A DNA stretch of 64,000 nt, taken from assembly GCF_000233715.2 (NCBI RefSeq), contig NC_021184.1, positions 2,132,001 to 2,196,000 on the forward strand. Direction: 5' to 3'. Origin of the DNA: Desulfoscipio gibsoniae DSM 7213 (GTDB lineage: Bacteria; Bacillota; Desulfotomaculia; Desulfotomaculales; Desulfallaceae). Both the position numbers and the translations under genes were made by a program. The notes beneath the pieces were generated by a model, which was not told the DNA's origin, did not search any database, and saw nothing but the letters and a program-made list of their open reading frames with translations. Shown piece after piece: positions 1 to 64,000 of this stretch (positions within the stretch are counted from its first letter, which is position 1; every line of letters begins with the position of its first letter).

Positions 1-395
1 CATTGTTCGAGCATTATTTCATTGTTGGCGATTGGATATTTTCCTTGTATTACTTTAACATTCATATTTTCAGCAAAAGCTTCATCCAGCGCCCCAAGTT
101 TGCAAGGGATTTCGTTTATGTTTCCATCTCCAAGGTCCTTCCATCTTCCCGAATTCCGAACATCAATGCGGTTTCTAATGACAGACATTTCTTCTTCGGA
201 AGCATCTATAATGGCAAGATGATAATTTCCATAATCATGAATCACCTGCAGCTTTTCAAACTGCAGAAAAACATCCAGCATGGAGAATATTCCGGTGATA
301 AGAGCAACCGATAGCGCCACACTAATCATAGCCAATCTTGTCTTCTTTTTATGTGCCGACAGGTATTGGGGAGCAAGTGCCAGGTAATTCTTCAT
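1..395 (-). CDS. FtsX/MacB-type ABC transporter permease, N-terminal part (cut by window edge)
   Basis: The minus strand reads openly from an ATG at 395 to the window edge, giving about 131 residues beginning [21 protein letters not shown] basic N-terminus, a first membrane segment at about residues 22-44, and then a hydrophilic region match the start of FtsX/MacB-like permeases, where an extracytoplasmic MacB-like domain follows the first helix. The start codon overlaps the stop of the preceding ATPase gene (ATGA), and a GGAGGTGG ribosome site lies just upstream, so the two are translationally coupled. Together they should form an exporter or a peptide/antibiotic-resistance transporter. The substrate cannot be told. 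The C-terminal helices lie outside the window. Confidence 0.85.
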   Translation of the reverse strand, partial: MKNYLALAPQYLSAHKKKTRLAMISVALSVALITGIFSMLDVFLQFEKLQVIHDYGNYHLAIIDASEEEMSVIRNRIDVRNSGRWKDLGDGNINEIPCKLGALDEAFAENMNVKVIQGKYPIANNEIMLEQ

Positions 396-1084
396 CTTTG
401 GCCACCTCCAAGCTCGGTGACCACTCCATCCTTAACTTGAAAGACTCTGTCTGCAAAAGAAGCATAGTTCTCATTGTGCGTAATCATAATCAGGGTCTGC
501 TGATACCTTTCCACAGACAACTTCATCAGGTCAATTACATCTCTGCTGTTTTTACTATCAAGGTTTCCCGTTGGCTCGTCGGCCAAAATGATTGCAGGCT
601 TGGCTGCAAGGGCGCGTCCAATAGCCACACGCTGCTGCTGTCCTCCTGAAAGTTGACTGGGCAGGTGGTGCTTTCTTTCCGTCAATCCCAGTGTAAAAAG
701 CAATTCGTCAATATATTGCTGATCTGGTTTTTTATGATCCAACAGTAATGGCAAGATTATATTTTCCTCAACATTTAATTCAGGAACAAGATTATATGCT
801 TGAAAAATGAATCCTATATTACGCCTGCGAAATACCGCCAGCGCCTCTTCCTGCATATTAAAAACATCCCGGCCATCTATAAAGACCTTGCCCGATGTTG
901 GCATGTCCAATGCTCCAAGCAGATTTAAGAGTGTACTTTTCCCCGAGCCCGACGGTCCAACAATGGAAACAAATTCACCTTTGGAAACAGAAAAGGACAC
1001 ATCCTTTAAGGCTTCCACCTTTGTTTCGCCTTTTCCATAAGTTTTTGATAAATTCTCAGTCCTTAGAATCTCCAATCTTCCCAC
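392..1084 (-). CDS. ABC transporter ATP-binding protein (MacB/LolD type)
   Basis: 230-residue ATPase of the MacB/LolD/SalX class, which energises FtsX-like permeases. Visible motifs: Walker [10 protein letters not shown] at 43-51, Q-loop Gln95, signature LSGGQQQR at 145-152, Walker B IILADEP at 165-171, the family-typical GNLDS D-loop, and switch His203. Length is normal for the family. It is directly upstream of the permease gene with a 4-base overlap and downstream of a histidine kinase/response regulator pair, an arrangement typical of antimicrobial-peptide or cell-envelope stress modules in Firmicutes. Function in efflux or detoxification is inferred from this context. Confidence 0.93.
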
Positions 1085-1154
1085 CCCGGTTATTATTCTA
1101 GTCGTTCATTTAGAACAAACATAGAATAACCAGCCAACCTTACTCTAAGATGAA

Positions 1155-2408
1155 TTAAACCTTACAATTTTGTAAGTTTGGCAAATGCACAGTGAATTTT
1201 GTTCCCTTTTCAATTGTACTTTCTACGGATATAAACCCGCCATGCATTTCAATAATTGTTTTCGCCAAACTAAGCCCTATGCCGGTACCTTGCTTGTTTT
1301 GCGAAAACCTACTTCTGTAAAATCTTTTAAATATATGATTGATATCATCAGGGTGAATACCTTCCCCATTATCTTCGAAAGTTATTTTTATGATCAATGG
1401 CGTTTCTTCAATTAGGACACTGATGTGGTTCCCTGCCCTTGTATGTTCCACAGCGTTTTTAAATAAATTACTCAGGGCTTCCAACATCCATTCCCTGTCG
1501 CAGAGATATGCCACCTTACAGTCCGATTTTACCGCCCAGGTTTTTTGTTCTTTGGACAGCCTGGTTTCAAAACTTTCCGCCACCTGTTTTATAATATCAT
1601 TTAAAATATGGTTACTTTTATTAAGCTCAATGATCCCTGCATCCAATTTGGCCATCTTTAAAAGGTTGGCTATCAGGGTTTGCATACGTTCAAGTTCTTT
1701 TTCGCTTTTATCTAAAAACTTTACTATCACGTCATTATCTGTATTTTCATTTCTCATGATATCAGTATACATAGTAAGGGCAGACAGGGGAGTTTTTAGC
1801 TGATGAGACACATTAGTTAAAATATCCTTTAAAAAAACCCTGTTTTGTTTTTCTTTTTCGATATGGGTATAGAGTGATGCAGTCAATAAATTAATTGATG
1901 CCGCCAATTTAGACAAATTTCCTTCTTCATTATCGTCAAGCCTGGTGGAAATTTCGCCATTCATTATTTTGCTGATGTCATTGTTATACTGATCTATTTT
2001 TCTGTAATGGGTTTTTAAAAATAAATAAACAACTAGCAATATTACAAGAACAAACATACTGGAAAATATCAAGTTAGTTGCCTTGTTTGATCTATAGAAC
2101 TTGTCCACTTGAGGTATTAAATGCAATTGGATACCATTTTTGTATCCGGATTGTTCCAGCAGAGCTTTACCTGTTTCAAGATGATCCGGTAACTTATCGG
2201 CCGTGAATGCCTCTTGGATATCAACAGCCAGTTCCGGGTGTTTTTGCTTCAAGTACCCCGCAATCTCATAGTCATGTACGATCATTTCATTTCTAAAATG
2301 GACGGCCTGTATGTAGGCAATGACCTGAAAGAGTATAACGCCGAGGAATAATACCAGCGAAAATAATATTAAAAAATTTTTTGCTTCCCTATTAACTAGT
2401 AAACTCAT
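1155..2408 (-). CDS. Sensor histidine kinase of an ABC-transporter-linked two-component system
   Basis: 417-residue membrane kinase. Two membrane helices (about 11-33 and 112-132) enclose an extracytoplasmic sensor of about 78 residues; a HAMP-like linker follows (about 133-185). The H-box is NVSHQLKTPLSAL with phospho-acceptor His202; the N-box (NLFKNAVEHT), G1 (DNGEGI) and G2 (GTGIGLSLAK) ATP-binding motifs are intact. The sizeable outer domain separates it from the short-loop BceS kinases that sense through their transporter; it looks more like a PhoR/VanS-type sensor. It lies 10 bases downstream of the response regulator gene and 70 bases upstream of the ABC ATPase. The ligand is unknown. 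Confidence 0.92.
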   Translation of the reverse strand: MSLLVNREAKNFLILFSLVLFLGVILFQVIAYIQAVHFRNEMIVHDYEIAGYLKQKHPELAVDIQEAFTADKLPDHLETGKALLEQSGYKNGIQLHLIPQVDKFYRSNKATNLIFSSMFVLVILLVVYLFLKTHYRKIDQYNNDISKIMNGEISTRLDDNEEGNLSKLAASINLLTASLYTHIEKEKQNRVFLKDILTNVSHQLKTPLSALTMYTDIMRNENTDNDVIVKFLDKSEKELERMQTLIANLLKMAKLDAGIIELNKSNHILNDIIKQVAESFETRLSKEQKTWAVKSDCKVAYLCDREWMLEALSNLFKNAVEHTRAGNHISVLIEETPLIIKITFEDNGEGIHPDDINHIFKRFYRSRFSQNKQGTGIGLSLAKTIIEMHGGFISVESTIEKGTKFTVHLPNLQNCKV

Positions 2409-2418
2409 AAAAAACCCC

Positions 2419-3102
2419 TCATAAAATGTTCCATTTATATCCCATTCCCCTTATTGTAACTAAAAATGAGGGGTGCTTTGGGAAATCCTCTATTTTTTCC
2501 CGGAGCCTGCTGATATAAACAGCCAGAGTATTATCATCAATAAAGCTTTCACGACAGTCCCATAACTTTTGCATTATTTGCTCTTTTGATAATATAATCC
2601 TTGGATTTTGCATAAAAAGACATAACAATCTGTATTCGACAGTGGTAAGTTCTATTTCCAAGCCATTTTTTATCACTCTTCCTTCCAAAAGCTTAACTAT
2701 AATCCCATTGGAAATTAACTCCGTTGACAGCTGCTTTTGGGGGTTCGACCTTCTTAATGCAGCATTTATTCTCGATATAAGTTCATTTAGCCTAAATGGC
2801 TTTGTTATATAATCGTCTCCTCCTATATCCAGACCCATGACAATATTTACTTCCTCATCGGAAGCTGTTAGGAAAATTATTGGTATATTTGATGTTTGCC
2901 TAACTGATTTACATATGTCAAAGCCGCTGCCATCAGGAAGCATTAAATCCAATATAATTAGATTGTACTCATTTTGATTTAAACATTTTTCGGCTTCCTT
3001 TACAGTCCTTGTAATCGTGACATCAAAGTTATGCTTGGAAAGTGAGAATTTTAAGCCTTCAATTAAGCTTAAATCATCTTCCACTAATAATATTTTTCGC
3101 AT
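2419..3102 (-). CDS. OmpR/PhoB-family response regulator
   Basis: 227-residue regulator: receiver domain (1-120) with acidic pocket Glu8-Asp9-Asp10, phospho-acceptor Asp52 in LDLMLPDGSG, Thr79 and Lys101 (ITKPF), followed by a winged-helix DNA-binding domain (about 130-227) ending in the wHTH pattern DNTLAVYISRLREKIE. It heads a presumed operon with the kinase and the ABC exporter, so it probably controls that exporter. A hairpin with a downstream T-run lies 85-115 bases upstream of the start (separate entry) and may attenuate the operon. Confidence 0.93.
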   Translation of the reverse strand: MRKILLVEDDLSLIEGLKFSLSKHNFDVTITRTVKEAEKCLNQNEYNLIILDLMLPDGSGFDICKSVRQTSNIPIIFLTASDEEVNIVMGLDIGGDDYITKPFRLNELISRINAALRRSNPQKQLSTELISNGIIVKLLEGRVIKNGLEIELTTVEYRLLCLFMQNPRIILSKEQIMQKLWDCRESFIDDNTLAVYISRLREKIEDFPKHPSFLVTIRGMGYKWNIL

Positions 3103-3187
3103 ATTTAGTCTCCCTTTTTTTTTACTTATTTTTAATTATTAAGCCCTATCGAACATTTTGCAAGGCTTTGTCTTACCGAAACAAAAA

Positions 3188-3219
3188 ATATAAGCTTCAC
3201 CCGAAAGGTGAGGCTTATA
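3188..3219 (-). terminator. Hairpin with T-run in the leader of the response-regulator operon
   Basis: TATAAGCTTCACC (3189-3201) can pair with GGTGAGGCTTATA (3207-3219), 12 of 13 positions Watson-Crick and one G-T, with a 5-base loop. On the minus strand the stem is followed by TTTTTTGT (3188-3181), the layout of an intrinsic terminator. No minus-strand gene lies just upstream, so it sits in the 5' leader of the regulator gene at 3102. It may be an attenuator. The rest of 3103-3436 shows no gene. Confidence 0.45.
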
Positions 3220-3436
3220 AACTAAACTCACTTTTATGCTATTGAGCAATGCTACAAGAATCAGCTGATACCATAATGGTCAACGGTCAAAACTTTTACC
3301 TACCAAACCCCGGTAATGTTTCTTTATCCAGAAGATACGCAAGGCCTCTGAATCAATAAGCCTTTTTACCATTATTGGCACAACTTCCCTTGGGTTTACA
3401 TATTATGGGTAAAATGAAAGATTTGGAGGTCGTAGT

Positions 3437-3928
3437 ATGAGCCAGGACCCAACAACATCCGCCATACCCCCGGCGCCAACAGGATATAAATTGCAAATTC
3501 CGCAAATGCCTATATTAGGTCCCCCGGACTTCGGATTGTTTTTGCGCAACCTTTATCAGGCCATTGTCGGCGAAGCAACCGCTATTGATTTTTATTATCG
3601 ACTGTTAAGGGAAGCCCCGAATGAACTTCACCGTGAATTCATTGATCATGCTTATAGAGATGAGATGCAGCATTTGGAGGCGTTCACGAGATTATACTGT
3701 TATTTCACCGGCCAAAAACCACAATATACTGTAACTCCCGTTCAATACCGGAGTTACCGGGAAGGCCTGTTGCTTGCCATGAAAGATGAACTGGAAGCAG
3801 CCGAAACCTATCAAGAAATTATTCTTTCGAGCACGGATCAGCTGGTGAGAGATACCTTTTTCATGGCTATGACTGATGAGATGGAGCACGCCACCAGGTT
3901 CGGGTTCCTTTATAATTCTTTGAGATAA
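3437..3928 (+). CDS. Ferritin-like (rubrerythrin-type fold) di-iron protein
   Basis: 163-residue protein, start ATG with GGAGG seven bases upstream. After a Pro-rich tail (1-33) there is a four-helix bundle with metal-ligand spacing of the ferritin-like superfamily: Glu46, the pair E76-x-x-H79 (DEMQH), acidic residues at 118-123 and the pair E148-x-x-H151 (DEMEH). There is no rubredoxin Cys4 module, so it is not a full rubrerythrin. Similar short proteins occur in spore-forming Firmicutes, some linked to spores, but the exact role (peroxide or iron handling, or a spore component) is not shown by the sequence. It is a single gene, convergent with the YigZ gene. Confidence 0.75.
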   Translation: MSQDPTTSAIPPAPTGYKLQIPQMPILGPPDFGLFLRNLYQAIVGEATAIDFYYRLLREAPNELHREFIDHAYRDEMQHLEAFTRLYCYFTGQKPQYTVTPVQYRSYREGLLLAMKDELEAAETYQEIILSSTDQLVRDTFFMAMTDEMEHATRFGFLYNSLR

Positions 3929-3990
3929 TCGGATTAGAATCCTGATAAATTTCCCTTTGCACTTCATGGCCATAATTGGGCATTTTATAA

Positions 3991-4010
3991 GCCCCCTTTA
4001 TTTTGGGGGA
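3991..4010. terminator. Hairpin between convergent genes
   Basis: CCCCC (3992-3996) and GGGGG (4005-4009) flank an A/T-rich loop between the ferritin-like gene (plus) and the YigZ gene (minus). Only weak T-rich sequence follows on either strand, so terminator function is tentative. Confidence 0.35.
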
Positions 4011-4033
4011 CATTTATCCGATTTCTAACTACT

Positions 4034-4648
4034 TTATATATAACAAAACTCCCCTTCCGCCAGCACCGCCTGCCCTCCGGTTACCTCAAGCAATTGTTTT
4101 GCCACTCTGTTTATATCGTCGGGTTCCAGGTATACTTTAATTATTACCTGCTGCTCATAGGTTATTTCCGCTTGTTTAGCGCCGGCTTTTTCCAGTTCAT
4201 TTTTTACCATGCCCAGCCAGGTGTAATCGATAGTTATGTACAGCTCTTTGTATAATAGCCGGGTGGCAACGCCGGCGGTTTCGATTCCTTTCAGGGCCGC
4301 TTCCCGGTAGGCCCGGACCAGGCCGCCGGCCCCCAGCATGATGCCGCCGAAGTATCTGGTGACCACGATAATAATCCGGGTCAATGACTTTTGCATGATC
4401 AGGTCCAGCACCGGCTTTCCGGCTGTGCCGCCGGGTTCGCCGTCGTCGCTGTAACGCTGTGTCCGTTCATTGATTACGTAGGCGAACACGTTATGATTGG
4501 CCTGGCTGTGTTTTTCTCTAATGGTTGATAAGAAACGGCCGGCCTCTTCTGCATCATTTATCGGGGAGGCTGAGGTGATGAAACGGGATTTTTTGATGAT
4601 TGTTTCCACCACCACCGGCTCATTAATGGTTCGATAGCTGTTTTTCAT
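4034..4648 (-). CDS. YigZ/IMPACT-family protein
   Basis: 204 residues from the ATG at 4648, chosen over the longer frame (ATG at 4699) because AGGAG lies 8 bases before it and the longer start has no ribosome site. The N-terminal half carries the UPF0029 (YigZ/IMPACT) pattern: KKSRFITSASP, then a segment with RYSDDGEPGGTAGKPVL, and VVTRYFGGIMLGAGGLVRAY. The C-terminal about 70 residues form the small alpha-beta DUF1949-type domain. Eukaryotic IMPACT modulates the GCN2 kinase; the bacterial role is poorly defined. It follows the polymerase IV gene and may be transcribed with it. Confidence 0.88.
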   Translation of the reverse strand: MKNSYRTINEPVVVETIIKKSRFITSASPINDAEEAGRFLSTIREKHSQANHNVFAYVINERTQRYSDDGEPGGTAGKPVLDLIMQKSLTRIIIVVTRYFGGIMLGAGGLVRAYREAALKGIETAGVATRLLYKELYITIDYTWLGMVKNELEKAGAKQAEITYEQQVIIKVYLEPDDINRVAKQLLEVTGGQAVLAEGEFCYI

Positions 4649-4699
4649 GGCTGCCAACTCCTGACAATTTCTTTGGCTTATAATGGTTTTCCTCTTCAT

Positions 4700-5851
4700 T
4701 TACTTGCGCTTATCAAGTAAACTGGCCACTTTGACAACTTCCTCACCGTAGCGGTCTTTTAATTTATCCAGGGCCGCGGTAATCCTTTCCTCTTTAACCT
4801 TTTGCTCATCCGGAAATAATGTAATTATCTGTTCTCTGGTTAACTTGCCGCAGGACAGACCAATTAACCTGACCGGAGGTTTGCAGTGCTTGTCCAGCAA
4901 ACGCGTTACCGTCGCGTAAATAATGCCGGTCAGGTTGGTTGGTTCAGTCAAACCTTCCGTTCGGGTCACCAGTTTACGGTCCGGGTACTTAATCTTAAGC
5001 GTCACAGAACCGCACTTGACATTATCACGGCGCAAACTGCGCCCGATCTTCTCCGTCAGCCGGCGCAGTGTTTGCCGCAGTTTATCCATATCCCGGACGT
5101 CCTCGGCAAAAGTGATCTCCTTGCCTACAGACTTGGCCTCGCGGTATGGTTTGACCGGCCTGGTGTCCTCGCCCCGGGCAAATTCGTAAAGTACTGAGCC
5201 GTATTTTCCGAAACCATCTTCTAAAAAACTTTGGGGCAGCTCCCTTAACTGACCAATGGTATACACACCGATACGCTTTAACTTATCCGCCGTTTTTAAG
5301 CCGGTACCCCATATCTTTTCCACCGGCAGCGGCGCAAGAAATTCGAGAACTTTCTCCTGCGGGATTACCGTGAATCCGCGCGGTTTTAGGTAATCCGAAG
5401 CCAGCTTGGCAATAAACTTATTGGGGCCGATACCTACCGAGGCGGATAATTGAAGTTCCTCTTTGATACGCCGTTGAATCTCCCCACCAATAAACTCCGG
5501 AGGCCCAAATAACTTTTCACTGCCCCGCACATCAAGAAAAGCCTCGTCCAGTGAAAGGGGCTCAACCAAAGGCGTATACGTATGGAAAATCTCCATTATG
5601 ACATCGGAAACCTCTTTATACTTATTATGATTCGTTGGAACAATAACCAGCCCGGGACATAGTTTAACGGCAGTGGCCATAGCCATAGCCGAATGCACAC
5701 CGAACCGGCGGGCCTCATATGAAGCGGTGGCCACCACTCCCCTCTGATCCGGCCGGCCGCCTACAGCTACCGGTTTGCCTCGCAGCTCCGGATTGTCCCG
5801 CTGCTCTACAGAAGCGAAAAAAGCGTCCATATCCACGTGGATAATAGCCAT
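4700..5851 (-). CDS. dinB: DNA polymerase IV (Y family)
   Basis: 383 residues from ATG 5851, which follows GGGGG; an in-frame TTG 15 bases earlier is the alternative. Translesion polymerase of family Y. Catalytic acidic residues are present in IIHVDMDAFFASVEQ at the N-terminus and SLDEAFLDV in the palm. The little-finger domain occupies about residues 240-350. A C-terminal beta-clamp-binding peptide may be QIITLFP (around residue 345), which fits the QLxLF-like consensus. Length is normal. It bypasses DNA lesions in an error-prone way; SOS control is usual but no LexA box was confirmed here. Confidence 0.93.
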   Translation of the reverse strand: MAIIHVDMDAFFASVEQRDNPELRGKPVAVGGRPDQRGVVATASYEARRFGVHSAMAMATAVKLCPGLVIVPTNHNKYKEVSDVIMEIFHTYTPLVEPLSLDEAFLDVRGSEKLFGPPEFIGGEIQRRIKEELQLSASVGIGPNKFIAKLASDYLKPRGFTVIPQEKVLEFLAPLPVEKIWGTGLKTADKLKRIGVYTIGQLRELPQSFLEDGFGKYGSVLYEFARGEDTRPVKPYREAKSVGKEITFAEDVRDMDKLRQTLRRLTEKIGRSLRRDNVKCGSVTLKIKYPDRKLVTRTEGLTEPTNLTGIIYATVTRLLDKHCKPPVRLIGLSCGKLTREQIITLFPDEQKVKEERITAALDKLKDRYGEEVVKVASLLDKRK

Positions 5852-6091
5852 ATTGCCCCCACACAAACAAAATTTTTGTGGCTAATTGCAAGGTTCACAT
5901 GCCAAGTTCTAAATTAATACCGGACTATTCCCTTAATTATATTATATTCATGAGGGAAAACATGAAACAAGACGTAGCCTCTTCCATTATACCAACTTTC
6001 ATTTTTATTCACCTGATTAATACTTGGAGGGCTGTTGCACAACGGTTTTTTCCACCTGCTTAATGGATGTTTACATAAGTTTTACACTCCT

Positions 6092-6520
6092 TTATTTCAC
6101 CAGAGTTACCGGGCAGTGAGCGAAGTGAATAACCTTATGGCTTACACTCCCCAGGACCAACCCCTTAAGATTACTTAACCCCCTGGTACCTATTACTATT
6201 TGATCACAGTTTTCATGTCTGGCATACTCGGCAATTTCATAGCCCGGGTCACCAGCTGCTACTACTTTTTTGACTTGTATTTGCTCGTTTTCAAATAACT
6301 TTGCCTGATTTTCAGCAATCTCCCTGCCCTGATTTATAACCATTCTTTCAATTTCCTTATAGTCAGTGAAGGGAGAAAAATTATAAATCTCTTTTTTGGC
6401 ATTAACTATATGAATAATTATAATTTCCACTTCCTTTTCACATTGCACCAGGTCAATAAGAAATTGCGCTGCCCTTTGCGCATTTGCTGACCCGTCAACT
6501 GCTAATAAATACTTCTTCAT
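6092..6520 (-). CDS. Universal stress protein (UspA family)
   Basis: 142-residue single-domain Usp. It starts KKYLLAVDGSANAQRAA and ends with the ATP-binding pattern G-2x-G-9x-G-S seen as GTRGLSNLKGLVLGSVSHKV followed by HCPVTLVK. The start has a strong AGGGGGGCCC ribosome site. It stands alone, preceded by an AT-rich stretch. A second family member is at 15047. The role is general stress tolerance, with ATP binding predicted from the motif. Confidence 0.9.
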   Translation of the reverse strand: MKKYLLAVDGSANAQRAAQFLIDLVQCEKEVEIIIIHIVNAKKEIYNFSPFTDYKEIERMVINQGREIAENQAKLFENEQIQVKKVVAAGDPGYEIAEYARHENCDQIVIGTRGLSNLKGLVLGSVSHKVIHFAHCPVTLVK

Positions 6521-6692
6521 AAAGGGCCCCCCTTAGATTTGTTGAAATAACTTTGACAACATAATAGCCAATTTATCCATTATTGGAAGTTTGCCAGGTC
6601 ACGGAACAGGTGTGATATTGCTCACTGCTGGCAATCTTTTTAAAAATAACTCAATTGGATGCTGTATTCATGGTTATTAGTTGGTATCATCC

Positions 6693-6926
6693 ATGATAAA
6701 TGGACAGTTTAGGTACCAGCATGATATAAATATTATCAATGACTCATGGGTGGAGGCTATGGAGTATATGAAAGGATATGAACAAAAAGCATACAGAGAG
6801 ATGTTAATCTGGCAAATAAAAACAAACAGGAAGCCATCTTTTATAGGAGAACTATCCCCTCCCTCCGGAGACCGCCATGTTTCTAATTATTGTGAAATAT
6901 TAGTTGGCTCAATATACGTTTGTTGA
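6693..6926 (+). CDS. Possible small hypothetical protein
   Basis: An open frame of 77 residues from ATG 6693 (81 from TTG 6681) in the otherwise empty stretch 6521-7029. The middle part (WVEAMEYMKGYEQKAYREML) would form an amphipathic helix. No ribosome site precedes either start and no family is recognised, so it may be chance or a gene remnant. Nothing else was seen between the stress-protein gene and the membrane-protein gene. Confidence 0.2.
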   Translation: MINGQFRYQHDINIINDSWVEAMEYMKGYEQKAYREMLIWQIKTNRKPSFIGELSPPSGDRHVSNYCEILVGSIYVC

Positions 6927-7029
6927 ACCCATGGCTTGTGAACAAATCAAAAGAAAGTGATATAAACAAGCAGTAGAATTACTTTAAATTGTTTTGGGGA
7001 AAATATGTTTAAAGAGGGGGGAAATTTAC

Positions 7030-7485
7030 TTGGTTATGAAAGATTCAACCACAAGAGGTTTTGTTGCCGGGGTAACAGGCGGCGTAGCAATGAATATAGT
7101 AAGCTATATATCTTATTATCTAGGCATTGCCAATTTACGTTTTTTGGACTGGCCGAGTATAATTATTACAGGCCACAGTCCTACTAATATTTTATCAGTT
7201 ATATTTTTCTTGATCGTCCAATTAATATTTGTAGGCTTTTTAGGTTCTTTATTCGCTTTACTTATTTCCAGGCTGATAACAAGTATAAATTATATTTTTA
7301 AAGGGATACTTTTTGGCTTAATATCATGGTTTGCTATATATGCATTGACTTATATATCTGATGTGCCTAAGCTTACGCCGCTGACAACGCTCACAGCAGT
7401 AACAGATTTTATAGGTGCCGTTGTATTTGGGTTTGTTTTAGCTGAAACTCTAAATAGGCTGGATAGCAGAAAAGAACTACCGTAA
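7030..7485 (+). CDS. Hypothetical integral membrane protein, about four helices
   Basis: 151 residues from TTG 7030, placed 9 bases after GAGGGGGG; ATG 7036 is the alternative. Predicted helices at about residues 9-27, 48-76, 85-106 and 118-138, with the charged end LNRLDSRKEL. Hydrophobicity and small-residue content (GFVAGVTGGVAMN) indicate a membrane protein, possibly of a YqhR-like group, but no family can be named with confidence. It is a single gene followed by a terminator hairpin and then a repeat-rich non-coding region. Confidence 0.6.
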   Translation: MVMKDSTTRGFVAGVTGGVAMNIVSYISYYLGIANLRFLDWPSIIITGHSPTNILSVIFFLIVQLIFVGFLGSLFALLISRLITSINYIFKGILFGLISWFAIYALTYISDVPKLTPLTTLTAVTDFIGAVVFGFVLAETLNRLDSRKELP

Positions 7486-7524
7486 TGAGTTCAAGGATTG
7501 TTTTTTCTTCCCTTATAAACAATT

Positions 7525-7549
7525 AGCCGGGTTGAACCGGCTTTTATTA
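7525..7549 (+). terminator. Intrinsic terminator after the membrane-protein gene
   Basis: AGCCGG (7525-7530) pairs with CCGGCT (7537-7542) around a 6-base loop and is followed by TTTATTATT on the plus strand, 40 bases after the stop of the preceding gene. Confidence 0.6.
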
Positions 7550-7679
7550 TTGAAGTTTCGAATTGAACAGGCTTATGTCCAAGTAACTTGTCACGCACAT
7601 TTTGTCAGGACTTTGAATGGCTTCCCATTTATTAACAGTATATATTCTTTATGACCGGGCATTATATTAACGTAAGGTT

Positions 7680-8067
7680 CGTAATGGCCGAGCCAAGAGT
7701 GTTACAGGGTCGCAAGGCTCTGTAATAGTCGGCCAAAGGTTAATATCGGGTCGACTGGCTCGTTATTAGCCGGCGGGCAGATCGGTAAATGTTTTGGCAG
7801 GCTATATAATAGTCCTAAAGATTATTATATGGTCGTAAGAGATGTTTATCGGTCGAGCTAAGATTATTATGGGTGCCGAATGGATTGCGTTGCTTGTGAA
7901 AAGTCCTATGGGTTTACAGTAGTCGAGAGATTGTTGTAGGCTCATCAGGTATCCATAATGGTCGAGCAAAGATCATCATGGGTGTCGTAATGGTTCATGG
8001 CAGCCGAAAGGTTGTCATGGGCTACGTAGATACGCGTGGTGGTTGTAGCGTAGGTCATTACGGGCTT
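7680..8067. repeat. Degenerate tandem repeat block, about 40-bp period
   Basis: About eight to ten imperfect copies of a unit with the pattern GTCGAGC-AAAGATTATTATGGGT-CGTAATGG. The clearest pair begins at about 7852 (GGTCGAGCTAAGATTATTAT) and 7962 (GGTCGAGCAAAGATCATCAT), about 80% identical over 35 bases. Older copies begin near 7684, 7727, 7780, 7826, 7930 and 8000. No reading frame is kept through it and the differences between copies change amino acids in every frame, so it appears non-coding. It ends directly before a terminator-like hairpin at 8072-8103. Confidence 0.55.
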
Positions 8068-8071
8068 GAAT

Positions 8072-8109
8072 AGAAATCCCCTTCTTTTTGGAAGGGGATT
8101 TCTTATTAA
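8072..8109 (+). terminator. Strong hairpin closing the repeat block
   Basis: AGAAATCCCCTTC (8072-8084) is perfectly complementary to GAAGGGGATTTCT (8091-8103), loop of 6, followed by TATT on the plus strand. No protein gene precedes it on the plus strand within 580 bases, so if it terminates transcription the transcript would be of the repeat block itself. Confidence 0.5.
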
Positions 8110-8188
8110 CCTGCCCTGTGGGTGGGACAAGGGGGTGTGGCTTTGAGCAGTGGTCGTGATAATCAAGGGCAACGGGAGAAATTAAAGT

Positions 8189-8284
8189 ATGATAAAGCTG
8201 GCACTCATGATTTTGTTTTCAGTGATATTGCCCCGGGCAGCAGGCGTGGCTGCAATTTTGTACGTGATTATAATGCCTGGATAA
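8189..8284 (+). CDS. Possible 31-residue hydrophobic membrane microprotein
   Basis: ATG at 8189 preceded by GGGAGA with 9-base spacing opens a 31-codon frame ending TAA at 8284. It begins MIKLALMILFSVILP and is hydrophobic almost to its end, one membrane helix with Lys3 and a single Arg. The size and hydrophobicity resemble small membrane proteins, including type I toxin peptides, but no homologue is recognised. It ends 7 bases before the convergent stop of the gene at 8292. Confidence 0.3.
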   Translation: MIKLALMILFSVILPRAAGVAAILYVIIMPG

Positions 8285-8291
8285 ATAAAGA

Positions 8292-9218
8292 TTAATCAAA
8301 GATTAATTCGTTTTTGTGCAGCAGGCTCAGTATAAAACCAGTCAGGCCGATAAATAAGTTTATCACACCAAAGATAACGTAAATGGTGCTGATCAACCCG
8401 GTTTGTAAAGCACCAATGACTAAAAATGCTATTCCGAGCAAAGTGAATAAAAGGGCTCTTTTTTTGGAAGCCATAATATTCTCCTTGATGGATAGGGCCA
8501 TTTCTAGACCTGAAATGCGGGTGTACCCTTCTTCCTGCCATTTTTCCACCGGGAAAATTGGATGTTCGGTTCGTTTGGCCATATGCAGCAACCCGTTACT
8601 TTCAACAAGATGGATCTTTATTCGTCCACTCATACGCCGGACAAACCGGCGGGCCTCATCGGTATACGAACCGCTGGTTATGATTATACCTATATTAAAT
8701 TGAGCCTGCTTAATTTCCTGTAAAAAGCCCTTAATTTGATCTGCGGTCACCCGGTTATCTTTTGCGGCTGTATTTATGCACATGACACCAATTTTTTGAT
8801 TGCGCAGGTAACCGGAGAGGTCGATTGTGGAATCCGGGCAGGGATTAAGCTTTTTCATTCCTTCAAAGGGGGCTATACCCTCGAGCAGTTCCTTAACCAA
8901 TTGGGCGAATTCTTCCCGGTCATGTATATTTTCAATATTTTGCCGGCATTTGCGAGCACTGTACCAAATGTCTCGGTGAATGCTCAGCGCTTTGCGCCTG
9001 CTAATTTTTATTTTCGTGACCAATATTATTTCGGCTATCATGATGGGAATGATTATAATGTTGATCATTGATTGCCCCAGGGGTAAAAACTGTGCGGCTA
9101 AAATTGTGATAAACCAAGTGAATAACAGTGTAATTGCAAAGTCTATGGTGTGGGCAAGGCGGTTGCGTTCGTCCCGGGGCGGGTTTTGCATGTAGTGATA
9201 TATTCGTTTGTTGAACAA
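8292..9218 (-). CDS. Membrane protein with degenerate Mrr-like restriction-endonuclease domain
   Basis: 308 residues from a TTG start 10 bases after GGAGG. Helices at about 26-45 and 49-68, a cytosolic part (about 100-215), then helices at about 254-272 and 278-300. The cytosolic part follows the Mrr/type IV restriction core: Asp133-Leu, then the strand IGVMCINT, a helix, IGIIITSGSYTDEARRFV and the strand IHLVESNGL. In active members the strand after the Asp carries Q/E-x-K; here that position reads M-C-I, so catalysis is probably lost. It is a single gene with no methylase near. It could be a DNA- or nucleotide-sensing derivative. Fold assignment is by eye. Confidence 0.55.
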   Translation of the reverse strand: MFNKRIYHYMQNPPRDERNRLAHTIDFAITLLFTWFITILAAQFLPLGQSMINIIIIPIMIAEIILVTKIKISRRKALSIHRDIWYSARKCRQNIENIHDREEFAQLVKELLEGIAPFEGMKKLNPCPDSTIDLSGYLRNQKIGVMCINTAAKDNRVTADQIKGFLQEIKQAQFNIGIIITSGSYTDEARRFVRRMSGRIKIHLVESNGLLHMAKRTEHPIFPVEKWQEEGYTRISGLEMALSIKENIMASKKRALLFTLLGIAFLVIGALQTGLISTIYVIFGVINLFIGLTGFILSLLHKNELIFD

Positions 9219-9548
9219 GCAATATAAACCTCCATTCTAATGAAGCTTTTGTGAATGCTTAGTATGTTATAAATAAGAACCATACTATTATATGGAAAGT
9301 ATTGCCGTTTTGCTGATTTTTTACACTGTATTGTTACCTTATTGTCGCGCTTATATGTGCCTGCTCTTGCGCCTTTTCTCTTTAAGGCTCATATGATCCT
9401 CTGACAATGTTGGAGCTGTTATGTATTAGGTGATAGTAAAGCCGGCCACATTAAGGGCCGGCTTATTATATGGTGCGCCGCCTATTTGCCGGATATTAAT
9501 TTTCGGGATACCTGGCTGCTGTAGATACAATATAACTTTTAAGCCAAT
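9219..9548. other. Intergenic stretch without a recognised gene
   Basis: 330 bases, A/T-rich in the left part, with no convincing open frame on either strand. The only structure seen is the hairpin at 9439-9464, which lies downstream of the oxidoreductase gene read on the minus strand. Confidence 0.6.
9439..9470. terminator. GC-rich hairpin after the oxidoreductase beta gene
   Basis: AAGCCGGCC (9439-9447) pairs with GGCCGGCTT (9456-9464). On the plus strand ATTATA follows and on the minus strand TACTATC, so the T-run is weak. Its place 85 bases after the minus-strand stop at 9549 suggests a terminator for that gene. Confidence 0.45.
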
Positions 9549-10307
9549 CTAAACAGCTTTCTCAGTGGCAGCAGGGTTCTTTAACTCACCCACTTTAAAG
9601 TAACTGGCCATGTCCTTCTCTACAAAACGCCAGGTTTCTTCCGCGTTGGTGCGCCAGTTGGTGGGGCAGGCAGCCAGTGCTTCCACAAAAGAGAAACCCC
9701 GCCCGGCCAGCTGATTCTCCAGCGCCTTTTTAATATAGCTTTTCAACTGCCTTAAGTTGGCAATGCTGCCCCGGGCCACGTAGGCCCCTTCCCTGGTAAT
9801 GGCGGACACCATTTCCGGCCCCAACATGGGGTAGCCAGTAGGTCCGGGGTCCCGGCCGTAGGGGCTGGTTTCGGTTTTCTGGCCCGGCATGGTGGTGGGG
9901 GCCATCTGGCCGCCGGTCATGGCGTACACGGTATTGTTTGCCAGAATTACCGTAATGTTTTCATTGCGGCCCGCAGCGTTGACCAGGTGTTGGGAGCCTA
10001 TGGCATAGCCGCCGCCGTCCCCCATGTAGGCAATACAAACAGTATCGGGATTGGCTCTTTTGATACCGGTGACCACGGGGGTGGTACGCCCGTGGTGTGT
10101 TTGCACGCTGTCTACGTTAAAAAAGTCCCAGGACAGCAGTGAACAGCCGATATCACAGCCAAATACGGTGTTTTGCTGAATTCCCAGTTCATCAATAGCT
10201 TCGCCCAGGCATTTTAAAACCAGTCCGTGTCCGCACCCGGGGCAAAATTTATGCGGCTTGCTCTCTACGCGCCAGCAACGGGGCATTACCGGTTGAGGTT
10301 CGGGCAT
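9549..10307 (-). CDS. 2-oxoacid:ferredoxin oxidoreductase, beta (TPP-binding) subunit, without partner genes
   Basis: 252-residue thiamine-diphosphate-binding beta subunit of the pyruvate/2-oxoglutarate/branched-chain oxoacid:ferredoxin oxidoreductase family. CPGCGH at 22-27 starts the domain; GDGGGYAIGSQHLVNAAGRN (96-115) and the following NNTVYAMTGGQMAPTT form the TPP/Mg site. Ribosome site AGGAGG. The enzyme normally needs an alpha subunit and often gamma/delta chains to oxidise 2-oxoacids to acyl-CoA and reduced ferredoxin. Neither neighbour encodes one (GNAT upstream, 330 empty bases downstream), so partners must be elsewhere or this is a relic. The substrate cannot be assigned. Confidence 0.85.
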   Translation of the reverse strand: MPEPQPVMPRCWRVESKPHKFCPGCGHGLVLKCLGEAIDELGIQQNTVFGCDIGCSLLSWDFFNVDSVQTHHGRTTPVVTGIKRANPDTVCIAYMGDGGGYAIGSQHLVNAAGRNENITVILANNTVYAMTGGQMAPTTMPGQKTETSPYGRDPGPTGYPMLGPEMVSAITREGAYVARGSIANLRQLKSYIKKALENQLAGRGFSFVEALAACPTNWRTNAEETWRFVEKDMASYFKVGELKNPAATEKAV

Positions 10308-10384
10308 AGTTGTACCTCCTTATTGTTCATCTATTTTCAATATCACCCGGTAAAGCCCTTGATATACAGGTACGGTGATTTTTT

Positions 10385-10843
10385 TTAAACTTCCAGAGCC
10401 TTAAAAACCGCTACTTCATCACAATTGGGGAATTTAGGACAGTTAATGCATTCTTTCCATACCTTTTGAGGCAGTTCTTCTTTGGCAATAAGCTTAAAGC
10501 CGCATTTGACAAAAAACGGGGCCTGGTAAGTTAATGCAAAAACTTTAGGTATTTCAAGGTCAATGGCCTCGGCCAGGAAAGCATCCACCAGCCCGCGGCC
10601 TATTTGCTGGTGTTGGTACGCTTCGTCCACGGCCAGGGAGCGTATTTCAGCCAGGTCATCCCAGATGATATGCAGCGAACCGGCACCAACAACGCGGCCA
10701 CCCACATCGGCAACGGTAAACTCCCGCAGGCTTTCGTATAAAGAGGAGCGGGAGCGGGCCAGCATCAGGTCTTTTTCAGCAAAGTGGGTAATTAATTGAT
10801 GGATAGATTCAATATCTGAAATTTTAGCTTTACGAAAAAGCAA
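10385..10843 (-). CDS. GNAT N-acetyltransferase (ArgA-like, short type)
   Basis: 152 residues from a TTG start 8 bases after GCAGGAG. The GNAT fold is clear: strand 1 LFRKAKISDI, acetyl-CoA loop AYQHQQIGRGLVDAFLAEA (R/Q-x-x-G-x-G type, about 76-95), and FALTYQAPFFVKCGFKLI. The C-terminal CINCPKFPNCDE segment is seen in the short N-acetylglutamate-synthase-like proteins of anaerobes and actinobacteria, so glutamate acetylation for arginine synthesis is possible, but no arg genes are nearby. The enzyme transfers acetyl from acetyl-CoA to an amine; the substrate is unproven. Confidence 0.8.
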   Translation of the reverse strand: MLFRKAKISDIESIHQLITHFAEKDLMLARSRSSLYESLREFTVADVGGRVVGAGSLHIIWDDLAEIRSLAVDEAYQHQQIGRGLVDAFLAEAIDLEIPKVFALTYQAPFFVKCGFKLIAKEELPQKVWKECINCPKFPNCDEVAVFKALEV

Positions 10844-10930
10844 TTTAATCTCCTGCCTTTAACTGGTATATGCCCGGGCGCAGGTTGTTGGTGGGCACCC
10901 GGGCCACCTGAAACCGGCACCGTTACTATG

Positions 10931-10956
10931 GCGCCGGTGGAATTGGGCACCGGCGC
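10931..10956. terminator. GC-rich hairpin downstream of purQ
   Basis: GCGCCGGTG (10931-10939) pairs perfectly with CACCGGCGC (10948-10956), loop of 8. It lies in the 212-base gap after purQ. No T-run follows on the minus strand, so it may be an mRNA-stabilising stem instead of a terminator. Confidence 0.35.
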
Positions 10957-11055
10957 TATTATCTGCACAAGCTTTATAATTTAACACGGGTGCCGTGCCG
11001 GGCGACAAGAATTCAATAGCCCGGCCAATTTCCTCTGGAATGTCAAATTTATACC

Positions 11056-11889
11056 CTAACACCCGGCACCGGTTTGGGCGGCGTAGACCACGGCGTTGCG
11101 GAACAGTGGCAAACCGTGGGGCTTGCCTAAAAAGGCCCGCCGCCAGTTGGGGTGGTGGAACGATTCTATAAACCTTTCCGGGTGCGGCATCAGTCCCAGC
11201 ACCCGGCCGGTTTGGTCACATATACCGGCTATGGCGTGCAGCGAGCCGTTGGGGTTTTGCGGGTAGTCCTGGGTAGGCTGCCCTGTGGCGTCGCTGGCGT
11301 AGCGAAAAACTACCTGCCCGGCCTGTTCTATCTTTTGCAAGGTGGCTTCGTCTGTTAAAAATTTACCTTCACCGTGGGCTGCCTGGTACTGGAGCACAGT
11401 GCCGGCAAGTCCTCGGGTGAATACACAGTGGTTTTGCTCTACTAAAAGGTTAGTCCAACGGCACTCAAAATGGCCGCTGTTATTTTGCATCAGCGTGGCC
11501 TTAATGCTGCCCAATTCGCCCCAGGGTAAAAGCCCGGTACGCACCAGCACCTGGAAGCCGTTGCAGATACCCAGCACCAGCTTGCCATCATCCACAAACC
11601 GGCTCAGCTGGTCGTTTAAAAAGGAGGCCATTTCCAAGGACAGTACTTTTCCAGAATGGATGTCGTCGCCGTAGGAAAACCCCCCCGGCACGGCTAGTAT
11701 CTGGTAGTCAACCAGCTTCTCAGCTCCGCTTCTCAGCTGGTTAACGTGTACCAGCCGGCATTCACCGCCAGCTTTGGTGAAGGCGTAAGCCGTTTCCTGA
11801 TCACAGTTGGTGCCGTCGGTTCGCAATATACACACCCGTGGTTTAAAGCTGGGAACATTTGTTTCATGAAGCTTATTTGTATTTAACAT
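11056..11889 (-). CDS. purQ: Phosphoribosylformylglycinamidine synthase, glutaminase subunit
   Basis: 277-residue class I glutamine amidotransferase that feeds ammonia to PurL in the fourth step of purine synthesis. Nucleophile Cys109 lies in VLGICNGFQVL; the oxyanion region is AVPGGFSYGDDI and the catalytic His-Glu pair is in LMPHPERFIE near the C-terminus. Its ATG overlaps the purL stop by 7 bases (ATGTTAA), so it is translationally coupled to purL. It is somewhat longer than small PurQ proteins (about 230) owing to an N-terminal extension and internal insertions, as in the longer clostridial forms. The last codons read GGT GCC GGG TGT TAG, matching the tip of the palindromic repeat described elsewhere. 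Confidence 0.95.
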   Translation of the reverse strand: MLNTNKLHETNVPSFKPRVCILRTDGTNCDQETAYAFTKAGGECRLVHVNQLRSGAEKLVDYQILAVPGGFSYGDDIHSGKVLSLEMASFLNDQLSRFVDDGKLVLGICNGFQVLVRTGLLPWGELGSIKATLMQNNSGHFECRWTNLLVEQNHCVFTRGLAGTVLQYQAAHGEGKFLTDEATLQKIEQAGQVVFRYASDATGQPTQDYPQNPNGSLHAIAGICDQTGRVLGLMPHPERFIESFHHPNWRRAFLGKPHGLPLFRNAVVYAAQTGAGC

Positions 11890-14723
11890 CCGCCGAACAC
11901 CTCCTGCATGGGTTTTTGCCAGGCTTTAAAAAGTTTGGCGGTGGCAATGTTAAAAATACTATTGTTGTCCTGGGTGACCGATATGTTATGGTTAGAGGTG
12001 GTACAGCCCAAAATTAGATAGGGCACGTCCTGGAATAATTCTTCAGCCCGAGCCCGGTCAGTCAGTTCTACCACAAAGCAGCCCGCTGTTTCGTTGAACA
12101 GACAGTAATCCGCCCGCTGGTTGGCCGGCAGGTTTATGGCGGCGCCTACGCCACCGCCCAGGCACATTTCAGCCAGGGCGACCAGCAGCCCACCTTCACT
12201 GATGTCGTGGCAGGCCAGGATCGCGTCGCTGCGGATGGCCCGGTGCAGGCTGCGCAAAGTGACGGTCAGCAGAGCCGGATCAATCAGGGGTACCCGGTTC
12301 GACGCGGCACCCGTGATGTCAAAATACGTAGAACCCCCCATTTGATTAATATCGCGCTGGCCCACCAATGCAATTATGCTGCCGGAGCGTTTGAAATCAG
12401 TGGATATTGTTTGAGTTACGTCCGCTATCCGCCCAAAGCAGGATATGCAAAGTACGGGCGGTATTTTTATCACCGAGCCGTCCGGGGCCCGGTAGGTGCT
12501 GCTCAGGCTGTCCTTGCCTGAAATAAAGGGCATACCTGTTGCTTTGACAAAATCCACACAGGCATCCACGGCCCGGTCAAGGTCGTATAAAGAGGTTTCG
12601 TCCGGGTAGGGCCAGATGAAATTATCTATTAAAACCAGCTCATCCGGGTTGGCGCCCGTGGCGACGGCGTTGGATACTGCCTCGGCTGCCGCCCAAATGC
12701 TTCCCGCGTAAGGGTCGATGGTATTGAGTACGGGGTTTAGCCCGTGCGCTATCACGGCCCCGTATTTTTGGCCGAGTAGCGGGGCGATGACCACGGCGTC
12801 GTTGGGGGCGTCACCGGCCACCCCGGCAAATGGAGGTAGTGCGCTGCTGCCCTGAACACCGTGGTCATACATGCGCACGATGGGCTCTTTGGAGCATACG
12901 TTGAGGTGCTGCATCACATTAGTGCATATCTGCTCCCAATCGCCGGGCATATCAGGTTCGATAATCTGTACCGTATGCTCCCGGGGTACGGCGGTCATCG
13001 TGCGGCCGGGAATGCCGTGGTGCAGAAACTCCATATCCAGCTCGCATACCAGCTCATCTTGGTAGAGGACTTCAAGTTTGCCTGTGCCGGTGAACTGGCC
13101 GATAACTGTGACTTCCACGTTATGCTCCCGGCAGATGTCTGCCAGGCGCTCCATATGGGCGGGATCTACAGCCAGGGCCATTCTTTCCTGGCTTTCGGAT
13201 AGCCAAATTTCCCAGGGTGCCAGCCCCTGGTATTTTAGAGGTGCCCGTTCTAGGTGAACCCTTACACCGGTCCCCTCGCCCATTTCCCCAAAGGCTGAGG
13301 CAAAGCCACCTGCACCGCAGTCGGTGACCGCTCGAATCAGTTTTTCATCCCGTGCCCGCAAAAGGGCGTCGCTCATGCGCTTTTCTTCAATGGCATGGCC
13401 AATCTGCACGGCACTGGCATTAACGTCCATAGTACGGTGGGTCATTTCACCGCTGGAAAATGTGGCTCCGTGGATGCCGTCCCGTCCGGTCCGGCCACCC
13501 ACAATCACAGCCAGATCACCGTTTACCGGTTGCCCTTTACCGGCGTCAGCGGCGGGCATGATGCCGTAAGCCCCCACAATAATGGTGGGCTTGGCCCTGA
13601 AGTCCCGGTGGAAGTGCACCGATCCGTTATTGGTGGGTATGCCCATGCGGTTACCGTAATCCCGTACCCCGTCCACTACCCGGCGCAGCAGGTAATGGGG
13701 GTGCAAACAGCCAGGGGGCACATCGGCGGTGGGTAAATCCGGAGGCGCAAAACAGAACATGTCTGTGGAAGCAATTACTTTGGCGCCTTTACCGGTGCCC
13801 ATAATGTCCCGGAAAACCCCACCGCTGCCCGTCATGGCTCCGCCGTATGGCTCTATGGCGGATGGGGAATTGTGGGTTTCCACTTTGCCGCACAGTGCCA
13901 GGCCGTCATAAAACTCTATGACGCCCGAATTGTCCTCGAAGGCGGATAGCACCAGCGGGTGGGCGGTCCGGTCGGTGGATTCCCGAAGTCTTTGGTAGAG
14001 CGGTTTTTTAGCCTGGCCGTCCACCATAATGGTGGCTTTAAAGGTTTTATGCACGCAGTGCTCCGACCAGGTTTGGGCCAGGGTTTCTATCTCACAGTCG
14101 GTGGGGTCACGATCCAGGGCGGCAAAATAACCTTGGATGGACCGCATTTCTTCGATGTTTAAAAACAGGTTATCCCTGCTTAGCTCAAGCAGTGCTTCAT
14201 CGTCCATATGTCTTATGGGTATTACCCTGGTGCCGCCGGGCCGGCCTTTAATAATCAGTGTGGCTGGTTTTTCCGTAACCACCCTTTCCACAGTTTCATT
14301 AACCAGTAATCTGGTTAAGATGAGCCTGGTTTCGTCATCGGTCAAAGTGCCGTAAAAGCCGTATTCATAGCTTGAGTCAGCAGCCAGCATTTCGGTGATG
14401 CCCAGGTCGGCGGCGGCTTTTACAATAGAACCTGCTTCAGGGTTCATCACCCCCGGCTTATATGCTACTTCCACTAGTTTATCGGTATCTTTAATGATTG
14501 CTTCGTTAACCGTATAAGTTTGAAAAACTTCTTCAGCCAGCAGGTGGCGGGCTAAAAACTCTGCCTGTTGAGCGGTTATGCCTTCCAGTCGGTATACTTT
14601 GGCGGTAACCAGCCCGGTGATGCTTGTAATATGCAGTGTATTTCGAATTTCATGCAGTAATTGCTTACCTTTAATATCTTCCAGGTGGGGTAATGTTTTG
14701 ACCCGCACTTCCTGAATCGCCAT
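11883..14723 (-). CDS. purL: Phosphoribosylformylglycinamidine synthase, synthetase subunit with N-terminal PurS-like region
   Basis: 946 residues, longer than the usual small PurL (about 740) and shorter than the enterobacterial PurL (about 1300). Residues about 1-180 hold two PurS-like halves (IQEVRVKTLPHLEDIKGKQL... and TLIIKGRPGGTRVIPI), then comes the linker with LAQTWSEHCVHKTF, the FGAM synthetase core with THNSPSAIEPYGGAMTGSGG and GKGAKVIA, and the second AIR-synthase-like half (IISGKDSLSS type motif at FISGKDSLSS). It therefore looks like a PurS-PurL fusion working with separate PurQ. It converts FGAR, ATP and glutamine-derived ammonia to FGAM. The start has GGAGG 8 bases upstream. 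Confidence 0.95.
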   Translation of the reverse strand: MAIQEVRVKTLPHLEDIKGKQLLHEIRNTLHITSITGLVTAKVYRLEGITAQQAEFLARHLLAEEVFQTYTVNEAIIKDTDKLVEVAYKPGVMNPEAGSIVKAAADLGITEMLAADSSYEYGFYGTLTDDETRLILTRLLVNETVERVVTEKPATLIIKGRPGGTRVIPIRHMDDEALLELSRDNLFLNIEEMRSIQGYFAALDRDPTDCEIETLAQTWSEHCVHKTFKATIMVDGQAKKPLYQRLRESTDRTAHPLVLSAFEDNSGVIEFYDGLALCGKVETHNSPSAIEPYGGAMTGSGGVFRDIMGTGKGAKVIASTDMFCFAPPDLPTADVPPGCLHPHYLLRRVVDGVRDYGNRMGIPTNNGSVHFHRDFRAKPTIIVGAYGIMPAADAGKGQPVNGDLAVIVGGRTGRDGIHGATFSSGEMTHRTMDVNASAVQIGHAIEEKRMSDALLRARDEKLIRAVTDCGAGGFASAFGEMGEGTGVRVHLERAPLKYQGLAPWEIWLSESQERMALAVDPAHMERLADICREHNVEVTVIGQFTGTGKLEVLYQDELVCELDMEFLHHGIPGRTMTAVPREHTVQIIEPDMPGDWEQICTNVMQHLNVCSKEPIVRMYDHGVQGSSALPPFAGVAGDAPNDAVVIAPLLGQKYGAVIAHGLNPVLNTIDPYAGSIWAAAEAVSNAVATGANPDELVLIDNFIWPYPDETSLYDLDRAVDACVDFVKATGMPFISGKDSLSSTYRAPDGSVIKIPPVLCISCFGRIADVTQTISTDFKRSGSIIALVGQRDINQMGGSTYFDITGAASNRVPLIDPALLTVTLRSLHRAIRSDAILACHDISEGGLLVALAEMCLGGGVGAAINLPANQRADYCLFNETAGCFVVELTDRARAEELFQDVPYLILGCTTSNHNISVTQDNNSIFNIATAKLFKAWQKPMQEVFGGC

Positions 14724-14751
14724 ATATTCACACCTCCAGGGTTTGATGCGG

Positions 14752-14791
14752 CTTTAAAAAAAATAAAAATTCCGGCCTGGTAGGGCCGAAA
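14752..14791 (-). terminator. Intrinsic terminator in front of purL
   Basis: On the minus strand TTTCGGCC (14791-14784) pairs with GGCCGGAA (14777-14770), loop CTACCA, followed by TTTTTATTTTTTTT. It ends 29 bases before the purL start codon. It may end transcripts of the upstream stress-protein gene or act as an attenuator of purLQ. Confidence 0.75.
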
Positions 14792-14816
14792 AAAACAATT
14801 TGTCCAGTACTATTGT

Positions 14817-14845
14817 ATTTTATTATATCCCGGCTTTAAAAACAA
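14817..14845 (-). promoter_or_regulatory. Predicted sigma-A promoter of purL
   Basis: On the minus strand TTGTTT (14845-14840), a 17-base spacer, and TAAAAT (14822-14817). The predicted start of transcription, about 14809, lies only about 20 bases before the terminator hairpin at 14791, so the leader is too short to hold a purine riboswitch aptamer. Confidence 0.4.
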
Positions 14846-14940
14846 TATTGACTTATTCATATGGGAGATTTAAAACGGTGAGATAAACCCCCATATTACA
14901 TTCAAGCCGGGGTGACTGTGCTTTATCGGTGCCGTTTTGA

Positions 14941-15003
14941 TTGGTGCCGGGTGTTGAAAGGTTGAAAATCAAAGATTTTCAACCTTTCAACACCCGGCAC
15001 CAA
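14941..15003. repeat. Palindromic repeat element, copy 1
   Basis: A perfect inverted repeat with 28-base arms (14943-14970 and 14974-15001) and loop AAA, extended by two T-A pairs outside. The arm begins GGTGCCGGGTGTTGAAAGGT. The same arms occur at 34809-34867. It sits between the stress-protein gene and purL. Confidence 0.9.
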
Positions 15004-15046
15004 AGCCTTACCTTTTTTGAACAAAGCTCCTTAAGTAAGTAGTTAT

Positions 15047-15484
15047 TTACCTAACTATTAACACTGGGCACGGGGCATGTCTAGTGACCCTGTTGCTAAC
15101 GCTGCCCATCAGGTAGCCCTTTATATCACCCAGGCCGCGACTACCCATGACAAGCAAGTCATACTGCCCTTCTTTGCACTCTTCAATAATCTCCTGGGAG
15201 GGATGGCCCCATAACAGTTTTTTATCAATGTTTACTCCATGCTTTTCAAATTCCTTCCTTGCATCCTCCAATATAGTTTCACCCTGGGCAGTGAATTCCT
15301 GCTTCAGCTGGTTGTAGTCAAAGACCGCATGTAAACGGGGGTCGGTTACATAATGTATCAGGTTGGGAGCGACATGTAAAAATGTTACTTGCGCGTCGAA
15401 ACTTGCAGCAATTTGTATTGCATGTTCCGCTGCTGTCATAGAGGGATGTGAGCCGTCCAGTGGTACCAAAATCTTTTTATACAT
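15047..15484 (-). CDS. Universal stress protein (UspA family), second copy
   Basis: 145-residue single-domain Usp beginning YKKILVPLDGSHPSMTAAEH. The ATP-binding signature is GSRGLGDIKGYLMGSVSNRV followed by APCPVLIVR. The ribosome site is AAAGGAGG. It differs clearly from the paralogue at 6092 (the two share mainly the ends). It is a single gene between purL and xpt, followed by the palindromic repeat and an intrinsic terminator. Confidence 0.92.
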   Translation of the reverse strand: MYKKILVPLDGSHPSMTAAEHAIQIAASFDAQVTFLHVAPNLIHYVTDPRLHAVFDYNQLKQEFTAQGETILEDARKEFEKHGVNIDKKLLWGHPSQEIIEECKEGQYDLLVMGSRGLGDIKGYLMGSVSNRVTRHAPCPVLIVR

Positions 15485-15673
15485 GCTGTTTAAACCTCCT
15501 TTTAATAAGTGAATGTTTTCACTTATTATATTTCACTTTGATTAATTATGCAAGGTATTTGCTGCACCTAAAATTCGACAGTTGCTGGTATTTATGCTTT
15601 GGAAGATTCTTGATTAAAGTGTAGGATTAACGGAAGTTTGTTTTTTATCGGCCGCAGCCTATAGCGTTCAGGA

Positions 15674-16249
15674 TCATATATGGGTAAAGGTAACCCGACC
15701 GCCGGTTAGGGAGGCAATGGGTGCCAGCGATTCGATACGTATTCCCTTTTCTCTCAGCGCCTGGCCGCCGCCCTGGAAAACCTTTTCTATGGCTATGCCT
15801 ACACCCACCAGAATGGCTCCCGCCTGCTCAACTATATCCGCCATGCCCCGCAGCGCTTCGCCCTGGGCCAGAAAATCGTCTACTATTAATACGCGATCCC
15901 GGTCATTGATAAATCTTTTGTTTACGTAAATATCCACCGCTTCCTGGCGGGTGAAAGAAAATATGTTGGTGGAGTATGCCTGGGGATCCTGGGTAGCCGA
16001 CCTTTTTTTCTTGGCAAATACCACAGGTGTCCTCAGAGTCAGCCCGGTGGCCAGGGCAATGGCAATACCCGAAGCTTCTACAGTGAGCACTTTGGTAACC
16101 TTGTCGTTTGCGTACCGGTTGGCCAGTTCCCTGCCCATGGCCATTACAAATTCAGGGTCTATCTGGTGGTTTAAAAAAGAGTCCACTTTTAAAACGGTAT
16201 CTGATAAAACCTGTCCTTCATTAATAATCTTTTCCTGCAAGCTCTGCAA
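15674..16249 (-). CDS. xpt: Xanthine phosphoribosyltransferase
   Basis: 191 residues, the usual Xpt length. The PRPP-binding loop is RVLIVDDFLAQGEALRGM (about 118-135), with the N-terminal LQEKIINEGQVLSDTVLKVDSFLNHQID typical of Xpt, and TVEASGIAIALATGL for the base/pyrophosphate site. It makes XMP from xanthine and PRPP in purine salvage. It is the last gene of the nucleoside-transporter operon, 13 bases after the second permease, so uptake and salvage are coupled. No purine riboswitch is needed or seen directly upstream because the gene is inside the operon. Confidence 0.94.
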   Translation of the reverse strand: MQSLQEKIINEGQVLSDTVLKVDSFLNHQIDPEFVMAMGRELANRYANDKVTKVLTVEASGIAIALATGLTLRTPVVFAKKKRSATQDPQAYSTNIFSFTRQEAVDIYVNKRFINDRDRVLIVDDFLAQGEALRGMADIVEQAGAILVGVGIAIEKVFQGGGQALREKGIRIESLAPIASLTGGRVTFTHI

Positions 16250-16262
16250 TTCATATCCCCCT

Positions 16263-17195
16263 TTATCGTTCTTCCCGGTCGTAGGGCAGTCCCAGAGCCT
16301 GTGGGGAGCCTATACGGCCTGCTAAGTTGCGTTTGGTAACTAGAATCAGCACAAGCACGGTGAAAATATAGGGCAGCATTTTTAAGAAATAAGGTGATAC
16401 TGTCACATTCAAAGTCTGCAGCCTGAAGCCCAGGGCATCGATACCTCCGAATAGATATGACCCCCACAATGCATTTACCGGGTTCCAGGTGGCGAATATT
16501 ACTAATGCTACCGCTATCCAGCCCCGGCCCGCTGTCATATTCTCCATCCAGCTGGGCACATAGTGGAGAGAAAGATAGGCCCCTCCTATACCGGCCAGCA
16601 TGCCGCCGATAATGACGTAAAGGTAGCGGGTCTGGAAAACGTTAATGCCCATTGAGTCGGCGGCCGCAGGGTTTTCGCCCACCGCCCGCAGGTGCAGCCC
16701 GGCCCTGGTGCGGAATATACAAAACCAGAGGGCGGGCACAAGAAGGTAGCTTAAATAAATAACCGGATCGTGGTTAAAGAAAACCGGGCCGATCACTGGA
16801 ATATCGCTGAGCACTGGGATGGGAACAGTTTTAAAAGGTACGGGCAGCGGCACACCCACATAGGACTGTCCCAGATAGCCGCTGAGTCCGGTGCCAAACA
16901 TGGTAAGGGCCAGCCCGCTGACCACCTGGTTAGCCCTTAAAGTGACGGTTAAAAAAGCATGCACCAAGGCCAGCAGACCGCCTGCCAGCATAGCCATCAT
17001 CAGTCCGTACCAGGGGTTGGCGGTCTTTAAAGCGCAGATGAAACCGCTGACGGCACCAACCAACATCATACCCTCCACACCCAAGTTTAGTATACCGGAC
17101 CGTTCCGCCAGCACTTCACCCAGGGCGGCGTATAAAATTGGTGTGCCTGCAGTAATGGCTGTGGCCAAAATGGCGATAAATATTTCCTGGCTCAT
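16263..17195 (-). CDS. Nucleoside ABC transporter permease (YufQ/NupQ type)
   Basis: 310-residue permease of the branched-chain/BMP-type transporter permease family with about 8-9 membrane helices. Recognisable parts are TAGTPILYAALGEVLAERSGILNLGVEGMMLVGA at the N-terminus and LRAVGENPAAADSMGINVFQTRY in the cytosolic coupling loop that contacts the ATPase. It follows the other permease gene by 32 bases. With the ATPase and the BMP lipoprotein it forms a high-affinity purine nucleoside importer by family knowledge; xpt downstream supports a purine substrate. Confidence 0.9.
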   Translation of the reverse strand: MSQEIFIAILATAITAGTPILYAALGEVLAERSGILNLGVEGMMLVGAVSGFICALKTANPWYGLMMAMLAGGLLALVHAFLTVTLRANQVVSGLALTMFGTGLSGYLGQSYVGVPLPVPFKTVPIPVLSDIPVIGPVFFNHDPVIYLSYLLVPALWFCIFRTRAGLHLRAVGENPAAADSMGINVFQTRYLYVIIGGMLAGIGGAYLSLHYVPSWMENMTAGRGWIAVALVIFATWNPVNALWGSYLFGGIDALGFRLQTLNVTVSPYFLKMLPYIFTVLVLILVTKRNLAGRIGSPQALGLPYDREER

Positions 17196-17227
17196 GTAGT
17201 TATCATCCTCCGATGGTGCATCATGTA

Positions 17228-18316
17228 TTATTGCCTGGTTGGTGATGCCGGGGCTTTGTTTATTTTATAATAAGTCAGCAGCTCTCCACCCAGCACAAAG
17301 AATAACAGCATGCCCTGGAGCATGGTTACCATAGAAGCCGGGATGCCGCTGGTCTGCACAATATAGCCGCCAACCTGCATGCCGCCGAATAAAAATGACA
17401 CTAAGATAATGGCAAATGGGTTGAGCCTGGCCAGCCAGGCTATAATAATTGCCGTATAACCGTACCCGATGCTTACGCCGGGTTGCAGCCGGTGAGCAAT
17501 GCCCGCTACTTCCGACATGCCGGCCAGCCCGCAAATGGCACCGCTAAAAAACATCACCAGTATGATATTTTTCTTGTTGCTAATACCCGCGTAACGGGCT
17601 GCACTGCTGCTTTCACCGGAGACCTTGATTTCGTATCCCCAGCGGGTATGCTGGATCACTATATACATCAGCACAGTAATCAGCAGACCTAAAAATAGAC
17701 CGGCATGGATACGGGAGTCGCCAATGGTGGGTAGTATAGCTCCGGGTGGAAAAATTGCGGTAAGGGGAAAATTATACCCCTGGGGATCTTTCCACGGGCC
17801 GTAGACCAGGTAGTTAACCCAGAGGATAGCCACGTAGTTGAGCATCAGGGTGGTTATAATCTCATTGACACCCCAGATGGCTCTGGGAATCGCGATAATT
17901 AATGCCCACATCCCACCGGCCAGCATTCCCAGCATAATCATAAATGGCATCGTCCACCAGCCATCCCCAATGGGAAAAAACAAGGCTGCCCATGTGGCGG
18001 CAAAAGCGCCCATGTAGATCTGTCCCTCGCCTCCGATGTTCCACAGCTGCATGCGAAATGCCAGAGCTATGCCCAGGCTGGTGATGGTCAGTGGTATGGT
18101 TTTAACTATAGTTTCAGTAAAACCATAGCTTGACCCGAAAGCACCGCTGAACATAGCGGTGTATATTTCAAAGTAGTTATGACCCGAAAGCGCCAGAAAA
18201 AATGCTCCCACCAGCAGCGCCAGCAGTATGGAAATTGCCGGCACTATAAAAAAGGCAGTCGGGGCAGGGGATAATTTCTTTTCTATGAGCAGGTTTGTTC
18301 CGGGTAGTTTTATCAT
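17228..18316 (-). CDS. Nucleoside ABC transporter permease (YufP/NupP type)
   Basis: 362-residue permease with about ten membrane helices. It contains AFRMQLWNIGGEGQIYMGAF and IKVSGESSSAARYAGISNKK, the coupling-helix region paired with that of the other permease. Its start overlaps the ATPase stop by 4 bases (18313-18316), showing translational coupling. It forms the membrane channel of the nucleoside importer as a heterodimer with the product of the next gene. Confidence 0.9.
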   Translation of the reverse strand: MIKLPGTNLLIEKKLSPAPTAFFIVPAISILLALLVGAFFLALSGHNYFEIYTAMFSGAFGSSYGFTETIVKTIPLTITSLGIALAFRMQLWNIGGEGQIYMGAFAATWAALFFPIGDGWWTMPFMIMLGMLAGGMWALIIAIPRAIWGVNEIITTLMLNYVAILWVNYLVYGPWKDPQGYNFPLTAIFPPGAILPTIGDSRIHAGLFLGLLITVLMYIVIQHTRWGYEIKVSGESSSAARYAGISNKKNIILVMFFSGAICGLAGMSEVAGIAHRLQPGVSIGYGYTAIIIAWLARLNPFAIILVSFLFGGMQVGGYIVQTSGIPASMVTMLQGMLLFFVLGGELLTYYKINKAPASPTRQ

Positions 18317-19842
18317 GTGGCTGCTTCTCCTTGGTTTTGTGCTCCCATCATTAGTAGACCGATTTCCTCCACATCGGTCATATCGGTGGGCATGATACCG
18401 GTAATGCGCCCGTCACAAAGCACTCCGATACGGTCACTTAGTTTAAAAATTTCTTCCAGATCTTCAGAAATTAACAGTACGGCAAGACCCTTGCCCCGCT
18501 GTTCCAATAGCAAATTGTGCACGGCTTCGGTGGCCTTAATATCAAGGCCCCGCACCGGGTATACGGCGATAAGCAGCTGTGGCTCTGAAGTAATCTCCCG
18601 GGCCAGCAGCAGTCTTTGCAAATTGCCTCCCGATAGCAGCTTTACCGGGGCATCCAGCGCACTTAGTTTAATTTCAAATCGATTGACCAGTTCTATAACT
18701 TTCTCCCGGACAACGGCCCGGTTCATAAACGGACCCCGCCGCAGCTGTCCTTTTCGATAACTTTTAAGAATTAGATTATCCTCTGCATCCAGGTTAGGCA
18801 CCAGCCCGGTACCCAGTCTATCCTCAGGCACCAGGGCCACACCGTGGTCAATGGCCTGCCTGGGGGAGCAGTCTGTGATGGCCTGGTCATTGATAAAAAT
18901 CGAACCGTCGGAGACCGGGCGCAGCCTTGCGATTATTTCGGCCAGTTCTCGCTGCCCGTTGCCTGCTATGCCGGCAATTCCAAATATTTCACCGCTGTGC
19001 ACAGTGAAAGATACATCGGTAAGGCCCGGGAGACCCAGGTCGTTTAAACAGTGCACATTCTGTAACTCCAGTATATTTTTATCCCCGGGCGGGTTTTTTT
19101 TCTTTGTCTGTCTGACTACGTCATGGCCTACCATCAGCCAGGCCAGATCTCGCTGGTTGATTTGCTGCTTATCCAGAGTTGCCACTGACCGGCCCCGGCG
19201 CAATACGGTAACTCGATCGGCAATTTCCATAACTTCATGCATTTTATGAGTGATCACTACTATGCCCCGGCCTGTGCCAGCCATTTCACGCAGGTTGCGG
19301 AAAAGCTGGCTTGATTCCTGTGGGGTAAGCACTGCGGTGGGCTCGTCCAGTATGAGCACCTGGGAGCCGCGATGTAACATTTTGACTATTTCTACCCGTT
19401 GTTTTTCTCCCACGGACAGTTGCCAGACCATGGTCGAGGGATTTATCTGTAATCCATAACGCTGTGATAGCTGCGCCAGGTTATTTTCAATTTGCTGTAT
19501 ATTTAAAACCCGCGGCGTGTTTTCATTGCCTAAAATAACATTTTCAGCTACGGAAAATGATTCAATTAATTTAAAATGCTGGTGTACCATCCCAACGCCT
19601 GCGCTGATAGCCTGTCGGGGTGAACGAAACGCCATTTTGGTACCCCGGATCATGATTTCCCCTTCATCCGGTCGATACAGTCCGCACAATATCGACATTA
19701 ATGTGCTTTTGCCCGAACCGTTTTCACCCAGCAGCACGTGTATTTCACCTTGCCTGACGTTGAAGTTGACCTTGTCGTTGGCTACTACGCCGGGAAATCT
19801 TTTGGTAATGTTTTTTAGTTCCACCAGGTAAGGTTCTGTCAT
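18313..19842 (-). CDS. Nucleoside ABC transporter ATPase, tandem domains (YufO/NupO type)
   Basis: 509 residues, two fused ABC domains as in ribose/nucleoside importers. Domain 1 has Walker A GENGSGKST, signature LSVGEKQRVEI and Walker B LILDEPTAVLT. Domain 2 has the usual degenerate P-loop GIAGNGQRELAE, signature LSGGNLQRLLLAREI, and VRGLD; its Walker B reads LLIAVYP without the catalytic Glu, which is normal in this family, so ATP hydrolysis relies on one site. It energises uptake by the two permeases encoded downstream. Confidence 0.93.
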   Translation of the reverse strand: MTEPYLVELKNITKRFPGVVANDKVNFNVRQGEIHVLLGENGSGKSTLMSILCGLYRPDEGEIMIRGTKMAFRSPRQAISAGVGMVHQHFKLIESFSVAENVILGNENTPRVLNIQQIENNLAQLSQRYGLQINPSTMVWQLSVGEKQRVEIVKMLHRGSQVLILDEPTAVLTPQESSQLFRNLREMAGTGRGIVVITHKMHEVMEIADRVTVLRRGRSVATLDKQQINQRDLAWLMVGHDVVRQTKKKNPPGDKNILELQNVHCLNDLGLPGLTDVSFTVHSGEIFGIAGIAGNGQRELAEIIARLRPVSDGSIFINDQAITDCSPRQAIDHGVALVPEDRLGTGLVPNLDAEDNLILKSYRKGQLRRGPFMNRAVVREKVIELVNRFEIKLSALDAPVKLLSGGNLQRLLLAREITSEPQLLIAVYPVRGLDIKATEAVHNLLLEQRGKGLAVLLISEDLEEIFKLSDRIGVLCDGRITGIMPTDMTDVEEIGLLMMGAQNQGEAAT

Positions 19843-19993
19843 AGGTTTACTCCTAATAAGAGAAAGTTGGTATGTAAAATGGCTGCCAAAAAAGGCAACC
19901 GTTAAAGCATTATCGCTGGTAATTGTTTACCATTTGCATTATCTTTTTGTTACACGATTTTTAACAATAAAGAGCATCTTTGAAAAAAGTATC

Positions 19994-20034
19994 TTTGAGT
20001 TCAGGCCCATAAATGATGGTTGCCCGAACTCAAA
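19994..20034 (-). terminator. Terminator-like hairpin between BMP gene and ABC genes
   Basis: On the minus strand a stem of 12 of 13 paired bases (20034-20022 with 20006-19994) is followed, after 5 bases, by TTTTTT. It lies 60 bases after the BMP stop and 150 bases before the ATPase gene. Partial termination would give more binding protein than transporter, a common arrangement. The rest of 19843-20093 shows nothing else. Confidence 0.55.
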
Positions 20035-20093
20035 GTTATACAGTTCGCAGTGGTTGTATCATTGAATGTGTAATTTGAGTGAGATGGTTCGGC

Positions 20094-21233
20094 TTATTTG
20101 GGTGAGCCTATCACACCCTGTACAAACCAATTCATGTTTAGCATTTCGTCGTCGGTTAATACTTCACCTTCAGCAACTTTAACATTACCGGACTGGTCTT
20201 TGATGGGACCGGTAAATACATCCCATTCACCGCTGATAATGAGCTGTTCTTCCTGTTCCACCAGCTGTTTTACTTCTTCCGGCACCATCGGTCCATAGGG
20301 AGCCAAATCAACGGTGCCTTCTTTAAGACCACCCCAGTAGGTCAGGCTGCCTGCTGTAGGGGTGCTTTGCCAGGTACCTTCTTTAATGGCTTTGACAGTA
20401 TCCACATAATAAGGTCCCCAGTTCCATACCGGTGAAGTCATGGTGGCTTTGGGTGCCATTTTGCCCATATCACTGTTATAGCCAATGCCCAGTTTACCCT
20501 TTTCTTCAGCGGCTTGCTGCGGGGAAGCAGAATCCTGGTGCTGGGCGATTACATCCGCACCAGAGTCCAGCAGTGCCAGGGCGGCATCCTTTTCAATGGC
20601 GGCGTCCACCCAGGTGTTGGTCCAGACTACTTTAACTTGGGCGTCCGGGTTAACTTTCTGTACGCCCAGGGTGAAGGCGTTAATGCCGCGAATGACCTCG
20701 GGAATGGGCATTGCAGCAACGTAACCGATCAGGTTGGTTTCAGTGGCTTTGCCGGCCACCAGGCCGGACAGGTAACGGGCCTGGTACATCCTGCCAAAAT
20801 AAGCGCCTACGTTGGGTGCGGTTTCGTAACCCGAGCAGTGCAAGAATGTAACATCGGGATATTTTTTAGCTACTTTGATGGTGGGATCCATGTAACCGAA
20901 ACTGGTGGTGAAAATAATTTTGTTGCCCTGCTCCGCCAGCTGGGTAATCACTCTTTCGGCTTCGGTGGGGTTTTCGGGCACGTTTTCTACGTAATCACTG
21001 GCGTCAACGTAAGGGAGTTCGGCCATTAAATAATCACGGGCTTCGTCATGGGCCTGGGTCCAGCCGGCATCATTTATCGGGCCTATGTATACGAAACCTA
21101 CTTTTAATTTTTCACTATCTGTCCGGTTAGCGGCCGGTCCTTCATTTCCGCTACTGCCGCAGCCGGTTGCCAGCATGGCTACCAGCAGTATTGCTGCCAG
21201 GGCCGGCATAGCCCTTAATGATAATTTTTTCAT
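20094..21233 (-). CDS. BMP-family nucleoside-binding lipoprotein
   Basis: 379 residues from the ATG at 21233, preceded by GGGAGGG; the longer frame (to 21323) lacks a proper start region and reads into a leader ORF. Signal peptide with lipobox LATGC (Cys at about residue 25), then the BMP fold: KVGFVYIGPINDAGWTQAHDEAR at the start of the mature domain, IITQLAEQGNKIIFTTSFGYMDP, and GADVIAQHQDSASPQQAAEEKG. This is the extracellular receptor of a PnrA/YufN-type purine nucleoside importer, anchored by a lipid at Cys. Its ATG overlaps the stop of the 26-codon leader ORF (ATGA). Confidence 0.93.
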   Translation of the reverse strand: MKKLSLRAMPALAAILLVAMLATGCGSSGNEGPAANRTDSEKLKVGFVYIGPINDAGWTQAHDEARDYLMAELPYVDASDYVENVPENPTEAERVITQLAEQGNKIIFTTSFGYMDPTIKVAKKYPDVTFLHCSGYETAPNVGAYFGRMYQARYLSGLVAGKATETNLIGYVAAMPIPEVIRGINAFTLGVQKVNPDAQVKVVWTNTWVDAAIEKDAALALLDSGADVIAQHQDSASPQQAAEEKGKLGIGYNSDMGKMAPKATMTSPVWNWGPYYVDTVKAIKEGTWQSTPTAGSLTYWGGLKEGTVDLAPYGPMVPEEVKQLVEQEEQLIISGEWDVFTGPIKDQSGNVKVAEGEVLTDDEMLNMNWFVQGVIGSPK

Positions 21234-21310
21234 CTTTCCCTCCCCAAAATTAGTAATATAAGAAAAAACGCTGCCAGTAAGCGCACTGGCCAAATAAAAA
21301 CCGAACCCAT
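21230..21310 (-). CDS. Leader ORF of 26 codons coupled to the BMP gene
   Basis: ATG at 21310 directly follows AGGAGGAGGG, the best ribosome site in this leader, and the frame runs 26 codons to a TGA that overlaps the BMP ATG (ATGA at 21233-21230). The peptide begins MGSVFIWPVRLLAAFFLIL and ends GRER: a short hydrophobic helix with a basic end. A hairpin with a T-run (21290-21262) lies inside it, so ribosomes on the leader would prevent the hairpin from forming. It could be a coupling/attenuation device or a real membrane peptide. Confidence 0.45.
   Translation of the reverse strand: MGSVFIWPVRLLAAFFLILLILGRER
21262..21290 (-). terminator. Terminator-like hairpin inside the BMP leader ORF
   Basis: On the minus strand GCCAGT (21290-21285) pairs with ACTGGC (21278-21273), loop GCGCTT, and AGCG then TTTTTT follow. 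A competing stem, GCGCT with AGCGT, ends directly at the T-run. Both are short, so the call is tentative. Confidence 0.35.
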
Positions 21311-21479
21311 CCCTCCTCCTCAAATGTTTAACCCTAGTTTTATTCTAACTTTCCAAGTAAAATCCTTCTTAAATCGACAAAAAACCAACCCCCAGAGTTG
21401 TTGCCAGTAAATAACAGGTATGATAAAATTACCAGCGTGGTCTTAGTGGTTGTATTGCGGTTTTTTATGACAAAGGCGG

Positions 21480-21947
21480 GTGATAAAATTGAAGGAAGTT
21501 GAAATTTATACGGATGGTGCTTGTAGTGGCAACCCCGGCCCGGGGGGGTATGGTACAGTGCTGAAGTATGGCATTTATGAAAAAGAACTGTACGGTGCAT
21601 ATGATAATACCACCAACAATCGAATGGAATTAATGGCAGTCATTAAAGGGTTGGAAAGTTTAAAGGAACCTTGCCTGGTAACGGTATATTCAGACAGTAA
21701 ATATGTGGTGGACGCTATAACTAAAGGTTGGGTGACCAGGTGGCGGGCTAAAGGATGGATGCGCAATAGCAAAGAGAGGGCGAAGAATATAGATTTATGG
21801 CAGCGGTTGCTGCAGCTGGCCGAAGGTCACCAGATACGGTGGGTGTGGGTAAAGGGCCATGCTGACAACGAATATAACAACCGCTGTGACAGGCTGGCGG
21901 TCGATGCTATAAAAAACTGTCCCCGGCAGCCGGATAATCCCTTGTGA
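21480..21947 (+). CDS. rnhA: Ribonuclease H (type 1)
   Basis: 155 residues from GTG 21480; TTG 21489 is an alternative with slightly better spacing from AAAGGCGG. The RNase HI catalytic set is present: Asp in IYTDGACSGNPGPGGYG, Glu in NNRMELMAVI, Asp in VYSDSKYVVDAI, and Asp in NNRCDRLAVDAI, plus VKGHADNEYNNR. It cuts RNA in RNA-DNA hybrids. The basic handle (WRAKGWMRNSKERAKN) of E. coli-type RNase HI is present. It is divergent from the nucleoside operon and convergent with the DUF456 gene. Confidence 0.95.
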   Translation: MIKLKEVEIYTDGACSGNPGPGGYGTVLKYGIYEKELYGAYDNTTNNRMELMAVIKGLESLKEPCLVTVYSDSKYVVDAITKGWVTRWRAKGWMRNSKERAKNIDLWQRLLQLAEGHQIRWVWVKGHADNEYNNRCDRLAVDAIKNCPRQPDNPL

Positions 21948-21962
21948 CACGGAAAGTACCTA

Positions 21963-22451
21963 TTAACCGTGTGAAAAAACAGCCCAGAAAAACCAAACTA
22001 TCATAGCTATTTGTATAGCCAGTTTAATTATGACTCCGCCCATTAGTCCCACTAGTGTTCCCACACCGATCCGTAGTGCGCTGTTCAGTGGCTTTTGATT
22101 TAGTAGTTCCCCGGCTACGGCGCCTGCAAAAGGTCCAAAAATAATACCGGCTGGGCCCAGAATAATAATGCCCAATAATGTGCCAATCACACAACCATAA
22201 ACAGCATACTTGGAACCGCTGTATCTCTTGACGCCATAAGCTCCGGCCAAATAATCCGTAACGTAAACCAGAGCCGCCGCCATGGCTTGCCCAATAAAGA
22301 AAACTGTACCTAATGTTTCAAATTGAGTTAAAATCCCGTAAATCAGCATGCCCAGCCAAATTAAGATCGCTCCCGGTATTACCGGCAGCACTGATCCAGC
22401 TAAACCGACAATAAAAAACAACACGGCCAGGATCATGGCCAGCACTTGCAT
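21963..22451 (-). CDS. DUF456-family membrane protein
   Basis: 162 residues from ATG 22451, preceded by GGGGGTGA; the longer frame adds 15 residues without a ribosome site. About four helices, with the DUF456 pattern of small residues: GLAGSVLPVIPGAILIWLGM near the start, SKYAVYGCVIGTLLGIIILGPAGIIFGPFAGAVAGEL in the middle and a long C-terminal helix. Function of the family is unknown. It is convergent with rnhA, 15 bases apart, and there is no shared operon. Confidence 0.8.
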   Translation of the reverse strand: MQVLAMILAVLFFIVGLAGSVLPVIPGAILIWLGMLIYGILTQFETLGTVFFIGQAMAAALVYVTDYLAGAYGVKRYSGSKYAVYGCVIGTLLGIIILGPAGIIFGPFAGAVAGELLNQKPLNSALRIGVGTLVGLMGGVIIKLAIQIAMIVWFFWAVFSHG

Positions 22452-22539
22452 ACCTTCACCCCCGGAAAAGTTTATTTTGGCTGCATTTGTTGCCATTATT
22501 TTATATTACTTTATTGGGTCAGTCTATATTTAAAAGAAA

Positions 22540-22568
22540 AAACGGGGCTGTGGCCCCGTTTAATTTTT
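22540..22568. terminator. Bidirectional intrinsic terminator
   Basis: AAACGGGGC (22540-22548) pairs with GCCCCGTTT (22553-22561), loop TGTG. TTTTTTT follows on the plus strand and TTTCTTTT on the minus strand. Its natural role is to end the minus-strand transcript of the Ser-rich gene (stop at 22642). Confidence 0.8.
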
Positions 22569-22641
22569 TTGCATAACTTTACTTTAATTTACTATAAGTA
22601 TGCATTGTCTGCCCGGTATTCGGGCAGAACGTTGAACTTTT

Positions 22642-22827
22642 TTACAGGTCTTCGGGAATGTTTGTTTCCGAATCCGAACTTTCTAATGATTCTTGCTCTG
22701 AGGATTGAGACTCTAATGATTCCTTTGATTCGTTCTGCTTGGAACTGCTGCACCCGCCCTTGGAACTGCTGGAACTTGAAAATGAACTTGAGCTGCTTGA
22801 GCTGGATGAGCTAAAATTTTTGGACAA
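22642..22827 (-). CDS. Small Ser-rich protein
   Basis: 61 residues from a TTG start 8 bases after GGAGGTG. A competing ATG in another frame lies only one base from the ribosome site and gives an unlikely product. Residues 6-30 are almost all Ser with one Phe, followed by KGGC and then an acidic Ser/Glu tail (ESLESQSSEQESLESSDSE). The Ser run uses mixed TCA, AGC, AGT and TCC codons, so it is not a simple DNA repeat. It has one Cys (about residue 26). No family is recognised; it is probably disordered. It follows the MidA-like gene by 64 bases and is followed by a terminator. Confidence 0.6.
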   Translation of the reverse strand: MSKNFSSSSSSSSSSFSSSSSSKGGCSSSKQNESKESLESQSSEQESLESSDSETNIPEDL

Positions 22828-22891
22828 AATTTCATCACCTCCTGCCCATATTGTGTCCGGTGGTGGATAGTTAAATACAGTGAAAGTGGTT

Positions 22892-24031
22892 TTAAGAAGA
22901 AAATGAGCATTGCTGCACCAGCACTTTAAAAATATCGCCCATGCCGCCGGGAAGAACCAGTTGTTTTATGGCCGAGGTTATTTTGTTGAATTCCGGGTTA
23001 GATGTATAGTCCGGTTGTTTTTGCAGGATATCCAAAATACCCATGTTTAATAAAAATTGTGGTTGAGTAGCTAATTCTATATCCTGTAAACCCAACTGTT
23101 TGCCCCAGGTGATCAATGTGGAGAAATTCACGTGGGCCGTGATATCTTGTCCGCCGACGTTGACCAAAGGGTTATCCACTAACCGGTGTTTATAAAAACA
23201 GCGCAGGGTGCCGTTAAATCGGTGGGCGGCGTAAAGTTCTCGAGATGTGGCGCCATAGTCGATAGTTATTAGGTAGCCATGCTTTAGATGACCGGCCACC
23301 TCGGCCAGCCACTGGCGGGCCTGCAGGTTGACTTCGGCCTGCTGCCCGTTTTCCAGCCTTATATTTTGCATGCTGAAGTATTCAGCCAGTTCCGGGGTTG
23401 ACAATGGACCCGCCACCAGTGAGAACACGCTGCTGCTATTGCAATCATCATCATCACCGCATAAACCCACGTACAGTTCTTGCAGATCGTTGCCCTCTTG
23501 CCTGACCAGGTGCACCGGGAAGGCATCCACCAATTCATTGGCTAATACGCAGCCATTTGCTATGTGACCAGGGCCTATTTCTGCCAGTCTATCTATCCAG
23601 CAAAATTTATCATTGTCAGCCGGGCTGTTCCAAAGGATCTCTTGCTGAACTTTTTTTAGAGCGCTACTGATTTCAATTAGATAGTATGTCAGCACGTCGT
23701 ATAAATCGGGATGATTATTTTGCAGGGCCGTGGCAATGTCTCGGGCCAGTATGCCGGTGCCGGGGCCGTATTCAGCCACCACCCACTGTTCCGGGCGGCC
23801 GGATGCCACCCACATTTGATCAATCCTGCGGGCCAGCATGGCACCGAATAGTGGGTTTACGGTTGGTGCGGTGTAAAAGTCACCGGCGCGTCCGATTTTA
23901 GCGCCCGGTGATGTATAATAGCCCAGTTCGGGATGATAAAGGGCCTGCTCCATGAACCGGGCAAAGGTTATGGGGCCGTTTCCCGCTATTTCTTGTTGTA
24001 TAATCCCGGCCAGATCAGGCAAGTAAACCAC
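22892..24031 (-). CDS. MidA/NDUFAF7-family SAM-dependent methyltransferase
   Basis: 379 residues. It opens with the family pattern GPITFARFMEQALYHPELGYYTS and AGDFYTAPTVNPLFGAMLA, then the SAM-binding loop VAEYGPGTGILARDI (about 84-98) and ANELVDAFPVHLV. Human NDUFAF7 methylates an Arg of a complex I subunit; the bacterial role is not established. The window holds NuoE/NuoF-like proteins, but not next to this gene. It lies between selB and the Ser-rich gene on the minus strand with 62 bases to selB. Confidence 0.88.
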   Translation of the reverse strand: MVYLPDLAGIIQQEIAGNGPITFARFMEQALYHPELGYYTSPGAKIGRAGDFYTAPTVNPLFGAMLARRIDQMWVASGRPEQWVVAEYGPGTGILARDIATALQNNHPDLYDVLTYYLIEISSALKKVQQEILWNSPADNDKFCWIDRLAEIGPGHIANGCVLANELVDAFPVHLVRQEGNDLQELYVGLCGDDDDCNSSSVFSLVAGPLSTPELAEYFSMQNIRLENGQQAEVNLQARQWLAEVAGHLKHGYLITIDYGATSRELYAAHRFNGTLRCFYKHRLVDNPLVNVGGQDITAHVNFSTLITWGKQLGLQDIELATQPQFLLNMGILDILQKQPDYTSNPEFNKITSAIKQLVLPGGMGDIFKVLVQQCSFSS

Positions 24032-24093
24032 TCCTTCACTTAAAAGCCATTTAAAAAAGCTATTTGAGCGCTAACACTAATGAGCTGTTAACT

Positions 24094-26013
24094 TCATCTA
24101 TCTGACAATGCCCTGCCCGCAACACGTTTATCCCCCACCCGACGGGTGATTTTTTCCTTGTCCAGGTACTCAAGCAGCGGCAGCGCGTATTTGCGGGAAG
24201 TTTGAAGTATATCCCGCACTTCACCCAGCAATAATTCTCCCCTTTGGGCCAGGTGTTGTTTTATCAAGTTAGTTGCCTCTGAAAGCGCCCGCTGGTGGAA
24301 AAATAGGCCATCCGCAACTTTTACCAACGTACCCCGGGCCAGCAGGTAATTCAGCACTTCCTGGTCATCTTTAGTTATGCCCGCTTGCCGGGCTGCATCG
24401 CTCCAACCCGGTGGTTGGTACATGCCGGCCAGGTATATTTCCTCCAGACGTTTAACGCCGGTACTTAAGGCAGGTCCGGGCTGCGGTATAAAACCATGGG
24501 CGATTACACTATTAGCATGTAAATCGATATGACCGTTTTGTTCCAGGCAAACAAGCAGCATTTGAAATTGCTTGTTGTTAAGGGTGGGGAACAACCTGGA
24601 GCGCAGCTCCTCCTTGGGGTATCCCTCTCGCAGAGGGAATTTTTGGTGGTATTCCGTCAGAGCTTTTTTAATTTTGTCCGTCCATTCCGCTATTAACCGG
24701 CCGGATAGGTAAGCTTTTTCTCCTTCATGGGCCAGCTCCACGGCCCGTCCCTGATCAAGTAAATCCTGCAGTGCGCTGGCCGCAGTCTCTGCTGCCAGGC
24801 CGGTTCCTGAGATTAAATCGGACGGTGTGTATAGGCGGGCGCCAGCTGCCAGATATTGCTCAAGCAGTTCGGTGGGGGTGCCTTTTTCTGCGGTGGCCAG
24901 TGCTTCGATAAGCTCGTCCCGGTAGCGTTTATGCTTGACTGCTGTGGGGTCGATAACCAGCCCTCCGCCAATGGTGCGCATGGGTGAATAGGAGCGAATC
25001 ACCAGGTGGTCCCCTCTGGCCGTCGCTACCGGTTCTTCCATCTGCAGCTGAATATATGTTTCCGCACCAGGCTCCAGTTCTTCGCGGTCCAGCAGGATCA
25101 CCCTGCCCAGTACTTCCGCCGTGCCCAGGTATACCCGCACCCTGGCCCGGTGTTTTAATGGTTTGGGTGCACTGGATAAATACTGCAACTTAACGTCCAG
25201 CCGGTGAGCGGGGTGCAGGCTGCCCGATAAAGCTAAAACTTGACCGCGGTTCAGTTCACTGGTTTCCAGCCCGGATAAGTTGATGGCCACTCGCTGGCCG
25301 GCCTCGGCAGTATCCACCTTATGTCCGTGCACCTGAAGATTGCGCACCCGGTATACCCCGCCTGCCGGGTAAATCTGCAGGTTGTCCCCGGTTTTGATTT
25401 GTCCCGAAAGCAGCGTACCCGTGGCCACCGTGCCAAATCCTGTGACGGTAAAAACACGGTCCACGGGCAGGCGGGGCGGTCCCGCGGATTTATTTTCCTT
25501 TATATCAGCGGCCAATTGATCAATCACCAATTTCAGTTCGTCAATACCCTCACCGCTAACTGCAGATACGTTAATAAGGGGTGCTTTTTCCAGTACCGTG
25601 CCCTTAATAAAATCGCGGACATCTTCGGTGACCATATCCAGCCATTCTTCATCCACTAAATCCTTTTTGGTGATCACCACCACACCACGTTTAACATTGA
25701 GCAGCTGAATAATATCCAGGTGTTCCCTGGTTTGGGGCATGACTCCCTCGTCTGCGGCGATGACCAATAAAACAATATCTATGCCACCAACACCGGCCAG
25801 CATGTTTTTAATAAACCTTTCGTGACCGGGCACGTCAATGATGCCTGCGGTTTGACCGCTTGCCAGCTTGAGATATGCAAAACCTAATTCAATGGAAATA
25901 CCACGTTCCTTTTCTTCTTTAAGACGGTCGGTGTCTACGCCTGTTAGCGCTTTGATGAGTACCGTTTTACCGTGGTCCACATGGCCTGCCGTACCGATAA
26001 TGATATGTTTCAT
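24094..26013 (-). CDS. selB: Selenocysteine-specific elongation factor
   Basis: 639 residues. An EF-Tu-like GTPase part has G1 [12 protein letters not shown]3 [12 protein letters not shown] and G4 ITKKDL, then beta-barrel domains 2-3 and the C-terminal winged-helix domains (about 370-639) that bind the SECIS stem. It delivers Sec-tRNA to in-frame UGA codons. Its start overlaps the selA stop by 4 bases (26010-26013). The Sec formate dehydrogenase at 57761-60454 is a client in this window. selD and the Sec tRNA gene were not found here. Confidence 0.96.
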
Positions 26014-27449
26014 GAGGCAACACCTCCCTTGAGCACTCCGACCAGCACTTCTACCAGGGCGGTTTCTTCACCCGGTAAAAGGGTACGCACATCCAGCAGT
26101 AATTTCTCATCCTGCAGCCTGCCGATCACTGCGGGCTCCGCCTCCCGCAGGCTGGCGGCTAATTCAAAAACTGTCATGCAGCGGGGGGCAACTTCTACTG
26201 CCCAGGAGGGTAGATCGGCAGTGGGCAAAGCCCCTCCCCCCACTGCTGAAGGCGTTTGTACCGGGGTGAATAAAGCCTGGTCACCGGCTGCGGCGGTCAG
26301 CTCTGCACTTAAAGATTGTGCTCTTTGGCGCAATATATTGATGTCCGCGGTAAGCATATTCAGGGTGGGGATGCGCTGCCAGGCCGTTTGGAGGTCGATA
26401 TATTCCCGCAGGGTGGCCTCCAGGGCGGATACGGTAAATTTATCAATACGCACCGCCCTGGTGAGGGGGTTCTTTTTCATGCGATCCAGGTATTCCTTTT
26501 TACCTAAAATAATGCCCGCCTGGGGGCCGCCCAGCAGCTTGTCCCCGGAAAAAGTGACCACATCGGCACCGTCTTTGACCACTTGCTGCACAGTGGGCTC
26601 TGCAGGTAGCCCGCAGGTGCCCAGATTCACCAGTGACCCGCTGCCCAGGTCGGACATCACCGGTAGTTTGGTGTCCCGGCCAAGTTCAACCAGTTCGGCG
26701 ATGGAAGTTTCCCTGGTGAATCCCACTATGCGATAATTACTGGTATGTACATGCAACAATAATGCCGTTTCCGGGGTTATGGCCTTCTGGTAGTCGGTGG
26801 CATAGGTTTTGTTGGTGGCACCAACTTCCACCAGCCGGGCACCGCTCTGGGCCATTACTTCGGGTATGCGAAAGGAGCCTCCTATTTCCACCAGCTGCCC
26901 CCGGGAAACAATCACTTCCCGGCCCCGTGCCAGGGTGCCCAGAGCCAGCAGTACGGCGGCGGCGTTGTTGTTTACTACCAGCGCGGCCTCGGCACCGGTC
27001 AGTTGGGTAAGTAAATGTTCCACCGGGGCATAGCGCGATCCCCGTTTACCGGTGGCCAGATCCAATTCCAGGTTGGAATAACCCGATGCAGCATTATTAA
27101 TGGCTTGCCGGGCGCTTTCCCCCAGCACCGCCCGCCCCAGGTTGGTATGCAGCACCACCCCGGTGGCATTGAGCACCCGGCGCAGGTTGGGGCGGTTTTG
27201 GGAACGGGCACGGTAAACCGCTCTTTGTACAATTATGCCCATAAAAAAGTCCCGGGCCTGCTGTTCGGGCTGCTCCTGCAACCGGTTCGCCGCCAGTTCC
27301 TCTCTTAATTGAATAATGGTATCCCTAATTGCTTTTAGCACCAGCGGTCGTGGCACTGACCGGACCAAGTCCGCTATGACGGGATCTTTAAGCACCTCGT
27401 CCACCGCTGGTATCTGCCTTAGCAAGCGGGTATGGTTATTTACTGACAT
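26010..27449 (-). CDS. selA: L-seryl-tRNA(Sec) selenium transferase
   Basis: 479-residue PLP enzyme that converts Ser-tRNA(Sec) to Sec-tRNA(Sec) with selenophosphate. The PLP-binding Lys is in [16 protein letters not shown]. The N-terminal [12 protein letters not shown] and the [16 protein letters not shown] segment are typical. Length fits the family (about 460-480). It is the first gene of a selA-selB unit; AGGTTC gives only a modest ribosome site at the ATG. It is functionally tied to the in-frame UGA of fdhA. Confidence 0.96.
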
Positions 27450-27583
27450 ATAGAACCTCCCGATATTACTGTCCTAAACATTATATGGCAGCGGCACCTG
27501 CGGCGCAAGGGGACGGGCCATGTCGCAATTAAGCGGGTATGATTCTTATGCGGGGTGCAGTGAAAAACTTAACAACAAATATT

Positions 27584-28909
27584 TTAAATTCCGGCTCGCC
27601 GGCGTACTCGCTGAATGGCTTCACTGCATTGCTTCATTAAGTTAGTCTCGTCAATACTGGTTAACCGGCCATTCTCGTAAACTATTTGCCCGTCCACCAT
27701 AGTTAGTGTGACATCACTACTCCTGGCCTGGTAGATCAGCTGGCTGTAGATATTAGTGTCATCCACCGGCGCACAATGCAGATTGTTTAAATTAATCATA
27801 GCCAGGTCAGCTTTTTTGCCTACTTCCAGGGAACCAATTTGCTGTTCCAAGCCCATCGCTACAGCTCCTCCCAGTGTAGCCAGCTCAAATGTTTGCCAGG
27901 CAGGCATGGCCGTGGGGCCGTGCAGCGGCTTTTGGATTAAGGCCGCAGTGCGCATTTCCATAAACTGGTCCAAGTTATTATTACAGGGGGCACCGTCTGC
28001 CCCGATGGATACGTGAACGCCTTGCTCCAACATTTGGGGTATAGAGGCTATGCCCGAGCCAAGTTTGAGGTTGGAAGAGGGGCAGTGCACCACTCTAGTA
28101 CCGCTGCGACGCAATATCTCTATTTCCGTGCTATCCAGCCAGATGCAGTGAGCCAATATTAAATTGGTGCCTGTCATACCCAGGTGATCAAAATAAACGA
28201 CATTGCGCATGCCCCGCTCGGCCTGCACAATAGCGATTTCGTCCTGGTTTTCCGAGGCGTGGGTGTGCACCGCTACGTTGTAATGGCGGGCTAAATTTCG
28301 CACTTGAATAAGCATTTCTTCGCTGCAGGAAACGGCAAAGCGAGGGCTAAATGCGTAGAGCAGCCGACCTTCCCCGGCACCGTGCCATTTTTCCAGCAGG
28401 TCGACGCTTTGCTGTAGTGATGTGCTGGTTTGCTCCAGCAGATTGCCGACCCCTGCTGGACCGCAGTTCATCATGCATTTGCCGCTCATGGCCCGGATGC
28501 CGGCATCCACAATAGCTTGGAAGGCACATTCGGTGTGGTGCACCGTTTCCATATCTATAATGGCAGTGGTGCCGCCCCGGAATAGTTCGCCGATGCCCAA
28601 TAGAGCCGAGTAATAGATGGATGCGGGATCGTGAGCCGCTTCCAGGGGCCAGATGCGGGTTTGCAGCCAGTCCATTAAAAGCATGTCATCAGCCAGACCC
28701 CTGAAAAGTGTCTGGCAGAGGTGTACGTGGGTTTGGATCAGACCGGGAATGACCACTTGACCCTGGGCGTCAATAACCCGGTCGGCAGCATGGCTTGAGC
28801 TGTCAATGGCGGTGATGCGGTCGTTTTCCACCAGTAAGCTGCCCCGCAGTATTTGGCGGTCGGGGTTCATCGTTACGATAAGTGCGTTTTTAATTAATGT
28901 ACTGGACAA
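27584..28909 (-). CDS. Amidohydrolase, SAH/MTA/5'-deoxyadenosine deaminase-like
   Basis: 441 residues from a TTG start 10 bases after AGGAGG. Metal-dependent amidohydrolase of the MtaD/SsnA/TrzN group: metal ligands in THVHLCQTLFRGLADD (about 61-76), HTHASENQDE, LAHCIWLD and SIGADGAPCNNNLD. These enzymes deaminate adenosine-type nucleosides or related N-heterocycles. With SAM-dependent radical and methyl enzymes nearby (futalosine genes), deamination of 5'-deoxyadenosine, SAH, MTA or aminofutalosine is reasonable; the sequence alone cannot choose. It is a single gene. Confidence 0.82.
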   Translation of the reverse strand: MSSTLIKNALIVTMNPDRQILRGSLLVENDRITAIDSSSHAADRVIDAQGQVVIPGLIQTHVHLCQTLFRGLADDMLLMDWLQTRIWPLEAAHDPASIYYSALLGIGELFRGGTTAIIDMETVHHTECAFQAIVDAGIRAMSGKCMMNCGPAGVGNLLEQTSTSLQQSVDLLEKWHGAGEGRLLYAFSPRFAVSCSEEMLIQVRNLARHYNVAVHTHASENQDEIAIVQAERGMRNVVYFDHLGMTGTNLILAHCIWLDSTEIEILRRSGTRVVHCPSSNLKLGSGIASIPQMLEQGVHVSIGADGAPCNNNLDQFMEMRTAALIQKPLHGPTAMPAWQTFELATLGGAVAMGLEQQIGSLEVGKKADLAMINLNNLHCAPVDDTNIYSQLIYQARSSDVTLTMVDGQIVYENGRLTSIDETNLMKQCSEAIQRVRRRAGI

Positions 28910-29023
28910 TGAGTGCTATCCTCCTGGTACGTATAAATTGCGGTTGACAAACTATATTAAGCAGAGCTTCTCGCGTGGTTGTACAGATGGGTAATATGCC
29001 GTAAACACGGTCAAGCTATTTGC

Positions 29024-29698
29024 CTACGTCTTTTTTCTTTTACCCCGGTTGGCTTCTTCAAATCTGGTTAGCTTTGTTTTCCTACCAAAGATAACTATAA
29101 TATCGCCCTGTTTTAAGCGAGTGTTTGCTGTGGGCTGAACCGGTTCGTTACCTTGATACACCAGCATAACCCATATGCCAAACCGGTTGGAAGTGTTAAG
29201 CTCTTCCAATGTTTTATTCGCAAAGCCTTGTCCTACTTCCAGCTGTTCCACCACAAATCCCTGGGGCAGTTCCAGCATGTCAATTTCCGCCTCGGTGGAG
29301 ATAACGTGGGCCAGCCGGCGCCCCATATCCCGCTCCGGGAAAACAACCCTGTCCGCGCCCATCTTTTGTAGTACATTGCCTCTTCTTTGATTGGGTGCTT
29401 TCACCGATACCGGTACTCCGGCATCCTTTAAAATGCTGGTGGCTATTAAGGCACCTTCAAAATCTGCCCCTAAAGCCACCACTGCCTCATCAAAATTTTT
29501 TTCTCCGACAATTTTTACTAATTCCTCATCATCATCTCCTACGTCAAGAACAGCGCCTGAAACAACCATATCCCGCACATCATCCAAGTTTTCTTCATCC
29601 AGGTCAATGGCAAAAATATCGTGTCCTCTGTCATATAGCCCTTCGATAACGCCCCGGCCGAAACGGCCTACACCGATAACCAGCACGGATTTTTTCAC
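29024..29698 (-). CDS. trkA: TrkA/KtrA-type potassium channel regulatory subunit
   Basis: 224-residue RCK protein: Rossmann N-domain with VIGVGRFGRGVIEGLYDRGHDIFAIDLDEE (nucleotide-binding GxGxxG), then a TrkA_C domain (about 140-215) ending LKQGDIIVIFGRK. It gates the TrkH/KtrB-type pore in response to nucleotides (ATP/NAD or c-di-AMP in relatives). It follows the pore gene by 39 bases on the minus strand. The single RCK copy and the length (about 220) are KtrA-like instead of the double E. coli TrkA. Confidence 0.93.
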   Translation of the reverse strand: MKKSVLVIGVGRFGRGVIEGLYDRGHDIFAIDLDEENLDDVRDMVVSGAVLDVGDDDEELVKIVGEKNFDEAVVALGADFEGALIATSILKDAGVPVSVKAPNQRRGNVLQKMGADRVVFPERDMGRRLAHVISTEAEIDMLELPQGFVVEQLEVGQGFANKTLEELNTSNRFGIWVMLVYQGNEPVQPTANTRLKQGDIIVIFGRKTKLTRFEEANRGKRKKT

Positions 29699-29737
29699 TG
29701 ATCTAATACACCTTCCTAAAAATTATAATTCTGATGC

Positions 29738-31051
29738 TCATCCAATAAGAATATCCTCTTTCATATAATGGGAGCGGCGCTTTTCTTTGCCGGCCAGCAC
29801 CACCACCACTGTTAAAACACCAATACGGCCCACAAACATTACTAGCCCGATCAGCGCCATTCCAAAGGGGGATAAATGAGATGTTATACCCGTGGATAAG
29901 CCCACCGTGGCCATTGCCGAGACCACTTCAAACAGTACCGGCACCAGCGGCAAACCTTCCACAATCATAAGCAGTAATGTAATGATCGCCACCAGCATAC
30001 CGGCCATGACCACCACCGTAAAGGCTTTGGTTACACTTTCCGGAGCGATTTCCCTTTCAAAAAGCACCACTGCTTTTTTACCCCGTACAATGGACCAAAC
30101 GGCCAAAACAACCGTGCCAAAGGTGGTTGTTTTAATCCCTCCACCTACGGAACCCGGGCTGGCCCCAATGAACATCATTATAATCATTAAAAAAATAAAG
30201 GGCTCGCTCCATGACATGATCGGAACGGTGGTAAATCCGGCGGTGCGGGTAGCTGCTTGAAACAGGCTGATCACAATCTTATCCTCCGGAGGTGCGCCCG
30301 CCAGAGTGTGGTTATATTCACTGGCCAAGAAAAAAATACTTCCCAACAGGGTAACTGCTCCGGTAACCAGTAATACCATGCGGCTGTGCAAGCTTAGCCT
30401 GTGCCATTTGCGCACCAAAAACAGTTCTTGTAAAACAACAAAGCCCAGGCTGCCCAGGATAATCAGGGCAATCATCACCAGATTGATACCCAGGTAATCG
30501 CGGAAAGGTTCCAGGCTTTGCCCGGTTAGGTCAAAGCCCGCACCGTTAAATGCGCTTACCGCATGAAATACTACGAATAACAGCCCTTCAATTAGGCCGT
30601 TATCCCATACGCCGGGAAAAAGAAAGGCTAATATAACAGCACCAATGCTTTCCAGCACCAGAGTCAGTAAAAAGATATTCAGCACCAAGCGAATTACTCC
30701 GGACATGCTAAAATAATTGCGGTCCTGTACAACCAGCAGGCGGTGGCCAAGATGGATACGCAGTCCCAGCATGGCCAGTATGATGGTGGCCAGGGCCATA
30801 AGTCCCAACCCGCCAATTTGTATCAAAATCATGATTACCATATGCCCGAACATGGTCCAGTGGGTGGCTGTGGTGACCACCGTAAGCCCGGTTACCGTGA
30901 GGGCGGAGGTGGCGGTAAACCAGGCCTGTACTAGATTTGCCGGTCCAGGTTCGGTGGATGCTATAGGCAGCAAAAGCAGCAGCGTACCCACCAGGTCTAC
31001 CAGTGCATAGCTAATCAGCAGCAATTGCCCTGGTTTAAGTTTCTTGTACAT
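29738..31051 (-). CDS. trkH: TrkH/KtrB-type potassium uptake pore
   Basis: 437-residue membrane protein of the Trk/Ktr superfamily with four repeated M1-P-M2 units. Selectivity-filter stretches: ALTVTGLTVV, FNGAGFDLTGQS, TRTAGFTTVPI and AMATVGLSTGITSHLS. The length is KtrB-like. It transports K+ (with Na+ or H+) under control of the TrkA/KtrA subunit encoded downstream. No ydaO-type c-di-AMP riboswitch was recognised in the 300 bases upstream. Confidence 0.94.
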   Translation of the reverse strand: MYKKLKPGQLLLISYALVDLVGTLLLLLPIASTEPGPANLVQAWFTATSALTVTGLTVVTTATHWTMFGHMVIMILIQIGGLGLMALATIILAMLGLRIHLGHRLLVVQDRNYFSMSGVIRLVLNIFLLTLVLESIGAVILAFLFPGVWDNGLIEGLLFVVFHAVSAFNGAGFDLTGQSLEPFRDYLGINLVMIALIILGSLGFVVLQELFLVRKWHRLSLHSRMVLLVTGAVTLLGSIFFLASEYNHTLAGAPPEDKIVISLFQAATRTAGFTTVPIMSWSEPFIFLMIIMMFIGASPGSVGGGIKTTTFGTVVLAVWSIVRGKKAVVLFEREIAPESVTKAFTVVVMAGMLVAIITLLLMIVEGLPLVPVLFEVVSAMATVGLSTGITSHLSPFGMALIGLVMFVGRIGVLTVVVVLAGKEKRRSHYMKEDILIG

Positions 31052-31360
31052 TTTTACCTCTGATTATTAATATGGAATGCAAGTTGCAAGTTCTTCTACA
31101 CTTATCGAGTTAGACGACGCCCACCGTTCCCATTATTTTTTGCCTGACATAATAATTATTTCTGTATATTAGCAAAGTAATTACCATTATCTTTACTTCT
31201 AGCAGTATCGTTTAGCATAGCAGTTTATCAGAACGGTCGAGACATCCAATATACAATCTTAGTTTTTAGAATAACAAAACATCAAGGTAGTCGCAATGAG
31301 TAAAGTAAAAAAACGAACACTTCTGTACGGCATTTATTTGGTACAGGGCATTGTGGTGGT
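31052..31360. other. Intergenic stretch without a recognised gene
   Basis: 309 A/T-rich bases between the acyl-CoA synthetase gene (ending at 31361) and trkH (starting at 31051), both on the minus strand. No convincing ORF, hairpin with T-run, or known riboswitch pattern was seen. It must carry the trkH promoter. Confidence 0.5.
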
Positions 31361-33511
31361 TTACTCCAAAACGATTATTGCATCGGCGGCGCAGGCACCC
31401 CGGCCTTCGGAAAACACAATCAGCGGGTTGATGTCCAGCTCGGCAATTTGGGGAAAGTCCTGGGCCAGGCGGGACACCCGCTGGATAACCTCAACCATTG
31501 CTATTTTATCGGAGGGCGGCATTCCCCGCAGGCCATCCAGCACGCGCCTGCCTTTTAATTCTTCCAACATCTCCATGGCGTCCAGCGGAGCCACGGGTAC
31601 CACCCTCAGGGCTGCATCCTTCAGCGCTTCCACAAATATGCCCCCCATACCCACCAGCACTGTGGAGCCAAATACGCTGTCCCGGGCAATACCTACGATC
31701 ATTTCGATACCGGCGGGCAGCATTTGCTGTACCAGCACACCCTTGATATCCGCATCGGCCTTGTAGGCCCGGGCGTTATCCAGCAGGCGGTTAAATCCAC
31801 TGCGTACTTCATCCGGTGTATTTGCGTTTAATAACACTCCCCCGGCATCAGTTTTATGCAGTATATCAGGTGACTCTATTTTCATAACCACAGGGTATCC
31901 GATGGCCTCAGCTGCATCTGCGGCTTCTTCCCCGGTAGTGGCTAATTGTTCCCGTGTGGTGGGTATGCCATAGGCTTGCAGTAATTGCTTAGCTGAGTGC
32001 TCGGATAATTTAGCACCACGTGGTAAATTACCCAACAAAGCCGCTACCTTTTCCCTGGCGTCCGATGGCACTTCCGGCGCTACAAGCTTGCTTTTCCGGC
32101 GGGACCGGACAAAATTGTGATAATCGGCCAGCGCGGCCAGTCCTTTGACTATGGAATCCAATTCCCGGGCCGCGGGGGCCAGCTGGCTGTTCATGTATTG
32201 CAGGGCCTCAAACACTGCTTTATCGGGGCCCCAGGTCAGGTTGAAAACCGGTTTATTTGTTTGTTGTGCCACCCTGATCATCTGATCAAGGTTGCCCTTG
32301 TCCCCCAACTCTGTCCAGTAGGCCACGATCATCATATCCACCTGGGGGTCGTTGATGACAATTTGGGCACATTGTTCCAACAGGCCGGGTTGGGTCATGA
32401 TAGCCGAGGTGATGTCCACAGGATTGGCGGTGGAAGCAAAGTCGGGTAACAGCGCTGCCAGAGCCGACCTGGTTTTATCCTGAAGGGTTACCACTTCCAG
32501 CCCGTAGTGAGCGCATTTGTCCGCCAGCATAACGCCGATGCCGCCCGAGCTGGCTATGATGGCCACCCGCTTGCCCCGGGGTATTTTCCCGTTATGTAGC
32601 AGGGATAGCATGTTTTGAAATTCTTCCAGGCTTTCTACTCGAACAACGCCTTTTTGCTTAAACACGGCACTGTATACTTTTTCTGAGCCCACCATTGCTC
32701 CGGTATGGGAGGCGGCGGCCCGGGCTGACGCAGGGTAGCTGCCTGCCTTCATCAGCAGGACAGGTTTTTCATTGGCCAAAGCCATATCCAGAGCATTTAA
32801 AAATTTAGGGCCGTCCTTGACGCCTTCCAGGTAACCGCCGATCACCCGGGTATGAGCATCGGCAGCCATGTAGCCCAGGTAGTGGGAAAACTCCAAATCC
32901 GCTTCGTTACCGGTGCCGACAAAATGACTGAAGCCATAGCCCTTTTCCTTGACTATCTGGAAAATGGCCACTCCGAAGCCGCCACTTTGGGAGATGAAGC
33001 CCAAGTAATCTGGTACCAGCACTTTTGTGGGCAGCTCGGTAATAAAAAAATTAGCCATCAGTGCGTTACGGGCACTAAAAATGCCCATGCAGTTGGGTCC
33101 GCAGACGCGCATGCCGGTTGACCGGGCCAGCGCGGTTATTTGCTGCTGAATGGCCGCACCATCGGCGCTTACTTCGGCAAAGCCCGAAGTAAAAATGATT
33201 ACCCCCCGGACTCCTTTGTCGGCGCATTCTTTTAGAGCGCCCATGGTCATGTGGGCCGGCACCGCAATAATACACAAATCTACCTGGTCCGGGATATCCT
33301 GCAGTGTAGGGTAACAGGGTAAGCCATGCAATGTATCGTAATTGGGGTTCACCGGGTATACCCGCCCCTTAAAACCGTAGCGGGTCAGGGAGACCAGCGG
33401 TTGGCCGCTGGGTTTGGCAGGGTTTTGAGATGCTCCGATAATAGCGATTGAGTTGGGCTGAAAAAGGGGTGTTAGACTATTTAATTCATTCTTTAAATCT
33501 GCCGTAATCAT
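31361..33511 (-). CDS. ADP-forming acetyl/acyl-CoA synthetase-like protein (fused alpha-beta)
   Basis: 716 residues. CoA-binding domain (about 10-140: IAIIGASQNPAKPSGQPL...), succinyl-CoA-ligase-like domain with the likely phospho-His region (about 150-460), and a C-terminal ATP-grasp domain (about 490-716: AYGIPTTREQL, YPVVMKIESPDILHKTDAGGV, and FVEALKDAALRVVPVAPLDA). This matches the single-chain NDP-forming acyl-CoA synthetases, which interconvert acyl-CoA plus ADP and phosphate with acid plus ATP. Relatives also include protein acetyltransferases with a GNAT domain, which is absent here. Ribosome site GGAGGAGG. Confidence 0.9.
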   Translation of the reverse strand: MITADLKNELNSLTPLFQPNSIAIIGASQNPAKPSGQPLVSLTRYGFKGRVYPVNPNYDTLHGLPCYPTLQDIPDQVDLCIIAVPAHMTMGALKECADKGVRGVIIFTSGFAEVSADGAAIQQQITALARSTGMRVCGPNCMGIFSARNALMANFFITELPTKVLVPDYLGFISQSGGFGVAIFQIVKEKGYGFSHFVGTGNEADLEFSHYLGYMAADAHTRVIGGYLEGVKDGPKFLNALDMALANEKPVLLMKAGSYPASARAAASHTGAMVGSEKVYSAVFKQKGVVRVESLEEFQNMLSLLHNGKIPRGKRVAIIASSGGIGVMLADKCAHYGLEVVTLQDKTRSALAALLPDFASTANPVDITSAIMTQPGLLEQCAQIVINDPQVDMMIVAYWTELGDKGNLDQMIRVAQQTNKPVFNLTWGPDKAVFEALQYMNSQLAPAARELDSIVKGLAALADYHNFVRSRRKSKLVAPEVPSDAREKVAALLGNLPRGAKLSEHSAKQLLQAYGIPTTREQLATTGEEAADAAEAIGYPVVMKIESPDILHKTDAGGVLLNANTPDEVRSGFNRLLDNARAYKADADIKGVLVQQMLPAGIEMIVGIARDSVFGSTVLVGMGGIFVEALKDAALRVVPVAPLDAMEMLEELKGRRVLDGLRGMPPSDKIAMVEVIQRVSRLAQDFPQIAELDINPLIVFSEGRGACAADAIIVLE

Positions 33512-33643
33512 TTAAAGCCTCCTCCTGGATGTTACAATGAATTGGTATTCACCATCTTTTGGGTTATTGTACCATAAAAATGTAACTAAAGGTGACAAAA
33601 TGTAACAAGTTGTTTAAAATGCTCTGCTCAGCATAAAACTCAA

Positions 33644-33673
33644 ATCCCCGCATCCGTTAAACGGTGCGGGGAT
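33644..33673 (-). terminator. Terminator of the menaquinone operon
   Basis: ATCCCCGCA (33644-33652) pairs with TGCGGGGAT (33665-33673), with inner CCGT/ACGG pairs. On the minus strand TTGAGTTTTA follows. The mqnC stop codon at 33657 lies inside the stem. Confidence 0.6.
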
Positions 33674-34751
33674 CAGTGAATTCTTTGATGATGGTGTAGT
33701 CGGTGCGCCGCTGGGCGGGTATAAAACCGGCATCGTAGATGCACCGGTGGATTTCTTCCAGAGGTACCCGGTAGGTTACCCCGGCGGCCCGCACCACGTT
33801 TTCTTCCAGCATGGTGCTGCCAAAGTCATTGGCGCCAAAGGTTAGGGCGAGTTGGGCGATTTTGGCGCCCTGGGTGACCCAGGAGGCTTGAATATTGGGT
33901 ATGTTATCTAACATAATGCGTGCTACGGCCACTGTTTTCAGGTAATCCACCGCTCCGGCCACAGTCCCTCCCAATTTGGTATTACGGGGTTGGAAACTCC
34001 AGGGGATAAAAGCGGTGAATCCGCCGGTGGCATCCTGTTGTTCTCGCACCCGTACCATGTGCATTACCCGTTCGGAGGTGGTTTCCACATGCCCGAACAT
34101 CATGGTGGCAGTGGTTTTCATGCCCAGGTGGTGGGCGCTGTCCATAACATCCATCCACAGTCGCCAGCTTATCTTGTTGGGGCTGATGATCCGGCGCACC
34201 CGGTCTACCAGTATTTCGGCACCGCCGCCGGGCAGCGAATCCAGCCCCGCATCTTTTAGCCGGGCCAGCACCTCAGTGATGGACCGTCCCGACTTACGGC
34301 ATAAGTGTATAATCTCCGGTGGAGAAAAAGAATGAATGTGGATGTGAAACCGTTCTTTTATGGATTGCAGCATATCCACATAATAATCAATGTTTAAAGC
34401 GGGATGCAGGCCTCCCTGGATAAGCAGTTCAGTACCGCCTACAGCCAGAGTTTGTTCTATTTTTTCAAAAAGGGCGGCCTTATCCAATATATAGGCGTCT
34501 GGATCGCCGACGCTGCGATAAAAGGCACAAAAGCGGCACTGGCAGGTACACACGTTGGTGTAGTTGATATTGCGGTCAATAATGTAGGTGACCCTTTGCT
34601 GTGGGTGCAGCCGCTGCCTGATAGTGTTGGCCACGTGACCCAATTCAAGTAATTCGCCTTTTTCCAGCAAGATGGAACCATCCACAGCGGATAGTCGCCT
34701 GCCGGACAGGGCTTTTTGCAGTAGATCGGGCACTTCCGGTGCAGTATGCAA
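33657..34751 (-). CDS. mqnC: Cyclic dehypoxanthinyl futalosine synthase (radical SAM)
   Basis: 364 residues. Radical SAM cluster motif C-x3-C-x2-C in NINYTNVCTCQCRFCAFYRS (about 65-84); then LIQGGLHPALNIDYYVDM, LDSLPGGGAEILVDRVR and FIPWSFQPRNTKL, which mark MqnC against MqnE. It cyclises dehypoxanthine futalosine in the futalosine route to menaquinone. It is the last gene of the operon, 284 bases after mqnA; the gap holds palindrome copy 2 and a short direct repeat, so it may also have its own transcript. Confidence 0.95.
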   Translation of the reverse strand: MHTAPEVPDLLQKALSGRRLSAVDGSILLEKGELLELGHVANTIRQRLHPQQRVTYIIDRNINYTNVCTCQCRFCAFYRSVGDPDAYILDKAALFEKIEQTLAVGGTELLIQGGLHPALNIDYYVDMLQSIKERFHIHIHSFSPPEIIHLCRKSGRSITEVLARLKDAGLDSLPGGGAEILVDRVRRIISPNKISWRLWMDVMDSAHHLGMKTTATMMFGHVETTSERVMHMVRVREQQDATGGFTAFIPWSFQPRNTKLGGTVAGAVDYLKTVAVARIMLDNIPNIQASWVTQGAKIAQLALTFGANDFGSTMLEENVVRAAGVTYRVPLEEIHRCIYDAGFIPAQRRTDYTIIKEFTDPRTV

Positions 34752-34808
34752 TTGTTTGCCACCTGCCTTGTAATTACTTTTTTTTAGCTTGTTCGAAAAG
34801 TACGCTTT

Positions 34809-34867
34809 GGTGCCGGGTGTTGAAAGGTTGAAAATCTAAGATTTTCAACCTTTCAACACCCGGCACC
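34809..34867. repeat. Palindromic repeat element, copy 2
   Basis: Same 28-base arms as at 14943-15001 (arms 34809-34836 and 34840-34867); only the 3-base loop differs (TAA instead of AAA). It lies between mqnA and mqnC. In both places GAACAAAGCT follows the element within about 20-30 bases. Confidence 0.9.
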
Positions 34868-34935
34868 TATCAGAGCGACGAAAGCTTTGAGGAACAAAGC
34901 TATTGGGAAAAAGTGAGTACTGCATAAGTTAACCA

Positions 34936-34983
34936 ACTTAAAAACTCGAAGTGTATCCACGCACTTAAAAATTCGAAGTGTAT
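34936..34983. repeat. Two-copy 21-bp direct repeat, 27-bp period
   Basis: ACTTAAAAACTCGAAGTGTA at 34936 recurs at 34963 with one C-to-T change. A short inverted repeat CGGACT/AGTCCG (34990-34995, 35011-35016) follows. The region is between mqnA and mqnC and has no gene. Confidence 0.7.
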
Positions 34984-35035
34984 TGCTCACGGACTTTTCG
35001 AATAGACTTTAGTCCGCTTAACCAACAAATTAACT

Positions 35036-35881
35036 TTAATCAACTAAACCCCAAATATTAAGCTTTACTCGCTCCTCAATAATGCCGCTTTTGTAAGCGT
35101 AATCATAAAAGGTAAGCAGCGCCTTTTGTTCTGCTTCGCCCAGTTCATGGTGGATAGTATCCAGGTAATGATCCACCACTTCAAATGGCAGACCCGACCG
35201 TCGCTGGGACTTTTCCAGCAGTGCTTCCCTTTGGGAGAGACCAATTTGCTTGGCTTCATAAAGTAGGCTGGCTGCTTGATCTATGACGTGAGGTGCTGTT
35301 TGACCCAGGGCGGCGTGGGTTACCCACACGGCGTAGACCATTTTATGCCCGGTGAATTCCTTCCAAGCTTCGCCCAGGTCAGTGACGATAAGTTCCCGGT
35401 GGTCCTTAAGCACCTGCTGGTGGGCCTGCATGGCATCATCACCAATAAGCAGCGCCCCGTCGGCTGCGGCCAGCATAGCGTCCAGATCGGGGGCGACACT
35501 GATCATCTCAACATCCACATGGTAAAAATGCTCAAACAGTATGCGCAGCAGCACTACCGAAGTGGCGGAGGAGGTGGTCACGGCAATGGTTTTGCCTTCC
35601 AGTTCGGTGGGTGGCAGCTGGCTGAAAAAAAGAATGCTTTCCACCCGACCGTCAGCGCTGATGGACAGGTTGGGTAAAATAATACATTGGTTCGCATGTC
35701 TGGCGTACTCAATAGAGGAAATAGGGGTTATATCCAGCTCCCCATCTAAAAACATTTTATTTAACTTGCTGGGCGGACCTTTGACTAATTCTATATCGCC
35801 TACCAGCAGGCCCTCTTCCAGGGCATGGTAAACTGGTATGCAGTTGATATATTCAACCTGTCCCAGGCGAACTTCGGACAT
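35036..35881 (-). CDS. mqnA: Chorismate dehydratase (menaquinone pathway)
   Basis: 281-residue periplasmic-binding-like fold protein. The family start VRLGQVEYINCIPVYHALEEG, the DITPISSIEYARH segment and VTTSSATSVVLLRILFE, with LIGDDAMQ, are typical of MqnA. It dehydrates chorismate to 3-enolpyruvylbenzoate, the first step of the futalosine pathway. Its ATG shares one base with the mqnE stop (TAATG), indicating coupling. No signal peptide, so cytosolic. Confidence 0.94.
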   Translation of the reverse strand: MSEVRLGQVEYINCIPVYHALEEGLLVGDIELVKGPPSKLNKMFLDGELDITPISSIEYARHANQCIILPNLSISADGRVESILFFSQLPPTELEGKTIAVTTSSATSVVLLRILFEHFYHVDVEMISVAPDLDAMLAAADGALLIGDDAMQAHQQVLKDHRELIVTDLGEAWKEFTGHKMVYAVWVTHAALGQTAPHVIDQAASLLYEAKQIGLSQREALLEKSQRRSGLPFEVVDHYLDTIHHELGEAEQKALLTFYDYAYKSGIIEERVKLNIWGLVD

Positions 35882-36978
35882 TAAAAACCCTCCTCTACTA
35901 CATTGTAAAGCGTATCGCGCTGCACAGGGTTAAAACCCGCGCTTTTAATTAGGTGCACCAGTTCGCTTTTCGTCATGGACTGCACAGTATCAGCCCCGGC
36001 ATCGTGGGCGATTTTTTCTTCTACCACAGTGCCGTCAAGATCATCCACGCCAAAAGACAAAGATATCTGGGCCAGTTTAGGCCCCACATAAATCCAAAAA
36101 GATTTGATATGATCAAAATTATCCAGCAGCAGGCGGGCAATGGCCAGTACCTTCAGGTCGTCGTAACCAGTGGTGCCGGTTAAACCTAGTTGTTCCAGAG
36201 CCGTGTTTTGGGGATGAAACGCCAGGGGGATAAAAGTCAGGAAGCCGCCTGTGCGATCTTGCAGTTCACGCAGGCGCAGCAGGTGGTCCACCCTCTCCTC
36301 AATAGTTTCCACATGCCCGTACAGCATGGTGGCGTTGGTGCGCATGCCAAGTTCATGGGCAGCTTGGTGCACCGCCAGCCAGGTGTCGCCGTCTATTTTC
36401 TTGGAACAGATAATTTCCCGAACCCGGGGCGAAAATACCTCCGCGCCGCCACCCGGCAGCGAGTCAAGGCCGGCCTTTTGTAAAGCAGCCAGCACATCCC
36501 TGTAGCTCATGTTATGCAGCCGGGCCAGGTATTCAATTTCCACCGCGGTGAGTGATTGGATCACTACCCCGGGCAGTGCCCGGCGCAGCCGCTGCATCAT
36601 CTCCAGATAGTAATCCAAAGTTAAATCTGGGTTAAGCCCGCCTACGATGTGCAGTTCAGATATGTTCAGGTCGGCGCAGGAACGGGCTTTTGACTCGATT
36701 TCATCCAGGGTCATGGTGTAGGTGCCGGAATGATCTGCGTCACGTCCAAAGGCACATAGCTGGCAGCGGTTTACGCATATATTGGTATGGTTTATGTGCC
36801 TGTTGGCAATAAAATATGTTTTACGACCGTTTTTCCTTTCCCGAACCAGATTGGCCATTTGGCCGATGGCCAGTAATTCATTCGATTGAAAAAGTTTTAT
36901 GCCGTCCTCTGCATTAAGCCGCTGGTTTGCCGCAACTTTAGCAGCAATAGCTGCCAGCGGGCTGGATTCGCTGAGCAT
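35881..36978 (-). CDS. mqnE: Aminofutalosine synthase (radical SAM)
   Basis: 365 residues. Radical SAM motif in RHINHTNICVNRCQLCAFGR (C-x3-C-x2-C, about 59-78), LHIVGGLNPDLTLDYYLEM, LDSLPGGGAEVFSPRVREI, and FIPLAFHPQNTALEQ; the RHIN and AEVFSP variants mark MqnE. It joins SAM and the MqnA product to give 6-amino-6-deoxyfutalosine. It is about 30% similar to MqnC nearby by eye, as expected for paralogues. The gap to ubiA upstream is 61 bases. Confidence 0.95.
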   Translation of the reverse strand: MLSESSPLAAIAAKVAANQRLNAEDGIKLFQSNELLAIGQMANLVRERKNGRKTYFIANRHINHTNICVNRCQLCAFGRDADHSGTYTMTLDEIESKARSCADLNISELHIVGGLNPDLTLDYYLEMMQRLRRALPGVVIQSLTAVEIEYLARLHNMSYRDVLAALQKAGLDSLPGGGAEVFSPRVREIICSKKIDGDTWLAVHQAAHELGMRTNATMLYGHVETIEERVDHLLRLRELQDRTGGFLTFIPLAFHPQNTALEQLGLTGTTGYDDLKVLAIARLLLDNFDHIKSFWIYVGPKLAQISLSFGVDDLDGTVVEEKIAHDAGADTVQSMTKSELVHLIKSAGFNPVQRDTLYNVVEEGF

Positions 36979-37039
36979 GATAATCCCCCTTAGATTAGTT
37001 GAACAGGGACAAAATGTTTGGATGGAAGTCAGTTAACTG

Positions 37040-37918
37040 CTACCATATTTGCACCGGAACCAGTATGTCCAGCAGTGTAAAACAAAACACTACTACGCTT
37101 AGGGTACCGTTTAAATTGAAAAAAGCCACTCCAGCCCGGCTCAGGTCATCCGGGGTAACCAGTTTATGCTGGTAAAAAAGTAGTGTTACCGCTATGGTAA
37201 GGCCAGTCATATAAAAAACACCCAGATGAAGTATTATACCCACCGCCAGGAACAGTAAAGGGGCTATTATATGGAAAACGGTGGATATCCTTAGCGAACT
37301 GGCGATACCGAACCGGGATGGAATGGAGTGGATACCGTATTTCCGGTCAAAATGATAGTCGTCACAGGCATATATTATATCAAAGCCCGCCACCCAGAAC
37401 AGTACACCCAGACCCAGCAAAACTGGTGCAGCATGGAACTGGCCGGAAATGGCAATCCAGGCTCCCAAAGGGGCAAGCCCCAGGGTTAACCCCAACCACA
37501 AGTGGCATGTCCAGGTAAAACGTTTGGTAAAGGAATAAAACGACAGCGCCGCCACGGCCACAGGAAACAGGCGAAAAGCCAGCGGCGACAGCTGGTACGC
37601 GGCATACAGCAAAAGGGCAAAGGAAAGCAGTGTGTAAAACCACACCTCTCCCACTGATAACAGCCCCTTGGGTAGAGCGCGGTTGGCCGTGCGGGGATTT
37701 TTGGCATCAATATGCCGGTCGATAATCCGGTTCAGCGACATGGCCGCCGTGCGGGCACCTACCATGGCCAGGGTTATCCAAAGCAAATCGCCGGCGCTGG
37801 GCACTTTTTTAGCCACCAGCAATGCGCCCATGTATGCAAAGGGCAATGCAAATATAGTGTGTTCAAACCGGATCATTTCCAGAAAAACTTTGGTTTTATT
37901 TGGTATTGCCAAGGCCAT
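37040..37918 (-). CDS. ubiA: UbiA-family prenyltransferase (menaquinone side-chain attachment)
   Basis: 292-residue membrane prenyltransferase with about eight helices. The first Asp-rich motif is SLNRIIDRHIDAKNPRTANR (NxxxDxxxD) and the second is IIYACDDYHFDRKYGIHSIP. In the futalosine pathway the UbiA homologue (MqnP) attaches the polyprenyl chain to 1,4-dihydroxy-6-naphthoate or an earlier acid. Its start overlaps the ubiD end by 23 bases, so the two are coupled. The place in the mqn operon supports the menaquinone role instead of a heme or ubiquinone one. Confidence 0.93.
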   Translation of the reverse strand: MALAIPNKTKVFLEMIRFEHTIFALPFAYMGALLVAKKVPSAGDLLWITLAMVGARTAAMSLNRIIDRHIDAKNPRTANRALPKGLLSVGEVWFYTLLSFALLLYAAYQLSPLAFRLFPVAVAALSFYSFTKRFTWTCHLWLGLTLGLAPLGAWIAISGQFHAAPVLLGLGVLFWVAGFDIIYACDDYHFDRKYGIHSIPSRFGIASSLRISTVFHIIAPLLFLAVGIILHLGVFYMTGLTIAVTLLFYQHKLVTPDDLSRAGVAFFNLNGTLSVVVFCFTLLDILVPVQIW

Positions 37919-39344
37919 AACTCTGCCACTTCCTATTTACTAGTTCCTTAATTTCCGGCGACATGACAATATCAGGGGGCCACTGGCGCGGGTGACCCTC
38001 CGATGCGTTCTTTATGGTGGCATCAATGCCCATTTTGGATCCGTAATGAGGCAGCGGTGATGAATGGTCCAGGGCGTCCAGCGGCCCGTCCACCATCAGC
38101 ACGTCCCGTCGTGGATCAATATTATTGAATACGCGCCACATTACCTCGGAGGTATTATGCACATTGACATCGGCATCCACAACAATGATTAGTTTGGCCA
38201 GCATCATTAGCCCCATGCCCCACATTGCACACATTACCTTTTTAGCCTGGCCGGGGTATTTTTTATGGATGGAAACAATTACACAATTATGGAAAACGCC
38301 TTCAGGAGGCATATTCATGTCCACTACTTCCGGCATCATCATGCGCATAAGCGGTAAAAATATACGCTCGGTGGCCTTGCCCAGGTAAGCGTCTTCCATA
38401 GGCGGCCGGCCGACGATTGTGGCGGGATAAATAGGTTTTTTACGTTGGGTAATACAGGTCAGGTGGAATACCGGATACTGGTCTGCCAGCGAATAGTATC
38501 CGGTGTGGTCCCCAAAGGGCCCTTCCAACCGGGTTTCAGAGGGGTCGACATACCCTTCCAGAATAATTTCGGCCCTGGCCGGCACCTCCAGGTCCACCGT
38601 TTCGCATTTGACCAGCTCCACCGGTTCTTTACGCAAAAAGCCCGCCAGCAACAGTTCGTCAATGCCGTGGGGCATAGGCGCGGTGGCGGCGTATATGGTA
38701 GCCGGGTCGGCACCAAGGGCAACGGCCACGGGCATTTTGTCACCCCTTAGCCGATAATGCTCTGCGGCGTCCTTATGGATATGCCAGTGCATTCCAGTTG
38801 TTTGGTGGTCAAAAACCTGCATCCGGTACATACCCAAGTTGCGGCGGCCTGTCACCGGGTCTTTGGTAAACACAAGAGGCAGTGTGATAAAAGGCCCGCC
38901 GTCCTCGGGCCAGCAGTGCAGTACCGGTAGGTGGGCCAGGGACGGCTTATCTTTGATGATTATTTCTTTGCATGGGCCGGTTCGCACGTGTTTGGGCAGA
39001 AATGACGATAGCTGGGCCAGCTTGGGAAGTGCTTTAAATTTATCAATTAAGGTGGTGGGCAGCTCAGGCGGCTGAATTATTTTAATTAATTCGTCACCAA
39101 TTTGGTCCAGCGTATCCACCTCCAGCGCCAGCTGCATTCTGTCCATAGAGCCGAAAGCATTGATTAAAACGGGCATATTATAGCCCTTGACGTTTTCAAA
39201 CAATAAGGCGGGGCCACCCTGTTTGCTCACCCGGTCGGTAATTTCAGTTATTTCAAGGCGGACATCCACTTCAGTGGTGATTCTTTTTAAAAGCCCTTTT
39301 TGGTCCAATATATCTAGGAAGGCATGTAAATCGGGATAGGCCAA
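37896..39344 (-). CDS. ubiD: UbiD-family decarboxylase (menaquinone pathway)
   Basis: 482 residues, full UbiD length. It begins with DLHAFLDILDQKGLLKRITTEVD and holds the prenyl-FMN-binding core, including EDGGPFITLPLVFTKDP, GLRGDKMPVAVALGADPA and the catalytic E-x-E-like region GPFGDHTGYYSL. These enzymes use prenylated FMN made by UbiX; no ubiX is in the window. In the futalosine pathway (MqnL) it decarboxylates the naphthoate ring after prenylation. It starts 47 bases after the HepS-like gene. Confidence 0.92.
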   Translation of the reverse strand: MAYPDLHAFLDILDQKGLLKRITTEVDVRLEITEITDRVSKQGGPALLFENVKGYNMPVLINAFGSMDRMQLALEVDTLDQIGDELIKIIQPPELPTTLIDKFKALPKLAQLSSFLPKHVRTGPCKEIIIKDKPSLAHLPVLHCWPEDGGPFITLPLVFTKDPVTGRRNLGMYRMQVFDHQTTGMHWHIHKDAAEHYRLRGDKMPVAVALGADPATIYAATAPMPHGIDELLLAGFLRKEPVELVKCETVDLEVPARAEIILEGYVDPSETRLEGPFGDHTGYYSLADQYPVFHLTCITQRKKPIYPATIVGRPPMEDAYLGKATERIFLPLMRMMMPEVVDMNMPPEGVFHNCVIVSIHKKYPGQAKKVMCAMWGMGLMMLAKLIIVVDADVNVHNTSEVMWRVFNNIDPRRDVLMVDGPLDALDHSSPLPHYGSKMGIDATIKNASEGHPRQWPPDIVMSPEIKELVNRKWQSYGLGNTK

Positions 39345-39391
39345 TTTAAACCCCCGCTTTCCTTGAATTTAGCTACTATATTAATGTTATC

Positions 39392-40162
39392 TTATACAAC
39401 CATGCGTTCGGTTGCGGTGTTTTCCGTGGCGAATAAACCAAGTAAATCCCGAAGGCTCTCTTTATCTTTACCAGATGGCAGCTGTTTTAAAATAAGCTCG
39501 GCCTTAGCGACATAGTCATTGATTTGCTTTGTTGATGCACCCCTTGACAGTAGCCCGAAAGCCATGCCCAGGTTAAGGCCAAACTGATAAAGTTTGTCTT
39601 TAATGGCTTTGTCGGCACCTGCCAAATCGGCTCCGAGATAGGTACCGCAGGCCATCAGTTCGGCACTTTCGCCGCGGATAACCTCATTATACGCCAGCGG
39701 ATCGGTAATGGCCAGGTCCGGGTTTTTCAAAATCTTAACTCCGTTTTTATTAATGGTGCATATAAGCTCCGCCATGTTTTTGAGGTAGTGTACGATACCA
39801 GCGTCGCATAGGGTGGTAAAGAATTTACCGTACAAGTAATCACCCACCAGCACGGGAAACTGGTAACCGGTGCGAATATCCACCGGTTTTTCATGGCCAG
39901 TGTCGTCTTCCGATAATTTTATATGCACCTGGGAGGCCATAAAAATAAACTGCAGCACAGCAGCCAGGGCAACGGCCTGCCGGTTGGGCGGGCAAAACAG
40001 ACGGTGACAAATAAGTACCAGCGCGGGTCTTAAATTGATATATAGATAGTTAAAATCCTGTTTAACGTAATCCCTAATATTACTTGTTCTGATCAAAAAA
40101 TTTTTGTTAATCAACTTGTGCACTTGTTCCAGATCATCGCTGATATGTTGAAAAATATGCAT
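39392..40162 (-). CDS. HepS-like heptaprenyl diphosphate synthase component I
   Basis: 256 residues from ATG 40162; the longer frame adds 32 residues without a ribosome site (GGAGG lies 12 bases before this ATG, a rather wide gap). The central part reads SQVHIKLSEDDTG, YQFPVLVGDYLYGKFFTTL and a following helix with INKNGVKIL, which resembles HepS/GerCA of Bacillus from memory. The Asp-rich DDxxD motifs of catalytic prenyl synthases are missing, as expected for the non-catalytic small subunit. The catalytic component II (HepT) is not in the window. Its position at the head of the menaquinone operon supports a role in making the isoprenoid tail. Confidence 0.65.
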   Translation of the reverse strand: MHIFQHISDDLEQVHKLINKNFLIRTSNIRDYVKQDFNYLYINLRPALVLICHRLFCPPNRQAVALAAVLQFIFMASQVHIKLSEDDTGHEKPVDIRTGYQFPVLVGDYLYGKFFTTLCDAGIVHYLKNMAELICTINKNGVKILKNPDLAITDPLAYNEVIRGESAELMACGTYLGADLAGADKAIKDKLYQFGLNLGMAFGLLSRGASTKQINDYVAKAELILKQLPSGKDKESLRDLLGLFATENTATERMVV

Positions 40163-40254
40163 TTGCGGGGGCAGCCTCCTTTGCTTAAACAATAATATAT
40201 TCGGTGCTGCGATAAAATTTCCTTCCCTCGGCTTATTATAATTGTTATGAAAAA

Positions 40255-40289
40255 GCAATGACCTTGCGTTTGTTTGTCAAACAGCAAGG
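40255..40289 (-). terminator. Weak terminator-like hairpin after speH
   Basis: CCTTGC plus GTTTG (40262-40272) pair with CAAAC and GCAAGG (40278-40289), one bulged base. On the minus strand the stem is followed by TCATTGCTTTTTC. It lies 44 bases after the speH stop. Confidence 0.4.
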
Positions 40290-40332
40290 CCATGCTAATC
40301 TTCACTTAAGTTGGTACTAATAAAAATCCCTC

Positions 40333-40713
40333 CTAAAGATTTACGGCTTCCTGATGTGGTATATCAGGAAGGATACCCCGTTTTGTCTCTTTAGCTGTGA
40401 GATGCTTGGCGCAGAATTGCTCGGTTAAGAAATTGCACGCATCCCAGGGATCCACCTTGTCCCCACAGGTAAAAACATCAACAGCTGCATAACCCAGCTC
40501 CGGCCAGGTGTGAATGGCCAAATGTGATTCGGATATTACGACCACTCCGCTGACCCCCTGCGGGCTGAATTTATGGAATACAAATTCTCTTACCTCGGCG
40601 CCTGCCTCAAGGGCTGCGTTTACCATAATTTTTTCAACTTTGCCGATGTCATTGAGAATATCGTATTCACATCCATAGATTTCAGCTAGTACATGGCGGC
40701 CCAAAGGTTTCAT
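40333..40713 (-). CDS. speH: S-adenosylmethionine decarboxylase proenzyme
   Basis: 126 residues from ATG 40713, which follows GGGGGAAG; the longer frame adds 25 unsupported residues. It carries the SpeH cleavage site Glu-Ser-His in [26 protein letters not shown]; self-cleavage before Ser produces the pyruvoyl group. It decarboxylates SAM to give the aminopropyl donor for spermidine. Length is normal for the Bacillus/archaeal type. No speE is adjacent. Confidence 0.93.
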
Positions 40714-40928
40714 TCTAATTATCTTCCCCCTTTTACTTGTCGATTTATATTGGTCTGCAGCGGTTAAATAGAACTTGCCGTATTCCAATCAAACTCAATT
40801 TTAGCATAAAATCTTGTAATGTCAACAATATTTTATGTGTGTTGTGATTTGCTTTAATTAGGACTGCTTTTTAACGAGATACCTTTGGTTTGCACAGTTT
40901 TGCTCATTGGTTTAATGAATAATTTAGA

Positions 40929-43220
40929 TCATTGCACATGGGGAAGCCGTGTGCGGATGACCAGATAGAGGAGCGGTGGGGCACCAAAGATCATAGCGGT
41001 GGCCGCAGCCACTACACCGGAGTCATTTACAATTAACGCTATAATACTGGCAGCTGTTACACCGATAAAACCTTTAAACATATCATTATAATTGGAATGG
41101 ATATGCTGCATGACCCCCACCGGCCGGTAAAACAAGATTACCAAACTAGCCAGGCTGGCCAGGAAAACCCGGCTCCAAATGGTGTATTTGATTAGTTTAA
41201 TGTTCATGCTTATTTTACGATAAATAATATTGATTATTTCTCCCGGACCGTTTTGTAAAATAAGGCTGGCCGTGCGGCCAATATGTGACTGGCTTTCCAG
41301 CGGCCTTTGCAAATCGTAGATAATTAGTAGCAGCAAAAGCAGACCGACGCTGGAAGCCGTTTTTAAGATAGTCTTAAAATTAAATTTAACACCTGCCAGC
41401 AATAAAAAGGTAACTAGAAATGCAAAAGCCCCCGCCAGTGACCCGCCGACGTTGGTGCCCTTTTCCGGGGCTGCGATGGCGTATAAAGTAATAAAGTAGT
41501 ACAGGCCAATGCCGGCTAAAATTGCTTTGCGTTGGCAGGTGCCCAGACGGGTAATCAGAGCAGTGGTGCCTATGATGGTGGAACCGGTCAGCACGCCCAT
41601 GTACTCGTTGCCAATGCCGTAAAACCTGGCCCCCGCTATTGGGTCATAGCCCAGCAGCGAATTCTTCTGTAGCGGTGCTCCCAGGAAAAGATCAACGACA
41701 ATAAACAGTGACGTTAATAGACTTATTATGATAAATGCGTCTAAATCGTTGGCCTGGTTTTCCTGCCATAAAATAATTGCTGACGTAATAAACAAGGTTA
41801 AAGCAATTACTTCCAGTACCAGCATTGTCAGGGTACCGTGGGGTAACAGTGTAACCAGCAGTAAGGCCACGGGTGCGGCCATCACCGCCAGCAGCAGCGG
41901 TTTTAATACCGGCAGTAATATATTTATGCGGGGCATGAAAACGGCTGCCAGGGACATTAGAACCAGTATAAGCAGCGCCAGTACATAATTATGCAGTACC
42001 GGAGAGCGGGACTGGGAGGTTTGCTCCAATTGCCCGTACAGCGAAGATAATCTGGTTACATTTTGATCAGTGCCAATAACCTGCATAGAGCGGCCATACA
42101 TTAATGACGGAGTGTCTAAATTATAAAAATCCAGTACCGTGGGTGCCAGGTCAGTGTTTCTGATTATCCCGGGACGCCGGGTGGTAGGCGAAGTTAATAA
42201 GCCTGACTCGATGGAGCGACCTATGGCCATCACGGGGGTGATATAGTTGGTGCTGGGTACAAAGTTTCCCCGTGGCGTCGGTGAAACAAGCAGCAGCAGA
42301 TCCTGTTCTTTATCCATTTGTTCCAGCAATCGGGTTACCAAAGAGGTCATCCGGGCCAGGGTTTCGCGGCGATTATCCTGTATTATGCTTTCTTCCAGGA
42401 AATTACCTAATATATCCAAGCGCTCCAAGTCGCCCAGCTCTACCACGGTAAAACCAGGGTTTTTCCGGTGTTTTGTAATTAAAGGCAGCAACTTGTCGTA
42501 ATCAGTACGCACTCCCCCTGGAAAGGAAGGATCATTGATTAATAGATTATCACTCACGTCGCCGCTCTGGACCAGGCCGTCTTTATTCATAGCCAATGCA
42601 ACTGCCGGACGGGCGGATTTTTCGCTGTTGTCAGCGTTACCCAGTATGGATACCGCAACATGGTTATCCTGTAGTACAGTGCCCAGCAAGCCGGGGATGG
42701 CCGAATATCGATTGGCTTCACTTATCTTTTTAATCCGGGCTATATCCAGCTGCAGCACGGCACCATCCGGTGCAATAAACCCGGTTCTTTGCAGGAATAT
42801 TTCATTGGCCGGAACGCCCTGTAGTAATTCCCATTCACATAGTCCATGGGTTCCGGTGCCCGAGGCATTGATGGGAGCTCCGGCACCTATAGAGGCATAG
42901 GTATTGTCTGCTATTAAACCACCTTCTACCCCAACACTCATCAGTCCAAGGGCGGCTGAATCTGTAATTTCATCAAACAGGTCCGGGTGATCAGCCATGT
43001 CTTGCAAAGTTAGCCGGTCAACTGTCACCATGTAAACATGGCCCGGCTCAGGGGCATATTCAATTGGTTCGGGCCGGGGTAGACCAAAACCATACACGGA
43101 AGGCACCGTTGGGTATTCGGCTGTATCGGATGGCCACAATGCGCAGGTTATGATCGTTATTATGGATATCAGCAGTATGGCCCAGAGGTGCAATCTTTTC
43201 ACGCATGCTGTTCCTTTCAT
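40929..43220 (-). CDS. Large membrane protein with alkaline-phosphatase-like outer domain
   Basis: 763 residues. A signal-anchor helix (about 10-28) leads to an extracytoplasmic domain (about 60-400) whose parts (HVYMVTVDRLTLQDM, TYASIGAGAPINASGTGTHG, FTVVELGDLERLD, PGIIRNTDLAPTVLDFYNL) follow the alkaline phosphatase/phosphoglycerate-mutase-like fold; the last one places a metal-site Asp in the pattern TDLAPT. About ten helices follow (about 415-760). The substrate is unknown; cell-envelope or lipid-linked phosphate chemistry is a guess. It is a single gene; the family is seen as an uncharacterised protein of Desulfotomaculum-like bacteria by memory only. Confidence 0.6.
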   Translation of the reverse strand: MKGTACVKRLHLWAILLISIITIITCALWPSDTAEYPTVPSVYGFGLPRPEPIEYAPEPGHVYMVTVDRLTLQDMADHPDLFDEITDSAALGLMSVGVEGGLIADNTYASIGAGAPINASGTGTHGLCEWELLQGVPANEIFLQRTGFIAPDGAVLQLDIARIKKISEANRYSAIPGLLGTVLQDNHVAVSILGNADNSEKSARPAVALAMNKDGLVQSGDVSDNLLINDPSFPGGVRTDYDKLLPLITKHRKNPGFTVVELGDLERLDILGNFLEESIIQDNRRETLARMTSLVTRLLEQMDKEQDLLLLVSPTPRGNFVPSTNYITPVMAIGRSIESGLLTSPTTRRPGIIRNTDLAPTVLDFYNLDTPSLMYGRSMQVIGTDQNVTRLSSLYGQLEQTSQSRSPVLHNYVLALLILVLMSLAAVFMPRINILLPVLKPLLLAVMAAPVALLLVTLLPHGTLTMLVLEVIALTLFITSAIILWQENQANDLDAFIIISLLTSLFIVVDLFLGAPLQKNSLLGYDPIAGARFYGIGNEYMGVLTGSTIIGTTALITRLGTCQRKAILAGIGLYYFITLYAIAAPEKGTNVGGSLAGAFAFLVTFLLLAGVKFNFKTILKTASSVGLLLLLLIIYDLQRPLESQSHIGRTASLILQNGPGEIINIIYRKISMNIKLIKYTIWSRVFLASLASLVILFYRPVGVMQHIHSNYNDMFKGFIGVTAASIIALIVNDSGVVAAATAMIFGAPPLLYLVIRTRLPHVQ

Positions 43221-43350
43221 TAAAATAACATCATTAATTATAGCTAAATTACAGGCGGTTGGCTAGTGAACTGGTCAAAAATTCCGTTACTACGGCAAAT
43301 TATCATGCAGCTTTGAACCTTTCAACTTTACCAAGACCTGGTATAAAAGA

Positions 43351-43386
43351 AAAGCACGGCTAATTAAGCAGTAGCCGTGCTTTGGT
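43351..43386 (-). terminator. Intrinsic terminator after the ferredoxin gene
   Basis: AAAGCACGGCTA (43351-43362) pairs with TAGCCGTGCTTT (43372-43383). On the minus strand it is followed by TCTTTTATA. It lies 14 bases after the ferredoxin stop. Confidence 0.8.
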
Positions 43387-43396
43387 TGGATAGTAT

Positions 43397-43585
43397 TTAA
43401 TTAACGGTTATGGCATCTGTAGGACATCCCTCGGCGGCCTCTGATGCCTGGTCCTCCAATTCATTGGGTATTTCATCCACTGTGGAATGGGCTTTTTCCT
43501 CATCGTTCCATTCAAAGACATCCGGGCAGGTATCTATACAAGCCCCGCAGCTGATACAAAGGTCCTGATCTACTTCTGCATGCAT
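43397..43585 (-). CDS. Small ferredoxin, single [4Fe-4S]
   Basis: 62 residues from the ATG at 43585, which lies 10 bases after GGAGG; the longer frame is unsupported. C-x2-C-x2-C in CISCGACIDTCPDVF and a remote Cys in EGCPTDAI bind one [4Fe-4S] cluster, as in the Thermotoga/Desulfovibrio monocluster ferredoxins. The middle is acidic (EWNDEEKAHSTVDEIPNELED). It is a soluble low-potential electron carrier, a plausible partner for ferredoxin-dependent enzymes. Single gene. Confidence 0.93.
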   Translation of the reverse strand: MHAEVDQDLCISCGACIDTCPDVFEWNDEEKAHSTVDEIPNELEDQASEAAEGCPTDAITVN

Positions 43586-43797
43586 TTGTGATGCACCTCC
43601 GGCAAAATTATTGCTAAAACGGTAATAGTTTATCACTTTTTTAACATATTATGCCTGTTAGATGCGATTTTTATAATTTTACATTAGTACATAGAAAAAC
43701 CGAAAAGATTTGGGCAATTACTTTTTCCTGCTATAATATTATTTAACAAAATTAAACCACTCAATTGCGCGCTCAATAGCGATTTAAGGAAGGAACG

Positions 43798-44328
43798 GTG
43801 GTAAAAGTGTCCAGCAAAACAGGTGACCAGGCTAAAAGGAAGTTGCTTATGTTTTTAATCTTTGCGCCGGGGATTTTTTTTATTGTTTACTGGCTGGCTA
43901 CTATCCAAACCAGCGACCGGGTTGGGGGTGGGGAAGTAGATATACCGGAGTGTTATGTGTTGTTGGGGCAGCAGGTTGATGTCCAAGGGGAACGTTATGT
44001 GGCCCAGGGGGGTGAAATAATCTTTACTGACAGGGTGGATTTATCAAATAACGTAGCAGTTGCGGAACCTGGTCGTGTATTTGTGGGATTGGCTCTTGTC
44101 ACCGGCGCTGATGTGGAAAGTAACAATGTACGATTAATTGATACTCTGGGAGAGATCTATAGTCCTTTGCATGTGGACAAGACCGTGGTAGCCCGTAATT
44201 TCGAGTTGCCGGACAGTGAAGGTTATCTTTATATGTTCAAGGTAAATACCAGGCCAGATCACTACTTTATTCAAGTGAATGAAAATGCGCGTTTGACCTG
44301 GCGGTTTGATAATAGTTACCAAAGGTAG
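43798..44328 (+). CDS. Hypothetical membrane-anchored protein with a possible DUF4352-like domain
   Basis: 176 residues from a GTG start after GGAAGGAAC; a second GTG nine bases on is possible. One N-terminal helix (about 15-36) then an extracytoplasmic beta-rich domain (about 45-172) with VFVGLALVTGADV, NVRLIDTLGEIYSP and GYLYMFKVNTRPDHYFIQV. The RLIDTLGEIY strand-turn resembles DUF4352/telomeric-like beta proteins, but the call is weak. Function unknown. The gene is divergent from the ferredoxin and ends in a terminator shared with the opposite strand. Confidence 0.65.
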   Translation: MVKVSSKTGDQAKRKLLMFLIFAPGIFFIVYWLATIQTSDRVGGGEVDIPECYVLLGQQVDVQGERYVAQGGEIIFTDRVDLSNNVAVAEPGRVFVGLALVTGADVESNNVRLIDTLGEIYSPLHVDKTVVARNFELPDSEGYLYMFKVNTRPDHYFIQVNENARLTWRFDNSYQR

Positions 44329-44381
44329 CCCAATTCGTAACCATAATCAGGTTATGGATTTATTTAACTGATTGCAATAGC

Positions 44382-44420
44382 AAAAGGACCCCGGTAGTAA
44401 GCACCCGGGTCCTTTTTATT
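44382..44420. terminator. Bidirectional intrinsic terminator
   Basis: AAAAGGACCC (44382-44391) pairs with GGGTCCTTTT (44407-44416) between convergent genes ending at 44328 (plus) and 44465 (minus). TTTTTATTT follows on the plus strand. Confidence 0.8.
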
Positions 44421-44464
44421 TAGGGATACAATTTTGAATTGATACCTTTTAATTAACCATTAAA

Positions 44465-44839
44465 TTAAACAGATTCGTACTGGTTGTTTGCTTGTGAAAC
44501 ACCAATGCTTTTAATTTCTTTATCATGAATGTAATATGTGGCACCGCAGTTGAAACAGTTGTATGAGCCGATGTGTTTCAGCGTTTGGTCAGTTTGGCCA
44601 CAGGATGGGCAGGTAAAGGTTCTAACCTCATACAGGGAACCAAACACCAGCATGAAAAATCCTACCACGCCGGCCAATGCCCCACCTATGGCACTAGCTA
44701 AACCCACTGGTGCGCCGGCTACAACTGCCGTTAACCAGCCGGAAAAGCCCACGGTCAATACTACAAAAATAAAAGCCACTACCCGTGCCCCGGACAGAGC
44801 TCCCCCCTGGCCAGGGGCTTTTAAACGCGGACTTGCCAT
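44465..44839 (-). CDS. Hypothetical membrane protein with zinc-ribbon
   Basis: 124 residues. Two hydrophobic helices (about 20-42 and 45-68) then a zinc ribbon with two Cys pairs, CPSCGQ and CFNCGATYY (C-x2-C, 15 residues, C-x2-C), and a charged tail. The ribosome site is AAGGAGGG. It is probably membrane-anchored with the ribbon in the cytosol. No family name can be given. It is convergent with the gene ending at 44328 and divergent from the NapH-like gene. Confidence 0.6.
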   Translation of the reverse strand: MASPRLKAPGQGGALSGARVVAFIFVVLTVGFSGWLTAVVAGAPVGLASAIGGALAGVVGFFMLVFGSLYEVRTFTCPSCGQTDQTLKHIGSYNCFNCGATYYIHDKEIKSIGVSQANNQYESV

Positions 44840-44991
44840 AATACTATCCCTCCTTTTACAATTAGCTATATATTATAATAACACTTTATATTTTATTTCT
44901 GCAAAGAAATAATTAATCCTCTATCAAATTATACCTGCTTCATAAATTTACTATTCCAACCTAAGTGGAGGGGTTGAAGAACAAAAAATAG

Positions 44992-45032
44992 TTGACCATA
45001 ATATAAATATCTATATAATTATATATATAGAT
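44992..45032 (+). promoter_or_regulatory. Promoter with palindromic operator for the NapH-like gene
   Basis: TTGACC (44992-44997), 16-base spacer, TATAAT (45014-45019). ATCTATATA (45009-45017) is the perfect inverse complement of TATATAGAT (45024-45032), so a 9-base-arm palindrome covers the -10 box. This is what a repressor operator would look like. The regulator is unknown. Confidence 0.55.
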
Positions 45033-45057
45033 AATAAATTAAAGGGGGAATATATTA

Positions 45058-45744
45058 ATGAAAGTTCACGAAGCCATATTACGCAGGACAAATCTGCAAG
45101 CTTACACCTGGGTGATGCTGCCGGTGGTGGCCATCGGTGGCTGGTTTTATACCCCGCTGGGGTTCTTGCTGTTCGGGTGCATGATTGGAGCGGTGGGTGT
45201 TTCATTTTTCCGGGGCCGTAACTGGTGTGATTGGATGTGTCCACGGGGTGCTTTTTTGGATTTATTTCTCAGACCCATTAGTCGGAAAATCACCATACCC
45301 GCCTTTTTTAGGCATGAAGCGGTGCGCTCATTTATGCTGCTGTTGATCTTTATTGTTATCGGTGTACAGTTTTACCTGGCCTGGGGCGACCTGCAGGCCA
45401 TGGGGTTGGCCCTGGTCAGGGTGTTGACTATTACCACGGTGGTGGGCATATTGCTTGGTTGGGGTATTCATCCCCGTACCTGGTGTCACATCTGCCCTAT
45501 GGGTACGGTGGCACATTGGATTGCCCGGCGCCAAAAACCGCTGCAAACCGGTAGTAGCTGTGTATCCTGCGGCATTTGCACTAAAGTCTGCCCCATGCAG
45601 CTGGCCCCCAATGAATTTAGCGATCATAACTTGGAATACAGCGATTGCTTGAGATGTTCTTCATGTGTGTACAGCTGTCCTAAGATGGCGCTGTCCTTTG
45701 AAAATAATGTAAACAGGACGGAGTCTTATCAAAAGGCGTCCTGA
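45058..45744 (+). CDS. NapH/YccM-type polyferredoxin membrane protein
   Basis: 228 residues. About four helices with paired Cys motifs at their cytosolic ends (WCDWMCPRGAF and TWCHICPMGTV, the Cx3CP signature of NapH/CcoG-like proteins), followed by two C-terminal [4Fe-4S] ferredoxin motifs: CVSCGICTKVCPM and CLRCSSCVYSCPK. It should pass electrons through the membrane or from a quinol to iron-sulfur partners. It is a single gene driven by an operator-covered promoter. Its partner protein is not in the neighbourhood. Confidence 0.85.
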   Translation: MKVHEAILRRTNLQAYTWVMLPVVAIGGWFYTPLGFLLFGCMIGAVGVSFFRGRNWCDWMCPRGAFLDLFLRPISRKITIPAFFRHEAVRSFMLLLIFIVIGVQFYLAWGDLQAMGLALVRVLTITTVVGILLGWGIHPRTWCHICPMGTVAHWIARRQKPLQTGSSCVSCGICTKVCPMQLAPNEFSDHNLEYSDCLRCSSCVYSCPKMALSFENNVNRTESYQKAS

Positions 45745-45832
45745 TTTTTCTCTGGAATAAACTGAATAATACTGGCAAATAGTTTAAAAAATATTATTAT
45801 TTGTCACTTAAAAGGTAGATTCATATTAATAA

Positions 45833-45871
45833 CAAGAGCCGCTGCATATGATTTTTAAGCAGCGGCTCTTG
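45833..45871. terminator. Perfect 13-bp hairpin between convergent genes
   Basis: CAAGAGCCGCTGC (45833-45845) pairs perfectly with GCAGCGGCTCTTG (45859-45871). It separates the NapH-like gene (plus) from alr (minus). T-runs are short on both sides (TTATTAAT on minus). Confidence 0.6.
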
Positions 45872-45898
45872 GCATTGGTTGATTATGTGAGTATTAAG

Positions 45899-47032
45899 TT
45901 AATAGTCCCCAACGTAATACCTGGGCACTCGGCAATTAACCGCGCACAATACCTCGTAATTAATTGTGCCTATTTTTTCGGCGATATCATCCGCTGTTAT
46001 CTCATTATTGCCTTGACGACCCAGCAATACCACCTCTTCCCCCGTCTCAACGTCCGGTATGTGCCCTGCGTCCACCATGAACTGGTCCATGCAGATGCGC
46101 CCGATTACAGGTGCCCGCTGGCCGCGGATTAGCACTTCACCTTTGGAGGAAAGCAGCCTGCTGTAGCCGTCGGCGTAGCCCGCCGGTATGGTGACCACTA
46201 CTGTTGGGGTAGGAGTGATATGGGTCACTCCGTAACTGATACCGAAGCCGGCGGGCACGTGCTTAACGTGGGCCACCCTGGCTTTGACGGTCATCACGGG
46301 CTGCAGGCTGGTGCCATCTTTGGCTGTTTCATTGGAAGGGTAGATGCCATAAATGGCAATACCGGCCCGCACCATGTCCAGGTGGGTCTCGGGCATATCC
46401 AGCAGCGCTGCGCTGTTCGCCGCATGTCTACAGGGAAAGGTAATTCCTTCCCGGGCAAGCAGGTCTAAAAATTCTTGAAAACTATGCCACTGACTATAGG
46501 CATAGCTTTTGTCACGGCAATCTGCAGACGCAAAATGAGTAAAGATGCCATCTAGTTCCAGGTTGGGCATCCTGGCGATATCTGTGATATTCTTTATCCC
46601 ATCGTTATCCGGGAAAAAGCCCAGCCGGCCCATGCCAGTGTCCACTTTAATATGCACGTGTGCTTTTTTACCAGCCTGGGTGGCCATCTTAGACAGTTCC
46701 CGGGCAGTTTGTACGCTGTAAATGGTTTGTGTTAGGTTATATTCCAATATAAGATGATAATCTTCCGGTATGGTATAGCCCAGCACCAGAACCGGGGCAT
46801 CAATACCCTCTTCCCGAAGTTCAGTCCCTTCGCTGGCCCGGGCCACGCCCAGACGGGTAGCTCCATTGGCCAGGGCGATTCTGGCTACCCTGGGGGCACC
46901 ATGACCGTAGGCGTTGGCTTTGACTACCGCCATAAGCTCAGCCTGTGGGCTGGCTATGTTCCTTAGCTGTTTGATATTGTGGGCCAGTGCTCCGATGTTA
47001 ATCTCCGACCATACCGGTGCATGGTAAATCAT
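45899..47032 (-). CDS. alr: Alanine racemase
   Basis: 377 residues, family length. The PLP Lys is in MAVVKANAYGHGAPRVA (about 35-51) and the catalytic Tyr is in the C-terminal half in IYGIYPSNE/FGISYGVTHI. PLP-binding Tyr/Arg-bearing segments such as HIKVDTGMGRLGF are present. It makes D-alanine for peptidoglycan. It follows nnrDE by 43 bases; the acpS-nnrDE-alr order is common in Firmicutes. Constitutive housekeeping expression is expected. Confidence 0.95.
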   Translation of the reverse strand: MIYHAPVWSEINIGALAHNIKQLRNIASPQAELMAVVKANAYGHGAPRVARIALANGATRLGVARASEGTELREEGIDAPVLVLGYTIPEDYHLILEYNLTQTIYSVQTARELSKMATQAGKKAHVHIKVDTGMGRLGFFPDNDGIKNITDIARMPNLELDGIFTHFASADCRDKSYAYSQWHSFQEFLDLLAREGITFPCRHAANSAALLDMPETHLDMVRAGIAIYGIYPSNETAKDGTSLQPVMTVKARVAHVKHVPAGFGISYGVTHITPTPTVVVTIPAGYADGYSRLLSSKGEVLIRGQRAPVIGRICMDQFMVDAGHIPDVETGEEVVLLGRQGNNEITADDIAEKIGTINYEVLCAVNCRVPRYYVGDY

Positions 47033-47075
47033 GTCGTACCTCCGTGAAAATGGATGTGCATTAACTTTTGCAATT

Positions 47076-48797
47076 TTATTCTACTGTCTTCAGTACTGAA
47101 GGCAGATGCTCAAGCAAGTCCCCAGCCAAAAGGCTGGCCATGCCTTTATCACGGGCGGCGGCGTCTCCTGCCAGTCCGTGCAGGTAGACCCCGGCGGCTG
47201 CGGCAGGTAGCGCCTGCATACCCTGGGCCAAAAGGCCGGCGATGATGCCGGTCAGCACATCTCCCGAGCCACCGGCAGCCATGCCCGGGTTACCAGTGTT
47301 ATTAATATATATGGAACCATCCGGGCCGGCTACTACTGTACCTGCGCCCTTTAGAACCACCACGGCACCCCATTGCGTGGCTTTGGTAGCTGCTACGCCA
47401 AGCCGGTTATTTTGTATTTGGGGGATAGTACGCCCCGTTAGCCGTGCCATTTCACCCGGGTGGGGGGTAAGCACCAGGTCGGGCTGTACTGCGGCAAACA
47501 GTTCGGTTTTGCCTGCCAGCGCGTTTAAGGCATCGGCATCCAGCACACATGGAATTTTTATATGCAAAAGGATTTCCTTGATTAAATCTGTAACGTCTTC
47601 ACCGGTACCCAGTCCCGGGCCCAGGGCCAGCACATCGCTATTGGACGCGCGGCTTAATATACTCTCCAGCGCCGATTTGCTGATTATGCCCCGGTCGGTC
47701 TGGGGCAACGGGAAAGTCATCACCTCGGTTAATTTGGACTCGGCAATGTCGTGGATGCCAGTTGGCACGCCAAGGGTGACCAGCCCGGCACCCGACCGGG
47801 CTGCTGCTTGGGACGCCAACACTGCAGCCCCGGACATGCCCCGGGAACCGGCAATCACCAGCACTCGCCCGAAATTACCCTTATGCTCGTTACCTGTACG
47901 CTTGGGCCACCAACCCCGCACCAACTGGTCGGTAATTAAATAACGGTTGCCTCCTGCGCTGCTGCCGTCTCCTGTGCTCGCGCCCATGTTTTTATTATGC
48001 TTATTAATTCCTGGGCCTTTACCTCCCTTGCCATCTTCAACACATGTGCTTTTGACCATGCCCTTACCTTTGCCGGCATTTACTTCATCGCTGGTTTTAC
48101 CGGTGATGCTTCTATCTCCGTATATAGTTTCACTTGCGGTCACCGTAGCGGGAATGGATATATCTACTACATGAAGCTCCCCTACGTATTGACGCGCTAT
48201 GGGCAGCACTAGACCCAGCTTAGGTATCGCAAAGGTTACCGTATTTTTGGCTATAATGCACGGGCCGTTGGCCCGGCCGGTATCGGCTTCCAGGCCCGAG
48301 GGGATGTCTACAGCCACCACAGGTTTGCCACATGCGTTAATAGCCTCAATAATGGGTACCATTTGATCGGGCACCGTTCCCTTAAATCCAGTACCATATA
48401 AAGCATCCACTACCAGGTCGGCCTTCATTAACGCCAGCCGGACCAGGTTGACGTCATTATTTTTATTTACCTGGTAGATCCTCTGCCCCATCTTGCGCCA
48501 GATATTTAAATTAATAAGTGCATCTCCCTTAATTTTTTCTGCTTCCGTGGCCAGGAGAACCTGTACCTTAGCACCCCGGTTATGTAGATGTCGGGCCACC
48601 ACAAAGCCATCGCCACCGTTGTTTCCCTTGCCGGCAAAAACTATTATGGTGCTTTGAGTAAGGTTTTCCAGCAGCGAAACAACTACTTCCGCCACCTTAA
48701 TCCCGGCATTTTCCATTAGCACGACGCCAGGTATGCCGTATTCCTTGATGGCTATTTGGTCCATTGCGCCCATTTCTTGCGCAGTTACCAGTCGCAA
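47076..48797 (-). CDS. nnrDE: Bifunctional NAD(P)H-hydrate repair enzyme (epimerase + ADP-dependent dehydratase)
   Basis: 573 residues from TTG 48797, which lies 10 bases after AAGGAG; the longer frame overlaps acpS. N-terminal epimerase (1-about 235: VVLMENAGIKVAEVV, FAGKGNNGGDGFVVARHL, AVDIPSGLEADTG) and C-terminal dehydratase (about 300-573: RVLVIAGSRGMSGAAVLAS, LTPHPGEMARLTG, GAGTVVAGPDG, GNPGMAAGGSGDVLTGIIAGLLAQG). An insert of about 65 residues rich in Gly, Lys and Ser (NAGKGKGMVKSTCVEDGKGGK...) links the domains and is unusual. It repairs damaged NAD(P)H hydrates. It starts 2 bases after the acpS stop. Confidence 0.94.
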   Translation of the reverse strand: MRLVTAQEMGAMDQIAIKEYGIPGVVLMENAGIKVAEVVVSLLENLTQSTIIVFAGKGNNGGDGFVVARHLHNRGAKVQVLLATEAEKIKGDALINLNIWRKMGQRIYQVNKNNDVNLVRLALMKADLVVDALYGTGFKGTVPDQMVPIIEAINACGKPVVAVDIPSGLEADTGRANGPCIIAKNTVTFAIPKLGLVLPIARQYVGELHVVDISIPATVTASETIYGDRSITGKTSDEVNAGKGKGMVKSTCVEDGKGGKGPGINKHNKNMGASTGDGSSAGGNRYLITDQLVRGWWPKRTGNEHKGNFGRVLVIAGSRGMSGAAVLASQAAARSGAGLVTLGVPTGIHDIAESKLTEVMTFPLPQTDRGIISKSALESILSRASNSDVLALGPGLGTGEDVTDLIKEILLHIKIPCVLDADALNALAGKTELFAAVQPDLVLTPHPGEMARLTGRTIPQIQNNRLGVAATKATQWGAVVVLKGAGTVVAGPDGSIYINNTGNPGMAAGGSGDVLTGIIAGLLAQGMQALPAAAAGVYLHGLAGDAAARDKGMASLLAGDLLEHLPSVLKTVE

Positions 48798-48798
48798 T

Positions 48799-49173
48799 TT
48801 AATCACTCTCCTTGCGTATTGCAGTGGCAAATGCCACCGCACGTCCCCGGTCGTGGGAAATGGACAGCAATACGCCGCCCACTTGCCCAACCAGGGCATG
48901 TTGTTCTGCCGCGCCGGTGAGCACCACTTGCACCGGCTGGTTGCCGCCGCCTCGGATTTCTACTTCGTGCCAGGTCGTAACTCCGGAGCCCAGGGCCTTG
49001 AAAACCGCTTCTTTAGCGGCGAACCGCGCGGCTAGACAGGGCCAGGGGTTGCGGCGGCGCATGCAAAAAGCAATTTCCCCCGGTGTAAAAACACGGTCTA
49101 GGAACCGTTTCCCACGGCGGGCAGCTTTTTCTATCCTGGCAATTTCTATTATATCAGTGCCAATGCCAGTTAT
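48799..49173 (-). CDS. acpS: Holo-[acyl-carrier-protein] synthase with non-standard start
   Basis: The family core is complete: GIGTDIIEIARIEKAARRG with the metal Asp, FTPGEIAFC, RFAAKEAVFKALG, and the C-terminal SISHDRGRAVAFA. Taking the frame from ATA 49173 gives 124 residues, the usual length. The frame has no ATG, GTG or TTG before the core: a TAA stop lies 6 bases upstream of the ATA (bases 49182-49180), and the only nearby ATG (49178) is one base out of frame. The internal ATG 49062 would drop the catalytic Asp. So either an unusual initiation codon is used or one base is missing. It loads 4'-phosphopantetheine on ACP. Confidence 0.75.
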   Translation of the reverse strand: MTGIGTDIIEIARIEKAARRGKRFLDRVFTPGEIAFCMRRRNPWPCLAARFAAKEAVFKALGSGVTTWHEVEIRGGGNQPVQVVLTGAAEQHALVGQVGGVLLSISHDRGRAVAFATAIRKESD

Positions 49174-49247
49174 CCCATGTTACATCACAACTCTTTTCAA
49201 AATAAATTTAATTATACATGTGCCCGTCAAAAAATTCCACGCAGTAA

Positions 49248-49274
49248 AATGTAAAACCTGCCTGTTAGCAGGTT
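49248..49274 (-). terminator. Small hairpin after the 141-residue hypothetical gene
   Basis: AACCTGC (49255-49261) pairs with GCAGGTT (49268-49274), loop of 6. On the minus strand TTACATTTTAC follows. It ends 54 bases after the stop of the gene at 49328. Confidence 0.45.
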
Positions 49275-49327
49275 AAATAGAATTTATTTGAATCTATACA
49301 GCGGTGGTTAAATGCAAGTCTTGAATT

Positions 49328-49753
49328 TTATTGCTCAAAAGGCCTGTCAAATTCGCCGTTTAATTTAAAGTTAACCCACTCAGGAAAGGATACACCGGTG
49401 CTGGCATAGAAATCGCTTTCCCGGGCCGCCTGCTCCGCTTTTATTTTTAAAAAATCGCGTACCGCTCCTTTATAAGATCTGAAAATTTCCTGCTCTATAA
49501 TCCCTTCTTCTATCAGCAATACACGCAAGGCCAGGTTTTCTTCCTCCAGTGTCTTAAGCCGGCTAAACAACTCAATAAACATCAGACGGGTAATATCTTC
49601 ATCAATTGTACGATTAACATCACCCAACATCGCCCATATTTTTTTATCACTGAGCATTTCCCAAACTACCTGCATAAAACTATACCTCCGTTCATTGTTA
49701 TCCAGGGAAGCATAGAAAATGCTCAAATCTTTTCTTTCTCGTTCACTAAGCAT
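49328..49753 (-). CDS. Hypothetical all-helical protein
   Basis: 141 residues, start ATG. No family is recognised. The content is strongly helical: LSEREREDLSIFY-like N-terminus (reads LSERERKDLSIFYASLDNN), then VNRTIDEDITRLMFIELFSRLKTLEEENLALRVLL, a probable amphipathic or coiled-coil helix, and a tail with GVSFPEWVNFKL. No signal or membrane helix. It is followed by a small terminator-like hairpin. It stands apart from lytT by 228 bases with its terminator, so it is probably a single-gene transcript. Confidence 0.6.
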   Translation of the reverse strand: MLSERERKDLSIFYASLDNNERRYSFMQVVWEMLSDKKIWAMLGDVNRTIDEDITRLMFIELFSRLKTLEEENLALRVLLIEEGIIEQEIFRSYKGAVRDFLKIKAEQAARESDFYASTGVSFPEWVNFKLNGEFDRPFEQ

Positions 49754-49954
49754 TTATGTTTGCCTTTATGCTTCCCTTGCTGTAACAGAATTTGTTTACA
49801 TGTTATATTTTTAACTGGTAATCTGATTTGTATACGTAAGGTATAATGCCGTAGGTTTAGAAAAAGCTCAATTTAGTGCAAACCGCGACAGTAAGCCCTT
49901 AGACACATGTTTTCTTTCATTAACTAATGTTATTCGTGTGTTTCTCAAATTAAG

Positions 49955-49983
49955 AAAAGACCTTCTCTACTGGAAGGTCTTTT
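49955..49983 (-). terminator. Intrinsic terminator of lytS-lytT
   Basis: AAAAGACCTTC (49955-49965) pairs perfectly with GAAGGTCTTTT (49973-49983), loop of 7. On the minus strand TTTTCTTAATTT follows; the lytT stop codon is at the foot of the stem. Confidence 0.85.
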
Positions 49984-50755
49984 AAAATCCCAATATTTTG
50001 CGCAGCTTTTTGGCCTGGGCTCTACTTACGGGTACTTCGCTGTGTTCTTTGTCTTCTACAACTAGATTGTAAGTGCCATTAAAAAAGGGCACGATTTCCT
50101 TAACCTTGTGTAGGTTGACCAGGTAGCAGCGGTGGGTGCGAAAGAAAACCTGGGGATTGAGCCTGGCCTCCAGTTCTTTTAAAGTAAAGCGGGTCATCAG
50201 TTTATCGTTATGGGTTTTAATGTAGATATAATCCTGTTCGGTAAAGGCGTAAAAAATATCTGACTCAGCTACCAAAACGGTTTTACCCGTCTTTTCCGCA
50301 GGGATGCGGTCTATTTTAATCTGGGAAGGTCCTGATTTTGCCCGGTTGTTTTCCTGTGGCATGTTTTCTTCATTACCAGCGGCCACTTCCTGATAAGCCT
50401 TTATTACTTTGTCAATGGCTTTTTTGAGTCGACCAGGTTCTACCGGCTTTAGAAGGTAATCCACTGCATTGACCTCGAAAGCTTTTAAGGCATACTCATC
50501 ATAGGCTGTTATGAATATCACCTGGGGCGGTTTCGGCAGTTCCTGGATGGCCGCACCCAGTTCCAGTCCCGTCATGCCCGGCATGGATACATCTAAGAAA
50601 AGCACCTGATAATCCAGCGCCTTGACCAGGGCCAGGGCCTCCTGAGCGTTGGCAGCCTCACCCACTATCTCTATATTGTCAAATTTGCTTAAGAGGAAGC
50701 GTAACTCCTGGCGTGCAGGGTATTCATCATCAACTATCAATGCTTTTAGCTTCAT
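49982..50755 (-). CDS. LytTR-family response regulator
   Basis: 257 residues from ATG 50755, preceded by GAGGGGGAG; the frame upstream of that is the kinase gene in another phase. Receiver domain (1-120; KALIVDDEYPARQELRFLL, phospho-Asp in VLFLDVSMPGMTGLEL, DYLLKPVEP) and a C-terminal LytTR DNA-binding domain (about 150-257) with YIKTHNDKLMTRFTLKELEARLN and FFRTHRCYLVNLHKVKEI. It overlaps the kinase gene by 26 bases. Targets are unknown; the adjoining acs is a candidate. Confidence 0.94.
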   Translation of the reverse strand: MKLKALIVDDEYPARQELRFLLSKFDNIEIVGEAANAQEALALVKALDYQVLFLDVSMPGMTGLELGAAIQELPKPPQVIFITAYDEYALKAFEVNAVDYLLKPVEPGRLKKAIDKVIKAYQEVAAGNEENMPQENNRAKSGPSQIKIDRIPAEKTGKTVLVAESDIFYAFTEQDYIYIKTHNDKLMTRFTLKELEARLNPQVFFRTHRCYLVNLHKVKEIVPFFNGTYNLVVEDKEHSEVPVSRAQAKKLRKILGF

Positions 50756-52064
50756 TTGTCTCCCCCTCTCTTTCCAGTGTGTTATACGACAACGGGATTC
50801 TAACATATATGGATGTACCTTCACCGGGTACACTGACAATGCGTAGACCATAATCATGGCCATATAATCCCTTGAGCCTTTCATGTACATTGCTGAGGCC
50901 CACCCCATTCCCCGAGCCGAAACCCGGGGTAAGTACTTTGGGCTGTAGTTCAATATCGATACCCACGCCGTCATCTCTGACCACAATAAGCATTTCATCT
51001 TCATGTTTGCTGGCGGTAATCTGCACTGTACCCTGACCTGGCTTGGGCAGAATGCCATGCTTGATGGCGTTTTCCACCAGTGGTTGAATAGTTAATACCG
51101 GTACCTTGCACTCCAGCAGTTCATCGTCTATTTCTCGTACCACCCGCAGTTTATCTCTGAACCTGGCTCGCTCCAGTATTAGATACGTGTTCAGGTATTC
51201 CATTTCCTCCTTCAATGTATTAAAGTGCCCGTGTCTTTTTAAAGCGTGGCGGAAGAACGAGGCCAATCGTATTAACAGTCTTCTTGCTGTCTCTGGATTG
51301 GTGCGACTGAACATAATAATGGTGTTCAGGGTGTTAAATAAAAAGTGCGGATTAATTTGAGCCTGCAGTGCATCCAGTTCAGCCTTGGTAACCAATTGTG
51401 CCTGGCGGTCTACTTCAGCCAGTTCCATTTGCATGCCCAAAAGCTGGGCTACTCCAACCGCCAGTTTAACTACGGCATGGGGCAGCTCACCCTGCTGGGT
51501 TTGATAGAGCTTGACGGTGCCCACTAGTTCACCCTTGCATAACAATGGTACAATTACCGCTGATTGCAGCGGGCAGCCCGGCACCGGGCAATCCAACCCA
51601 TAACCGTCCCGCACTATTTTTATTTCCCCCGTGCGAATTACTTCCTTGGTGGCCAGTGTCATAATAGGAAGTCCTGCCTTGTGATGGTTCGACCCGGCAC
51701 CGATATAGGCTAATACCTTTTCCCGGTCTGTAATGGCCACCGCTGCAACATCGGCGGTGCGACGGATAATTTCGGCTGTATAGCCGGCGGTTTCTTCATT
51801 CAGTCCCCGGCGCAAAATAGGCAGCGTTTCATTAGCAATGCGCAGAGTGGGATCCAGCGGTTCATCAACCGGGTTGTGCCTGTGGCTGTGCCAATGTGTA
51901 AAAATATATATTGCAGCCAGCGTGGACAGCAGTGCGGAAAAGGTTAAAAAGGCTACTGCGGCATAAAGCTGCGGCTGCCAAAGGTAAATAGCCGCCAGCG
52001 TTATTGCAAAAATGACGCACCAACAAAGTAGAGTTTTGCAGGTAGGACTTTCCATTGACGGCAT
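50730..52064 (-). CDS. LytS-type sensor histidine kinase with GAF domain
   Basis: 444 residues. Two N-terminal helices (about 12-30 and 36-55), then a GAF-like domain (about 80-215; VAAVAITDREKVLAYIGAG, SAVIVPLLCKGELVGTVKLY), then the His_kinase domain with phospho-acceptor His in INPHFLFNTLNTIIMFSR and ATP-binding VENAIKHGI, DDGVGI and GNGVGLSNVHERLKGLYG. It lacks the 5-helix LytS sensor, so it senses through the GAF or membrane part. Its 3' end overlaps lytT. It lies downstream of acs, separated by 223 bases with a hairpin, so it likely has its own promoter. Confidence 0.93.
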   Translation of the reverse strand: MPSMESPTCKTLLCWCVIFAITLAAIYLWQPQLYAAVAFLTFSALLSTLAAIYIFTHWHSHRHNPVDEPLDPTLRIANETLPILRRGLNEETAGYTAEIIRRTADVAAVAITDREKVLAYIGAGSNHHKAGLPIMTLATKEVIRTGEIKIVRDGYGLDCPVPGCPLQSAVIVPLLCKGELVGTVKLYQTQQGELPHAVVKLAVGVAQLLGMQMELAEVDRQAQLVTKAELDALQAQINPHFLFNTLNTIIMFSRTNPETARRLLIRLASFFRHALKRHGHFNTLKEEMEYLNTYLILERARFRDKLRVVREIDDELLECKVPVLTIQPLVENAIKHGILPKPGQGTVQITASKHEDEMLIVVRDDGVGIDIELQPKVLTPGFGSGNGVGLSNVHERLKGLYGHDYGLRIVSVPGEGTSIYVRIPLSYNTLEREGETNEAKSIDS

Positions 52065-52222
52065 AACCCTTCCCCCGTAATAAACAATAATCTCAATATT
52101 CTAAAATTTGGTTATTCATAATTATTATTCGACAGCATCAAAACTATTCCTGCAGTAATTAATTAAAAAACGTGGGTAGTTATGACAAAATAGGTTGCCA
52201 GGCATGTTGTTGCTTCGCACCA

Positions 52223-52260
52223 AAAGGCAGGCACCTTTTTCAGGTGCCTGCCTTTCTCTT
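52223..52260. terminator. Perfect 13-bp terminator hairpin after acs
   Basis: AAAGGCAGGCACC (52223-52235) pairs perfectly with GGTGCCTGCCTTT (52243-52255). CTCTTTTG follows on the plus strand and TTGGTG on the minus strand. It lies 33 bases after the acs stop (minus). Confidence 0.7.
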
Positions 52261-52287
52261 TTGTTGCTGTTTGCAAGATTAAGGAAA

Positions 52288-54315
52288 TTATTCCTTTACT
52301 TGCTTGCGGATTTCCTCAACTACTTCCGGGTTAGCCAGGGAAGTGACATCTCCCACATCGCCTTTGTTGGATATCGAGGCCAAAATACGGCGCATAATTT
52401 TACCGGAGCGAGTCTTGGGCATATCGGGCACAATATGCACAGCACGCGGCCGTGCGATCTTGCCCACCACTGTGGACACTGCGTTGGAAATCCTGGCGGC
52501 AAGTTCATTGCTGGCTGTATAACCGGGCTTCAAAGACACATACAGGTCGGGCACAGTGCCTTTAATTTCATCCTTGGCAGCGATAACTGCTGCTTCAGCG
52601 ACATCCTCAACCGTAAGAGCGGCGGACTCAATTTCTTTGGTGCCCAGCCGGTGTCCGGCTACGTTTATGACATCGTCCACCCGACCCAGTATCCTTACAT
52701 AACCGTCACTGGAAACCACGGCGGCGTCGCCCGCCATATATGGCCAATCTCGCCAGTCTTTGCTGTTTTCATCTTTACAATATTTCCGGAAGTATGTGGA
52801 AACATAGCGCTCACGGTCTTTCCAAATGGTTTGCATTAGCCCGGGCCAAGGATTACTTATACAGATGTTGCCTGCCTTGCCTGCACCGGCAGGAATTTCG
52901 TTCCCCTCATTATCAAAGATCACCGGGTGAATGCCAGGTACACCCGGTCCGGCACTGCCTGGTTTCATGGGGCTGAGGCCAGGTACAGTGCTGCACAAAA
53001 AGCCGCCGGTTTCAGTCTGCCACCATGTATCCACGATAGCTGCCCGGCCTTTGCCCACCACGTTGTAATACCATCTCCAAACCTCGGGCTCTATAGGCTC
53101 ACCTACGGTGGTCATATGCTTGAAATTATAGTTATACTTGGCCGGTTCATCCGGTCCCGCCTTTCTGAGGCCGCGGATGGCCGTGGGGGAGGTATGGAAT
53201 ATATTAACGTCCAGTTCTTCAGCAATTCTCCAAACCCGCCCGGCGTCCGGGTAAGTGGGCAACCCTTCGTAAATAACAGTGCTGGCGGCCACGGCCAGTG
53301 GACCATAGACGATAAAAGAGTGGCCAGTGATCCAACCGATGTCTGCCATGCACCAGTATACATCCTCGGGGTGAATATCCTGGATAACTTTGGACATCCA
53401 GGCCACATAGGCCAGGTAACCTCCGATGCTGTGCTGTACACCTTTGGGACGGCCAGTTGAGCCACTGGTGTACATCAGGAATAAAATACCCTCGGCCGGC
53501 ATGGAAACCGGCTCTACCTTAATCCCGGCATACTGTTTTAGCAGATCGTTCATAAAATAGTCCCGGCCTTCGACCATGGGTGTCTTGGATGAAATTTTGC
53601 CGGGATAGCGCTGCCAGATCAATACCTTGTCAACTTCCTGGCCTTCTTTTTTAGCCACCTCCACTGCAAGATCACCGATGGCCTTGTGGTCAAGCAATTT
53701 GCCGTTGCGGTAGTAGCCGTCCATGGTAATCAGTATGCGGCTCTCAGAGTCCCAAATTCTTTCACCGCAGGCCTGGCCGCTGAAACCCGCAAACACCTGG
53801 GAATGGATAATCCCCAACCGGGCACAGGCCAGCATGGTGATGGGCAATTCCGGGGTCATAGGAAGGTGCAGTGTCACCCGGTCGCCTGCTTTCAGCCCAC
53901 AGAAGTCCCTAAGTACAGCGGCGGTTTCATTAACCCTGCGGTATAATTCCTGGTAGGTCATGTGCACAATGGGCTCATCCTCTGGCTCCGGCACATAGTG
54001 GATGGCAGTTTTATTTTTATACTTGGCCAGGTGTCTGTCCACACAGTTATAGCTGGCATTTAGCTTGCCGCCTACGAACCACTTCCAGCACGGTGCATCG
54101 CTGGTGTCCAACGTAGTATGCCAGTATTGGTCCCAATCCAGCAAATCAGCAAATTCTTTAAAGCACTCGGGGAAGTTATCCAGGCTGAAACGCTCAAATA
54201 CCCCCGGATCAGTCATATTGGCTTGACCGATAAAACTAGCCGGTGGTTGAATATACTCTTCTTCTTGCCAGTGTACAGCATAGTGGGCTCCACTATCATT
54301 ACCGGTTTGGGTCAT
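52288..54315 (-). CDS. acs: Acetyl-CoA synthetase (AMP-forming)
   Basis: 675 residues, the usual Acs length. The N-terminal domain, P-loop LMYTSGSTGRPKGVQHSIGGYL, adenylate-binding ADIGWITGHSFIVYGPLA and WWQTETG, and the C-terminal domain with DDVINVAGHRLGT and the conserved acetylatable Lys in RPRAVHIVPDMPKTRSGKIMRRIL are all present. It makes acetyl-CoA from acetate and ATP. It is followed by lytS-lytT. The 620 bases upstream hold no gene. It differs from the ADP-forming enzyme at 31361, so the cell may use either direction of acetate metabolism. Confidence 0.95.
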   Translation of the reverse strand: MTQTGNDSGAHYAVHWQEEEYIQPPASFIGQANMTDPGVFERFSLDNFPECFKEFADLLDWDQYWHTTLDTSDAPCWKWFVGGKLNASYNCVDRHLAKYKNKTAIHYVPEPEDEPIVHMTYQELYRRVNETAAVLRDFCGLKAGDRVTLHLPMTPELPITMLACARLGIIHSQVFAGFSGQACGERIWDSESRILITMDGYYRNGKLLDHKAIGDLAVEVAKKEGQEVDKVLIWQRYPGKISSKTPMVEGRDYFMNDLLKQYAGIKVEPVSMPAEGILFLMYTSGSTGRPKGVQHSIGGYLAYVAWMSKVIQDIHPEDVYWCMADIGWITGHSFIVYGPLAVAASTVIYEGLPTYPDAGRVWRIAEELDVNIFHTSPTAIRGLRKAGPDEPAKYNYNFKHMTTVGEPIEPEVWRWYYNVVGKGRAAIVDTWWQTETGGFLCSTVPGLSPMKPGSAGPGVPGIHPVIFDNEGNEIPAGAGKAGNICISNPWPGLMQTIWKDRERYVSTYFRKYCKDENSKDWRDWPYMAGDAAVVSSDGYVRILGRVDDVINVAGHRLGTKEIESAALTVEDVAEAAVIAAKDEIKGTVPDLYVSLKPGYTASNELAARISNAVSTVVGKIARPRAVHIVPDMPKTRSGKIMRRILASISNKGDVGDVTSLANPEVVEEIRKQVKE

Positions 54316-54938
54316 GATACCAACCTCCTCTATTTATAAATAATTATTTGTAATTAGCACCTAAGGATTTACTTTATGAATAAATGATCAATAAGACCGT
54401 TAATATTAAAAACCTGGTAATTGTTGAATATACTTCTTTTTATTAACCCATTAAAATACATAACCACTATATATTTAACAAAAATTGCTTGCATATATTT
54501 GTGATAAAAGTGAGTTTTCCGAGTTAATTTTAGATCAACTAAGCACCCCCTTTGAAAGATTTAACAGTTAAAGTTTCAATGAATTAAAGTTAATACGAAA
54601 ACGTTGTGATCAAGCAATGTGGTTGGTTTAGATTTTACCTTATGAAATATATAATAATGCCTATTTGTAAAAAAATTAAGAATATTCAGGCAAACGGTTT
54701 TATTTAAGTGTTGAATGGTTTGCTGGCAATAGGTTACCGTTTAAGACGGGATATGTCCGTCCAGCGCGGTTTTAGCAGTATACGGCGAAGAGGATGGACG
54801 GGGCTGACGTTTAAAGTTTTATTTTGCTAATGTGATTGGATAAGCGGGTTGTTGAACTGTGAGTAATACATGCAAATGGCCGCTGCATTTTGTACGCGTA
54901 ATAAAAAGAACCGGTTCCTGTTGGTGGAACCGGTCTTT
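54316..54938. other. Long A/T-rich intergenic stretch upstream of acs
   Basis: 623 bases between acs (minus) and the phosphate transporter gene (minus). No convincing ORF, no tRNA. A 7-base inverted repeat CCGTCCA/TGGACGG lies near 54757-54803, and a weak catabolite-repression-like match near 54596-54609 (11 of 14 positions). The terminator of the transporter gene is at 54908-54935. The acs promoter and leader must lie here. Confidence 0.5.
54902..54935 (-). terminator. Intrinsic terminator of the Na/phosphate transporter gene
   Basis: GAACCGGTTCC (54908-54918) pairs with GGAACCGGTC (54926-54935). On the minus strand TTTTTATTAC follows. It lies just after the stop at 54939. Confidence 0.85.
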
Positions 54939-56648
54939 TTAATTGTTAACCGCCATAGTAAAGTCATCGCAGGACATGGTCTTGTCATTTGTATGATGGC
55001 TGTTGATTATGTCGCTATCATCGCCCTGGGTAATGATTTCATGACAGATATTGCGTATGTGTTCGCTGATACGCAAAAAAGAGTTAATTAAATCCAGGTG
55101 CAGCGAGCTGGTAGAAATGGAAAGAGCTGTGCCATCCTTAAGCCGGTTAAAGTGCTGTGCTCTCAGGCGTCTTTCCATACGGGCCAGCTCGGGGTATCCG
55201 GTGATAACCTCGTTGGCCAGCTCGGCATCGTTGGAAGCCAGGGCTATATTGGCCATACGCATTAAATCCCCGAGGCGCTGGTGCATATCTTTAATTTCCT
55301 CCCACCCTTCCTCGGAAAACTGACACTGCTGAGTTATCTTACAGCTGGCTATATAGGTAATATCCTTTTCGATAATATCCCCAATGTGTTCTAAATCGTT
55401 AGTAATATGCATATGGCTCATGCTGCGGAAAAATTCCTTACGTGACAATGGCTGGCGCATAACGCTGGTCAAATAATTGGTTACGGACTTACACAATATA
55501 TCAAGGTAATCCTCTGTTTTATTGATTTTGTCCAGCAACCCAATATCGCTTTTTTCAAAAATCTTAATGATCGATTGTATCATATCAAATACCTGATCGG
55601 CAGCGTGGTTTATTTCCTTGGATGCCAGCCCCAGAGCAATTGACGGTGTGTTAATTAATTTATCGTCCAGGTATTTAGGTTTAAGCTGCTTTTCCTGGGG
55701 TAATTTACGTTCTGGAACAATCATTTCCAGTAACTTTACAAATTGATTAATAAAAGGTAAAAATACAATAGCTATACCTATATTGAAAAAAGTATGTGCG
55801 TTAGCTACCTGGTAGCCCGGTGCCGCTGTTAGTTTAGTCATCAAATAAGCATAGGGGTTGACAAAAGGCAGCAGTATCAGCACTCCAACTATCTTAAACA
55901 GCAGGTGAGCCGTGGCTACCCGCTGGGCCTCCCTGGAAGAGCCCAGGCCGGACAGCACTGCAGTGAACGAGGTGCCTATATTGGCCCCGAACAAAAGGTA
56001 AATGGCTGAGTGGAGGGATACCAGGTCCTGCATGGCCATAATCATGATGATACCCACAGATGCGGCACTGCTGTGTACTAAAAACGTAAATACAGCGCCG
56101 GCTGCAATGGCCAGCAGGGGATAATCGCTGGCGCTCATCAGCATTTGGCGGAATATGGGCTCGTCTTTAAGCGGCTGCATAGTATCGGCCATCATTTTTA
56201 AACCCAAAAACAGCAAGCCGAATCCTAAAAGCACCTGCCCCACCCGCTTGTATTTATCCCTTTTGGAGAAAAATATAATGGTGGCACCAATACCCACAAT
56301 GGGTAACGAAATTTCGGTAACTTTAAGGGCGATCAGCTGGGCGGTGATGGTGGTTCCGATATCAGACCCCAGAATTACCCCCAGGGTTTGTTTTAAGGAC
56401 ATTATGGAAGCGCTGGTCAGGCCAACAAGAATTACGGTGGTGGCAGTGCTGCTTTGAAAAAGCATGGTCACTAGGGCTCCTACAATAAGCGCAGTGAAGC
56501 GGTTGTGGGTGAGGGTGCTAAGGATGCTCCTGAGCCTGTGTCCGGCAATTTTCTGCAACCCTTCACTCATAATGAACATACCATATAGCAATAGCCCCAT
56601 GCCACCCAGCAATCCCACCAGCACTGATTGCCAAAGTTCCATTCTCAA
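54939..56648 (-). CDS. Na+/phosphate cotransporter (NptA/YjbB type) with PhoU-like tail
   Basis: 569 residues. Two inverted Na_Pi_cotrans repeats (about 10-310) carry the characteristic QSS-type motifs, LFQSSTATTVILVG and LVHSSAASVGIIMIM, the second with His for Gln. The C-terminal about 220 residues (about 345-569; NHAADQVFDMIQSIIKIFEKSD, ITNDLEHIGDIIEKDITYI) are PhoU-like. It takes up phosphate with sodium; the PhoU part may gate it. A single gene with a terminator after it. Substitution of Gln by His in the second motif is worth a check. Confidence 0.88.
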   Translation of the reverse strand: MRMELWQSVLVGLLGGMGLLLYGMFIMSEGLQKIAGHRLRSILSTLTHNRFTALIVGALVTMLFQSSTATTVILVGLTSASIMSLKQTLGVILGSDIGTTITAQLIALKVTEISLPIVGIGATIIFFSKRDKYKRVGQVLLGFGLLFLGLKMMADTMQPLKDEPIFRQMLMSASDYPLLAIAAGAVFTFLVHSSAASVGIIMIMAMQDLVSLHSAIYLLFGANIGTSFTAVLSGLGSSREAQRVATAHLLFKIVGVLILLPFVNPYAYLMTKLTAAPGYQVANAHTFFNIGIAIVFLPFINQFVKLLEMIVPERKLPQEKQLKPKYLDDKLINTPSIALGLASKEINHAADQVFDMIQSIIKIFEKSDIGLLDKINKTEDYLDILCKSVTNYLTSVMRQPLSRKEFFRSMSHMHITNDLEHIGDIIEKDITYIASCKITQQCQFSEEGWEEIKDMHQRLGDLMRMANIALASNDAELANEVITGYPELARMERRLRAQHFNRLKDGTALSISTSSLHLDLINSFLRISEHIRNICHEIITQGDDSDIINSHHTNDKTMSCDDFTMAVNN

Positions 56649-56791
56649 AACCTCCCCCCAGGCTTTAAATAATAATGTATAGTTAAGAAAATGTTAATAA
56701 TATATTAATTTTATATTAAGGAAATTGTACCATGTTTCACATTGTTTATGCAATAGTTATCTGATAATTATATGGCAGTTCGTTTAGCCAA

Positions 56792-57262
56792 TCAAGTGCC
56801 AATAATGGAATTTATGCTCGGCACCTCAGACTTTATCAGATCAGGATGTGCCCCATTGATACGCCTGAGTGCCCGTATAACCCCTGGTTTCAAAATCGGG
56901 TCGTCCATGAAGGAGGCCAATATGGACACATAGTCCCGGAAAAGTTCTGGCTGATGGTAAATTAACTCCCCGGCAGCTTCGGGAGCGACCCAAAGGGATC
57001 CGCCCGATTCATCATTTAGTTCCCAAAAAATGCGCCGCATGATAATCCTGGCCCGCTCGGGGTTTTTATGGGCGATGCTGTCTGTCAGCAATCCCAACCC
57101 CTCCACCGCCCGCTGGCGCAGTTGTCCATCCAGGCTGTATAGAAAAGAAAAAAGAGCGCTGGTTACCCGGCCTGGATTCTGTTCACCCAGGTTGATCAAC
57201 TGTCTATAGTTCCCATCTAGCAATGCCTGTTTAACATTTCTTTTTATGGCTGAATAATTCAT
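56792..57262 (-). CDS. HEAT-like repeat protein (DVU0298-like)
   Basis: 156 residues from ATG 57262, which follows GGGAGG; the longer frame reads through the inverted repeat at 57284-57347 and is not real. Helical-repeat pattern: NVKQALLDGNYRQLINLGEQN, RVTSALFSFLYSLDGQLRQRAVEGLGLL, WVAPEAAGELIYHQPELFRDYVSILASFMDDP and RALRRINGAHPDLI. The WVAPEAAGELI block is shared with proteins of sulfate reducers by memory. Function unknown; protein-protein interaction is likely. No operon partner. Confidence 0.7.
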   Translation of the reverse strand: MNYSAIKRNVKQALLDGNYRQLINLGEQNPGRVTSALFSFLYSLDGQLRQRAVEGLGLLTDSIAHKNPERARIIMRRIFWELNDESGGSLWVAPEAAGELIYHQPELFRDYVSILASFMDDPILKPGVIRALRRINGAHPDLIKSEVPSINSIIGT

Positions 57263-57283
57263 CTTAACTGCCTCCCTTTTGTC

Positions 57284-57347
57284 GGAAGCAAGGGGACGGT
57301 TCTCCTTGCTTCCGTTCTGGAAGCAGAAGAGCCGTCCCCTTGCTTCC
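57284..57347. repeat. Inverted repeat with 16-bp perfect arms
   Basis: GGAAGCAAGGGGACGG (57284-57299) is exactly complementary to CCGTCCCCTTGCTTCC (57332-57347). The 32-base loop holds related pieces (CTTGCTTCC, GGAAGCAG). It lies just upstream of the HEAT-like gene, in its leader. The GGGGACGGTTCTC core is a motif often repeated in clostridial genomes by memory. The rest of 57383-57636 is A/T-rich with no gene. Confidence 0.8.
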
Positions 57348-57636
57348 CTTCTCCTTGCCCCTCTTGCTTCTTTGCCGGTCATAGGTTATTTTACGGGTGG
57401 CCATATGATCAAACAACTGGCTCAATAGTTTGGTCCGCCTCCTTTATTTTTAATTGAATAACCAAGTATTACCTAATAGTTTCCATAGGCGCTTACATTT
57501 GTTAATAAAAAAAGTTTACTATTGATTAACTACGCTTGCAAGCTGAATCACTAGTCTTTAAAAAAAATTTTAGATGGTAATTCTTCTTAACTGATTATTT
57601 TTTTTAAGTAATTCATATTTACCATTTAGGTATAAA

Positions 57637-57690
57637 AATAATAAACAGGCCAGAAGCTATAGCCTCTAGCCTGTTTATTATTTTTATTGT
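57637..57690. terminator. Strong terminator of the formate dehydrogenase operon
   Basis: AATAATAAACAGGC (57637-57650) pairs perfectly with GCCTGTTTATTATT (57669-57682), with an inner stem. On the minus strand TTTTTATA follows, 78 bases after the fdhA stop; TTTATTG follows on the plus strand. Confidence 0.85.
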
Positions 57691-57760
57691 GTAATTGCAC
57701 AACTGCTCATTCCATCTTTGGCAAAGATACGCAAGTATTTGTGCATTTTTTGAAGATCAA

Positions 57761-60454
57761 TTAAACCGCCTTTTCCACTTTCACAGCGCATACCTTCAGT
57801 TCCGGTATCTTGGCCACAGGGTCTTTTGCCGGGTTGGTAAGCTTGTTGATAGCCACCGCCGGGAAGTGGAAAGATGTAAATACCAGCCCCTGGGGCACCA
57901 CATCTGTGACGCGTACCGCTACTTCCACCTGGCCGCGGCGAGAGGTTACCCGTACTTTATCTCCGTCAACTATGCCCAGGGCGGCGGCGTCTGCCTGGTT
58001 AATTTCCAGGTATTCAGTACCGTAGTGCACTTCCAGTGCGCCGGTACGCTGGGTCATGGTGCCTGTGTGGTAGTGGAAATGCCGCCGCCCGGTGCTCAGC
58101 ACCAGCGGGTAGTCGGTATCAGGCATTTCCGCCGGTGGAATATATTCCACCGGGTTAAATTTACCCAGACCCCGGGAAAACTTGTCCTTGTGCAGGTATT
58201 TTGTACCCGGGTGCTCGGCGTTGGGACAGGGCCACTGGATGCCGCCCTGCTCCAACCGGGCATAGGATATGCCTGCATAGGACGGGGTCAGGGAAGCTAT
58301 TTCATCAAATATGTCCGAGGTAGTGGGATACTGCATGGGATAGCCCATAGCCGTGGCCACGGCACAGATAATCTGCCAGTCCGCCCGGGCGTTGTACACC
58401 GGGTCGATGGCCTTGCGCACCCGCTGTACCCGGCGCTCGGTATTGCTGAAGGTGCCGTCTTTTTCGGCATAGCTGGCTGCGGGCAGTACCACATCGGCCA
58501 GGGCTGCCGTTTCAGTGAGGAAGATATCCTGCACCACCAAAAAGTCCAGCTTGCCCAGGGCGTGGGCTACGTGGTCGCTGTCGGGATCGGACAGCACAGG
58601 GTTTTCGCCCATGATGTACATGGCTTTTACTTCACCCGTTCCGGCTTTGTCCAGCATATCTCCCACGGTCAAGCCGGGCTGGGCGGGTAGTTCCGTCACA
58701 TTCCAGGCTTTAGCGAACTTGGCCCGGTTGTTATCCACTGTCACAGCCTGATAGCCCGTGAATACGTTGGGCAAGGCGCCCATGTCGCAGGCCCCCTGCA
58801 CGTTGTTTTGGCCTCGCAGTGGGTTGACGCCGCTGCTTTCTTTGCCGATATGTCCACACAGCATGGCCAGGTTGGCCACGGCAAATACGTTGTGGGTGCC
58901 ACAAATGTGCTGGGTGATACCCATTGTATATAATATGGTGGCATTTTGCGCCCGGGCATAGCCCCGGGCTACTTCCCGTATAGTGTCCGCAGCAATACCC
59001 GTAATTTGCTCGGCATATTCCGGGGTGTACTTAACCACAGTATCTTTAAGGGCTTCGAAGTCTTCGGTTCGATTGGCCACGAAATCTTTATTCCATAACT
59101 CCTCAGCAATAATGACATTGGCCAGAGCATTGAGCAGTGCTATATCGGAGCCCGACTTTAGCTGCATGTGCACGTTGGCCAGCTCTGCCATCTCGGTGCG
59201 CCGCGGGTCCGCCACCACCAGGGTTGCACCGCAGCGTTTCGCCTTTTTGGCTTTCAGGCTGATAATGGGGTGCGATTCCGTGGTATTAGTGCCGATGGCC
59301 AGAATAAAGTCAGCCCCGGCTATTTCATCAATACTGTTGGTCATTGCCCCGCTCCCAAATGCATTCGCCAGACCGGCGACGGTGGGAGCGTGTCAGAGAC
59401 GGGCGCAGTGGTCGATACTGTTGGTACCGAGTACCGCGCGGGTGAATTTCTGCAGCAGATAGTTCTCTTCATTGGTACACCTGGCCGAGCTGAGCACCGC
59501 CAGCGATTCGCTACCGTGCTGCTCCTTTACCTGTCCCAGTTTAGCGGCCACCAAGCCAATGGCCTCATCCCAGGAGGCTTCCACAAATACGCCGTCCTTT
59601 TTAATGAGCGGTGTGGTCAGGCGGTCGGGGTGATGAATAAACCCATAGCCGAAGCGGCCCTTGACGCACAGTGCCCGGCCATTGACATCGCCGTCGCAGG
59701 AGGTGACCCCCACTACTTTATTGTCCTTGACGTTAAGTTCAAAACTGCAGCCTGTACCACAGTACGGGCAGGTGGTTTTAACCTTTTGCACTTCCCAGGT
59801 TCGGGCCGCGGCACGCAGTCCTTTTTCCTGCAGTGCACCCACCGGACATACCGCTACGCAGTTGCCGCAAAAAACGCATTCAGATGCCGAAAGGGGCACG
59901 TCCATAGCAGGGGTGATTTTGGCGTCAAATCCCCGGTAGGCAAAGTCTACGATGCTCTTGCCCTGAATTTCGGCGCAGGCACGCACACATTTGCCGCACA
60001 ATATACATTTATTCATATCCCTTACGATGAAGGGGTTATCGTCCTCCAGTGGATAGCTGTGCTTTTCACCTTCAAAGGGCTCAGTTTTTACGCCGTACAT
60101 ATAGGCGTAATCCTGCAGCCGGCAGTCCCCGTTTTTGCCGCAGGTGAGGCAGTCCATCGGGTGGTTGGCCAGCATTAGTTCAAGTATGACTTTCCTGGCT
60201 TCCTGTACCGCAGGTGAATCAGCGTGTACCACCATGCCATCCGTGGCCTCGGTGACACAGGAGGCAGGTAAATTACGCATGCCAGGTATTTCAACCACGC
60301 ACATCCGGCAGGCACCAAACTTGGTAAGCTCCGGGTCGTGGCAAAAGGTGGGTATAAACACCCCTGCCTGGCGGGCGGCCTCCAGCACGGTGGTCCCTTT
60401 GGGAACGGTTACGGATATGCCGTTAATTGTTAATGTAACTTCCGCCACCGTCAA
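57761..60454 (-). CDS. fdhA: NAD-linked formate dehydrogenase, selenocysteine catalytic subunit
   Basis: 897 residues from TTG 60454 (after AAGGAGG) to 57761, reading through an in-frame TGA at 59395-59393 as selenocysteine 354 in DHCARL-U-HAPTVAGLA. N-terminal NuoG-like part: [2Fe-2S] Cys near 38, 49, 52 and 66, a HPMDCLTC-type cluster, and two [4Fe-4S] motifs (CILCGKCVRAC, CVFCGNCVAVC). The molybdopterin part begins with CPYCGTGCSFEL and ends with the dinucleotide-binding domain. It oxidises formate or reduces CO2 at a molybdenum/tungsten bis-pterin. Upstream NuoE/NuoF-like genes give NAD(H) coupling, possibly electron-bifurcating. Confidence 0.95.
59351..59389 (-). promoter_or_regulatory. 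SECIS-like stem-loop for fdhA
   Basis: Directly after the TGA on the minus strand. Outer arms GCTCCCA (59389-59383) and TGGGAGC (59357-59351), inner CGCC (59378-59375) and GGCG (59369-59366), and apical loop GGTCT. The GGTCT loop is the same as that in the E. coli fdhF SECIS, from memory. It is inside the coding sequence, as in bacteria. Confidence 0.85.
59393..59395 (-). other. Selenocysteine codon (in-frame TGA) of fdhA
   Basis: The TGA lies in CTC TGA CAC GCT, coding L-U-H-A. Sequence continues in frame on both sides with matching formate dehydrogenase residues for over 350 residues before and over 540 after, so this is recoding and not a frameshift or broken gene. Confidence 0.95.
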
Positions 60455-60477
60455 GTATCCCTCCTTCCCCAGTGTTA

Positions 60478-61398
60478 TCACTTAGTCAATTTAGATAATA
60501 TATCTTCTAAGCCCAGGGCCTCGGCCCAGGACACTTCCACAAACTCGCCATCCTTTTTAAGCTGCGGGGCTGCCGGTTCATCCAGGTATTTCAGCTCCAG
60601 TCCCAAACGCCCTTTTAGGCACAGGGGACGGCCGCTGCCAGGCTCTTTGGGCACCACACCGATGTTTTGGCCATTTTTGCTGAGCACCTCGAATGTGCAG
60701 CCACTGTCACAAAAAGTGCAGGTGACCTCCTGACGGGACATTTCCCAGGTCCGCCCTTTACCGGCCAGCGGCTTCCATGTGAGTGCGCCTACGGGGCACA
60801 CCGTGACGCAGCGGCCACAATATACGCAGTCGGATTCGCCCAGGGGGGTGTCCATGGCGGTAACGATTTTGGTGCCAAAACCCCGGTATCCGAAATCAAT
60901 AACGCTGCGCTCGGCTATGGCGTTGCAGGTACGCACGCACCGGCCGCACAGTATGCATTTATTGGCATCCCGAATGATATATGGGTTGGAATCGTCCAGC
61001 GGGTAGTCTTTGCGCTCACCTGTGAACCCGGACTCCTTAACGCCATAGCGGAATGCGTAGTCCTGCAGCCGGCAGTCGCCGTTGCGATCACAGGTCAGGC
61101 AGTCCTGCGGGTGGTTGGCCAGCAGCAGTTCCAGTATGGTTTTACGGGCTTCTACTACTGCAGGCGATTCAGTAAATACCTGCATGCCCTCGGTGCACTC
61201 AGTGACGCAGGATGCGGGCAGGTTGCGCATGCCCGGTATTTCTACCACGCAGATGCGGCAGGCACCAAAGCGCGGTATGGCGGGATCATGACACAGCGTG
61301 GGTATAAATATGCCTGCCTGCCGGGCCGCGTCCAGCACAGTGGTGCCTTTGGATACTTTTATGTTAATACCGTTGATGGTCAGGGATACGTAGGACAT
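60478..61398 (-). CDS. Iron-sulfur protein: truncated N-terminal copy of FdhA
   Basis: 306 residues from ATG 61398, preceded by AGGAGGG. It matches the first about 330 residues of the next gene almost in full: [2Fe-2S] (FGACRICVVEIPGMRNLPASC), HPQDCLTC, [4Fe-4S] motifs CILCGRCVRTC and CVYCGRCVTVC, the CTFCDSGCTFEV motif of the catalytic domain, and SWAEALGLEDIL. It stops just before the place of the active-site Sec. So it carries four or five clusters without a pterin active site. It could be an electron-relay or NuoG-like subunit. It ends 23 bases before the fdhA start. Confidence 0.85.
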   Translation of the reverse strand: MSYVSLTINGINIKVSKGTTVLDAARQAGIFIPTLCHDPAIPRFGACRICVVEIPGMRNLPASCVTECTEGMQVFTESPAVVEARKTILELLLANHPQDCLTCDRNGDCRLQDYAFRYGVKESGFTGERKDYPLDDSNPYIIRDANKCILCGRCVRTCNAIAERSVIDFGYRGFGTKIVTAMDTPLGESDCVYCGRCVTVCPVGALTWKPLAGKGRTWEMSRQEVTCTFCDSGCTFEVLSKNGQNIGVVPKEPGSGRPLCLKGRLGLELKYLDEPAAPQLKKDGEFVEVSWAEALGLEDILSKLTK

Positions 61399-61596
61399 TC
61401 TCTTTTCCCTCCTTTTTGCGAAAGAGTAGGTTCTAAGGCTACTATAACGCATGAAAACAGGCAGTTGGATTATCGGTGGGTAACTGTCGTGTTAATCGGA
61501 TCAATTAAGCGCAAATGTCTAAATGAACCGAAAAATTATAAGATAACCACCAGTTAACTCGTTAGTTGTACGACTAAACCCACACCGGCTGCAAGC

Positions 61597-63549
61597 TTAC
61601 GCTTTATAAATTGCATCAAATTTACAGCCCAGCAGACAAGAACCGCACTTGATGCACTTGGTGGCATCGATAACGTGAGGCTCTTTCTTCTCGCCTGTAA
61701 TGGCCCCGGCCGGGCAGTTCTTGGCGCACTTGCCGCAGCCTTTACATTTTTCGGGGTCAATTTTGAATACCAATAGGGCACTGCAGGCCCCGGCGGGACA
61801 GCGCTTGTCCTGAATATGAGCAATGTACTCGTCCTTGAAGTAACGCATGGTGGATAAAATGGGGTTGGGGCAGGTCTGGCCCAGCCCGCACAAAGCAGTA
61901 TTTTTAACCACTCGGCCAAGGCGTTCCAGGGTATCCAAATCCTCCATTTTACCTTCGCCATCGCAGATACGGGTCAGAATTTCCAGCATGCGCTTGGTGC
62001 CTTCCCGGCAGGGAGTACACTTACCGCAGGACTCGGACTGGGTAAAGGTAAGGAAGAACTTGGCCACGTCCACCATACAGGTGGTTTCATCCATTACCAC
62101 CAAGCCCCCGGAACCCATCATAGCCCCGGCAGCGGTGAGGGAATCATAGTCCACTGGCAGGTCCAGGTTTTCTTCGGGGATACAGCCACCGGAAGGTCCG
62201 CCTATCTGCACGGCTTTAAATTTTTTGCCGTTTTGAATGCCGCCGCCAATGGTGAAGATAATGTCCCTTAAGGTCATCCCCATGGGTACTTCCACCAGGC
62301 CGGTGTTGTTCACTTTACCGGTCAATGCGAAAATCTTGGTGCCCTTGCTCTTTTCAGTGCCCAGCTTGGCGTAGTTTTCACCGCCGTTGCGCAGTATATA
62401 GGGCACGTTGGCATAGGTTTCCACGTTATTCAGGTTGGTGGGTTTGCCCCATAGACCGCTTTGAGCCGGAAAGGGCGGCCTTACCCTGGGCATGCCGCGG
62501 TTGCCTTCGATGGAGGTGAGCAGCGCGGTCTCCTCCCCGCATACAAACGCACCGGCACCGGCTTTAATTTTAATATGGAAGTTAAATCCAGAATTCAATA
62601 TGTTATCACCCAGTATGCCGTATTGTTCGGCCTGGGCAATGGCGATTTTCAAACGCTCAATAGCCAGGGGATACTCGGCCCGCACGTAAATATAGCCCTC
62701 ATCGGCACCTACCGCGTAACCGCAAATCATCATGCCTTCCAGTACGGCGTGGGGGTCGCCCTCCAGCACGCTGCGGTCCATAAAGGCACCCGGGTCGCCT
62801 TCGTCAGCGTTACAGACAACGTACTTCTTATCGCCCTGTGCCTGGCGTACAAAGCCCCACTTCATGCCGGTGGGGAATCCGGCACCGCCGCGGCCGCGCA
62901 GGCCCGACTTTTTCACATCCTCAATGACTTCTTCTGGAGTCATTTCAAACAGTGCCTTCACAAAACCTGCATAGCCGTCATTGGCAATGTATTCGCCTAC
63001 ATCCTCGGGGTTGATATGACCGCAATTGTGTAGCACGAGGCGCTGTTGTTTAGCGTAAAAGGGCACGTCATTATAAGTTTTGGACAGCTCGCCGGTGGTG
63101 TGGTCTTTGTAGAGCAACCGCTCCACCACCTGGCCGCCCACCAGGTTTTGCTCCACTATTTCAGGCACATCGGTATCTTGTACCCGTACGTAAAAAGTCT
63201 TGTCGGGTTCCACAATCATTAACGGGCCTTGCTCGCAAAAACCATGGCAGCCTGTGATGGTGATCTTCACTTTGTCAGTGAGGTTATGCTTCTGCAGTTC
63301 TTCCTTTAAAACATCCACCAGTTTTTTAGAACCGGAGGAGGTGCAGCCTGTACCGGCACAAATAAGTATGTTTTTCTTATCAGAACCTACCGGAAGGTGT
63401 ATATTAGCCAGTAACTCCTGCCGTTTTTGCCGGCAGGCTGCGTCGTCATGGCAGATAGGGCCTTCTTTGATGCACTTGATGAAGTCCCGGCAGGGATTTT
63501 GTGGTTCGTGGGTGCATTTGTCACAGCACTTGTCCAATAGATTGTTCAA
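61597..63549 (-). CDS. NuoF/HydB-like NADH-oxidising subunit with N- and C-terminal ferredoxin domains
   Basis: 650 residues. N-terminal thioredoxin-like [2Fe-2S] domain (about 55-150; CAGTGCTSSGS and GCHGFCEQGP), NADH/FMN core (GLRGRGGAGFPTGMKWGF, CNADEGDPGAF, GAGAFVCGEETALL), the [4Fe-4S] site ESCGKCTPCREGTKRM with CGLGQTCPN, and two C-terminal [4Fe-4S] motifs (CKGCGKCAKNCPAGAI, CIKCGSCLLGCKFDAI). This is the HydB/NfnF-like type found in bifurcating hydrogenases and formate dehydrogenases of anaerobes. It couples the catalytic subunits to NAD(H) and possibly ferredoxin. Cys-rich N-terminal residues 1-40 may bind a further cluster. Confidence 0.93.
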   Translation of the reverse strand: MNNLLDKCCDKCTHEPQNPCRDFIKCIKEGPICHDDAACRQKRQELLANIHLPVGSDKKNILICAGTGCTSSGSKKLVDVLKEELQKHNLTDKVKITITGCHGFCEQGPLMIVEPDKTFYVRVQDTDVPEIVEQNLVGGQVVERLLYKDHTTGELSKTYNDVPFYAKQQRLVLHNCGHINPEDVGEYIANDGYAGFVKALFEMTPEEVIEDVKKSGLRGRGGAGFPTGMKWGFVRQAQGDKKYVVCNADEGDPGAFMDRSVLEGDPHAVLEGMMICGYAVGADEGYIYVRAEYPLAIERLKIAIAQAEQYGILGDNILNSGFNFHIKIKAGAGAFVCGEETALLTSIEGNRGMPRVRPPFPAQSGLWGKPTNLNNVETYANVPYILRNGGENYAKLGTEKSKGTKIFALTGKVNNTGLVEVPMGMTLRDIIFTIGGGIQNGKKFKAVQIGGPSGGCIPEENLDLPVDYDSLTAAGAMMGSGGLVVMDETTCMVDVAKFFLTFTQSESCGKCTPCREGTKRMLEILTRICDGEGKMEDLDTLERLGRVVKNTALCGLGQTCPNPILSTMRYFKDEYIAHIQDKRCPAGACSALLVFKIDPEKCKGCGKCAKNCPAGAITGEKKEPHVIDATKCIKCGSCLLGCKFDAIYKA

Positions 63550-63565
63550 TTGCCAGGCCTCCTTC

Positions 63566-64000
63566 CTACTCGTATTTTTTAACTATGGCTACGGCTTTGT
63601 CCGGTGTTAAACGGCCGTGGGTGTCGTCATTGACCATCATCACTGGGGCAAGCCCGCAGGCACCCAGGCAAGCCACGGTTTCCAGCGTATAGCGCAGATC
63701 CTCGGTGCTTTCATTGCGGCCTACGCCCAAATCGGTGGATACAGCGTCAAATACTTTGGCGGCACCCCGTACGTGGCAGGCTGTACCCTGGCACATGCGG
63801 ATAATGTTGCGTCCCCTGGGTTTCAGGTGAAACTGGGAATAAAAGGTGGCCACCCCGAAGGTTTTGCTGAAGGGTACACCAATTTCTTGGGAGATTTTTT
63901 TCATTACATCGCCGGGCAGGTAACCGAAAATTTCCTGGGCTTCCTGCAGCAGGGGAATCAAAGCTCCCTTAAAATTCCGGTACTTGTCGAAAACCTCTTG
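63566..64000 (-). CDS. NuoE/HydC-like [2Fe-2S] subunit, 5' end outside the window
   Basis: The frame is open to the right edge, so only the C-terminal about 144 residues are present. Codons before the TTG at 63961 continue the family N-terminus (VFDKYRNFKGALIPLLQEA), so that TTG is not the start. The [2Fe-2S] Cys are in RMCQGTACHVRGA and TVACLGACGLAPVMM. It is the small partner of the NuoF-like protein that follows 16 bases downstream. The operon promoter is beyond the window. Confidence 0.93.
   Translation of the reverse strand, partial: QEVFDKYRNFKGALIPLLQEAQEIFGYLPGDVMKKISQEIGVPFSKTFGVATFYSQFHLKPRGRNIIRMCQGTACHVRGAAKVFDAVSTDLGVGRNESTEDLRYTLETVACLGACGLAPVMMVNDDTHGRLTPDKAVAIVKKYE

Follow-up and report, generated by a model that had tools for sequence, protein, structure and literature searches.

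A probable HylA-type iron-sulfur relay subunit in a predicted electron-bifurcating formate dehydrogenase locus of Desulfoscipio gibsoniae

The described enzyme closest to the locus analysed here is HylABC-FdhF2, described in 2013 for Clostridium (Gottschalkia) acidurici and classed in 2022 as Type 3 Fdh-Bfu (PMC9304861, in the accessible part of that source). The C. acidurici cluster reads fdhF1-fdhF2-hydA-hydB-hydC (Curi_c29370-29410; PMC3519856), and the cofactors given for the enzyme are one FMN, four [2Fe-2S] and eleven [4Fe-4S] clusters (PMC5861303), both according to the excerpts available from these papers. Type 1 Fdh-Bfu (NuoE-NuoF-FdhA, e.g. Carboxydothermus), like the present locus, places a bifurcating NuoF beside FdhA but is devoid of HylA. 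A further analogue is HydA of the NiFe-HydABCSL complex (Acetomicrobium mobile, 7t2r/7t30), which like HylA is a NuoG-like relay without a catalytic site on a bifurcating HydBC. Unlike HylA, it is 692 aa long, has a NiFe hydrogenase as partner and contains an A2-A4-A5 branch called a non-functional remnant in the available portion of PMC8880783, whereas the Fe4S4-module ligands of HylA are invariant. HoxU and the N-terminal part of NuoG are likewise Fe-S relays beside NuoEF-like subunits, but the HoxU chain 5xf9_F aligns with HylA only to residue 221 and NuoG has a full Mo-like domain. The genome paper of D. gibsoniae lists only two formate dehydrogenases (PMC4148979, section 14) and names Desgi_2136-2139 as a possible confurcating formate dehydrogenase (PMC4148979); these are taken to be the four genes discussed below because the NuoF description of Desgi_2138 fits. 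A literature search found no biochemistry of the D. gibsoniae formate dehydrogenase. The same genome has a further Sec-type formate dehydrogenase catalytic gene at C1:3887188-3889257 (L042 6589-9333), without NuoE, NuoF or HylA alongside.

The four-gene locus and its short gene

The window, that is, the whole stretch of 64,000 nucleotides that was analysed, ends in four minus-strand genes in the order NuoE, NuoF, short gene, FdhA, with the following features.

63566..64000, minus strand: NuoE-type 2Fe-2S subunit (HylC, BfuC), cut by the window end
61597..63549, minus strand: NuoF/HydB-type flavoprotein (HylB, BfuB), 650 aa, assigned by domains and residues
61407..61412, minus strand: GGAGGG ribosome-binding site of the short gene, from the sequence
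60478..61398, minus strand: probable HylA (BfuA-type) Fe-S relay subunit, 306 aa, assigned by sequence, Pfam, orthology to C. acidurici HylA and a model with pLDDT 92.4
57761..60454, minus strand: FdhA catalytic subunit, 897 aa, with its own N-terminal Fe-S arm and a Mo/W-bisPGD domain
59393..59395, minus strand: in-frame UGA of FdhA read as selenocysteine, with the same break after DHCAR in relatives
59341..59395, minus strand: hairpin right after the UGA in SECIS-like position, weak (z -1.74; 15 of 200 shuffles fold equally well)
57638..57681, minus strand: terminator-like stem of 20 pairs with a T tail, 3' of FdhA, the probable operon end

FdhA starts with TTG at 60454, preceded by its own GGAGGG, with GTG at 60481 as a possible alternative. 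The SECIS-like hairpin had no Rfam match at the gathering threshold, and a minus-strand scan of 57500-61620 returned no terminator-like site between NuoF and FdhA.

The short gene runs from ATG at 61398 to TGA at 60480-60478 in an intact reading frame. It had been taken in the original prediction for a copy of about 300 FdhA residues that includes the Fe-S motifs and ends before the Sec codon, and both the coordinates and BLASTP agree: 182 of 299 residues (61%) are identical to FdhA of the same window, at an E value of 7e-134 that excludes chance similarity. All 20 Fe-S ligands are present in the protein, as follows.

C36, C47, C50, C64: 2Fe-2S cluster
H96, C100, C103, C109: His-Cys3 4Fe-4S cluster
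C148, C151, C154, C158 and C191, C194, C197, C201: ferredoxin-type 4Fe-4S clusters
C227, C230, C234, C260: Mo-enzyme Fe4S4 module

The last module is recognised as Molybdop_Fe4S4 (PF04879; 26.1 bits, cut-off 22.7), and the protein reaches some 30 residues into the Mo domain, its C-terminus lying about 45 residues before the Sec UGA. On the formate dehydrogenase model TIGR01591 it scores 35.7 bits against a cut-off of 666.25, a value that the C-terminal half of FdhA exceeds alone (670.4 bits); the short gene thus lacks the Mo/W-bisPGD domain and the Sec/Cys residue of a catalytic subunit. The H-cluster domain that marks an [FeFe]-hydrogenase HydA is missing as well, PF02906 matching neither the short gene nor C. 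acidurici HylA. Judged on its ligands, the protein would correspond to a separate BfuA with clusters A1-A5 and no catalytic domain, and FdhA, by TIGR01591 and its Sec codon, is the separate Fdh subunit with the pterin site. The structural model (pLDDT 92.4, pTM 0.87; an earlier one from 26 rows, at pLDDT 65.7, was set aside) aligns over its full length with NuoG/FdhA-type chains, the best fold match being 7t30_A, HydA of NiFe-HydABCSL (Z 28.3, 292 residues, rmsd 3.1, 33% identity). The PDB copy searched held no close relative of HylA, the best match reaching 218 bits with the single sequence and 263 bits with a profile.

The neighbouring NuoF consists of a CCxxC prefix, a thioredoxin-like 2Fe-2S module, an FMN module, an N3-type 4Fe-4S cluster and two C-terminal 4Fe-4S clusters, and NuoE carries the 2Fe-2S ligands C70, C75, C111 and C115. 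Nine PDB chains of HydB/NfnB/StnB type, most of them named bifurcating in titles or papers and one (9mqx_B) grouped by sequence type, match NuoF at 741-953 bits; the next match, a formate dehydrogenase beta subunit, reaches 430 bits, and all others stay at or below that value. Of the three residue criteria for a bifurcating NuoF in the available text of PMC7311640, two are seen here (A255/M257 and GGPSG at 450-454), the position of the third, Phe at T. maritima HydB 367, being without confident placement. H578 and C529 align with His525 and Cys476 of 7t2r_B, which the accessible part of PMC8880783 names as ligands of a special 2Fe-2S cluster. NuoF and NuoE together thus show the make-up of a BfuBC core (FMN, 2Fe-2S, N3, two C-terminal 4Fe-4S clusters and bifurcation-type residues in NuoF, one 2Fe-2S cluster in NuoE), and this bifurcating HydB type of NuoF had been missed when the operon was read as a formate dehydrogenase in the original prediction.

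The C. acidurici genome (G486, locus L192) shows the genes in the published order, fdhF1 (Cys)-fdhF2 (Sec)-HylA (320 aa)-HylB-HylC, and it is on this order, not on an accession, that its HylA is equated with the purified protein. This HylA matches the short gene at 50% identity over 306 aa (312 bits), the window FdhA at 44% (264 bits) and two HydA of the D. gibsoniae genome at 36-38% (151 and 144 bits). It keeps 20 of 20 ligands; PF04879 does not score past 1e-5, its four ligands being present. By these measures the short gene and C. acidurici HylA are orthologues, and their gene order agrees. The motif-counted clusters of the window, as [2Fe-2S]+[4Fe-4S], are 1+0 in NuoE, 1+3 in NuoF, 1+4 in the short gene and 1+4 in FdhA and add up to the published count, a sum of motifs only that leaves aside the NuoF CCxxC prefix and the non-motif fifth NuoF cluster (PMC8880783), seemingly as the published count does in the portions of these sources that are available.

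It is therefore very probable that the short gene is hylA, encoding BfuA of a four-subunit, soluble, Se-dependent electron-bifurcating/confurcating HylABC-FdhF2 of Type 3 Fdh-Bfu. Orthology, gene order, ligands, NuoF type and selection carry this identification at the level of sequence; a physical complex that includes HylA, the electron route and bifurcation in D. gibsoniae would follow from it. The likeness to the C. acidurici enzyme covers gene order, subunit set, HylA orthology, motif-counted cofactors and the Sec-type FdhA. The two differ in the CCxxC prefix of the window NuoF, in the extra Cys-type FdhF1 of C. acidurici and in that the D. gibsoniae enzyme is known from its genes.

Distribution, selection and gene neighbourhoods

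Orthologues of the short gene occur in 25 of 60 relatives besides the own genome, at 62-95% identity, and two of the six other genomes of the genus have one. FdhA is directly next in 23 of these 26 orthologues, a contig end intervenes in one (L035) and FdhA is absent in two (L013, L037). None of the 26 contains internal stops; frame-shifted copies in close relatives had been named beforehand as evidence against the gene. A scan of named genomes, covering the best 80 of 221 stretches (79 loci), recovered the order NuoE-NuoF-short gene-FdhA in Desulfotomaculales, Pelotomaculum, Desulfosporosinus, Thermincola, Carboxydocella, Anaerosalibacter and Tissierellia MAGs; within the same best 80 it was also found in a deltaproteobacterial MAG (L116) and, without NuoE on the contig, in a member of the Geobacteraceae (L112). 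A search for the four-gene order had been proposed as a check on the short gene; orthologues placed between NuoF and FdhA occur in many Bacillota and some deltaproteobacterial MAGs.

Among 126 distinct intact copies, 90 have both NuoF and FdhA as neighbours, nine NuoF only, two FdhA only and ten neither, and in 15 a contig end lies on one side; only copies of intact length (295-335 aa) were admitted to this set, and broken ones would thus be absent from it. In a near-identical set of 126 (295-330 aa), 20 of 20 ligands are kept in all 126. Selection was estimated by the Nei-Gojobori method, and the short gene gave dN/dS values of 0.028 (G000-G001), 0.048 (G000-G006) and 0.047 (G001-G006), i.e. 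0.03-0.05 between congeners. For residues 213-306 the values are 0.023 (with dS at 2.1, saturated) and 0.059; NuoF (0.027, G000-G006) and the FdhA N-part (0.027, G000-G001) serve as comparison. The view that the gene is intact, has a good ribosome site and is no pseudogene holds up on its own GGAGGG, its distribution and these ratios, and a pseudogene or a chance similarity can be dismissed on BLASTP, intact orthologues and dN/dS.

In the congener G006 (L043 7124-11512), NuoE-NuoF-HylA are kept at 92-96% identity (95% for the short gene), a methyltransferase-like gene stands in the place of FdhA, and the single Fdh-alpha match lies about 1.4 Mb away (L044 11015-13702). Together with the G006 ratios, this indicates that the short gene persists even where FdhA is not linked to it. 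HylA without any formate dehydrogenase was not found: an Fdh-alpha match is present in 23 of 23 genome entries with detached or otherwise placed copies, 22 of them above the Fdh-alpha cut-off and one, MAG G604, below it, the 23 including two pairs with the same coordinates that are evidently the same genomes. As judged from its genes, HylA is conserved, carries the ligands of five clusters, is confined to genomes that have FdhA and mostly accompanies a NuoF of bifurcating type.

The bifurcation-type residues of NuoF are found on both sides of this distribution. Where HylA follows NuoF, GGPSG is present in 99 of 99 sequences and the A/M pair in 97 of 99, the other two being too short. Where FdhA follows NuoF with no HylA within 1.2 kb, GGPSG is present in 23 of 23 and the A/M pair in 16, six being too short and one (L051) non-matching; one of these 23 loci (L152) has a HylA further downstream. 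Since BF-type NuoF occurs with and without HylA, HylA is an optional addition to the BF-type NuoF core and is what sets Type 3 apart from Type 1, and the idea of HylA as a mark of bifurcation was discarded. Homologous operons lacking the short gene, which had been named in advance as evidence against it, do exist in form as these 23 loci, but their layout is that of the known Type 1 Fdh-Bfu.

HylA also occurs in other settings. Three genomes of one family have an [FeFe]-HydA, HylA and FdhA clustered with no NuoE or NuoF alongside, at the following loci.

L259 4706-10897: HydA-HylA-FdhA
L260 1344-6819: HydA-HylA-FdhA
L262 1-5051: HydA-HylA-FdhA

In L259 and L262 an ORF of 163-166 aa separates HydA from HylA, and the contig start truncates the HydA of L262. 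L153, which is the L260 locus, has a confirmed H-cluster domain, and the HydA of L259 and L262 were called by BLAST. Of the 22 genomes searched, five have HylA, and the two of these not listed above are cut near HylA by contig ends. These clusters possibly encode a hydrogen-dependent CO2 reductase or a formate-hydrogen lyase with a HylA relay. In the Desulfotomaculaceae MAG L045 (G054; 3-4331), HylA is flanked by rnfC on one side and, across a 165-aa ORF, by a formate/nitrite transporter gene on the other; neither NuoF nor FdhA adjoins it, and the downstream genes are Rnf-subunit-like by look. A single HylA directly follows molybdate ABC transporter genes and a QRPTase-like gene in Desulfosporosinus L145 (2-6930), which L141 and L148 resemble by eye. 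In two Pelotomaculum-like MAGs (L111 4305-6659, L108 5393-7747) a second HylA copy comes after FdhA and is followed by a CbiM-type metal transporter gene, the CbiM being confirmed in L111 only.

Serial or parallel wiring of HylA

In the mechanism considered here, formate would be oxidised at the Mo/W-Sec site of FdhA, and the electrons, carried by the Fe-S clusters in FdhA and HylA, would arrive at the cluster and FMN of NuoF (HylB); at NuoF they would be split between NAD+ and ferredoxin, the reverse reaction forming formate from CO2. That the complex divides electrons between these two acceptors is predicted because NuoF is of the bifurcating HydB type. We infer that HylA is a bound member of the formate dehydrogenase complex, in which it relays electrons between FdhA and NuoF. 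The invariant Fe4S4-module ligands of the 126 HylA sequences speak for a working cluster, although their role could be structural.

The arrangement towards which we lean slightly, and which the literature assumes by analogy to HydABCSL, is serial, FdhA passing electrons to HylA and HylA alone touching NuoF. It is consistent with HydABCSL, in which electrons travel via HydA, the best full-length fold match, to HydB; with the nine of 126 copies in which NuoF-HylA has no adjoining FdhA; and with the position of HylA between NuoF and FdhA in the operon. However, the N-terminal arm of FdhA is itself complete, and in Type 1 layouts FdhA serves NuoF by itself.

These same Type 1 layouts, with FdhA beside the same NuoF type and no HylA, would also suit a rather doubtful alternative with parallel wires, according to which HylA acts as a second FdhA and the two form a hetero-pair, held together at the site through which FdhA or HydA protomers usually pair, with each docking a NuoEF through an identical N-terminal face. 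The clusters of HylA are also those of FdhA, with two of 82 FdhA lacking one ligand, and in Desulfosporosinus the first 150 or so codons of the two genes are homogenised, which fits a shared NuoF face, though tandem neighbours convert anyway. Against this stands the Type 3 scheme in the accessible part of PMC9304861, which draws a serial arrangement with the additional Fdh subunit behind BfuA.

The homogenisation is seen in all six Desulfosporosinus loci, where third-position identity between HylA and FdhA is 0.53-0.63 over codons 1-150 and 0.24-0.35 over codons 151-297 (Fisher p 2.6e-4 to 4.3e-10); on a tree of residues 1-212 the HylA and FdhA of this genus, one row each, fall together at 100/99. 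The raised identity over codons 1-150 is common to own and cross pairs within Desulfosporosinus, which points to one old conversion event. Gene conversion inside a single species is unsupported, as cross pairs are raised equally and the own FdhA is rarely the best match (nine of 66 pairs for codons 1-150, five for codons 151-297).

More tentative still, and on balance improbable, is a composite proposal in which FdhA and HylA would form an asymmetric hetero-pair with equal five-cluster arms on NuoEF, the docking part being matched by occasional conversion and the Mo-side end diverged to CxxC[D/E]xGC from CxxCGxGC, and in which HylA would also wire FdhA to [FeFe]-hydrogenase where NuoEF is lacking.

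Origin of HylA

Most likely, HylA goes back to a single truncation of an FdhA-type protein; it would have retained the wire of five clusters and the beginning of the Mo domain, but not the pterin site. On a tree of about 311 columns, 48 rows of the short gene form one branch and 43 rows of FdhA another (SH-aLRT 87 and 93), and the short-gene clade spans Bacillota and Geobacteraceae. On residues 1-212, nine HydA form one clade (100/97) and HylA groups with FdhA, the HylA and FdhA families being mixed; a single clade of short genes, which this tree does not support, lowers lnL by 42 when forced and is not rejected (AU p 0.131). Residues 213-299, in contrast to this mixing, separate HylA from FdhA at 100/99 (47 rows). 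The trees would fit one origin plus gene conversion, and repeated partial duplication with convergent ends appears less likely.

The two proteins also differ at single residues. The Gly of CxxCGxGC is present in 116 of 116 FdhA and in none of 126 HylA, 113 of which have Asp or Glu instead (CxxC[D/E]xGC). At residue 225, V is found in 106 of 126 HylA and T in all 116 FdhA; at residue 265, 110 of the 126 HylA have L and 15 have I, as against F or Y in all 116 FdhA. Such signatures allow HylA to be told from FdhA in genome annotation.

In the available text of PMC6085437, HylA is a HydA homologue without H-cluster motifs that is nested among HydA. A decayed [FeFe]-hydrogenase as the source of HylA, which would agree with this nesting, is nonetheless very unlikely. 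Joining HylA to HydA on residues 1-212 lowers lnL by 53 at an AU p of 0.081, a value that leaves the tree tolerant of this origin, and it is therefore domain content that carries the argument for a truncated FdhA. Past residue 210, HylA continues into the Mo-enzyme Fe4S4 module and the first residues of the Mo domain; with the best-matching [FeFe]-HydA of the PDB it aligns over 209 columns, whereas NuoG/FdhA-type chains align over the full length, the free tree sets the nine HydA apart, and the bit scores favour FdhA. A recent local tandem duplication with the short gene as its decaying by-product, to which only the adjacent paralogue lends colour, can practically be dismissed on the single clade across Bacillota and Geobacteraceae on the 311-column tree, the distribution, dN/dS of 0.03-0.05 that extends to the congener with unlinked FdhA, and ligands kept in 126 of 126 copies of a set filtered for intact length.

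Of the dedicated electron-relay subunit from a partial FdhA duplication that was originally envisaged, the Fe-S subunit and its apparent character of a truncated FdhA-type protein are supported; the subunit is, however, not new but the known HylA. HylA as a truncated FdhA was not found in a literature search of CC-licensed PMC papers, which is no proof of its absence in print, and the analysis argues for an origin of HylA other than the printed one, namely from a truncated FdhA-type protein and not simply from a hydrogenase without its H-cluster. The D. gibsoniae locus is thereby placed in a characterised enzyme class, and two FdhA-like arms that may share one bifurcating core present a testable structural question.
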